In this document: in pieces, positions 1 to 31,042 of the stretch
Numbering within the stretch: the stretch's first letter is position 1
How the letters are laid out: the number at the start of each line of letters is the position of its first letter
Virus record (IMG/VR): IMGVR_UViG_3300025889_000592
Span: 1 to 31,042 of that record
DNA length: 31,042 bases
Direction: 5' to 3' (one strand)
Source of the DNA: a virus
Notes under the pieces: generated by a model
Databases searched by the model: none
Seen by the model: only the letters and a program-made list of their open reading frames with translations
What the model was told of the DNA's origin: nothing
Program-made: the position numbers and the translations under genes

Positions 1-2
1 CG

Positions 3-101
3 GGTAATGCTGGCTATAGTGGGATAGTAAACTTCCCAGGAAATCCTCCAGGACAACAGAACTTGGAATATTTGCATGGAATTCTCATAAATGTTTTCTA
101 A
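3..101 (+). CDS. 3' end of an unidentified upstream gene (partial)
   Basis: An open frame enters from the left edge in frame 3 and stops at TAA 99-101, eight bases before the -7 promoter box of the next gene. The 32 visible residues are rich in Gly, Asn and Pro and finish with a hydrophobic stretch (EYLHGILINVF). Ends of that kind are common in tail-fibre or appendage proteins of Bacteroidota phages, but this is memory-based inference and the fragment is short. The other two + frames are closed by stops within the first 30 bases. It could equally be non-coding leader sequence. No function is assigned. Confidence 0.35.
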   Translation, partial: GNAGYSGIVNFPGNPPGQQNLEYLHGILINVF

Positions 102-108
102 CTTTGCG

Positions 109-116
109 TATATTTG
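109..116 (+). promoter_or_regulatory. Bacteroidota-type -7 promoter box TATATTTG
   Basis: TATATTTG matches the Bacteroidota sigma-ABfr -7 consensus TAnnTTTG. It ends only 4 nt before the ATG at 121, so transcription should start at or next to the start codon. No clear TTTG -33 element is seen at the usual distance. Confidence 0.65.
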
Positions 117-120
117 CGAT

Positions 121-396
121 ATGATTAACATTCAAGACGTAACAGTGCCAACAAAGGGCGTTGGAAAATACTTCCAAATTACTGCTCTTAATTTTGTGGT
201 AAGCCCCACCAGTGGCATTCAGACATACTGGCAAGTATTCTCTGAAAACGAAGATGAAGAAGGAAACAAAACTCCAGGCGCTATGTTGATTGACGGCAAC
301 TTGCCAATGGATCAAGACACCTATGATTCATGGGGTACAAATGACGATGTAATTGTCGATTGGGCGTTACAAGAACTAGGATTCACCAAAGCATAA
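121..396 (+). CDS. small conserved-type phage protein, 91 aa, function unknown
   Basis: Encodes 91 residues starting MINIQDVTVP, acidic and soluble, with no membrane segment or signal peptide. It ends with a predicted helix (DDVIVDWALQELGF). An in-frame ATG at 91 would add ten residues, but it lies upstream of the TATATTTG promoter box (109-116), so the ATG at 121 is chosen; its transcript would be leaderless. The next gene follows after 4 nt. Small proteins of this appearance recur near the packaging genes of Bacteroidota phages, but I cannot name the family. The composition is compatible with a small virion or assembly protein; that is inference only. Confidence 0.75.
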   Translation: MINIQDVTVPTKGVGKYFQITALNFVVSPTSGIQTYWQVFSENEDEEGNKTPGAMLIDGNLPMDQDTYDSWGTNDDVIVDWALQELGFTKA

Positions 397-400
397 TAAT

Positions 401-646
401 ATGAAATTAAAAGAAAATCAAATCGAAAAGTTGAAGGAGTTTCAACAAAAAAGCAGCCAATTGAGTTTTGAGATTGGCGAGCTAACTCGTCAGCAGTGGA
501 ACATTGAAATGATGATTCAAAAAGGAAAAGAGCTTATTGACGAATTGTCAAAAGAGCAAGATTCTTTCCTAAGAGAGATTGAGGAAGAGTACGGAAAGGG
601 ATCCATCAACATGGAGAATTTCGAATTCACACCTCAAGAAGGCTGA
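401..646 (+). CDS. small coiled-coil phage protein, 81 aa
   Basis: An 81-residue highly charged protein. Residues 1-65 are Lys/Glu/Gln-rich with leucine and isoleucine heptad spacing (KENQIEKLKEFQQK to LREIEEEYG), predicting one long coiled coil. The tail is short, polar and acidic, ending FTPQEG. Similar small coiled-coil proteins with a 'GxGSIN..' tail occur in many Bacteroidota phages, in my recollection; their role is unknown. It starts 4 nt after the preceding stop, so the two form one transcript. That transcript is closed by the hairpin at 673-700. No enzyme motif, membrane segment or cysteine is present. Confidence 0.8.
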   Translation: MKLKENQIEKLKEFQQKSSQLSFEIGELTRQQWNIEMMIQKGKELIDELSKEQDSFLREIEEEYGKGSINMENFEFTPQEG

Positions 647-672
647 TAGTCAGCGACTTACTCTATGAGACG

Positions 673-709
673 GGCCTCCAGAAAATGTCATCTGGGGGCC
701 TTATATTTG
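673..709 (+). terminator. rho-independent terminator merged with the next promoter
   Basis: A 10-bp stem (673-682 with 691-700, one G-T wobble) encloses an 8-nt loop and is followed at once by TTATATTTG. It closes the two-gene unit 121-646. The short T-rich tail is at the same time the -7 box of the next operon. Confidence 0.8.
702..709 (+). promoter_or_regulatory. -7 promoter box TATATTTG of the lysis-packaging operon
   Basis: Matches TAnnTTTG exactly, one base downstream of a terminator stem and 4 nt before the GTG start at 714. Initiation would fall on or beside the GTG, giving a leaderless message for the long operon that runs to 7923. No -33 TTTG is evident. Confidence 0.7.
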
Positions 710-713
710 TAGG

Positions 714-974
714 GTGAAATTACCGGTATCATTTTCAGAATTCTCAAAGGACCCATCTAAGGCCGTGACGTACCTTATGATATTTGCGGTTATATTCTTG
801 TACGTCAGAATGGAGAACCAAGACAAGTCGATAAACACTGGATGTGAGGGTAGACTTGAAAGATGCGAACGCAAACTAGACCAGTTCTCTGGCATGCTGA
901 AAACACAGGACTCGATTTCATCTGCTCTTAGGTCAGAGCTGAATGTTTACAAAAAAATGGGAGTAATCAAATAA
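714..974 (+). CDS. small single-span membrane protein with coiled-coil tail (lysis region)
   Basis: 86 residues from a GTG start; no in-frame ATG lies upstream between the promoter box and the GTG. Residues about 17-31 (AVTYLMIFAVIFLYV) form one transmembrane helix. The remainder is charged and helical (EGRLERCERKLDQF and LRSELNVYKKMG), so the layout is a short N-terminal segment, one membrane span and a coiled-coil domain. That is the layout of inner-membrane spanin subunits (i-spanins), and the gene lies close to holin-like and lipoprotein genes. It could therefore work in lysis, but other small phage membrane proteins look the same. The stop overlaps the next start as TAATG. Confidence 0.75.
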   Translation: MKLPVSFSEFSKDPSKAVTYLMIFAVIFLYVRMENQDKSINTGCEGRLERCERKLDQFSGMLKTQDSISSALRSELNVYKKMGVIK

Positions 975-1327
975 TGAAACAAGTCATCATACTTTCTACG
1001 CTTATAGCAGCTGCTACACCTACTGCTCCAGAGTTGAACTCTGTTGATCCATACAAAAAATACGAGATGCAGCTTGATCACGCACAGGCAAATATCGAAA
1101 TGACCAAAGCGGCTATTGAGGAGGTCAAAGTAATGAACGAGACCATGATCGAACAGGTTGCCGAACAGATGGACAGCATTAAAAAGGAAGCAGAAGAGAT
1201 GCACGAGACAATGGAGCTAATGAGCGTTGTTCTTGAGGCCAACAACATTGAGGTTCCAGCGAGCTATGAAGAATGGTATGAAGACTCAGTTCGTCAGGCA
1301 AACATGTTAATGATAAACAAGAAATGA
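974..1327 (+). CDS. exported coiled-coil protein, 117 aa, function unknown
   Basis: 117 residues. The N-terminus (MKQVIILSTLIAAATPTA) is a short hydrophobic segment that reads as a cleavable signal peptide or membrane anchor. Residues about 30-85 are methionine-, glutamate- and lysine-rich with heptad spacing, predicting a coiled coil. The C-terminus is acidic then basic. The gene overlaps its neighbours (TAATG upstream, ATGA downstream), so it is translationally coupled between the single-span protein and the holin-like protein. A periplasmic role during lysis fits this position. No catalytic motif is seen and I do not recognise the family. Confidence 0.75.
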   Translation: MKQVIILSTLIAAATPTAPELNSVDPYKKYEMQLDHAQANIEMTKAAIEEVKVMNETMIEQVAEQMDSIKKEAEEMHETMELMSVVLEANNIEVPASYEEWYEDSVRQANMLMINKK

Positions 1328-1548
1328 AAAAGTTCATAAAAGAAATGTTCTCTAGCAAGGAAGGAGAAATCTCACACAAACGAATCCTTGGGTCAATCGG
1401 TTTTTTGGCTCTGGTTTTCACTATGGTCGCTAATTCTTTTTCCCCTGCTGATATTGCACCTAGTCCTGAGCTGGTGAGTGCTGTTGAGTATTTGGTTATG
1501 TCAACTGTATTTGGCTCTGTGTTAGAAAAATTCGCAAAGAATGGCTGA
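1324..1548 (+). CDS. holin-like two-span membrane protein
   Basis: 74 residues: a basic, charged N-terminus (KKFIKEMFSSKEGEISHKR), a first hydrophobic helix about 22-38 (ILGSIGFLALVFTMVAN), a short proline-containing loop, and a second hydrophobic helix about 50-66 ending in EKFAKNG. Size, two spans and charged tails fit a class II holin, which would permeabilise the inner membrane and trigger lysis. The gene is coupled to the preceding one by ATGA and overlaps the next by 8 nt. No endolysin is recognised beside it, so the assignment rests on topology and on the lipoprotein gene nearby. Another small membrane protein is possible. Confidence 0.6.
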   Translation: MKKFIKEMFSSKEGEISHKRILGSIGFLALVFTMVANSFSPADIAPSPELVSAVEYLVMSTVFGSVLEKFAKNG

Positions 1549-1831
1549 TAAGAGCAAGATGAAGTGCAACTCGCCTAGGCCCAGCGATAGGCCAGGCAAG
1601 AAGAAGATGGTCAAGGCGTGTGCTAACGGCCAGGAGAAGCTTATCCACTTTGGTGCCGATGGGTATGGCCACAACTATAGCGCAGCTGCCCGTAAGAGCT
1701 TCAAGGCTCGACACAACTGCTCGTCTGCCACAAACAAACTCACGGCTAGATACTGGGCGTGTAAAAACTTGTGGGCAGGTCCAGGAGGATCAACCAAAAG
1801 CAACCCGAAGGGACGCAAAGGGAAGTACTAA
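1541..1831 (+). CDS. small basic Cys-containing phage protein, 96 aa
   Basis: 96 residues, strongly basic. Recognisable pieces in order are KCNSPRPS near the N-terminus, KKKMVKACANGQEKLIHFGADGYGH, RKSFKARHNCSS, and ARYWACKNLW, followed by a glycine/lysine-rich tail. Four cysteines and the conserved-looking R-K-S-F-K-A-R-H block suggest a compact nucleic-acid-binding or metal-binding protein. Small proteins with this series of motifs are widespread in phages and some large eukaryotic viruses, as far as I recall, under uncharacterised-domain names; I do not assign a number. It overlaps the holin-like gene by 8 nt and shares one base with the next start (TAATG). Function unknown. Confidence 0.8.
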   Translation: MADKSKMKCNSPRPSDRPGKKKMVKACANGQEKLIHFGADGYGHNYSAAARKSFKARHNCSSATNKLTARYWACKNLWAGPGGSTKSNPKGRKGKY

Positions 1832-2247
1832 TGAGGCTCATTCAATCAATTCTAATCGCACTCTTACTTACCTCTTGCTCTGCCCAGTGGCATATTAAAA
1901 GAGCAATAAAGAAAGATCCATCAATACTACAAGACAGTGTAGTGTTTGATACGGTCATTGTCGTGGAGCCACACGAGATACACGATACATTTACGACCAC
2001 AGAATACGACACTATCACGCTTGAGGACTCGTTTGTATATACGCAGGTAATACGCGAGAAAGACGTACTGAGAGTATACACAAAGTGCAAGGCAGATACG
2101 ATTCGTATAACAAAGAAACTACCACCACAAATCAAGTACATAGAGAAAAAGTCACTACTAAAAAAAACATTTGACTATTTTGTAGTAATTTTGTCTCTTA
2201 TATTATTAATTCGAATCACATGGAACTTATCAGGAAGGTATCGGTAG
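1831..2247 (+). CDS. candidate unimolecular spanin: lipoprotein with C-terminal membrane span
   Basis: 138 residues. The start at 1831 (TAATG junction) is chosen over an upstream in-frame start at 1771, because it gives a clean lipoprotein signal: MRLIQ, hydrophobic core, then lipobox LLTSC with cysteine at about residue 16. The middle (about 35-105) is rich in Thr, Val, Ile and Asp, predicting beta strands. Residues about 117-131 (FDYFVVILSLILLIRITW region) form a C-terminal transmembrane helix. An outer-membrane lipid anchor plus an inner-membrane helix in one short protein is the architecture of unimolecular spanins such as phage T1 gp11 (131 aa), which fuse the two membranes at the end of lysis. 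The holin-like gene just upstream agrees. The protein could instead be an o-spanin with an unusual tail. Confidence 0.7.
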   Translation: MRLIQSILIALLLTSCSAQWHIKRAIKKDPSILQDSVVFDTVIVVEPHEIHDTFTTTEYDTITLEDSFVYTQVIREKDVLRVYTKCKADTIRITKKLPPQIKYIEKKSLLKKTFDYFVVILSLILLIRITWNLSGRYR

Positions 2248-2444
2248 GATCTGACTACAAGAACGCCATGCACTACATTGTGCAACAAGACGTTCTTAGT
2301 GGCAACGGAAAGATCCACTTGATCTCTAGAAACAAGTCTGGAGAGATAGAAATCTGGATAGAAAACACAAGCAGCGAAATTATGCTGTGGAAATCATTTG
2401 GCGCAAACATGCCGATCTCAATTGAGTTCAACATAGACTTCTAA
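2220..2444 (+). CDS. small conserved-type phage protein, 74 aa
   Basis: 74 residues starting MELIRKVSVG, a mostly beta-strand pattern with motifs such as AMHYIVQQ, IHLISRNKSGEIEIWIEN and MLWKSF, and the ending PISIEFNIDF. It has no membrane segment and no cysteine. I recall closely similar short proteins sitting between the lysis genes and the terminase in Bacteroidota phages, always without known function. The gene overlaps the end of the lipoprotein gene by 28 nt in another frame and joins the next gene by TAATG, so it is clearly part of the operon. It is too short and motif-free for a functional call. Confidence 0.75.
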   Translation: MELIRKVSVGSDYKNAMHYIVQQDVLSGNGKIHLISRNKSGEIEIWIENTSSEIMLWKSFGANMPISIEFNIDF

Positions 2445-3016
2445 TGAGATCTCCGTTCTACTTCATTGTAGAACCACTAGACGGCAAGACTTACGACAAC
2501 ACTAGGAAGTTCGGAGACGTTGACTTTGTAATAAGCACATCTCAGGAGGACCACACAGTAACTCAACGACATGCCGTGGTGGTTGCTACTCCATCTGGAT
2601 ACGATGGACCAATAAAAGATGGCGATATAGTAATCGTGCATCACAATGTATTTAGAAAGTATTATGACATGAAGGGACGAGAGAAAGACTCGTTCTCGCT
2701 ACTGAGGCCAGGGACATACTTCTTGGATGATATGCAGTTATATGCGTATAAGCAGGATGGCAAGTGGAACTCAATTGGCCAATACAATTTCCTTAGGCCA
2801 GTAGAGAAGGTCCATGAAGGGTTTCAGTTTGATACGGATAAGTACATACAGCAGGTCGGAGAGATGGTGATTCCAAGTAAGCACATGTCAGACATTGGCA
2901 TCGTAGAGTCTACGAGGGTTGGCTTCAAACAAGACAGCGAGTACGAGTTTCGAATCGACGATGAAATATTGTATCGAGTGGCGGACAATAGAATTGTAAT
3001 TAACTATGACATCTAA
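2444..3016 (+). CDS. 190-aa beta-rich protein, possibly GroES-like co-chaperonin
   Basis: 190 residues, predominantly beta. The core (residues about 40-115) reads HAVVVATPSGYDGPIKDGD, then IVIVHHNVFRKYYDMKG, then a serine-containing segment and YFLDDMQLYAYKQDGKW, ending in a strand with VRPVE-like spacing. The order 'strand, GDxVIV, loop with polar turn, strand ending in an aliphatic/aromatic residue' resembles GroES and the phage T4 gp31 family, which cap GroEL during capsid-protein folding. I have seen proteins of this type called co-chaperonin in phage genomes, but here the match is by eye only. A virion or assembly protein is the alternative. It lies just before the terminase genes and overlaps the next gene by 11 nt. 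Confidence 0.7.
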   Translation: MRSPFYFIVEPLDGKTYDNTRKFGDVDFVISTSQEDHTVTQRHAVVVATPSGYDGPIKDGDIVIVHHNVFRKYYDMKGREKDSFSLLRPGTYFLDDMQLYAYKQDGKWNSIGQYNFLRPVEKVHEGFQFDTDKYIQQVGEMVIPSKHMSDIGIVESTRVGFKQDSEYEFRIDDEILYRVADNRIVINYDI

Positions 3017-3299
3017 AGAATTTAAAATAGAAATCATCAAGGCTGGAGAGGCTGCAGTAAAAGAGCTGATAAAAGTGGCAAGAGATCCTATCTTTGGGAA
3101 ACAACTAGAAGGTGACCTAAGTGCGGATAGACTCAAGAATGCTGCAGCGGCAAAGAAGCTTGCAATCATGGATGCGTTTGAGATCCTTGGAAGGATCGAT
3201 GAAGAGAAGAACGCAATCGAAGCTGCGGAGAAGGGAGTTGATCCAAAGACGGCGAAAGTGAATTCAAACAAGGGATTTGCAGAAAGATTTAGCAAATGA
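3006..3299 (+). CDS. candidate small terminase subunit (TerS-like)
   Basis: 97 residues, almost entirely helical: FKIEIIKAGEAAVKELIKVARD, LSADRLKNAAAAKKLAIMDAFEIL, RIDEEKNAIEAAEKG, and a basic tail. It directly precedes the large terminase and shares four bases with it (ATGA), the usual position of the small subunit, which recognises the packaging site and regulates the ATPase. Size and helical content fit, but no helix-turn-helix can be named with certainty. In many Bacteroidota podoviruses TerS is not annotated, and short helical proteins like this are the best candidates. The call rests mostly on position. Confidence 0.55.
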   Translation: MTSKEFKIEIIKAGEAAVKELIKVARDPIFGKQLEGDLSADRLKNAAAAKKLAIMDAFEILGRIDEEKNAIEAAEKGVDPKTAKVNSNKGFAERFSK

Positions 3300-5497
3300 G
3301 AGATTCATTGTACACGATCGAAGAGTTTAGTCCAAAAGACAAGAAACAGAAGTTTGAGTACGGATATAACTCCGAGCATGACTTTGTTGTCATATCCAAG
3401 GACGGGACAGTCGGAGAGGTGTACAACATAAACGGCCTAAGGATAGCTCTACCAAAGGCACCTAAAAATTTGCCAGTCGGAGACAATAGGTGGGTAGCTG
3501 CCGAGTTTCCAAAGGAGCTGGAAAAGATAAAGAGCATATTCGAGTGGAATAAGAAAGACACATCATTCAAGACAAGATGGGTTGATTACGTAGAGGAGGA
3601 GTTCAATAGGAGAGAGAACGGACACTGGTTTATGAACGGTGGCGTGCCAACATACCTAACTGGAGCTCACTACATGTATCTACAGTGGTCAAAGATTGAC
3701 GTTGGTCTCCCTGGGTTTCGTGAGGCAAACAGGGTGTTCTTCATATTCTGGGAGGCATGCAAGGCGGACTACAGGAGTTTCGGGATGTGCTATTTGAAAA
3801 ACCGTCGTTCTGGTTTCTCGTTCATGTCTAGCTCTGAGTGCATCAACCAGGCTACACTTGCAAGGGACGCACGAATAGGAATATTATCCAAGACAGGTAT
3901 TGACGCCAAAAAGATGTTCACGGACAAGGTTGTGCCAATGAACAGTAACTTGCCGTTTTTCTTCAGGCCGATCATGGACGGTATGGACAAGCCAAAGACA
4001 GAGCTCGCCTATCGTATCCCAGCCGCTAAGATCACAAAGAAGAACATGGACCAGACAGAGGAAGATGAGCTGGAGGGTCTGAACACGTCTATTGACTGGC
4101 ACAACACGGATGACAACAGTTATGACGGTGAGAAGCTTCTGTTGCTTGTACATGACGAAAGCGGGAAGTGGGAGAAGCCCAATAACATTCTAAACAGCTG
4201 GCGTGTAACAAAGACATGTTTGCGCTTGGGTAGTAAAGTCATCGGTAAGTGCATGATGGGGTCCACCTGTAATGCACTGGCAAAAGGAGGAGATAACTTC
4301 AAGAAGATGTACGAGGACTCGAACCCAAGGATACGAAACTCAAACGGGCAGACAAAAAGCGGCCTGTACGCACTGTTCATTCCGATGGAGTGGAACTTCG
4401 AGGGATACTTCGACAAGTACGGATGGCCAATATTTGACGTAGAGCCTGGAGAAGAGGTGGAGAACTCTGATGGGGACTTCGTTGACATTGGTGTCGTGCA
4501 GTACTGGAACAACGAGGTGGAGTCACTCAAGTCAGATCCTGACGCCCTGAACGAATTCTATCGCCAGTTCCCACGTACAGAACAGCACGCATTTAGGGAC
4601 GAGAGTAAAAACTCAATCTTCAACCTAACAAAGATATACCAGCAAATCGATTATAACGATGCTCTAATCAAAGATCGTGTGTTAACCAGGGGTTCGTTTC
4701 ACTGGAAGGACGGAAAGCGCTTTGGAGAGGTCGTATGGAGCCCGGATCGAGGAGGGAGGTTCTTGGTGTCGTGGCTTCCAGAACTCCACCAGCGAAACAA
4801 TGTAATTAGAAAGGGTGGATTATTCTTCCCTGGGAACGAGCACCTTGGATCGTTCGGCTGTGACTCGTATGATATCTCAGCAGTAACATTTGGTCGTGGA
4901 TCTAATGGTGCGCTTCATGGATTGACTAAATTCCACATGGACGATGCGCCAGTGAACCAGTTCTTCCTAGAGTATGTAGCCAGGCCACAGACGGCTGAGA
5001 TATTCTTCGAGGAAGTGCTGATGGCGTGCCATTTCTACGGTATGCCTATACTAGCGGAGAACAACAAGGCCAGGCTGCTGTACTATCTAAAGGAGGCTGG
5101 GTATCGCCCGTTTGCGATGAATAGGCCAGACAGAAAGAAACACCAGCTGTCAAAATCAGAGCGAGAGATTGGCGGAATTCCAAACTCATCAGAGGACGTA
5201 AAGCAAGCACACGCAGCTGGTATTGAAGCATATATAGAGAAGTATGTCGGCCTAGACGTTGAGGGCACATACAGGGAATCAGACGAGATGGGCAACATGT
5301 ACTTCACGAGAACGTTAAACGACTGGGCAAGATTTGACATAAACAATCGTACAAAGTATGATGCTGCTATTAGTTCTGGACTTGCCATAATGGCTAACCA
5401 AAAGTTCAATCACTCTGATGCTCAAAAAAATTCAAAGATAAGTATTAAATTTGCTACATTCTCCAACAAGGGGATAAGAAGCGAGATACAACAATGA
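3296..5497 (+). CDS. terL: terminase large subunit (packaging ATPase and nuclease)
   Basis: 733 residues, the motor that pumps and cuts the phage DNA. The ATPase half carries a Walker-A-like loop at about 168-175 (KNRRSGFS; the usual GK[ST] is replaced by GFS), a hydrophobic strand ending in D287-E288 (LLLLVHDESGKW; Walker B plus catalytic Glu), and a following motif MMGSTCN that fits ATPase motif III. The nuclease half has an RNase H-like pattern: D523 in FGCDSYD, E588 in PILAENNKARLL and D689 in TKYDAAISSGLA. GFS-type P-loops are, as I recall, usual in crAss-like and related Bacteroidota terminases. The start is the ATG inside the ATGA overlap with the TerS candidate, and the stop overlaps the portal start in the same way. 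AGG and AGA are frequent arginine codons. Confidence in the function is high. Confidence 0.93.
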   Translation: MRDSLYTIEEFSPKDKKQKFEYGYNSEHDFVVISKDGTVGEVYNINGLRIALPKAPKNLPVGDNRWVAAEFPKELEKIKSIFEWNKKDTSFKTRWVDYVEEEFNRRENGHWFMNGGVPTYLTGAHYMYLQWSKIDVGLPGFREANRVFFIFWEACKADYRSFGMCYLKNRRSGFSFMSSSECINQATLARDARIGILSKTGIDAKKMFTDKVVPMNSNLPFFFRPIMDGMDKPKTELAYRIPAAKITKKNMDQTEEDELEGLNTSIDWHNTDDNSYDGEKLLLLVHDESGKWEKPNNILNSWRVTKTCLRLGSKVIGKCMMGSTCNALAKGGDNFKKMYEDSNPRIRNSNGQTKSGLYALFIPMEWNFEGYFDKYGWPIFDVEPGEEVENSDGDFVDIGVVQYWNNEVESLKSDPDALNEFYRQFPRTEQHAFRDESKNSIFNLTKIYQQIDYNDALIKDRVLTRGSFHWKDGKRFGEVVWSPDRGGRFLVSWLPELHQRNNVIRKGGLFFPGNEHLGSFGCDSYDISAVTFGRGSNGALHGLTKFHMDDAPVNQFFLEYVARPQTAEIFFEEVLMACHFYGMPILAENNKARLLYYLKEAGYRPFAMNRPDRKKHQLSKSEREIGGIPNSSEDVKQAHAAGIEAYIEKYVGLDVEGTYRESDEMGNMYFTRTLNDWARFDINNRTKYDAAISSGLAIMANQKFNHSDAQKNSKISIKFATFSNKGIRSEIQQ

Positions 5498-7923
5498 TCG
5501 GCAAAAAAAATTCGTTAATATCCAAGTCGTTTCCAGATCAACTGGCTAGCGATTCGGAAAAGGCACAGATGGAATTTGGACTACAGGTAGGCCAGGCCAT
5601 CGAGCATGAGTGGTTCAGGTCTTCTGGAGGCTCATGCCGATATTATAACCAGTGGACAGAGTTTCATAAATTGAGATTGTATTCTCGTGGAGAACAATCT
5701 GTGGCTAAGTACAAGAACGAGTTGGCTGTCGATGGAGACCTGTCTTACTTGAATCTTGACTGGACTCCAGTACCCATCATCCCGAAGTTTGTCGACATCG
5801 TCGTAAATGGAATGGCGGATCGCATGTTCAAGGTAAAGGCCCAGTCTCAGGACCCAATCTCTGCTGATCGCAGATCTAAGTTCCAGGAGATGGTAGAGGC
5901 TGATATGATTGCCAAAGAGATGCTGGACGAGGTGAAGGCTAATTTTGGCGTCGACGCATTTAATGTGCCACAGGACGACGTTCCTATGAACCAGGAAGAG
6001 ATGAATCTCTACATGCAGCTAAATTACAAGCCAGCCATAGAGATTGCGGCTGAGCAGGCAATTGACACTGTACTGAAAGAGAATAACTACGACAACGTTC
6101 GTACTCAGTTTGATACCGACTTAACCGTTCTTGGTATTGGAGCAGCTAAACACTCTTTCTCAATCAACAACGGAATCAAGGTAGAATACGTGGATCCAGC
6201 AAATTTGATCTACAGCTACACCGAGTCTCCAACGTTCAACGATGCTTTCTATTTTGGAGAAGTAAAGAACGTACATATAACTGAGCTCAAGAAGATCGAC
6301 CCAACACTGACAAAACAAGATCTAGAGGAGATTCGCAAAGTTGGATCTGGATGGTGGGATAAATACCCAGCAGCAAAAGCTTATAGGGACGACCTGTTTG
6401 CTCAGGACACAATCCCATTGTTGTTCTTTAGCTACAAGACAGACAAGAAGTTTGTCTACAAAAAGAAGTACCTAGAGAATGGAGGAGAGCGTGTAATCGA
6501 AAAAGATGACTCGTTTGAGGCAGAAGGAGAAGAGGGACGTTTCGAAAGAATTGAAAAGCGCATTGATGTATGGTATGATGGAGTGATGGTTTTGGGTGGA
6601 AACAAAATGTTGAAATGGGAGCTCCAGGAAAACATGGTTCGACCAAAGTCTGCATCACAGTATTCATTCCCAACATACATTGTTTGTGCACCTAAGATGT
6701 ACAAGGGAACTATAGAGTCTCTGGTACGCAGGATGATAACATTTGCAGACCTGATCCAGATCACACACCTCAAGCTGCAACAAGTAATTGCCAAGATTGT
6801 ACCAGATGGTGTATATATTGACGCAGATGGATTGAATGAGGTAGATCTGGGAAATGGAGCAAACTACAATCCAGAAGACGCACTAAAGCTGTACTTTCAG
6901 ACTGGTAGTGTAATTGGAAGATCTTTCACACAGGAAGGAGAGTTCAACAACGCACGTGTTCCAATCCAAGAGCTTAATGGCAACGCTGGACAGGCAAAGA
7001 TTGCATCTCTTGTCAATACGTACAACCACTACATGTCTATGTTGCGTGACGTTACAGGTCTAAACGAGGCTCGTGACGGATCAGTAATGGACAAGAATAG
7101 CCTTGTTGGCTTGCAGAAGTTGGCAGCAGCTAACAGCAATACTGCTACTCGCCATATCCTATTGGCTTCTTTAGACATCACTAAGCGTATGGCAGAGTGT
7201 TTGTCTCTTCGAATTTCTGACGTTATTGAATATGCAGACTTTGGAGAAGAGTTCGCCATGCAGATTGGCAAATACAACGTAGCTACACTCGACGAGCTTG
7301 ACGACTTGTATATGTATGACTTTGGTATCTTCATTGAACTTTCTCCAGACGAGGAGCAAAAGCAGATGCTTGAGAACAACATTAACATCGCATTACAGCG
7401 TGACCAAATCACCCTGGAGGATGCCATCGACATTCGTCAGGTTCAGAACGTGAAGTTGGCAAATGAGCTGCTCAAGATGAAGCGTCGTCGTAAGGACGAG
7501 AAGGATCGTGAGTACGAGAAGCAGAAGGCCGAGTACGCCACACAGCTCAATATCCAGCAGAGCCAGGCAGCTGCACAAGCAGCCGCTCAGAAGGCCCAGA
7601 TGGAGGCTCAGGCAAAAGCTCAGATCGAGCAACTGAAAGGGCAGATGGAAATGCAAAAGCTTCAACTTGAGACCGAAATGAAAATGAAGTTGATGGAGCA
7701 GGAGTTCCAGTACAACATACAGCTTAGCCAAATGAATGGTCAAATCTTGACGGATCGCGACAAGATGAAAGAGGGCGAGAAAAAGAATCGCCAGGACCGA
7801 AACAACTCACAACAAAGCAAGTTAATTGATCAACGTCAAGGCAAGAAAGCGCCCGTCAACTTTGAGTCTAGCAATGACCACCTCACTGGTGGGGCTGGAC
7901 TGGGCGAATTTGAGCCAAGATAA
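5494..7923 (+). CDS. portal protein
   Basis: 809 residues, coupled to the terminase by ATGA and followed by scaffold and capsid genes, which is the portal position. The sequence starts with a polar arm, then HKLRLYSRGEQS and VPIIPKFVDIVVNGMADRMF, typical of portal N-terminal regions in which the chain wraps into the crown and wing. Mid-protein segments such as GSVIGRSFTQEGEFN and VTGLNEARDGSVMDKNS resemble conserved portal stem and channel regions of Bacteroidota podoviruses. Residues about 680-755 are a long Gln/Ala/Met/Lys-rich helix (AAQAAAQKAQMEAQAKAQ), a likely barrel or internal coiled coil. The length (about 800) equals that of crAss-like portals. The dodecamer would form the DNA entry pore at one vertex. 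Confidence 0.88.
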   Translation: MIGKKNSLISKSFPDQLASDSEKAQMEFGLQVGQAIEHEWFRSSGGSCRYYNQWTEFHKLRLYSRGEQSVAKYKNELAVDGDLSYLNLDWTPVPIIPKFVDIVVNGMADRMFKVKAQSQDPISADRRSKFQEMVEADMIAKEMLDEVKANFGVDAFNVPQDDVPMNQEEMNLYMQLNYKPAIEIAAEQAIDTVLKENNYDNVRTQFDTDLTVLGIGAAKHSFSINNGIKVEYVDPANLIYSYTESPTFNDAFYFGEVKNVHITELKKIDPTLTKQDLEEIRKVGSGWWDKYPAAKAYRDDLFAQDTIPLLFFSYKTDKKFVYKKKYLENGGERVIEKDDSFEAEGEEGRFERIEKRIDVWYDGVMVLGGNKMLKWELQENMVRPKSASQYSFPTYIVCAPKMYKGTIESLVRRMITFADLIQITHLKLQQVIAKIVPDGVYIDADGLNEVDLGNGANYNPEDALKLYFQTGSVIGRSFTQEGEFNNARVPIQELNGNAGQAKIASLVNTYNHYMSMLRDVTGLNEARDGSVMDKNSLVGLQKLAAANSNTATRHILLASLDITKRMAECLSLRISDVIEYADFGEEFAMQIGKYNVATLDELDDLYMYDFGIFIELSPDEEQKQMLENNINIALQRDQITLEDAIDIRQVQNVKLANELLKMKRRRKDEKDREYEKQKAEYATQLNIQQSQAAAQAAAQKAQMEAQAKAQIEQLKGQMEMQKLQLETEMKMKLMEQEFQYNIQLSQMNGQILTDRDKMKEGEKKNRQDRNNSQQSKLIDQRQGKKAPVNFESSNDHLTGGAGLGEFEPR

Positions 7924-7929
7924 AATCAC

Positions 7930-7937
7930 TATATTTG
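7930..7937 (+). promoter_or_regulatory. -7 promoter box TATATTTG with upstream TTTG, capsid operon
   Basis: TATATTTG matches TAnnTTTG, and a TTTG lies 17 nt upstream at 7909-7912, so both Bacteroidota promoter elements may be present. The ATG of the scaffold gene is 18 nt downstream, leaving an A/T-rich leader of about 12 nt. The promoter sits between the portal and scaffold genes. Confidence 0.7.
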
Positions 7938-7955
7938 CATAAATAAAATTTAATT

Positions 7956-9116
7956 ATGGAAAATTTCAAAGTAAAAGAAGTTTCCGCCGAAGAAGAAAAA
8001 TCAGTACAGGAAGTTGAAGAGCAATTGCTTGCAAACTCCGAAACTGAGTTCAAAGGAGAGGAAGCCAAAAGCGATGACGGATCGCTAAAAATCGACCTTA
8101 GGAGTAAACCTTCTGAGGAAGAAGAAACTCCAGAAACCAATACCGAAGAGGTTGAGGAAGATGGAGAGCCTTTGGAAGACATTGAGGACGAGGTAAAAGA
8201 CGGGCCAATGTCGGACGAGGTCGTTCTAAATTATTTGAAGGAAAAGTACAATCTTGACCTTTCTTCGCTAGAGCAAGTCAACAAGAAGGAAGAACTTCCA
8301 TCTGACGTTGAGGCGTTCTTGAAGTACAGAAGGGAGACAGGACGAGGTATGGAGGACTACTTGGCATTGAACCAAGACTTCAGCAAGATGAGCGAGACTG
8401 ATCTGCTGCGTTCCTATATTAAGTCCGAGAACCCAGAGTATGATTCTGAGGACATCGATTTCGAAATGGAGGCGTTTGCCTACGATGAGGATGTTGATGA
8501 CGCAAAGGATATCAAAAGGGCAAAATTGGAAAAGAAAAAAACAATCGCAAAAGCTCGGAAGTATTTCGAAGATCAGAAGAGTCAGTACCTAACGAAAGTG
8601 GAGTCCACTTCAAACACGGTAGACCCTGAAGTTCTGAGAGCAGCAGAAGAGTATAAGCGTTTGAGTTTAGAGTCCGAAAATGCACAAAGCGAAAACATGA
8701 AGCGGCACAACTCGTTCAAGCAGAAGACAGAGGAGTTTTTCTCAAGCAAATTTGAAGGTTTCAAATACAAGGTTGGGGATAATGAGTTTGTTTATAAGCC
8801 TGGCGATGTCGACAAAGTGAAAAATCGTCAGATGGACGTCAATAACTTCTTTAGCAAGTTTCTTGATAAGGATGGTTACTTGACTGACGCTGCCGAGTAT
8901 CACAAGGCAATTGCTACCGCTATGAACCCAGACGCCATCGCCAAGTTCTTCTACGAGAAGGGCAAATCGGAGGCTGTCGAGAATTTGAGCAAGGAGAGCA
9001 AGAACGTCAAAATGGATGTTCGTCAAGCCTCACAAGTATCATCTAATTTCTCTGGTATTCGTGTTTCTGCTCTTGATTCAAGTTCGGGCAATAGGCTAAG
9101 AATAAAAAAACGATAA
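7956..9116 (+). CDS. capsid scaffolding-type protein
   Basis: 386 residues immediately upstream of the major capsid gene. The N-terminal 75 residues are extremely acidic (many Glu and Asp runs around EEEETPETNTEEVEEDGE). The centre is helical and charged (KDIKRAKLEKKKTIAKARKY, EEYKRLSLESENAQSEN). The end is basic (SSSGNRLRIKKR), a typical capsid-binding tail. Acidic disordered N-terminus, helical core and basic C-terminus, together with position, fit a scaffolding protein that directs procapsid assembly and is then lost. No protease motif is seen, so it is not obviously a protease-scaffold fusion. The gene has its own promoter at 7930-7937. Confidence 0.75.
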   Translation: MENFKVKEVSAEEEKSVQEVEEQLLANSETEFKGEEAKSDDGSLKIDLRSKPSEEEETPETNTEEVEEDGEPLEDIEDEVKDGPMSDEVVLNYLKEKYNLDLSSLEQVNKKEELPSDVEAFLKYRRETGRGMEDYLALNQDFSKMSETDLLRSYIKSENPEYDSEDIDFEMEAFAYDEDVDDAKDIKRAKLEKKKTIAKARKYFEDQKSQYLTKVESTSNTVDPEVLRAAEEYKRLSLESENAQSENMKRHNSFKQKTEEFFSSKFEGFKYKVGDNEFVYKPGDVDKVKNRQMDVNNFFSKFLDKDGYLTDAAEYHKAIATAMNPDAIAKFFYEKGKSEAVENLSKESKNVKMDVRQASQVSSNFSGIRVSALDSSSGNRLRIKKR

Positions 9117-9136
9117 CTTAAAAACTTAAAAACTTA
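9115..9136 (+). repeat. tandem AAAACTTA repeat in the capsid-gene leader
   Basis: The 25-nt gap before the capsid gene contains two perfect tandem copies of AAAACTTA (9121-9128, 9129-9136), preceded by a truncated copy AACTTA (9115-9120). The gap is unstructured and A-rich with no Shine-Dalgarno motif, the kind of leader favoured by strongly translated Bacteroidota genes. It may help recruit ribosomes. Confidence 0.8.
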
Positions 9137-9141
9137 CAACT

Positions 9142-10536
9142 ATGGCAGGTTCATTAGGAGGTTCTTTTAGCCTCACCCCCAGTTCTACTAAAACAACTGG
9201 TACGTACAATTACATCAGCTCAGCTGATTTTAACTTCTTGAATCAGTATCTTCCCGATACCTACGAGAAAGAATTCGAGCGTTACGGTAACCGTTCCGTC
9301 GCTTCTTTCTTGCGTATGGTTGGTGCTGAGTTGCCCTCTAACTCTGACATGATCAAATGGACAGAGCAAGGTCGTTTGCACACTCAGTACACCGGAGTTA
9401 CTGCTAAAGCTGCTGGTTTCTCTAGCGGTTCTCAAACCTTCACTGTTGCTGCTACTGCTTGCAACTTCCGTGTTGGCCAAACCGTTATCTTGAGCTCAGC
9501 TACCGATGCAGAAACTAAAAAAGGTATTGTAACTGCTGTTTCTGGTGCAGACTTCACTGTAGCTTACTACACTGAAGAGACTGCTGCTCCTTTCACAGTT
9601 TCTACTACTACTGACATCGTAGCTTATGTTTACGGTTCTGAATTCCAAAAAGGCACCAACGGAATGGTTGGCGCTTTGGAAGCTGACGTTGACATCTTCG
9701 AGAACAGCCCCATCATCATCAAAGACAAATATGCTATTAGCGGTTCTGACATGGCTCAGATCGGCTGGGTAGAAGTTGCTACTGACAGCGGTACCGGTTA
9801 CTTGTGGTACTTGAAGTCTGAGCACGAGACTCGTTTGCGTTTCGAAGACTACTTGGAGATGGCTATGATCGAAGGCGTTTACGCTGATGCTACTCCTACC
9901 GCTACTAACGGTGCTATTGACAATGGCTACAAAGGAACCGAAGGTTTGTTTGCTGCTATCGAGAGCCGTGGTAACGTATGGTCTGGTGGAAACCCTGACG
10001 TCTTGGGCGAGTTTGACGAAATCATCGTTCGCTTGGACAAGCAAGGTTCTATTCAGGAGAACGTATTGTTCGTAAACCGCGCATTTAGCTTTACCATCGA
10101 CGACATGTTGGCTCAACAAAACAGCTACGGTACTGGTGGAACTAGCTACGGTTTGTTCGACAATGACGAGCAAATGGCTTTGAACTTGGGCTTCTCTGGC
10201 TTCAAGCGTGGCTATGAGTTCTACAAGACCGACTGGAAATACTTGAACGACGCTACTTTGCGTGGTGGTATTACCAACGACAACGTAAACGGTGTATTGG
10301 TTCCTGCTGGTACCACTACTGTTTATGACATGGTTTTGGGTAAGAATGCTCAACGTCCTTTCTTGCACGTGCGTTACCGCGCTAGCGAGACTGAGGATCG
10401 TCGTATGAAGACTTGGTTGACTGGTGGCGCCGGTGGTGCTAGCAACAGCGACTTGGACGCTATGGAGGTTCACTTCTTGTCTGAGCGTGCTTTGTGCACC
10501 ATGGGAGCTAACAACTTCTTCCTGTTCAAAGGTTAA
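9142..10536 (+). CDS. major capsid protein
   Basis: 464 residues. The call rests on position after portal and scaffold, size, and very strong codon bias: all 18 arginines are CGT or CGC, and GCT, GGT, ACT and TTG dominate, unlike neighbouring genes. The N-terminal arm contains YISSADFNFLNQYLPD and ERYGNRSVASFLRMVGAELP, a pattern of HK97-type capsid proteins in Bacteroidota phages. Residues about 97-165 are Thr/Val-rich beta with VGQTVILSS and KGIVTAVSGADFTV, probably an inserted beta-barrel in the outer loop. The middle and end (ESRGNVWSGG, FVNRAFSFTIDDML, LTGGAGGASNSDLDAMEVHF) fit the P- and A-domains. It is preceded by an A-rich leader and followed by a strong terminator. Confidence 0.88.
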   Translation: MAGSLGGSFSLTPSSTKTTGTYNYISSADFNFLNQYLPDTYEKEFERYGNRSVASFLRMVGAELPSNSDMIKWTEQGRLHTQYTGVTAKAAGFSSGSQTFTVAATACNFRVGQTVILSSATDAETKKGIVTAVSGADFTVAYYTEETAAPFTVSTTTDIVAYVYGSEFQKGTNGMVGALEADVDIFENSPIIIKDKYAISGSDMAQIGWVEVATDSGTGYLWYLKSEHETRLRFEDYLEMAMIEGVYADATPTATNGAIDNGYKGTEGLFAAIESRGNVWSGGNPDVLGEFDEIIVRLDKQGSIQENVLFVNRAFSFTIDDMLAQQNSYGTGGTSYGLFDNDEQMALNLGFSGFKRGYEFYKTDWKYLNDATLRGGITNDNVNGVLVPAGTTTVYDMVLGKNAQRPFLHVRYRASETEDRRMKTWLTGGAGGASNSDLDAMEVHFLSERALCTMGANNFFLFKG

Positions 10537-10548
10537 GACCTAATGAAT

Positions 10549-10579
10549 GGGGGAGGGTAACTCCTCCCCCTTCTTTTTT
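10549..10579 (+). terminator. strong rho-independent terminator after the capsid gene
   Basis: An 8-bp G/C-rich stem (10549-10556 with 10563-10570), a 6-nt loop, then TTC and six T. It starts 12 nt after the capsid stop and should end most scaffold-capsid transcripts. Confidence 0.9.
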
Positions 10580-10604
10580 AAAATATAATTAAAACAATAA
10601 TAAA

Positions 10605-11327
10605 ATGGAACTTAAAGATCGAGTATACATACTCAAATCAAAGACAACACCGCTGAGCTTTACGCTTCAGTCAAAACACTCAAACCGCTCTCCTTTGCTT
10701 TATTTCGATGGCAAAGTGAATCGTGAAATGCGCTACGCTAGAAACCAACGATCAATCTTCGTTGACGAGCAAGACCAGCACGCGCTTCTAAGTCACATCG
10801 TATTTGAAAACGGAGTGCTTAGAGTACCAAAGACAGACACAGTCTTAAACGAATTCTTAGTAAAACACCCTAAGTTTGGTAAGGTATTTATCGAGCTAAA
10901 CCACGAGGCCGATGCAGAGAAGGACCTTGAGCGTTTGGACGCAGAGGTAGACGCATTGATCGCTGCAAAGGGTCTTTCAATTGAGAAGGCAGAGAGCATC
11001 GTTCGCATTGGTCTTGGAGCCAATACAAAGCGCATGTCTTCGGCTGAAATTCGTCGTGATGTATTGATGTTTGCACGTCAATCACCCGTTCAATTCCTGG
11101 AGATGCTTGATGACCCAGACTTGCAACTTGACGACGATGCTAGTCAGTTCATTGACGCTGGCTTGATTTCAATTAGGCGCAACGGAGACATTTACTTCAA
11201 CACAGAAGGAAACAAGAAGAAAATCGCATCTACACCGTACGGGGAAGACCCTGTAGATGTTCTATCGTCTTGGCTGATGACCGACGAGGGACAAGAAGCA
11301 CATAAGATGCTTAAAGACCTGTTGTAA
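10605..11327 (+). CDS. conserved-type phage protein downstream of the capsid gene, 240 aa
   Basis: 240 residues starting MELKDRVYILKSK, after an A-rich leader of about 25 nt. The N-terminal third is beta-like and basic (LSFTLQSKHSNRSPLLYFDG). Residues about 100-160 are helical and acidic (EADAEKDLERLDAEVDALIAAKG, MSSAEIRRDVLMFARQSP), and the C-terminus is mixed, ending WLMTDEGQEAHKMLKDLL. Position between capsid and neck genes suggests a head or neck assembly factor, or a minor virion component. I do not recognise a named family. It lies between two terminators (10549-10579 and 11350-11380) with no visible promoter of its own, so it may be expressed only by read-through from the capsid operon. 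Confidence 0.8.
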   Translation: MELKDRVYILKSKTTPLSFTLQSKHSNRSPLLYFDGKVNREMRYARNQRSIFVDEQDQHALLSHIVFENGVLRVPKTDTVLNEFLVKHPKFGKVFIELNHEADAEKDLERLDAEVDALIAAKGLSIEKAESIVRIGLGANTKRMSSAEIRRDVLMFARQSPVQFLEMLDDPDLQLDDDASQFIDAGLISIRRNGDIYFNTEGNKKKIASTPYGEDPVDVLSSWLMTDEGQEAHKMLKDLL

Positions 11328-11349
11328 TTTCATTGCCAAATAAGGGGAG

Positions 11350-11380
11350 ACGCCAGTTTTTATTAAGCTGGCGTTTTTTT
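11350..11380 (+). terminator. rho-independent terminator before the neck/tail operon
   Basis: A 7-bp stem (ACGCCAG 11350-11356 with CTGGCGT 11368-11374) with an 11-nt A/T loop, followed by a run of seven T (11374-11380). It closes the 240-residue gene and touches the next promoter box at 11383. Confidence 0.88.
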
Positions 11381-11382
11381 GT

Positions 11383-11390
11383 TATCTTTG
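11383..11390 (+). promoter_or_regulatory. -7 promoter box TATCTTTG of the neck/tail operon
   Basis: TATCTTTG matches TAnnTTTG, three bases after the terminator T-run and 7 nt before the ATG at 11398. Transcription should start essentially at the start codon. No -33 TTTG is visible at the expected spacing, which falls inside the hairpin loop. Confidence 0.72.
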
Positions 11391-11397
11391 TGCTACG

Positions 11398-12105
11398 ATG
11401 ATCAACGAAGTAAGAGAGACCGTTATGGCTATCCTAAGCAAGGATAACAACGGCTATATTACGCCGCATGAGTTTAACTTGTTTGCCAAACAGGCTCAGC
11501 TTGATATTTTCGAGGACTATATGTCTCGTCATCAAAAGAATACGTTAGCAACAAACCTGCGACAAAACAATACTGGAGATGGAGATAGGTTGAAGTCTAC
11601 GCAGGAATTGATAGATCGCTTGTCTTCGAACTCGGCACTAACAAACGACACTGGAAGTGATTTTATATTGCCCAGCAACTACTTTACTCTACAAGATGTT
11701 TACTACGGGACAGCACATGTAGAGTATGTGTCAAAGGCTAAGTTGATGATGCTAAACAACTCTAAGTTAACGGCGCCATCAGCTTCATATCCAGCATATA
11801 CATTTGGTGGACAGGACTCTAGCAATAGAGACCTGATAACAGTATACCCAACATCGATCACGTCTGGTGTGTCTGCTTTTTATGTGAGATATCCATCTGA
11901 TCCAAAGTGGACATACGCCACTGTGGGTGGTAACCCATTGTTCAATGCCTCAGCTGTAGACTACCAGGACTTTGAGTTGCCTTTGCAGGACTTCAATGAT
12001 TTAGTAATTAAGATTTGCGCTTACGCAGGAATGAACATACGTGAGGCAGAAATAGTTCAGGCAATGGCTGGTCTAGACCAGGCAAACAAAATGCAAGGAG
12101 AATAA
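11398..12105 (+). CDS. neck/ring-type virion protein, 235 aa (head-tail adaptor candidate)
   Basis: 235 residues. The first 55 residues (INEVRETVMAILSKDNNGY, TPHEFNLFAKQAQLDIFEDY) form a helical block that I recognise as typical of a structural protein found downstream of the capsid gene in crAss-like and related Bacteroidota phages. The middle is beta-rich (FILPSNYFTLQDVYYGTAHVEY; LITVYPTSITSGVSAFYVRY), and a helical segment follows near the end (LQDFNDLVIKICAYAGMNIREAE). By position and style it corresponds to the adaptor or tail-tubular ring that binds the portal and seals the head. It is the first gene of its operon and its mRNA is probably leaderless. The next gene starts after 3 nt. Confidence 0.7.
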   Translation: MINEVRETVMAILSKDNNGYITPHEFNLFAKQAQLDIFEDYMSRHQKNTLATNLRQNNTGDGDRLKSTQELIDRLSSNSALTNDTGSDFILPSNYFTLQDVYYGTAHVEYVSKAKLMMLNNSKLTAPSASYPAYTFGGQDSSNRDLITVYPTSITSGVSAFYVRYPSDPKWTYATVGGNPLFNASAVDYQDFELPLQDFNDLVIKICAYAGMNIREAEIVQAMAGLDQANKMQGE

Positions 12106-12108
12106 TAG

Positions 12109-13008
12109 ATGAGCTACATTAGCAATCAAACATATTATAGCGACCCAGCTAACTACGGCGAACACCAATATGTGTCGCTTTCTGAGATTGTAAACAACTT
12201 CATGCTCATGTATGTTGGCCCAGACGCTCTGGTTGACAATGTTCCTAGGAGTAGAGTTTTGTTTCACGCAAAGAGGGGCATCCAGGAATTAAACTACGAC
12301 GCAGCAAAAAGCTCTCGTGTTGTAGAGATGGAGGTAGGAAGCGATCTTATGATGATCATGCCTCCCGACTTTGTTGAGTACATCAGGGTGTCAGTCTTGG
12401 TCGAGGGACAACTTTACCCTCTACACCAGAATAGCAAAATAAATTATGCCACAGCATATCAGCAGGATTCTAACTTAGACTTCTTGTTTGACGTTGATGG
12501 CAATATCTTGACAGAAGAGTCACAGCTTGATACAGATAGGTTGGCTGGGCTTCCGCAAACGATATACAATGGCCCTGGCGTGTATAATGGAAGGTATGGC
12601 TGGAACATTGACGGTGACTGGTACTTTGGATTTACTGTTGGGGGGTACTATGGCATCGATCCATCTGAGGCTAATCAGAATGATTCATTCAGGATCAACA
12701 AGCAGGCTGGAGTGATTAACTTTAGCTCTGGTGTTTCTGGAAAGAGGATTGTACTAGAGTACTTGTCAGATGGCCTTGAAAATGGCGATGATACACAAGT
12801 CAAGGTACACAAGTTTGCAGAAGAATACCTGTACGCTTACATCAGATACGCGATCTTGAATAACAAGTTTGGAGTTCAAGAGTACGTTGTAAATAGGGCG
12901 AAGAAAGAAAAAACTAGCTTGCTTCGTAATGCTAAAATAAGGTTGAGCAATTTGAAGGCTGGGCGCTTATTGATGGTGTTGCGTGGCAGAGACAAGTGGA
13001 TAAAGTAA
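12109..13008 (+). CDS. neck/ring-type virion protein, 299 aa (tail-tubular-like)
   Basis: 299 residues. The N-terminal block (YVSLSEIVNNFMLMYVGPDA, then SRVLFHAKRGIQELNYDA) is a motif pair I know from ring/tail-tubular proteins of crAss-like and other Bacteroidota podoviruses. It is followed by a beta segment reading MEVGSDLMMIMPPDFVEYIR. Residues about 150-200 are Gly/Tyr-rich (YNGPGVYNGRYGWNIDGDW). Near the end, helices (FAEEYLYAYIRYAILNNKF, RRAKKEKTSLLRNAK type) fit a ring subunit interface. An AGGAG at 12096-12100 lies 8 nt before the ATG, one of the few Shine-Dalgarno-like sites in the window. It probably stacks with the preceding protein between portal and tail hub. Confidence 0.75.
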   Translation: MSYISNQTYYSDPANYGEHQYVSLSEIVNNFMLMYVGPDALVDNVPRSRVLFHAKRGIQELNYDAAKSSRVVEMEVGSDLMMIMPPDFVEYIRVSVLVEGQLYPLHQNSKINYATAYQQDSNLDFLFDVDGNILTEESQLDTDRLAGLPQTIYNGPGVYNGRYGWNIDGDWYFGFTVGGYYGIDPSEANQNDSFRINKQAGVINFSSGVSGKRIVLEYLSDGLENGDDTQVKVHKFAEEYLYAYIRYAILNNKFGVQEYVVNRAKKEKTSLLRNAKIRLSNLKAGRLLMVLRGRDKWIK

Positions 13009-13009
13009 T

Positions 13010-16000
13010 ATGGCGAAACTAACTAGAGCCTTTAATAAAGGGGTCATGGACAAGGATCTTGACCCAAGATTGGTACAATCTGGCACGATCCGTGATGCAC
13101 TTAACGTAAACATATCTTCGTCTGAAGGATCAGAAGTAGGTGGCGTAGAGAATGAGCTGGGTAACGCCAAGAAGACGGCTATTAACTTCACAACAGACAC
13201 CGCTTATACGTTAGGTTCTATTGCTGTTGAAGAGGTTGGGTGTATCTATTGGTTCGTCAATGTGGATGACGCTGGATCTATCGAGAATTACGTATACGAA
13301 TACAACCAGGACACCAATACAACCACAATGATCCTTGGTGACACAAGGGTCGGAGCTGCTAACGTCTTGAATTTCGATCGAGAGTACCGTATCACCGGTG
13401 TGAACTACATCGATGGTATGTTGTATTGGACTGACGACAAGAATCCTCCTCGCCGTGTAAATATCCAGCGTGGTAAATCTTACGGAGTTAGTACTCCGCT
13501 AGTAGATACATTTACTGCTGATGACATCAACGTAATTGTAGCTCCTCCATTGCACGCTCCAGGAGTATCTCTTGATACTGACCCTGAACTTCCGAACAAT
13601 TTAAAAGATAAGTTCACATACTTTGCTTACAGGTACAAGTATGTTGACGGAGAATATAGCTCATTGTCTCCATTCTCAAACGGCGCATTTAACCCTAGCA
13701 CATTTAGCATCAATGGGGAGACTGGCGTAAACAATGGTATGGAGAACCTGTACAATAGGGCTACCATAACATATAGCACTGGTGGAGACAACGTGACTGA
13801 TATCCAGTTGCTGTATCGCGACTCTGAGTCTACTAATGTGTACGTTATTGAGACGATTAAGAAATCTAGCGTTAATGGAGCTAGCGGTGAGTTTGTATTC
13901 ACTAACAACAAGAAGTACTCTGTGTTGCCCAGTGACCAAGTGACTCGCCTGTTTGACAATGTTCCATTGAAAGCTCAGGCCCAGGAGATCATCGGCGGTC
14001 GTTTGACTTACGGTAACTACGTTCAGTTCTTCGATATGAAGAGAGCTAACGGAGAGGACGTTAAGATGAACTTCGAGGTGGAGCTAGATAGCCAGGTAAT
14101 CACAGCGGCTGTACCATCTGTAAAGTCTAACCGCGACTATGAGGTTGGCATTGTTTATCTGGACGAGTATGGACGTTCAACCCCAGCTCAAACCTGCGAG
14201 AACAACACTATATATGTCAAGCCATCACTGGCAGCGAAGCAGAATAAGATTCGCGTAAAGATTAATCATGAGGCTCCTGAGTTTGCCTCCTACTACAGGT
14301 TTGTAATCAAGGAGTCAAAGGGCCACTACGAAAACATCTTCATCAACTACTTTATTGAGGATGCTGGATTCAATTACTTATTGATTCAGCCGTCTGACGT
14401 AGATAAGATCAAGATTGGTAAGTATCTGTACTTTAAGACCGACGCAAACGGAGCGGTAGCTACGGACGTAAAGGTCAAGGCTACTGAGCTGAAGGTGATT
14501 GCAAAGGACGAGCTCGGCAAGGGATTGCCAGCATTCACTGGGTCCTATCTTAAGGTTACATCTGATAGCGGAATTAAGCTAAACCCAAGCATTATTACCG
14601 AGTTGAAAGCTCAGGGTGATGGTATTAATACAAACTACTCCTATAGGGGATTTGACGATAATGGAGGGATTCGCAGGAAGAAGTGTAAGGACACTACTAT
14701 CGACACCTACATATTTAAGGATGAGAACGGCCAGAATTCTTCGCAGTTTGGAACTGCGTTCGTAGAGAACCCAATCCTTTATCCTCAGGTATCTGGAAGC
14801 ACTGCTGCTGAAGGTGTAATGACTATCGCCAGGAATAATGAGGTTATAAACTCAAACCAGGGTGACGCTCGTTACAACATCGTAATCACCGACATTCTAG
14901 CATCTGGGCCTCAGATGAACTACTACATCACGGGTGACGAGGGTTACATCGAGAGCGCAGATCTAACGATCAACAACACAGCGTCTACCGAGTACGCCAT
15001 TAAAGACAAGAAAGGTAATACCGTATTCTACGTAAAGTTCTCGAACAATAACACTCTAACTACTGGAGATAGGTTTGTTGTCAACGTAAGGACAGCTAAT
15101 AACAAGCACACGTTATCCAGCGCTGGCAAGCACGACCCTGGACACTCTGTAGCGAAAGCTGCGGTAGGAGCTGTTATCGGAGAGGTCCGTGGCGGAGCGA
15201 TTGTTAAGATCAAGGCCAAGAATAGGCATGAAGACCTAGGTGGCATACCAGAACAAATCTTCACGTCCACAAGGACATACAAGAACATCGAAGAGTGGTA
15301 CTGGGAAGACAGGATATACAAGAGGTTGAAAGCTAATATAGCTCGCCTTGGCTCATCAAATATATTTGGCAATAACGCCACGACTACCATCGAGGAGCAA
15401 ATCGCTAACGGAATATGGTTCACTAGGGGTGTTGTGGATAAGGGTATCTACGTCAAGCAAATCAGGAATGCCGAGCAATTGGCGTCATACGGAGATGTTG
15501 TGATGTGTTCTAGGTCTAGCGCTGGAGCTGCCGAGGCTACAGCTGTATTCGATGACTGCGTGCCAAACTTATACACGCTCACAGTAACAGTAACTGCTGC
15601 TGCTAGCCAAGTTGTACTTGAGACTGTTCCAGAGTCAATGATCGATGGTATCTATCGTGAGATCCCTGGCACTTACGCCATTACAGACGGAGCTCACTCT
15701 GGTAGCGTGCAGGACCAGTTCTTCAATAGTGGAGCCAGTATAGCGCAACCAGCTATCAGCGATTTGCAGTTCGAGAACTGCTACGCGTTTGGGAACGGCG
15801 TGGAGTCTATTGCGATTCGCGACGACTTCAACGGAATCAAAATGACACAGAGCCCACGTGTAACTGCTGAGGTAGAAGACTACAAGCAGGAGCGTGTAGG
15901 CAACGGATTGACATATAGCGGAGTATATCGCGCAGACAGCAACGTGAATAAGTTGAACCAATTCAACCTGTCTCTCGCTAACTTTAAGTACCTAGACCAG

Positions 16001-18661
16001 AACTTCGGATCCGTTCAGAAGCTTCATGGCCGCGACACTGATCTGATTGTGTTCCAAGAGAACAAGGTATCAAAGGTGTTGTTCGGTAAGAACCTATTGA
16101 GCGACGCAGCTGGTGGAGGATCGGTTGCTTCCATCCCTCAGGTGCTAGGAACTCAGATCGCCTTTGGTGGTGAGTATGGTATCTCTAGGAACCCTGAGAG
16201 CTTCGCTACCTGGGGCAACATGTTGTACTGGGCTGACACTCGCCGCAACGCCGTGTTGCGTATGGGCATGGACGGCACTACTCCGATCTCTGCTTATGGC
16301 ATGACTGACTACTTCCGCGACTCATTCACTACTACTAAAGGCGAATTGAAACTTGGCGGGTACGATCCATATAACAACATGTACGTACTAACTTCTACAA
16401 ACGACTCTGTAGAGGCTTGCGACATTGAGATCTCCAGGAACTCGATCTTCGTCGAGAAGACCCCTATCGCAGCGATCAAGCTGTTCGCTGTGGAGGGGAA
16501 TGGATCTTGGACCGTATCTAAGGTTAACACTGGTGACGGTACAGACTGGTTGACGCTCGGAACTAGCTCAGGGACTAACACACAGGACGTTTACGGCACT
16601 TTCTCGTCAAATACATCTGGTAACCCCAGGAGCATGACGATCGAGGTTACAGGGTGCTCTGAGACACTAGTATTCTCAATAACCCAAACAGCGTACGACG
16701 AGAAGACTATTCGCGTGTATGTTGTAAACAGTGAAGAGGACTTCGGCAACGTAGCTTCTCAGCAATACTTCTACACCAACTCTCCTGGAGCTGGGGTTAA
16801 GTATGTTGACACCGCGCTGCTTGAAGGTGGCTTGGCTATGTTCACTTCAACTACCGAAAAGGTTGGATTTGACAAGATGCCAATCCCAGGCGACACCGTA
16901 ACTATGAGGGCTTACGACGAGATCGTTGGAATCAACGGAGGCACAGCCTCTCCGTTCATCCCAGGCCTGGGCAACAAGTGTTATTACTATGTCTCTAATA
17001 CTGATTATACTGCTCAAGACTACGATACGGTAATTGCGGCAGCGACTGAAGTCACAATGAGTCTAAGCGCTGGTGACTACGTTGGTTCATTCGTGTACTC
17101 CGCCCCTAGCGATGAAGAGTACTTGTACTTGGTATGGGACTACCGCAACCTAAAAGATTGCTCAGAGACCCAGTCGTACGTCGGGTCAGCTGGCTACACG
17201 CCGATGACTTTCGAGATTGGAAGTGAGACTGGTATTGTCGATGTCGACTATGTATTGACCTCTGGGGACGCCACGATCAACGTGATCTACAACGGATCGA
17301 TTGTAGCTACAACTGGATCTATAGTAGGACCATCTGTTGGGTCGTTGACATTCACGAAGCGACACACTACGCCAACTAGCGCAGTAGTGCAGATCGTAAA
17401 CGACTCCTTGCTGGCAAGCGCCTACGACGTAGATATTACAGTAAACTGCCCAACACTTCAGCCGATCGACATCGATCCGACTAATGGAACTGGAAGCAAC
17501 GTATGTTCTCAGACTCCTGGAACTACGTACTACACCGACGGAGCTACAACTGGAACAGAGGGCGCTAGGATCTACACTGATTCAAACGGAACAACTCCAT
17601 TCAATGGAGGCGACGCTTTCCACCTGATCGATACTAGCGACAATTACGTTGTTGTTAATGCCGATGGATACATTGTGTCTAAGGGATCTTGTAACTGTTC
17701 TGCTGCCTCTGAGCCAACTGGAACTGACGCAAACGTGCAGTTGTACGAAGGTGAAGAGGTTTCTTTCCGCCTGGAAGCAGACGAGACTCCTATCGCATGG
17801 GAGGTTAGCACTCTTGCTTCTCGCTACTTGTTAGAAGGTGGAGATTATGGAGCTGTCTTCAACGGACTAGACCCAGTGACTGCATTGTACAAGAAGGTTG
17901 CTGTGTTCATTGGCGACTCTAAGGAGATTACGTTTGTTGATGGTACCGTAACTAAGGTCCAGGGAGACAGCGGGTCGTTCACCAAGATTGGGCCAGATGC
18001 TCAATACTCTTTGCCTGATGGCTTGTACTTGAACGAGGCAAACGGTGTTATCTCTGGTACTCCAACCAGGATCGGATCATGGAGTGTAGACTTCGTAGCG
18101 ACAAACTGCGTAGGTACAAGTCCTGTGTTCTCAGTTCGTTTTGATGTGATAACAGATGGAGCTGTTCAGTCAGACGTGACTCCGTTCTCTATCGACACCA
18201 CGAACTCTGACGCGAGCTCAGCCTGCGGAATAACTCCAAGCTACGACATCATGTATCATGACGGATACTACACATATCCTGTAATTGGAGACAAGATTTA
18301 CAGTTCATCACTTGCTAACTCTCCATTCAATGGCAACGACTTGTGGTATCTAATGAACAATGGTCAGACTTGCCAAGTCGATAGCACTGGAGTGATTAGC
18401 GCAATCGTTGACTGCGTAGAGACAGCTTACACTGGAGACAACTTTGTGTATGAGGCCAATGCGGTAGACACATGTGCTAGCGGCATCTACTCCTACAGCC
18501 TGTACTATACAGGGACACTAGGTGTGAACCCAGGCAAGTTGTACGACGACGCAGGATTGACTACACTATCACCAGCTGGATGGTACAAGGCACAAGGATC
18601 GCCAGCTGCTGCGTACGAGTGGAATGGAAGTGAGTGGACAGGAAGTGCATACGTTTGTTAA
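13010..18661 (+). CDS. phage stabilization/tail protein with C-terminal BACON-like, He_PIG-like and repeat modules
   Basis: 1883 residues. The N-terminus (FNKGVMDKDLDPRLVQSG, DALNVNISSSEGSEVGGVEN) matches what I know as the stabilization-protein family of crAss-like and P22-type phages, a plug or tail hub that keeps DNA in the head. The following ~1100 residues are mostly beta, propeller-like, with motifs such as INYIDGMLYWTDD and NMLYWADTRRNAVLRMGMDG. Residues about 1150-1230 resemble a BACON domain (SWTVSK, WLTLG, GNPRSMTIEV, FSITQTA). Residues about 1650-1715 resemble a He_PIG Ig-like domain (LPDGLYLNEANGVISGTPT). Cys-bracketed repeats occupy about 1498-1561, 1739-1802 and 1822-1883. The tail half could bind host glycans. 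BACON domains are known from crAssphage and gut Bacteroidota proteins. It starts 1 nt after the previous stop. Confidence 0.85.
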   Translation: MAKLTRAFNKGVMDKDLDPRLVQSGTIRDALNVNISSSEGSEVGGVENELGNAKKTAINFTTDTAYTLGSIAVEEVGCIYWFVNVDDAGSIENYVYEYNQDTNTTTMILGDTRVGAANVLNFDREYRITGVNYIDGMLYWTDDKNPPRRVNIQRGKSYGVSTPLVDTFTADDINVIVAPPLHAPGVSLDTDPELPNNLKDKFTYFAYRYKYVDGEYSSLSPFSNGAFNPSTFSINGETGVNNGMENLYNRATITYSTGGDNVTDIQLLYRDSESTNVYVIETIKKSSVNGASGEFVFTNNKKYSVLPSDQVTRLFDNVPLKAQAQEIIGGRLTYGNYVQFFDMKRANGEDVKMNFEVELDSQVITAAVPSVKSNRDYEVGIVYLDEYGRSTPAQTCENNTIYVKPSLAAKQNKIRVKINHEAPEFASYYRFVIKESKGHYENIFINYFIEDAGFNYLLIQPSDVDKIKIGKYLYFKTDANGAVATDVKVKATELKVIAKDELGKGLPAFTGSYLKVTSDSGIKLNPSIITELKAQGDGINTNYSYRGFDDNGGIRRKKCKDTTIDTYIFKDENGQNSSQFGTAFVENPILYPQVSGSTAAEGVMTIARNNEVINSNQGDARYNIVITDILASGPQMNYYITGDEGYIESADLTINNTASTEYAIKDKKGNTVFYVKFSNNNTLTTGDRFVVNVRTANNKHTLSSAGKHDPGHSVAKAAVGAVIGEVRGGAIVKIKAKNRHEDLGGIPEQIFTSTRTYKNIEEWYWEDRIYKRLKANIARLGSSNIFGNNATTTIEEQIANGIWFTRGVVDKGIYVKQIRNAEQLASYGDVVMCSRSSAGAAEATAVFDDCVPNLYTLTVTVTAAASQVVLETVPESMIDGIYREIPGTYAITDGAHSGSVQDQFFNSGASIAQPAISDLQFENCYAFGNGVESIAIRDDFNGIKMTQSPRVTAEVEDYKQERVGNGLTYSGVYRADSNVNKLNQFNLSLANFKYLDQNFGSVQKLHGRDTDLIVFQENKVSKVLFGKNLLSDAAGGGSVASIPQVLGTQIAFGGEYGISRNPESFATWGNMLYWADTRRNAVLRMGMDGTTPISAYGMTDYFRDSFTTTKGELKLGGYDPYNNMYVLTSTNDSVEACDIEISRNSIFVEKTPIAAIKLFAVEGNGSWTVSKVNTGDGTDWLTLGTSSGTNTQDVYGTFSSNTSGNPRSMTIEVTGCSETLVFSITQTAYDEKTIRVYVVNSEEDFGNVASQQYFYTNSPGAGVKYVDTALLEGGLAMFTSTTEKVGFDKMPIPGDTVTMRAYDEIVGINGGTASPFIPGLGNKCYYYVSNTDYTAQDYDTVIAAATEVTMSLSAGDYVGSFVYSAPSDEEYLYLVWDYRNLKDCSETQSYVGSAGYTPMTFEIGSETGIVDVDYVLTSGDATINVIYNGSIVATTGSIVGPSVGSLTFTKRHTTPTSAVVQIVNDSLLASAYDVDITVNCPTLQPIDIDPTNGTGSNVCSQTPGTTYYTDGATTGTEGARIYTDSNGTTPFNGGDAFHLIDTSDNYVVVNADGYIVSKGSCNCSAASEPTGTDANVQLYEGEEVSFRLEADETPIAWEVSTLASRYLLEGGDYGAVFNGLDPVTALYKKVAVFIGDSKEITFVDGTVTKVQGDSGSFTKIGPDAQYSLPDGLYLNEANGVISGTPTRIGSWSVDFVATNCVGTSPVFSVRFDVITDGAVQSDVTPFSIDTTNSDASSACGITPSYDIMYHDGYYTYPVIGDKIYSSSLANSPFNGNDLWYLMNNGQTCQVDSTGVISAIVDCVETAYTGDNFVYEANAVDTCASGIYSYSLYYTGTLGVNPGKLYDDAGLTTLSPAGWYKAQGSPAAAYEWNGSEWTGSAYVC
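17480..18658 (+). repeat. three Cys-bracketed ~65-residue modules in the stabilization/tail protein
   Basis: Three related modules start and end with cysteine: residues about 1498-1561, 1739-1802 and 1822-1883. Shared features in order are a Tyr-rich strand, a 'G-x-[KR]-[IL]-Y' strand (GARIYTD, GDKIYSS, PGKLYDD), a Pro-Phe-Asn-Gly or Ser-Pro-Ala-Gly turn, an aromatic strand, and a final Gly-containing strand before the last Cys. Copies 1 and 2 are separated by the He_PIG-like domain. The third is C-terminal and more diverged. Confidence 0.7.
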
Positions 18662-18671
18662 AAATTAAAAC

Positions 18672-19412
18672 ATGAGTGATTACACTATAACATATTCAGA
18701 CGGAGCAAAGGGGTGGACATCTTTCCACTCCTGGCTTCCTGAAGAGATGACAAATCTATCTGGACGTTTTTACACGTTTAAGAATGGAGAGCTGTATCTG
18801 CATAACGCTGACACAGCAAACACAAATAACTTCTATGGCGACGACTATCCATCGACGGTTTCGGTGATCTTTAATGACGGGGCTACTGAAAACAAGATGT
18901 TTAAGACATTGTCTGTAAACTCTGATGTAAAGTGGGAGGCAGATATATTAACAGATATGGACGCAGGTCACATGGATGCTGATCACTTCAACGAATACGA
19001 GGGAGACTTCAATACATACATACGAAGAATCGCTGGAGATGTTGACACCGATCAAATGAGTGCACAGGGAGCCGGAATGAATTCGTCTTCCGTAGGAACT
19101 ACGATTACAATAGCAAACCCAGTACCAGGTACCATATCGGTTGGAGACCTTTTGTATTTCATGAATGCTTCAAAAGTCACATTCCCAATAGGAACAATTA
19201 CGTCAATATCAGGAAGTACAATTACGGTTGACGCAGCCGCTAATCTTCCATCTTCGACAAATGATTTCGTATATGCCATCAAAAACTCGCAAGCAGAGTC
19301 ATTCGGAGCGCGTGGGCAGTACATGCAGGTTGACTTGACGTGTAGCGACAGTAATAATGGGTTGGTGAGTCTTTTCTCAACCAGCACGGAGGTTTTCAAG
19401 AGTTATCAGTAA
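18672..19412 (+). CDS. virion-type protein with GWTSF / FYTFKNGELYLHN motif, 246 aa
   Basis: 246 residues. The N-terminal block (GWTSFHSWLPEEM, FYTFKNGELYLHN, NNFYGDDYPSTVSVIFND) is one I recall at the C-terminus of stabilization proteins, or as a stand-alone gene beside them, in Bacteroidota phages. The motif PSTVSVIFND continues as a strand-rich domain to about residue 100. Residues about 139-205 form a second beta domain with VGDLLYFMNASKV and IGTITSISGSTITVDAA, similar in pattern to the insertion in the capsid protein. It lies 10 nt after the 1883-residue gene and ends the operon. It is probably a tail or tail-fibre-base component; there is no enzyme signature. Confidence 0.7.
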   Translation: MSDYTITYSDGAKGWTSFHSWLPEEMTNLSGRFYTFKNGELYLHNADTANTNNFYGDDYPSTVSVIFNDGATENKMFKTLSVNSDVKWEADILTDMDAGHMDADHFNEYEGDFNTYIRRIAGDVDTDQMSAQGAGMNSSSVGTTITIANPVPGTISVGDLLYFMNASKVTFPIGTITSISGSTITVDAAANLPSSTNDFVYAIKNSQAESFGARGQYMQVDLTCSDSNNGLVSLFSTSTEVFKSYQ

Positions 19413-19419
19413 AAATTAA

Positions 19420-19427
19420 TATCTTTG
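19420..19427 (+). promoter_or_regulatory. -7 promoter box TATCTTTG of the first internal-protein unit
   Basis: TATCTTTG matches TAnnTTTG, begins 8 nt after the stop at 19412 and ends 4 nt before the ATG at 19432. The message would be leaderless. Unlike the other new units it has no terminator hairpin directly in front. Confidence 0.68.
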
Positions 19428-19431
19428 TAAT

Positions 19432-20325
19432 ATGTTTTTCGCAATCCCAGCAGCAATGACCGCAATTGGCGCAGGCGTTGACATCTATGGTTCTATCCAG
19501 GGTGCACAGCAGGCCAAGCAGGCAGAAGCTGATTTACAGAAATTTGTAGCAGAGCGAGATAGGCTACAATATACGGACAGGATGCAGGCATTGCAGGTTG
19601 GCCAACGTGGAGAGGACTTGGCCTCAGCTAACTTAGCTCAACAAGGTGGTCAGATGCTGAATACCTTGCAAGACGCAGGTTCTGCTGCTTTGATAGGCGG
19701 AGTAGGGGCTTTGGCTCAAAATATGTCTAGCCAAAACTTGCAGATTGGAGCCAATCTCAGCGAGCGTGCATACGCTAACGAGGCATTAAAAGCCCGTAAC
19801 GCTCAGATGGTGGAAAATCTAAACACCCAATACAAGATGGGCAACGTCCAGCAGGACATCATGGGAGCCCAATCAGCGTACGCTCAGGGGATGAACCAGA
19901 AGTGGGCTGGGCTTTCTAGTGCAGCAGGCGCAATGACCGGATTGGCAAATACTTACCTTGAATACTCTGACCTCTACAAAGGAGAGGGCGATGGAGCAGA
20001 AAATGGACGCAAAGAGGCAAGAGCTGAGAGAAAAGACGCAAAAACAGCAGCCGAATTAGCAGCTACAATAGGCCCCGACCTAGTTGGACCAAGGTACAAT
20101 TACGCCCCACAGCAACAAGGTGCTGGTGGATTCAATAGTACATTCGGATTCCAACCATTTGGCTTGACAGCTCAGAATTTTGGCGTTCCAAGCAGCCCTT
20201 TCACAACGCAAGCTGAAGCGTACAAGTCTAGAATGGATGCACAGGCCAATAACTTCTACAATGCACAGATGATGAATGATGTTAATCCATTCTTAGTAGA
20301 GTACGGAACAATCAAGAAACCATAA
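19432..20325 (+). CDS. internal virion protein-like, 297 aa (first of three)
   Basis: 297 residues. The N-terminus (FFAIPAAMTAIGAGVDIYG) is hydrophobic, followed by a long Ala/Gln-rich helical region (QGAQQAKQAEADLQKF, QVGQRGEDLASANLAQQGGQ, SAALIGGVGALAQN). The C-terminal third is Gly/Phe/Pro-rich and looks flexible (GGFNSTFGFQPFGLTAQNFG). This pattern, plus position before two larger helical proteins, parallels T7 gp14, the smallest of the three internal core proteins that are ejected and form a channel through the cell envelope. Sequence identity to gp14 is not claimed. It starts right after its own promoter, and the next gene follows after 2 nt. Confidence 0.7.
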   Translation: MFFAIPAAMTAIGAGVDIYGSIQGAQQAKQAEADLQKFVAERDRLQYTDRMQALQVGQRGEDLASANLAQQGGQMLNTLQDAGSAALIGGVGALAQNMSSQNLQIGANLSERAYANEALKARNAQMVENLNTQYKMGNVQQDIMGAQSAYAQGMNQKWAGLSSAAGAMTGLANTYLEYSDLYKGEGDGAENGRKEARAERKDAKTAAELAATIGPDLVGPRYNYAPQQQGAGGFNSTFGFQPFGLTAQNFGVPSSPFTTQAEAYKSRMDAQANNFYNAQMMNDVNPFLVEYGTIKKP

Positions 20326-20327
20326 CA

Positions 20328-21866
20328 ATGCCAGTATACGCAGGATATCAAGGTAACCAGATTAATAGACCGTCTTTTAGCGAAATAGCGCTAAAGGGTG
20401 CTCAACAATTGGTCGAGACCGAAAAAGAAAGGGAGACCCTAAGGAACGAACTGGCCCAGGAAAACCAGGACGCGTTTATTGAAATGCAGAACTCTGCAGC
20501 AATGCAGGGGGCCGGCAAGGAAGGTTTCTTCCAGCAAGCAGCTGACACCACTAGGGATAACCTATATAGCCTATATAAACAATTGACTTCCAATCAGATA
20601 ACTCCACAAGAGTACAGGTTGAAGAAGCAGATGATGATGAATGGCTGGGGTCAAGTCGATCAGGTGTTCAAGACATTTGAGGACAAAACTAAGGCATACC
20701 AAGATAAAGTTGCAGCTGGAACCAATACGGCAATTGATGACAAGGAGTTTGAGCTATTGTCTGATTTGTCAAAGTTGAGCAACAAGCAAATATATATCGA
20801 CCCCAAAACAAAGGCGATGATGATCGCAAATATTGGAGAAGATGGAAAGGTTGTTGGATATGTACCAGTATCTTCTGCGGCAAAGCTTACTACTACTAGT
20901 ATTCCGAAATACGACTACAATACAGGTGCCACAAAAATGGTTTCTCAGCTTCCGATGTTCGAGGGAGTTGTTGATGGTAAGTTAGTGATGTCTCCAAGGT
21001 ATGCAGATGGATACGAGGCAAATGTAAACTCAGCAGCCGATCAATTGTTGCAAAGAGAAAACCAGCGCATATCTATTGCTACTGATAATTTTGGTTGGCC
21101 AGTTGTAGATGCAAATACATACAATGGTCTTTCTGACGCTGAAAAATCAAAAACAGTTTACTTTACTGTTGACGCAGATGGAAACAGAAAGTACACTATG
21201 AGCGATGGCGCTATTGCTGCCTTGAAGCAAGAAATCGTGGCTGACATCAAGGAGCGTACTCCATACAAAGAGGATCCAAATTATGCATTGAAGCTTGAGT
21301 CTTTACAAGAAGGGAAGAGGCATAATGTAGCGATGGAAGGCGCAGCTTACGCTGCGGCTAGAAACAAAACCAAGACTAGTGGAGGTAAGCCACAACCAGT
21401 TCTTCAATCTAGGTACAAGTATTTGACCGACTTAGCAAGCAATACCAAAGACGCTAACTTAAGGGGTCGATTGATTGGAAAAGAGACTAACCTTGGGGTT
21501 ATTGAAAGCACGGGCTACAATAAGAACGGAGATTTGATATTGACATTCATAACAGAGGTAGATGGAACTCCGGTTAAAACAACAAAATCATTCACATCTA
21601 AGACGTCTAGGATGCAAATTGCAAACGACGCTCTTAATGATGGGCTTGGTCAGAATGACTGGGTATCATGGGAAGATCTAGATGTATTCGCTGGTGGTTA
21701 CTTTGACCCTAACGCTGACTACAGTTCTGATTTTGATCCACAGACTTCACTTGATCAGCTGGCGTTTAACCTTAACAACGAACAGTCAGTTGAATCTAAG
21801 AGCAGAACAACGGCAAGGCCAAGTGAATTTTCTAGGGGAATTAGCCTAGGAAATATCAATTTCTGA
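20328..21866 (+). CDS. internal virion protein-like, 512 aa (second of three)
   Basis: 512 residues, second of the presumed ejection-protein set. The N-terminal 150 residues are helical and Gln/Glu/Lys-rich (FSEIALKGAQQLVETEKERE, NELAQENQDAFIEMQNSAAMQ, YRLKKQMMMNGWGQVDQVFK). The middle contains short beta segments (AMMIANIGEDGKVVGYVPVS, TVYFTVDADGNRKYTMSDG), and the C-terminus is acidic and low in structure. It lacks membrane spans and enzyme motifs. Length and place correspond to T7 gp15 (747 aa), which forms the middle of the ejection tube, but homology cannot be shown by eye. It follows the previous gene by 2 nt and is separated from the next by a terminator-promoter junction. Confidence 0.65.
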   Translation: MPVYAGYQGNQINRPSFSEIALKGAQQLVETEKERETLRNELAQENQDAFIEMQNSAAMQGAGKEGFFQQAADTTRDNLYSLYKQLTSNQITPQEYRLKKQMMMNGWGQVDQVFKTFEDKTKAYQDKVAAGTNTAIDDKEFELLSDLSKLSNKQIYIDPKTKAMMIANIGEDGKVVGYVPVSSAAKLTTTSIPKYDYNTGATKMVSQLPMFEGVVDGKLVMSPRYADGYEANVNSAADQLLQRENQRISIATDNFGWPVVDANTYNGLSDAEKSKTVYFTVDADGNRKYTMSDGAIAALKQEIVADIKERTPYKEDPNYALKLESLQEGKRHNVAMEGAAYAAARNKTKTSGGKPQPVLQSRYKYLTDLASNTKDANLRGRLIGKETNLGVIESTGYNKNGDLILTFITEVDGTPVKTTKSFTSKTSRMQIANDALNDGLGQNDWVSWEDLDVFAGGYFDPNADYSSDFDPQTSLDQLAFNLNNEQSVESKSRTTARPSEFSRGISLGNINF

Positions 21867-21899
21867 AACTAATCTTTATCATTAATAACTAATGTACGC

Positions 21900-21924
21900 A
21901 AGCCAGGATTCGTCCTGGCTTTTG
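21900..21924 (+). terminator. terminator hairpin with TTCG loop before the giant gene
   Basis: A 9-bp perfect stem (21900-21908 with 21913-21921) capped by a TTCG loop and followed by T-rich sequence. It lies in the 82-nt gap before the giant gene and runs directly into the promoter box at 21927. Confidence 0.85.
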
Positions 21925-21926
21925 TG

Positions 21927-21934
21927 TATATTTG
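21927..21934 (+). promoter_or_regulatory. -7 promoter box TATATTTG of the giant gene
   Basis: TATATTTG matches TAnnTTTG immediately after the terminator hairpin. The ATG at 21949 is 14 nt further on, so a leader of about 8-10 nt is expected. Its position shows that the in-frame ATG at 21892, upstream of the hairpin, is not the translational start. Confidence 0.75.
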
Positions 21935-21948
21935 TAGTAGTTATAACT

Positions 21949-24900
21949 ATGCCTCAACCTAAGAAGGAACTTTACAATAACCTAAAACAGCAGGGACTGT
22001 TTACGGGTTCATACGAAGCGTTCTCTAATGCTTTCGGATCTGACAAAGGAGCAGCAGCTTTACATGAGTCATTAAAGGGCCAAGGCGTTACGTCTTTAAG
22101 CCAAGAAGATTTCACGAATACATTCTTTGACGCAGAGCAGTTCGACAACTCGTACGCTCTCTCTGCTATGGAGGAGATGGCAAATCCTAGCTTGGTGGAG
22201 GAAGAGGAGCCAAAGACCTACGAGGGAGTTGGGGAAAGTGGATACGTCGGTATAGAGGCTGGCCTTGCTGGGCTGAAGTCCCTAATTAGTCAAATCGACG
22301 AAAATGACGGCAAATTAGTACTTGAGGGTGAAAGTCCAGTAGAGCCTGGAGCCAGAGCAATGGCTGGAGTGGCTCACGTTACAGGTACAGCTGCAAGATT
22401 CCTTTCAGATGTTATTGACGACTATATGCCTGGTGGCATTGATGAAGAGAAGTATAATTCCATAAACAAAATAGCGGACCCAGCAAAAAGAGAACAGGCT
22501 CTTCGTGATGCTCGCCTTGAGGGTGGGAACAATATAATGGGGGCATTGTCTCAGATGCTGTCTAATTACTCGCACGGAGCAAAAATTGCAGAAGCTATCC
22601 TAGCCCCAGAGTACAAAGATGAAAAGTCTATGACAGAGCTAGTAACTAGCGGAGATGTTAGTGGGCTTGCCAAAAAAGTATTAAACGAAGGTGCTCAGAT
22701 TTATACTGAGATGTGGCTTGGTGGACAAATGATTCCAGGAGCTGGAATTTCAGGAGGGCTCGCCAAGATGTCTGGTAAGCAAGCGTTGATAAATATCGCT
22801 GGCCGAGCTGGCGGTGGCGCAGAGGCACTTGGCATTATGACGTACCAAGACTCGTATGATGAGAACCTGAATGCTGGCATGGGTAACGGAATTCAAAACT
22901 TCTCAAACTCAGCAATCAAGGGTTTGGCTGAATATGGTGGAGAATTAGTTTCATTTAAGTTGCTTGACAAGGCAATGGGTGATGCCATGATTGGCGGTTA
23001 TGGGAAGGAATTGGCAACGAACGTAGCAAAAGGACTTGTATCATCATTCGCCCAGGAAGCTGTTGCCGAGGGGGCTACTCAGGTAGTTCAGGATTTGGCA
23101 GACATGATGCTTCAGCCGGAAGGGAAGCGCCCAAGCTTGAGCAGCATGGTAGATCATACTATTGAAGCGATGTTGCTGGGCGGATTTGTTGGTGGGGGCA
23201 TGACAGCAACCCACACTCTGCCAGCTGCGATGCAAAAGACTATTGCCGATAGGTCTATGACTAGAGACGAGAAGAATTTTGCTATATCCACTGTAAACCA
23301 AATCAACCTACTGAACTTTGAACGTCAGGCGTTATTGGACAACGGAGCTAAGCATGATGATGCGGCTGTACTTGAGTTCGATGCAAAGATCGAAAAGGCC
23401 GAGAATAGTCTGAAGGAAGTTATCTCTGTGGCGTACACAAGGATGGAGGATATGTCAGAGAAAGAACTGACGAACTTAGTTCGAGCCAACAGAGAAGTAA
23501 GGCTTGCTAACGCAAGAATAAAGGAATTAAACAGACAGGTCGACGAGTTTGAGATCACTTACGGAGAGCACGAGGAGTTGATGAAAGAGGCTATAGCTCA
23601 ACTTGACGACGCTCAACAAAATGAATCTCAAGCCGTAAATCAGGTTGTAGAAACAAGTAACGAGCGCCAGTTATATCGCAATATCAACGGATACAACAGC
23701 TTGCCTAACAAAGGTAAGAGGGTTGAGTTGATGGACGAGAAGGACTTCGCTGACTTTATTAAGCTCAGAGGCGCTATTGCTGAGATGACCGAGAACGAAG
23801 GCGTTGATGAGGGTGTAGAGGAGTTGCAGATCCAAGCTATCGAAAGAGAACAGGGCCAGCAAGATGAGGTATCTCAAGAGGATATCGACGCAATGGTCGA
23901 CGAAGAGATTACCGCTACTGACGTAGAGGAAGGCGAGACAGCAGAGGAAGCTGCAACGCGTGCAGCTGAAGAAGCTGGCATGGAGCCAACTGGAGAAGTC
24001 ACTGTAGAAGAGACCCCAGAAGGCAAGATGGTGAAGATCGGAACACCAAGGGGAGTTAAGTCATTCACTGTAAAGACCAAAGAAGACGGAACGGCTGTTA
24101 GCGTAACCAATACAGAACTCACCCCAGCCGAAGAGATCCCCGTGGGGCAGACTCAAGGTGGTGGAAAGATGGTTAAGGTAGGAACACCAAAGGGCGTCAA
24201 GTCACTCGCTACTACTACTAGCGAAGAGACTCCTGAAGACACCCAAGAAACCACTATCGATGGCGGATTATTGAGGAATAAGAGTGGCAAGGTGGTTGGT
24301 ATCAATGTCAACTTCCCGGGGGTACAGATACTCCAGAGAGAGATAAACACTCACAATGAGAAATACGGCGGAAGGCTCGGTATATACGGAGCGAAGATGG
24401 TTGACGGCAATCTGCACCTAGAAATGGCTGACAGACAAGGGAAGATCATGTTCGACTTAGTGGTAAAGCCTGACGGCGGTGTGCATTGGGTACATGTTGG
24501 TGGATCTGGCCTTTTAAACCTTGAATATCTAAATGCTCCATTCCTTGGGCTGATAGACGGTATGATGCTCGAAGAGAAGAGGAGGCCAGTACAGGCCGCT
24601 GCTTCTGGGTGGAGGAGTAGGTATACTGAGCGTTTCGGCGAGGAGAATAAGGCAAAGGCTACTAATGTCAACGACAGTAGAATGACCGAAGCTCAAAGGG
24701 AGAGAATCAGGGTTCAGAGAGGTAGCGGCTTGCACATCAAACTAGCTGACATCATTGAAAAAAGCATCAAGAATGGTGTTCGAGGTGGGTCGTTTAGCAT
24801 GCTCGGAAAAAAGGCAACCGCAAAGCCTGGGACTATGACCGTTACATTGACAAGTATAGTTGTAGGTAATGTGAATGATGGCGGAATAACCGACGAGGGA

Positions 24901-27900
24901 AGGTCCGATATGATGCACTTCCTTTCCGAGACTCTCCGAGGAGCTATATATAACAACTTGTCGTATGGCTTCTGGGTGATGGACAACGGAGACATCGCAT
25001 TCGATTTCAATATAGTCCTAGACGAGTCTCAGCGTGTAACGGCACTAGCATTTGCCACCTGGAACAACCAGGAGGCTATATACCACAAGAGGGAGGACGG
25101 AACAGAGGACTTCCCAGAGACCAATATTACCCTCAACGAAAAATTGGATGGGGCTAAGATTTCGTCAAAATCAGCAACCGACCTTGGACGAGCACAGGCT
25201 GTATTGAACTCTGGCCAAACAATTACGGATAGGCTTGTTTTTACCGACGCCATAACAAACAAGACGTGGGAATTCGGAAGGCACACAATCCATAAGGGAA
25301 GATCAGAGAGGACGCGAGCGATCCTTAAAACATTCCATACGCTATTCCCAGATGCGATAGTAAACAATTTCGACACCATTAGCGACGCACAAACTACGTA
25401 CCCAGGAATCCGCAGGGGGCACAATGGGCAGATACAGTCTAATGGGATGGTCATTAATTTGGACGGAACGAAAACCGCTATCCTTACGCCAGAGGTGATT
25501 ATTATTATTAACGAAACCTCTAACGCACGTATGGGTTCCGACTTGGTTACGGCCCACGAGGTATGGCACTCTATTCTTGGTGCTGCGTTCGCGAAGAACA
25601 ATAAACTACTGAAGGCATTTAAGACTGCAATCTCCAATGAGCTACAGGCCGCTGGCTTAACTACGATGGATCAGTACCTTACTGATTTCGCATTCCAGCC
25701 ACACTACAAGAAGACTGGAGCATCGTACGAAGAATATATTGTCGAGTTCGCTGGGTTGTTATCAAAAGGTCTCTCTGGCATGAAGAGAGAAGCACCAAAC
25801 TCATACGCAGCAGCGATGTATGAAATCATCGATAGCGTTATCGCCAAATCAGCCAACTACTTTATCGGGCAGGAGGTATTGAGTCCTAGCGAAGTAAACG
25901 AGAAGAATATCATCTCTTGGATCGCCACCGTTAACGACGCAATGATGAGGGGTGGTGACGTTAGCGTATTGACACAGTACGACCGTAGTGGTGAGATTCC
26001 ATTTGGAGACAATACTAGCATCACAGTCCAGACTAGCTCGTCCGAATCTACAACCATAACTAACGAGAACGAAACTTTCAACCAGTTCGACCCAGAGGTT
26101 GAGGTTGGCTTTGAGGATCCATTCTCAGTCGGAGCTATAGAGGTTATCCCATTCATGGCTGACCGTATGGCTACTGGCACATACACTGGATTGAATCCTG
26201 AGTCAGGAATATCAATACCAATGCAGGGAGGTGTTGGTTGTCCGAATATGAAGGGGTACTTCGGTAAGATTGGATGGTTTGTAGAAGGTGGTTCTATTGC
26301 CACTTCCTTGCAAAAGGGATTGATGCGATTGTTCAACGCTAAAAAACCAGCTTACGGAATGCCAATGTTCATGGGTAAAGAAGCTCACATGAGTAACTTA
26401 ACTTTCGCAATGTGCTTCATGGCTGAGTGTAACTATTTGATCCAGAGCGGACAAAAGACCGAGCAGGAGATTCTTGACGCAATCAACGCAGCTATAGTCG
26501 AAAAAACAATAGGAAAGAAAGACCTATCTACTAAGTGGGGCATAGATCCAAAGACTGGTAGGATCGTAGACAAGAATAAGAACACTGGCGTGAGGGTATG
26601 GGCCAAGGACATGACTCCCGCAAACTCTGTATTTGCTGATGTAGACGGACAGCAGGTTGCTGTTGCCTGGTCTGAAGTTGAGCCTAAGCAAGTACAAAGC
26701 CTTGACGAATGGTTCGATATCATGAGGACGACATTTGATGCCCGTAAGGCATTCTTTGCAGGGCTTTATGGTCCTAAGGATGGGAAGAACCCAGGAGCAG
26801 CAGCTCGCAAGTTGGGCTTGCCTGATGTTGGAAAGATGGTAGAACTTACCACAGACCCACGTTCACAGGGATTGCCAAACGGAACTGCTATCTCTGTTAT
26901 TGAGTTTTTGCCAATGAAGGATAAGAATGGTGAGTACCAGATCGTATTCACTCCAGAGGAACTTAAAGTAGATCCACACTTGAGCTACCAACTCGGTATG
27001 CGTGGTGTGTCAAAGGGATACCTGAAGGAGCCCATGCACATTAAAGGCATGGGTTACGAGTCTGAAGAGCATAAGGCATGGAGTAAGGAAAACTGGAAAG
27101 AAGGAAGATTCTCTGAAGCCCAGGCTACTTCAAACGCCACTCGCAAGGTGACGATGTCTGTTCCTACGATGATTGTAAACTCCAACGAGGTCGAGTACGA
27201 CAGCATGACTCCTGATGAGAAGGCAGATAAATTGAAGTCTAAGGTAGGTGAATTGCTTTTGACTGGCCGTGTAAGCATGGCTGGCTCTGTCGCTATTAAT
27301 AAATTCTTCGACAAAGTTAGGGGATCAGCCGCGCAGAACGCCAACACAAGAGAGGCGATCGCTGAGTTGTTGTCTGATCTGATCGGAAACGTAACCATCA
27401 ATGGGAAGGTAGACTTGACGCAGGATGACGTTATGGAGATAATGTCTCGTGCCGCTCGTATGAACCCTAATGGCCCAGCGTCTATCGCTGCGTTTGAAAA
27501 GTACTTGGTTAGGAAATTAAACCAGGCCTCTAAGCGCACAGCAAGAGAAGCAGCTGAACTTGCAAGGGAACAAGCCAAGGAGGCTAAGGAGCTTACAAAG
27601 TTCAAGGAGGAGATTATTAAAATGTTGAAGCTGAATACCAAGCGAGGAAATATCACGCTTGCTCAGTTGAACACTATACTGAAAAGATTCAACAGGGTTG
27701 ACTTTAACAGCATTGATTCTCTACAGAAGTTTTTCCAGTACGTTACAAAAGTAGCATCAAACGCAGAGTACGCCAATAACTTGGCCGAGGCTCGCACATT
27801 GCAAGCTAAGATCCGCAAGGCTAAGAAGTCGGCTCAAATACAGGCATCAACTAGAGCCATCGCTTCTGCTTTCGCTAAGTTGGACCCACGCAAGGTGACC

Positions 27901-30900
27901 GATTTGGACGAGTACTTGATGCACGCTAAGATGATTGAGGAGGCTATCAGGACTAACCGTTTTGTTGGATTCAACGAGGACGGATCAGCTGCTGTTACTA
28001 TTAAAGACGTATTGCCACACGGCCCAGTGAACGAATTCATTGAAGCCGAGACCGCAGAGCAAGAAGAATTGCGCCGCCAGGAGTTCATGACAAAGTATGG
28101 TGAGCTTATGGCTGATGGTGTAATCGATGAGACTATGACTCTGGCTGAAATGCAGCAGATCGTGACTGAGCTTGAGGCTGACGTTAAGGCTGAGGTCAAC
28201 GAAGCAAAGAGAGCTGCTGTTAAGAAATACTTGACCAAAATGTTGGAGTACCAGAAGAATCGCCTTGACGAGGCAGTGATGACTGGCATCGATCCAGAGA
28301 CTGGTCAGGCTTTCGCTATGACAGATGCTCAGGAGAAATTGTTCAACAAACTCTTCAAGACTGATGGAGCTATCAGCAACATGACCGAGAAGGAGATGTA
28401 CAAGATGCTTGAGAGCATTGACAACTTCTTCGAGAACGGAACTACAGACGGAATCCGTGCATTGGTAGCTGGAGCCGTAGGGCGAGCCAATGGAGAGGCC
28501 TTCAAGATGAAGGTAGCTGAATTGGGATTGTCTTTGTTGTCTGGTGGAAATGGAAAAGGAATGGCAGCTTTGATGGAGATGCAGTTCTCGTCACTACCCA
28601 TCGCTGGATCACGCTTCTTTAATGGAGTTAAAGAATGGAACCAAGTGCAGCGCTTGATGGGATTGGCTCAGTTCACTGAAGGAGCTGTACAAGCTCAGAT
28701 GGAAGCCAAGGCTATACTTGATGAATATATCAAGCAGTTTAATGGAGAAGGGTTCATGACAGCTGAGAACATCGTGGCACGTGGCGTGTTGGCTACACTG
28801 TTGCGTAACGTAATGTCTAGCACAGCTAATCAGAATGTAGAATTTAAAAGGAGGGTCGAGATTGCTAAACAGTCAGCTGAAGTGTCTCTGAAGGACAAGG
28901 ACCCAAGGGTAAAAAAGCAGGCCAAGTTAGCTATGGCTGCCATATCTCAATTGACTGAAGATGTTGATTCTTACGACGAATTCTTGGCGAAGATCGAAGC
29001 TTTGTCTACTGATCCCAACTTCAAGAGAAACGTAGATGCTGTTAAGTTCTGGCAGGAAAAATGGGCAGCTGCCTACGAGAAGGCGGACGCTGTTAGCCGT
29101 GAAGTTTATGACACTATCCTGGACCAGGACGTATCGTACACTCCAGACAGAATGGTTAGAACTGGTAGGATAGAGGCAACTGATATCGATGAAGGTTTCT
29201 TCTCTGGTCAATTCGTTCCCACACAGCAAGCCGGAAACTTGAAAAAGGCCACTAGGCCAAAGGTGTTGCCAAATGGTCGTGCATTAAGTTTCAACTTTGA
29301 TACTAACATGTTCACCGCTATGGAGACAATGTTAGTTGACGTATACACAGCCGAGGCAACTCGCCAGGTTAAAGAGTTCTTGAAGACCGATGGTTGGAAG
29401 AATTCATTTAACGACGACGTTGACTTGACTGTTATGGAAGACAAGATCATCAACTACATGAGAAGGGCTAGAAATATTCCTGACCACAACAGGGCGTACT
29501 CCGCTTCTGATCCAGTTGTAAAGGCAGTGAATAGAGTCGTAAAGATGGCGCATACCGCTCTATTGACGTCTGTGTTCCAGCCACTCAAGCAGGTAATACC
29601 AGTTATGGCAAACACATTTTTGAACGCAAATGGACGAGTACCAGCTGTCATGATGTCGCCTGACGCTATCGAGTGGTTGTCTAAACAACCATACGGAATC
29701 AACTTGCGAGGAGTTCAGTCTACATCCGACTTGATGACGATTAACACCGCATTGCAACAAGAAGCTGGTAATATCTTTGGAAAGGGAGTTGACAAGCTTG
29801 AGAAATACTTGGAATGGAAGATTAAGTATGTTGTAGAGAGCCCTGACGTATCGGTAGCTAAAGCATCTTGGATCAACTACTATCTTGATTTCTTGGCAAA
29901 GAAAGAGGGTGGAGCTGCTGCAAGGTACGCAACCAATACATTCACATTCGACTGGAAAAACCACAAGGTAGACAAAGAGGCCGCTGAGTACGCTCAGGCT
30001 ATGGTCGATCGCCAGCAGAACGTATCTGATACAAAGTTGGCTGGTGAGTTCTTCCAGGGGGGATCAGCATCTACGATCAGGAAGTGGGTTATGCCATTCT
30101 CTACCTTTATCATAAACCAGAAGCAACGTGTATCTGCTGACGCTAATATCTTGGCAAGTAAGACCGCTACTGGAGAAGAAAAGGTTGCTGCTACCACATC
30201 AATGATGGGTGCTCTGGCTGAGATTTTCACTTTCGTGTCTATCAAAGCATTGAGCTTAGCTTCTATGGCTTACCTAGCTGCAAGATGGGCTGGAGACGAC
30301 GAGGAGGAAGCTACTGCTGAGTTCAACAAGAAGCGTGATCAATACATGGGAGATATGTGGAAGGTTATCGGAACAATCTTTACAGAATTGCAACCAACCC
30401 CACCATTACTCGACCCAATCATTAACGAGCATTTGGTTAACAAGGTTGCCAATATGTCTGGATACGAAGGCGACCTTATGTATGTGGACAAGGATGTAAC
30501 GTCTATAGAAGTATTGTTCGGAGGTATGGCGTCTGCATATAATAGATTTGCTGAACCAATGAGAATTACTGCTGAAGCCAAAAGCGGAAAATTTGAGTAC
30601 GAAAACCCATACACCAAAAAGAAGGAATATAAGTACTATCTACCAAAAGACAGGGAGCTGATGCAAGAATTGGCCTGGTCAGCGTGGTCGTCTTGGGGGT
30701 TGACTGAAGAGCCTATACGATTGGCTCAGAAAGCTAGAAAGATCGCACAAATGAGGGCATGGACAGAAAAAGAGTACTTACAGCAAATCGGTCAAGAGTC
30801 TGGAGATTGGAGAGAATACATAGAATACAAGGCAAAGCGGAAAGAGGAAAATAAAGATAAGAGCACAGAAAGAAAAGAAGCAAAAGCCAAGAAACAGGCG

Positions 30901-30921
30901 AAGCGACAAGAAAGAATGTAA
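21949..30921 (+). CDS. giant multidomain internal/polyvalent virion protein with HEXXH peptidase motif
   Basis: 2990 residues, starting MPQPKKELYNN after promoter and terminator; an ATG at 21892 would place the hairpin inside the coding region. Order: two ~23-residue N-terminal repeats; Gly-rich amphipathic helices about 230-430; coiled coil and acidic linker about 480-690; a 14-residue motif repeated at 692-705 and 739-752; an all-beta/alpha region; a zinc-peptidase-like motif H1203-E-V-W-H1207 after a beta strand, with E1261/E1262/E1266 downstream as possible third ligand; a Gly/Cys/aromatic-rich domain about 1390-1720; long helical regions about 1860-2450; and a C-terminal part with MPFSTFIINQKQR and a hydrophobic helix, like the C-terminal 'large polyvalent protein-associated' domains. 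By position it is the T7 gp16 analogue, ejected with DNA; the peptidase may act on the envelope, capsid or host proteins. Domain names are tentative. Confidence 0.85.
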   Translation: MPQPKKELYNNLKQQGLFTGSYEAFSNAFGSDKGAAALHESLKGQGVTSLSQEDFTNTFFDAEQFDNSYALSAMEEMANPSLVEEEEPKTYEGVGESGYVGIEAGLAGLKSLISQIDENDGKLVLEGESPVEPGARAMAGVAHVTGTAARFLSDVIDDYMPGGIDEEKYNSINKIADPAKREQALRDARLEGGNNIMGALSQMLSNYSHGAKIAEAILAPEYKDEKSMTELVTSGDVSGLAKKVLNEGAQIYTEMWLGGQMIPGAGISGGLAKMSGKQALINIAGRAGGGAEALGIMTYQDSYDENLNAGMGNGIQNFSNSAIKGLAEYGGELVSFKLLDKAMGDAMIGGYGKELATNVAKGLVSSFAQEAVAEGATQVVQDLADMMLQPEGKRPSLSSMVDHTIEAMLLGGFVGGGMTATHTLPAAMQKTIADRSMTRDEKNFAISTVNQINLLNFERQALLDNGAKHDDAAVLEFDAKIEKAENSLKEVISVAYTRMEDMSEKELTNLVRANREVRLANARIKELNRQVDEFEITYGEHEELMKEAIAQLDDAQQNESQAVNQVVETSNERQLYRNINGYNSLPNKGKRVELMDEKDFADFIKLRGAIAEMTENEGVDEGVEELQIQAIEREQGQQDEVSQEDIDAMVDEEITATDVEEGETAEEAATRAAEEAGMEPTGEVTVEETPEGKMVKIGTPRGVKSFTVKTKEDGTAVSVTNTELTPAEEIPVGQTQGGGKMVKVGTPKGVKSLATTTSEETPEDTQETTIDGGLLRNKSGKVVGINVNFPGVQILQREINTHNEKYGGRLGIYGAKMVDGNLHLEMADRQGKIMFDLVVKPDGGVHWVHVGGSGLLNLEYLNAPFLGLIDGMMLEEKRRPVQAAASGWRSRYTERFGEENKAKATNVNDSRMTEAQRERIRVQRGSGLHIKLADIIEKSIKNGVRGGSFSMLGKKATAKPGTMTVTLTSIVVGNVNDGGITDEGRSDMMHFLSETLRGAIYNNLSYGFWVMDNGDIAFDFNIVLDESQRVTALAFATWNNQEAIYHKREDGTEDFPETNITLNEKLDGAKISSKSATDLGRAQAVLNSGQTITDRLVFTDAITNKTWEFGRHTIHKGRSERTRAILKTFHTLFPDAIVNNFDTISDAQTTYPGIRRGHNGQIQSNGMVINLDGTKTAILTPEVIIIINETSNARMGSDLVTAHEVWHSILGAAFAKNNKLLKAFKTAISNELQAAGLTTMDQYLTDFAFQPHYKKTGASYEEYIVEFAGLLSKGLSGMKREAPNSYAAAMYEIIDSVIAKSANYFIGQEVLSPSEVNEKNIISWIATVNDAMMRGGDVSVLTQYDRSGEIPFGDNTSITVQTSSSESTTITNENETFNQFDPEVEVGFEDPFSVGAIEVIPFMADRMATGTYTGLNPESGISIPMQGGVGCPNMKGYFGKIGWFVEGGSIATSLQKGLMRLFNAKKPAYGMPMFMGKEAHMSNLTFAMCFMAECNYLIQSGQKTEQEILDAINAAIVEKTIGKKDLSTKWGIDPKTGRIVDKNKNTGVRVWAKDMTPANSVFADVDGQQVAVAWSEVEPKQVQSLDEWFDIMRTTFDARKAFFAGLYGPKDGKNPGAAARKLGLPDVGKMVELTTDPRSQGLPNGTAISVIEFLPMKDKNGEYQIVFTPEELKVDPHLSYQLGMRGVSKGYLKEPMHIKGMGYESEEHKAWSKENWKEGRFSEAQATSNATRKVTMSVPTMIVNSNEVEYDSMTPDEKADKLKSKVGELLLTGRVSMAGSVAINKFFDKVRGSAAQNANTREAIAELLSDLIGNVTINGKVDLTQDDVMEIMSRAARMNPNGPASIAAFEKYLVRKLNQASKRTAREAAELAREQAKEAKELTKFKEEIIKMLKLNTKRGNITLAQLNTILKRFNRVDFNSIDSLQKFFQYVTKVASNAEYANNLAEARTLQAKIRKAKKSAQIQASTRAIASAFAKLDPRKVTDLDEYLMHAKMIEEAIRTNRFVGFNEDGSAAVTIKDVLPHGPVNEFIEAETAEQEELRRQEFMTKYGELMADGVIDETMTLAEMQQIVTELEADVKAEVNEAKRAAVKKYLTKMLEYQKNRLDEAVMTGIDPETGQAFAMTDAQEKLFNKLFKTDGAISNMTEKEMYKMLESIDNFFENGTTDGIRALVAGAVGRANGEAFKMKVAELGLSLLSGGNGKGMAALMEMQFSSLPIAGSRFFNGVKEWNQVQRLMGLAQFTEGAVQAQMEAKAILDEYIKQFNGEGFMTAENIVARGVLATLLRNVMSSTANQNVEFKRRVEIAKQSAEVSLKDKDPRVKKQAKLAMAAISQLTEDVDSYDEFLAKIEALSTDPNFKRNVDAVKFWQEKWAAAYEKADAVSREVYDTILDQDVSYTPDRMVRTGRIEATDIDEGFFSGQFVPTQQAGNLKKATRPKVLPNGRALSFNFDTNMFTAMETMLVDVYTAEATRQVKEFLKTDGWKNSFNDDVDLTVMEDKIINYMRRARNIPDHNRAYSASDPVVKAVNRVVKMAHTALLTSVFQPLKQVIPVMANTFLNANGRVPAVMMSPDAIEWLSKQPYGINLRGVQSTSDLMTINTALQQEAGNIFGKGVDKLEKYLEWKIKYVVESPDVSVAKASWINYYLDFLAKKEGGAAARYATNTFTFDWKNHKVDKEAAEYAQAMVDRQQNVSDTKLAGEFFQGGSASTIRKWVMPFSTFIINQKQRVSADANILASKTATGEEKVAATTSMMGALAEIFTFVSIKALSLASMAYLAARWAGDDEEEATAEFNKKRDQYMGDMWKVIGTIFTELQPTPPLLDPIINEHLVNKVANMSGYEGDLMYVDKDVTSIEVLFGGMASAYNRFAEPMRITAEAKSGKFEYENPYTKKKEYKYYLPKDRELMQELAWSAWSSWGLTEEPIRLAQKARKIAQMRAWTEKEYLQQIGQESGDWREYIEYKAKRKEENKDKSTERKEAKAKKQAKRQERM
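21970..22113 (+). repeat. tandem short helical repeat at the N-terminus of the giant protein
   Basis: Residues about 8-29 (LYNNLKQQGLFTGSYEAFSN, then AF) and about 38-60 (LHESLKGQGVTSLSQEDFTN, then TFF) share the pattern L-x-x-[NS]-L-K-x-Q-G ... S-x-E-x-F-[ST]-N-x-F. The two copies lie about 30 residues apart. Similar units occur at the start of large internal proteins of other Bacteroidota phages, in my recollection. Confidence 0.7.
24022..24204 (+). repeat. 14-residue direct repeat inside the giant protein
   Basis: GKMVKIGTPRGVKS (24022-24063) recurs as GKMVKVGTPKGVKS (24163-24204), 47 residues apart. There are only two substitutions, both conservative. Each copy follows a Pro/Glu/Gly-rich linker, so it may be a repeated binding peptide. 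Confidence 0.85.
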
Positions 30922-30925
30922 ACAA

Positions 30926-30953
30926 GAAAGGGGCCAAAAGGCCCCTATTCTTT
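30926..30953 (+). terminator. bidirectional terminator between the giant gene and the tRNA
   Basis: A 7-bp G/C stem (30929-30935 with 30940-30946) with an AAAA loop is extended by imperfect A-T pairing (AAGAA with TTCTT). T-rich sequence lies on the + side and its complement on the - side. It can stop both the rightward operon and leftward transcription from the tRNA. Confidence 0.82.
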
Positions 30954-30954
30954 G

Positions 30955-31026
30955 TAGCTCCACCAGGAATCGAACCTGGATCTGGAGTTTAGGAAACTCT
31001 TATTCTATCCGTTTAACTATGGAGCC
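30955..31026 (-). tRNA. tRNA-Arg, anticodon CCT
   Basis: Read on the - strand, 72 nt form a cloverleaf: acceptor GGCTCCA with TGGAGCT (first pair a G-T wobble) and discriminator A; D arm containing AACGGATAGAA; anticodon loop TTCCTAA with anticodon CCT (30991-30993 on the + strand), four of five stem pairs good and the first an A-C mismatch; and a perfect 5-bp T stem CCAGG/CCTGG around TTCGATT. CCA is not encoded. It reads AGG, a frequent codon in this genome but absent from the capsid gene. It is the only gene on the - strand. It resembles Bacteroidota tRNA-Arg(CCT), so it may be phage-borne or a host tRNA at an integration junction. Confidence 0.9.
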
Positions 31027-31042
31027 TTTTTCCATGCCGACA

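Follow-up and report, generated by a model that had tools for sequence, protein, structure and literature searches.

A giant, polyvalent-type, gp16-like protein with an exchangeable middle is a probable ejection protein of a podovirus-like phage

The closest described counterparts of the locus analyzed here are ejection proteins and polyvalent proteins of other phages. DEV gp71-72-73 are equivalent to gp16-15-14 of T7, and the DEV virion RNA polymerase reaches 3398 amino acids (PMC10925440). The virion RNA polymerase of N4 consists of an injection part, an enzyme, and an encapsidation part, and in polyvalent proteins a peptidase serves as the hub (Iyer et al. 2017, PMC5512222). The cargo proteins of crAss001 are proposed to be ejected before the DNA (PMC10172136), and the Pachyviridae and Pervagoviridae are regarded as related to Crassvirales (PMC9855967).

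We analyzed a virus contig of 31,042 bases (the window), which is a fragment, judging by its relatives. The frame at 21949-30921 on the plus strand reads through without a stop and translates into 2990 amino acids; as originally predicted, this open frame is real and intact, and its homologues and synteny mark it as the probable gene of a giant ejection protein. It fills 29% of the window (8973/31,042), and in complete relatives (60 to 73 kb) the corresponding giants make up about 7 to 19% of the genome. Starting at an upstream in-frame ATG (21892) would give 3009 amino acids. We prefer 21949 because three features favor it: an intrinsic-terminator-like hairpin in the gap that separates the giant from the gene before it (21900-21921, plus strand; a 9-pair stem, by consensus match only), a TATATTTG box resembling a Bacteroidota-type -7 promoter (21927-21934, plus strand, 14 nt before ATG 21949), and the conserved N-terminal head. 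Both DNA elements lie between the two ATGs, and the head begins at residue 7 when numbered from 21949. We take TANNTTTG to be the Bacteroidota -7 promoter element; it occurs 33 times in the window (19.3 ± 4.7 expected; none of 100 shuffles as high) and in four of seven late-module gaps, the gap before the giant included. Sites at 7930, 11383, 19420, and 21927 stand just ahead of late genes. On the 3′ side of the giant, within 30929-31026, a symmetric terminator hairpin (30929-30946) is followed by a convergent tRNA-Arg (CCT) on the minus strand.

The late genes of the window match, in the same order, those of podovirus-like phages of Flavobacteriia. The phage belongs with the Pervagoviridae/Pachyviridae/Elemovirus assemblage; it is probably podovirus-like with flavobacteria as its host, which would place the host in Bacteroidota. 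The genes run from a GroES-like protein through the terminase (69% to that of ctfjg026, MW202828), the portal, virion structural proteins, a 1883-amino-acid structural protein, and proteins of 246, 297, and 512 amino acids to the giant, with which the structural module ends. This order (packaging, portal, capsid, tail, small, medium, giant) is kept in phi38:1, phi18:3, elemoE, Panino, and ctfjg026. The 1883-amino-acid protein (13010-18661) matches an Ig-like family (He_PIG), PHROG 14478, and, weakly, BACON; it is a candidate host-contact protein. The 246-amino-acid protein (18672-19412, plus strand) carries the crassvirus muzzle C-terminal domain (PF25729; E = 2.9e-11, above the Pfam cut-off); here the domain forms a stand-alone protein, and crAss001 has one large muzzle protein. 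The Ala/Gly-rich 297-amino-acid protein (19432-20325, plus strand) aligns with the corresponding genes in ctfjg026 and elemoE and has a weak PHROG virion structural match; by position it is the counterpart of T7 gp14 and DEV gp73, and it may have a gp14 role. By synteny only, the 512-amino-acid protein (20328-21866, plus strand), which has no sequence match in the PDB, is the counterpart of T7 gp15, DEV gp72, and crAss001 gp45.

The whole giant had no tblastn match among phages, and scans of viral contigs with either the whole giant or its domain D (described below) taken singly gave no match. Relatives were instead reached through an alignment of the neighboring muzzle-domain gene, which led to 80 viral contigs, and iterated profiles were then run on about 120 loci; because these loci were picked by synteny or by D itself, the counts given here describe them and not phages at large. 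Every annotated relative that we read has a giant of 1691 to 3859 amino acids in its structural module, and the size of the window giant is therefore normal in its group: it is larger than T7 gp16, as had been pointed out, but unremarkably so. The giant is last in the module in all relatives read except Gundel_1, which has a 7.4-kb structural gene upstream of the terminase. The giant of phi18:3 (gp123), homologous to that of phi38:1 (E = 2e-19), is annotated as detected by MS/MS proteomics, and this annotation is the only tie, via homology and synteny, between the window giant and virion detection. Public records call two giants (L002, 741-12320; L006, 18229-23718) "reticulocyte binding/rhoptry protein" and "tRNA methyltransferase," which look like misannotations.

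Conserved N-terminal (residues 7-64 and 343-418) and C-terminal (residues 1850-2824) parts flank a replaceable middle. The repeats noted earlier are present: N1 (residues 7-64; 21967-22140, plus strand) consists of two copies of about 28 residues, and the linker (24022-24204, plus strand) holds a 14-residue pair, GKMVKIGTPRGVKS at residue 692 and GKMVKVGTPKGVKS at residue 739; at the DNA level, there is no tandem array of note. The N1 head is common to 32 frames (iterated profile; window E = 2e-9 to 3e-9). N2, a Gly-rich amphipathic segment (residues 343-418; 22975-23202, plus strand), is shared, by profile matches, with the giants of phi38:1, Panino, and elemoE. The C-terminal module (27496-30420, plus strand), a coiled coil plus a long helical region, has ten close homologues (phmmer E to 2.5e-128; 11-sequence alignment; profiles). 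Its predicted fold is nearly all helix, in keeping with the coiled coils originally described, at low confidence (pLDDT 58, pTM 0.42). A fold search with this model gave no match to T7, N4, or crAss ejection proteins, from which we conclude nothing because of that low confidence; its sequence had no match to these proteins either. Of the hydrophobic C-terminal region also proposed, one marginal stretch is left, around residues 2752-2777 (Kyte-Doolittle up to 1.63), and no clear transmembrane helix was found in the giant on this scale. The giant itself has no match to a PHROG family and, whole or in pieces, none to a Pfam family; weak Pfam matches (Cnd1, OAM_dimer, Lipoprotein_18, and others) were below cut-off and scattered, and we took them as chance.

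Two pairs of relatives show that the middle is exchangeable. The giants of L016 and L018 are 94.7% identical over residues 1-959 and 81.4% identical over the aligned C-terminal part, and the flanks of the L010 and L013 giants are 91.5% and 94.2% identical, yet the middles are unrelated within both pairs. In L016 and L013 the middle consists of the peptidase and D; in L018 it is a ddrB-ParB domain (PF18763, 1.8e-12), and the L010 middle aligns with that of L018 throughout. Neither of these ddrB-ParB middles has an HExxH motif. These patterns are direct sequence evidence that the middle has been exchanged between close carriers. In a further giant (L057), LPD23 (PF18838, residues 1394-1438) lies between two HExxH motifs in the slot that D occupies in other giants; we rejected it as an equivalent of D, with which it does not align. 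Each pair amounts to an experiment done by nature, in which the middle differs between almost identical carriers, so that one can test directly whether the ends serve as a delivery vehicle of general use and the middle as its freight.

In the window, the middle begins with a predicted zincin-type peptidase (25399-25968, plus strand), recognized by HEVWH at residues 1203-1207 (25555-25569) and a third ligand, Glu1262. The original prediction had noted the peptidase motif, which is indeed present; it lies before the domain at residues 1390-1720 and not inside it. A profile seeded from nine relatives, with the window left out and scored independently of D, matched the window at 0.0012 in round one and 1e-8 in round two, both before inclusion; no reversed sequence did better than 0.19. 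Of the 174 frames of at least 1000 amino acids from related loci, 69 contain HExxH, where 1.0 is expected and 200 shuffles gave a maximum of 5; the motif is absent from the giants of phi38:1, phi18:3, and Panino. In an alignment of 21 proteins the only invariant residues are His1203, Glu1204, His1207, and Glu1262, the H, E, H, E zinc-ligand pattern described for polyvalent zincins (PMC5512222). None of the Pfam peptidase families is clearly matched by the region.

Behind the peptidase lies D (residues 1397-1738; 26137-27162, plus strand), first traced by eye to a stretch of the L014, L029, and L050 giants. A scan with an alignment of these three reached 33 contigs. The iterated profile scored the window at 8.7e-4 while the window was still left out and at 1.8e-20 once it had been added; the profile also reached ctfjg026, L012/L013, L016/L017, L019, L042, L043, and L122. 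D is above threshold in 45 frames, the window included, with slightly fewer distinct genes because a few contigs overlap. Asp1405 and Asn1483 are invariant, even at 16 to 27% identity to the window, and Gly1427-Gly1428 and Trp1443 are nearly so. The richness in Cys, Gly, and aromatic residues ascribed to the domain holds for Cys (residues 1431, 1489, and 1494 are the only three in the protein) but not for Gly or aromatics, which are not exceptional. Of the 40 carriers that no contig end truncates, 39 have D and the peptidase side by side. D precedes the peptidase in most carriers, with a fixed 8-residue gap in most of those, and follows it, with gaps of 33 to 62 residues, in the window, L016, L017, L019, L042, and L043. 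The sole carrier group without a peptidase is that of L122, with a protein of about 790 amino acids (L122, 394-2745; L125, 1237-3636; L128, 5491-7860) that looks like part of another phage lineage; the near copy in L125 is immediately followed by a virion structural gene (phrog_2941) and a tail fiber gene.

The AlphaFold2 model of D (pLDDT 76, pTM 0.75) has no Foldseek match in the PDB (best E = 1.1). It matches 17 predicted viral structures at 1.1e-5 or better, all of them phage proteins with no function assigned for the D part; the structural giant of elemoC is among them, and the elemovirus match combines fold comparison with a weak profile alignment. No Pfam family matches D, none of 29 members matches an LPD model, and one of the 29 has a PHROG "endolysin" match (3.8e-5), on which, as it is confined to that member, we did not build. 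No D turned up in 84,980 prokaryote genomes scanned with patterns built from close relatives, a scan that distant copies may escape. The domain outlined by the original prediction is real, unnamed by Pfam, and unmatched in the PDB; a match to a known structural-only family was looked for and did not occur. Recurrence in some 44 other phage frames, together with the 17 structures, rules out that D is unique to this phage, and no family, fold, or context evidence speaks for a toxin. D is a widespread, unnamed domain of phage giants whose core is predicted with confidence and for which no related structure has been solved; for these reasons, and because it is tied to a peptidase, it is a clear target for structural and functional work in cultured flavobacterial phages.

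We consider it likely that the giant is a polyvalent ejection protein akin to gp16, made by a podovirus-like phage, with an exchangeable middle as cargo and, here, a zincin-type peptidase beside D. Synteny, homologues, the peptidase profile, and the natural middle swaps lend good support to the core of the original proposal, a multipart ejection protein of giant, polyvalent type. Packaging, injection, self-cleavage, and an effector role of D are steps that we infer: the conserved ends would serve to package the protein in the head and to bring it through the tail into the cell; the giant would be packed in the head with its two upstream partners, exit before the DNA in a partly unfolded state, and refold in the envelope or cytoplasm; the peptidase would cut the middle free, releasing D or other parts; and freed D would act as an early effector. 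A tentative and, on balance, unlikely proposal is that D represents a new enzyme or effector fold, specific to phages, which enters the host as infection begins and is released by the zinc peptidase coupled to it. It is possible, if doubtful, that the peptidase is instead an assembly maturation enzyme and D its prodomain, docking part, or substrate, with no injected effector; the near-obligatory adjacency of the two and the fixed 8-residue gap fit this explanation, as does the processing of P1 DdrB before packaging (PMC5512222). Such a partnership sits less well with the reversed order and longer gaps in the window and the relatives arranged like it, or with D standing without a peptidase in what is apparently another lineage. 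Moreover, L018 and L010 carry ddrB-ParB without HExxH in place of this middle, and the peptidase-D pair is therefore dispensable for assembly of such giants.

The C-terminal module is long, helical, and conserved, and T7-type ejection proteins are largely helical, which could suggest a purely structural or channel-forming giant in which the peptidase and D would be no more than inactive relics or spacers. We judge this improbable, since invariance of H, E, H, and E across 21 divergent proteins, and of Asp and Asn in D, is unlike that of relics. More improbable still is a role without injection, as a tail fiber, tape measure, or host-surface protein. The length of the giant, its coiled coil, and the place of its gene after the tail genes would suit such a role, but the relatives are podovirus-like (PMC9855967), a type of phage in which a tape measure would not be expected; muzzle-like and ejection-type genes lie ahead of the giant; its C-terminal module is helical and not beta-rich; and close carriers bear ddrB-ParB or LPD23, known from polyvalent proteins.

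As a probable ejection protein, the window giant has its nearest counterparts in the Pervagoviridae/Pachyviridae/Elemovirus giants (phi38:1 gp101, phi18:3 gp123, and elemoE gp18) and ctfjg026 UOF82488, which occupy the same position in the structural module. It shares a C2 part, the peptidase, and N2 with elemoE and D and the peptidase with ctfjg026; these giants differ in length (1691 to 3859 amino acids) and have no overall tblastn match to it. As in crAss001 (muzzle gp44, cargo gp45-gp50), a muzzle-domain gene is followed by cargo-type genes, although the searches run found no homology to the crAss001 cargo proteins. Like the polyvalent proteins (Iyer et al. 2017, PMC5512222), the giant is one large late-gene chain with a zincin-type peptidase signature, encoded after terminase, portal, virion structural, and muzzle-domain genes; the likeness extends through relatives with ddrB-ParB or, in one case, LPD23 in the middle. 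We call it polyvalent-type by architecture because no catalogued Pfam polyvalent domain matches it or its pieces. Neither a transglycosylase domain, a trait of T7 gp16 (Pfam), nor a T7-like RNA polymerase domain, a trait of N4 (Pfam and PHROG), was matched in the giant. As with T7 gp16 and DEV gp71, its gene is the largest of three and comes third, behind one small and one medium ejection-type gene (19432-20325, 20328-21866, and 21949-30921), an order kept in relatives, and the N-terminal part, middle enzyme, and helical C-terminal part of the protein parallel the anatomy of the N4 virion RNA polymerase. Because its anatomy parallels N4 and its gene order parallels T7 and DEV, the giant is most likely packed in the head of the virion and forced into the host before the DNA.

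What the first reader, a model, noticed from the sequence alone, without database searches (positions are those of the whole stretch)
25480..25770. Zinc-peptidase motif inside a 2990-residue virion protein
Seen: a strand (ILTPEVIIII) followed by helix AHEVWHSILG (HEXXH at residues 1203-1207) and acidic E1261, E1262 and E1266 about 55-60 residues later. Established: HEXXH metallopeptidases occur in the large polyvalent proteins of phages and conjugative elements. Inference: a peptidase injected with the DNA that could self-process the giant chain, open the envelope, or cleave a host defence protein.
Basis: partly seen in the sequence, partly recalled or inferred. Interest (0 to 1): 0.7.

Follow-up and report, generated by a model that had tools for sequence, protein, structure and literature searches.

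The report
Protease module in phage giant protein
A very large protein of an uncultured aquatic bacterial virus carries what looks like an intact zinc protease tied to an exchangeable partner domain, which would give the virus a cutting tool that it can swap or drop and probably delivers into its host together with its DNA.

Summary
The motif is real and not a chance match. HEXXH (residues 1203-1207 of the 2990-aa reading) sits in a domain related to at least 62 non-redundant domains in giant proteins of related aquatic phages. Profiles built without the window find this domain at 41-52 bits; decoys score at most 6.5. Both histidines, the HEXXH glutamate, Tyr1253, Glu1261 and Glu1262 are invariant; Glu1266 is E or Q. 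The AlphaFold core shows the zincin layout; the nearest solved folds are lethal-factor and PPEP-type peptidases at modest Z.

New here: the zincin is coupled, across a linker with a conserved PIGxPTxI-like motif, to exchangeable companion domains. All 61 loci fetched by companion sequence alone have a zincin match in the same protein. Relatives swap the companion beside a conserved zincin or lack the whole cassette. This favours a dispensable, delivered protease-payload module over envelope opening or obligatory processing of the chain. Best mechanism: the zincin acts after delivery, probably cutting the linker to free its companion (inference). A new variant of the polyvalent-protein metallopeptidases described in 2017.

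The parts
21949..30921 (+). Giant polyvalent-type protein, 2990 aa (alternative in-frame ATG at 21892 gives 3009 aa)
   Evidence: last large gene after terminase, portal, capsid and tail genes; hairpin between the two ATGs
25306..25968 (+). Zincin metallopeptidase domain, about residues 1120-1340
   Evidence: profile hits 41.0, 51.9 and 50.4 bits from profiles that do not contain the window; AF2 core pLDDT about 78-89 for the HEXXH-to-glutamate helices
25555..25569 (+). HEXXH (HEVWH, residues 1203-1207): two zinc ligands and the catalytic Glu
   Evidence: H, E, H in 62 of 62 non-redundant relatives
25705..25707 (+). Tyr1253, invariant; placed like the tyrosine of M34 enzymes (that comparison is recalled)
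   Evidence: Y in 62 of 62 relatives
25729..25734 (+). Glu1261-Glu1262 on the second helix; probable third zinc ligand
   Evidence: E and E in 62 of 62 relatives; helix 195-208 of the model covers them
25744..25746 (+). Glu1266, conserved but not invariant
   Evidence: E 58, Q 4 of 62
25999..26022 (+). Linker motif PFGDNTSI (residues 1351-1358), counterpart of PIGxPTxI in relatives; candidate cis cleavage site
   Evidence: aligned by profile; in 35 type-a modules I 30, G 29, P 33, T 28, I 33 of 35, in a stretch with pLDDT about 28-50
26113..27100 (+). Companion domain, type d (D-R-M-x-x-G ... G-G-V ... H-M-S-N ... H-x-S-Y), about residues 1389-1717
   Evidence: profile-profile E 3e-7, 93% with L187, L145 and elemoE; hmmsearch i-E 1e-6; alignment A9
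27364..28440 (+). Conserved carrier arm, residues about 1806-2164
   Evidence: iterated search: 38 proteins of the set, window included, share it

Best explanation
The domain is an intact zincin metallopeptidase of the polyvalent-protein kind, sitting in a giant protein that a Flavobacteriia-type podovirus most likely packs in its virion and ejects with its DNA. It is half of a two-part cassette: the zincin, a flexible linker with a conserved short motif, and a companion domain that differs between phages. Most likely way of working: after ejection and refolding in the host, the zincin binds Zn2+ through H1203, H1207 and E1261 or E1262, uses E1204 as base, and cuts the linker so that the companion payload is freed from the carrier arms. 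Shown here: domain identity at the level of sequence profile and predicted core fold, conservation of the catalytic residues, coupling to the companion, exchange of the companion, and absence of the cassette in relatives. Inferred: zinc binding, proteolysis, virion location in this phage, timing, and the linker as substrate. I hold the zincin identity at about 0.93; the confidence below is for the mechanism.
For: Profile of relatives without the window hits the window domain at 41.0 bits, E 4.2e-13, best decoy 5.3 bits; 51.9 and 50.4 bits after widening, best decoys 6.5 and 5.9. H, E, H, Y, E, E invariant in 62 of 62. AF2 order helix, three strands, HEXXH helix, later Glu helix. Top VIA rows are zincins: lethal factor Z 7.2 (173 aligned, 4.9 A), PPEP-3 Z 7.0 (154, 4.0 A), PPEP-2 6.8, PPEP-1 6.3; PprI 4.5 and SPRTN 3.9 lower. 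N4 vRNAP residues 2129-2363, the HExxH domain, align with the relative's zincin at Z 4.2. Coupling: of 50 loci found by type-a companion alone, 50 have a zincin profile match in the same frame and 46 have HEXXH 153-177 aa upstream; of 11 found by type-c companion, 11 of 11. Swap: elemoE against L260 are 95.6% identical over 1220 aa downstream and 51% over the zincin stretch, with no match across the companion; elemoE against L256 are 73% identical over the zincin stretch, again with no match across the companion. Conserved motif in an otherwise variable, low-confidence linker. LPD23, SprT-like and a sub-threshold ART-PolyVal match stand in the companion's place in L117 and L203. elemoE's zincin matches PHROG 87 'metallo-protease', E 1.6e-4.
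Against: No experiment. Foldseek gave no PDB match at E <= 0.001, and VIA Z values are below 8, a range the tool warns about. The window itself has no useful Pfam, PHROGs or NCBIfam hit. The window lacks the strand-2 histidine present in 28 of 28 other rows of A6 and 58 of 62 in the wider set, and has insertions, so its activity may differ. Its linker match (PFGDNTSI) is looser than the type-a motif, and other type-d members show it poorly. A conserved linker motif may also be a docking site. N4 vRNAP, which carries such a domain, is packaged unprocessed (PMC5512222, passages read).
Confidence: 0.45

Rival explanations
1. The zincin is a trans-acting effector: it cuts a host protein (defence, cytoskeleton or regulatory), and the exchangeable companion is its targeting or substrate-recognition part.
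For: Companion diversified into at least four types beside a constant zincin; the cassette is dispensable; the type-a companion model resembles YTH-type reader folds (Z 5.8, 138 aligned, 3.9 A); the nearest solved folds include secreted effector peptidases.
Against: The almost fixed zincin-companion spacing and the conserved linker motif are also what cis processing would give; no host target is known; YTH Z values are in the range of chance likeness.
Confidence: 0.35
2. The domain is a catalytically unused zincin fold, kept for packaging or as a spacer, as proposed for the HExxH region of N4 vRNAP that is needed for encapsidation.
For: N4 vRNAP is packaged uncut although its HExxH region is needed for encapsidation (PMC5512222, passages); the N4 domain appears among the structural matches; the window has lost the strand-2 His.
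Against: Six catalytic-site residues invariant in 62 of 62 relatives argue for chemistry; giants without any HEXXH exist in the same phage group, so packaging does not need it.
Confidence: 0.12
3. Virion-maturation or envelope-opening protease: the zincin processes the whole giant chain or breaches the cell envelope during entry.
For: P1 DdrB is processed before packaging, and autoproteolysis by its MPTase was proposed (PMC5512222, passages).
Against: 7 of 8 complete giants from relatives without this zincin have no HEXXH at all; the cassette is missing between conserved arms in L210 against L203; no peptidoglycan-hydrolase family hit in the window giant.
Confidence: 0.06
4. Chance HEXXH in a long coiled protein.
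For: Probability 0.0215 for one HEXXH in a shuffled protein of this length and make-up.
Against: Profile matches far above decoys, invariant residues, predicted core fold.
Confidence: 0.01

Closest known systems
Zincin-like MPTase domains of polyvalent proteins (Iyer et al. 2017, PMC5512222; passages read)
   Same: HEXXH helix, Glu-bearing second helix, helix plus three strands before; inside large multidomain phage proteins among late genes; LPD23, SprT-like and ART-like matches in relatives.
   Different: No family library recognises the window domain; the Asp three residues after HEXXH of their common phage clade is absent; almost obligatory coupling to a C-terminal companion with a conserved linker motif, which I did not see in the passages read.
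HExxH domain C1 of phage N4 virion RNA polymerase gp50 (PMC12633501, passages; PDB 9pnr)
   Same: Giant ejected protein, HExxH domain followed by a large C-terminal part; structural row in VIA for a relative's module (Z 4.2, 169 aligned, 6.2 A).
   Different: The N4 protein is an RNA polymerase; no RNAP family hit in the window giant; no cassette exchange is described in the passages read.
M34-type zincins: lethal-factor fold and Pro-Pro endopeptidases PPEP-1/2/3 (family label recalled)
   Same: Top structural rows for the window model (Z 7.2 to 6.3); HEXXH, then Tyr, then Glu in the same order (Tyr-to-Glu spacing of 7 in short-loop relatives; the M34 spacing is recalled).
   Different: No significant sequence match in PDB; 7 to 12% identity in the rows named; part of a phage giant protein, not a secreted toxin.
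Elemovirus (Flavobacterium phage elemoE/F) structural protein gp18
   Same: Homologous zincin and type-d companion in a 3694-aa last gene of the structural module.
   Different: N-terminal and C-terminal arms not detectably related to the window in the iterated search.

Membership tests
Zincin metallopeptidase fold | HEXXH in a helix, Glu on a following helix | tested here: met
   sequence, model helices 134-150 and 195-208, invariance 62 of 62
Zincin metallopeptidase fold | N-terminal helix and three-stranded sheet before the HEXXH helix | tested here: met
   H56-68, E73-77, E102-106, E117-122 in the AF2 model; sheet confidence only moderate, about 46-79 by block
Zincin metallopeptidase fold | Bound Zn2+ and peptidase activity | not testable with these tools
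   needs protein
Polyvalent-protein MPTase (Iyer et al. 2017) | Domain inside a large multidomain protein of a phage, among late genes | tested here: met
   gene order and family hits
Polyvalent-protein MPTase (Iyer et al. 2017) | Company of other polyvalent domains | tested here: inconclusive
   in relatives only: LPD23 and SprT-like above cut-off, ART-PolyVal below its cut-off, in L117 and L203; none in the window itself
Polyvalent-protein MPTase (Iyer et al. 2017) | His at end of strand 2 and Asp three residues after HEXXH (their common phage clade only) | tested here: not met
   His in 28 of 28 relatives but not in the window; no Asp at that place in the window or in the relatives shown; so not filed in that clade
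Polyvalent-protein MPTase (Iyer et al. 2017) | Match to a curated family profile | tested here: not met
   no Pfam family for the domain at E <= 10, none in NCBIfam, none for the giant in PHROGs; the elemoE relative hits PHROG 87 metallo-protease at 1.6e-4
Peptidase family M34 | Fold match clearly above background and catalytic Tyr plus Glu | tested here: inconclusive
   top rows by VIA but Z 7.2 at most; Foldseek best E 0.32; Tyr1253 invariant
N4-type virion RNA polymerase | RNA polymerase domain in the same chain | tested here: not met
   no RNAP family hit in Pfam, PHROGs or NCBIfam
YTH/EVE-type reader (companion domain) | PUA-like fold with aromatic cage | tested here: inconclusive
   YTH chains fill the rows for the type-a companion at Z 4.9-5.8; the window's type-d companion was not modelled; cage not tested

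The most novel reading that the evidence does not exclude
Flavobacteriia phages carry an exchangeable, self-releasing payload cassette inside a giant ejected protein: a constant zincin, a conserved linker cleavage site, and a swapped companion of reader-like fold. It would be the phage counterpart of the processing-peptidase plus variable-toxin layout of polymorphic toxins, with the companion acting on or sensing host nucleic acid or defence ligands.
Probability: 0.3. Interest if true: 0.78.

Novelty: new variant of a known kind. Interest (0 to 1): 0.57.

Why it matters
Whether the metallopeptidases of polyvalent phage proteins cut their own chain or host proteins was left open when they were described in 2017 (PMC5512222, passages read). 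Here nature gives the test material: the same phage group has giants with the zincin, with the zincin and different companions, and without the cassette, plus cultured Elemovirus isolates whose giant has a homologous zincin and a type-d companion. A conserved linker motif gives a concrete candidate cleavage site. If the cassette is a delivered, swappable protease-payload unit, it adds a way for phages of aquatic Bacteroidota to modify their hosts in the first minutes of infection.

Tried and rejected
Close-relative search with the window domain or the whole giant in viral contigs found nothing, and tblastn of the giant in phage records found nothing; the relatives came only through capsid and tail genes. 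Pfam, PHROGs and NCBIfam on the window protein gave nothing useful. No relative in genome contigs with the zincin alignment (weak test, because the confirming query was the divergent window sequence) or with the zincin-companion alignment, so I have no evidence of the module outside phages. RNA-polymerase reading rejected (no family hit). Envelope-opening reading weakened by absence in relatives. Companion types a, b and c could not be joined to each other or to d by profile comparison at significance, although motif order looks alike by eye; b against d is the best at 25%, and that d profile includes the window. Foldseek PDB searches of both models had no match at E <= 0.001; absence of other families there means little. 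The YTH likeness of the type-a companion is a lead only.

Caveats on counts: the 62 domains were collected with a profile seeded on HEXXH domains, so invariance is somewhat favoured; the profile includes elemoE, so its match there is by construction; loci L172-L203 were selected by the zincin; the 25 long records are all those with contigs of 40 kb or more among the 160 loci, 11 of 25 matched, and 3 of those 11 also supplied rows of the query alignment; of the 14 without a match 8 were fetched and 6 were not examined. In one search, 100 domains were reduced to 62 by removing near-duplicates, after dropping hits that did not span the core. In one search, L244 and L249 start inside the zincin, L243 has its HEXXH 347 aa upstream, and L219 has its zincin match downstream of the companion. 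The companion types were assigned by eye from 31 sequences: a 8, b 6, c 7, d 4 (window included), LPD23-containing 3, ART-like 1, others 2. Many loci are near relatives of each other, so counts are not independent.

Full report
What was claimed and what is there. The ORF is 21892-30921 on the + strand, 3009 codons. From the second ATG, 21949, it is 2990 aa, and every residue number in the finding is right. The second start is the likelier one: a terminator-like hairpin lies between the two ATGs at 21900-21921 (mean 0.3 such sites in shuffles). A HEXXH turns up by chance in 2.15% of shuffles of this protein, so the motif alone would not be enough.

Where it sits. The window is an uncultured virus record. 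Terminase, portal and capsid-type genes place it near Caudoviricetes sp. MW202828.1 (69% terminase identity) and then Elemovirus and other Flavobacteriia podoviruses (terminase 44% in Elemovirus). The giant is the last large gene of the structural module, behind terminase (3296), portal (5494), capsid-type protein (9142) and a 1883-aa tail-type protein (13010). In Elemovirus, Callevirus and Baltivirus a giant gene has the same place and is annotated as structural; for phi18:3 gp123 the record says MS/MS. I found no sequence relation between the window giant and the phi18:3 or phi38:1 giants, so virion location is by synteny only.

A real domain family. No family library knows the window domain. 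Through capsid and tail genes I fetched 160 related loci. Among 27 long open segments that are not tail, terminase or portal, 12 hold HEXXH, 14 motifs in 43,084 aa; 115 tail, terminase or portal segments hold none in 175,312 aa. A profile of the TVAHE type, made from 12 sequences (elemoE among them, the window not), finds elemoE, elemoF and the window (41.0 bits, E 4.2e-13) and then decoys at 5.3 bits or less. With 33 and 62 sequences the window scores 51.9 and 50.4 bits, decoys at most 6.5. A search with A5 gave 32 more loci. In 62 non-redundant relatives His, Glu, His of HEXXH, Tyr (window 1253) and both Glu of the EE pair (1261, 1262) are invariant; Glu1266 is E in 58 and Q in 4. The His at the end of strand 2 is present in 28 of 28 A6 relatives and 58 of 62 of the wider set, but not in the window. 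The window is therefore a divergent member with an intact HEXXH and EE.

Fold. AlphaFold2 with 29 sequences gives mean pLDDT 54 over 336 residues, but about 78-89 over the HEXXH-to-glutamate helices, and the order helix 56-68, strands 73-77, 102-106 and 117-122, HEXXH helix 134-150, later helix 195-208 with the EE pair. This is the core described for polyvalent-protein MPTases (PMC5512222, passages read). Foldseek had no PDB match at E <= 0.001. VIA put lethal-factor and PPEP-type zincins first: lethal factor Z 7.2 (173 aligned, 4.9 A), PPEP-3 7.0 (154, 4.0 A), PPEP-2 6.8, PPEP-1 6.3, with PprI 4.5 and SPRTN 3.9 further down. A second model, of a relative's zincin plus companion with 35 sequences (mean pLDDT 72), again has lethal-factor-type folds first (7.4 to 6.2), with YbeY-type proteins, SPRTN, collagenase and the N4 vRNAP residues 2129-2363 (Z 4.2) lower. 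All Z are below 8 and should be read with the tool's warning.

A companion. After the zincin the relatives do not continue alike: I saw four sequence types (a, b, c, d), LPD23 plus SprT-like and an ART-PolyVal-like match, and other pieces. The window's own companion, residues about 1389-1717, is type d, with L187, L145 and elemoE (profile comparison E 3e-7, 93%); MW202828 has a type-d match as well. To test coupling without picking by zincin, I searched viral contigs with two companion types alone. Of 50 type-a loci all 50 have a zincin profile match in the same frame and 46 have HEXXH 153-177 residues upstream; the other four are L219 (zincin downstream), L243 (347 residues), L244 and L249 (contig starts inside the zincin). 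Of 11 type-c loci, 11 of 11 have HEXXH 170-171 residues upstream. Types b and d were not searched in this way. The type-a companion model is likened by VIA to YTH domains (best Z 5.8, 138 aligned, 3.9 A), which is a lead only.

Exchange and loss. elemoE and L256 are 73% identical through the zincin stretch and 52% again further down, with no blastp match in the companion; elemoE and L260 are 95.6% identical over 1220 residues downstream, yet have different companions. L203 and L210 are 68% and 57% identical on the two sides, but 872 residues with the zincin in L203 stand against 71 in L210. Of 25 long records chosen by capsid or tail gene, 11 have this zincin; of the 14 others 8 were read, and 7 of these 8 complete giants (2118-2887 aa) have no HEXXH, while one (3352 aa) has an HEFGH type. 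So the module is accessory.

Linker. Between zincin and type-a companion lies a stretch with low predicted confidence (block means of about 28-50) in which one short motif is kept: P/x-I-G-x-P-T-x-I, with I 30, G 29, P 33, T 28, I 33 of 35. The window has PFGDNTSI at that place by profile alignment. A kept motif in a loose linker next to a protease is what a cis cleavage site would look like; a docking site would look alike.

How it most likely works. Ejected with the DNA (inferred from synteny and from the polyvalent-protein literature), the zincin folds in the host and cuts the linker to free the companion (inferred), the carrier arms having done their work. Chemistry by H1203, H1207, E1261 or E1262 and E1204 is inferred from conservation. 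The main rival is a trans-acting protease with the companion as its guide. Packaging spacer and envelope opening are less likely, because giants of the same group do without it.

What is known. Iyer et al. 2017 (PMC5512222; abstract in the listing and passages) described such domains, proposed processing in cis or attack on host proteins, and named N4 vRNAP, P1 DdrB and others. PMC12633501 (passages) places a HExxH domain at 2124-2375 of N4 gp50. Searches listed no paper whose title or abstract start tells of such a domain in flavobacterial phage giants; the library holds open-licence papers only. PMC7077304 was searched for terms only. Verdict: ordinary in kind (polyvalent-protein zincin), new as a coupled, exchangeable zincin-linker-companion cassette.

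Noticed in passing
21949-22128 and relatives' giants: Many giants begin with two tandem copies of a short helical repeat (window YNNLKQQGLFTGSYEAFSNAF and HESLKGQGVTSLSQEDFTNTFF; near-identical copies in L143, L174, L177), with a different repeat family in different phages. It may be a packaging or ejection tag.
   Followed up: partly
21900-21950: Terminator-like hairpin followed by TATATTTG just upstream of the second ATG of the giant, suggesting separate transcription of the giant.
   Followed up: partly
MW202828.1 giant (L002:741-12320): Nearest named relative's giant is annotated 'reticulocyte binding/rhoptry protein', probably a misannotation; it has two HEFGH motifs (residues 1615 and 2500) and a type-d companion match at 2030-2395.
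   Followed up: partly
L117:12630-18137 and L203: Beside the class-I zincin these giants carry a second HEIQH-type motif with LPD23 and SprT-like hits and a sub-threshold ART-PolyVal match.
   Followed up: partly
13010-18661: 1883-aa tail-type protein with an Ig-like (He_PIG) hit and a sub-threshold BACON hit, on a conserved virion structural family.
   Followed up: no
2444-3016: GroES-like co-chaperonin family hit just before the terminase (phrog_13932); Elemovirus carries GroES and GroEL genes.
   Followed up: no
30954-31026: tRNA-Arg (CCT) on the minus strand right behind the giant gene at the window's end.
   Followed up: no
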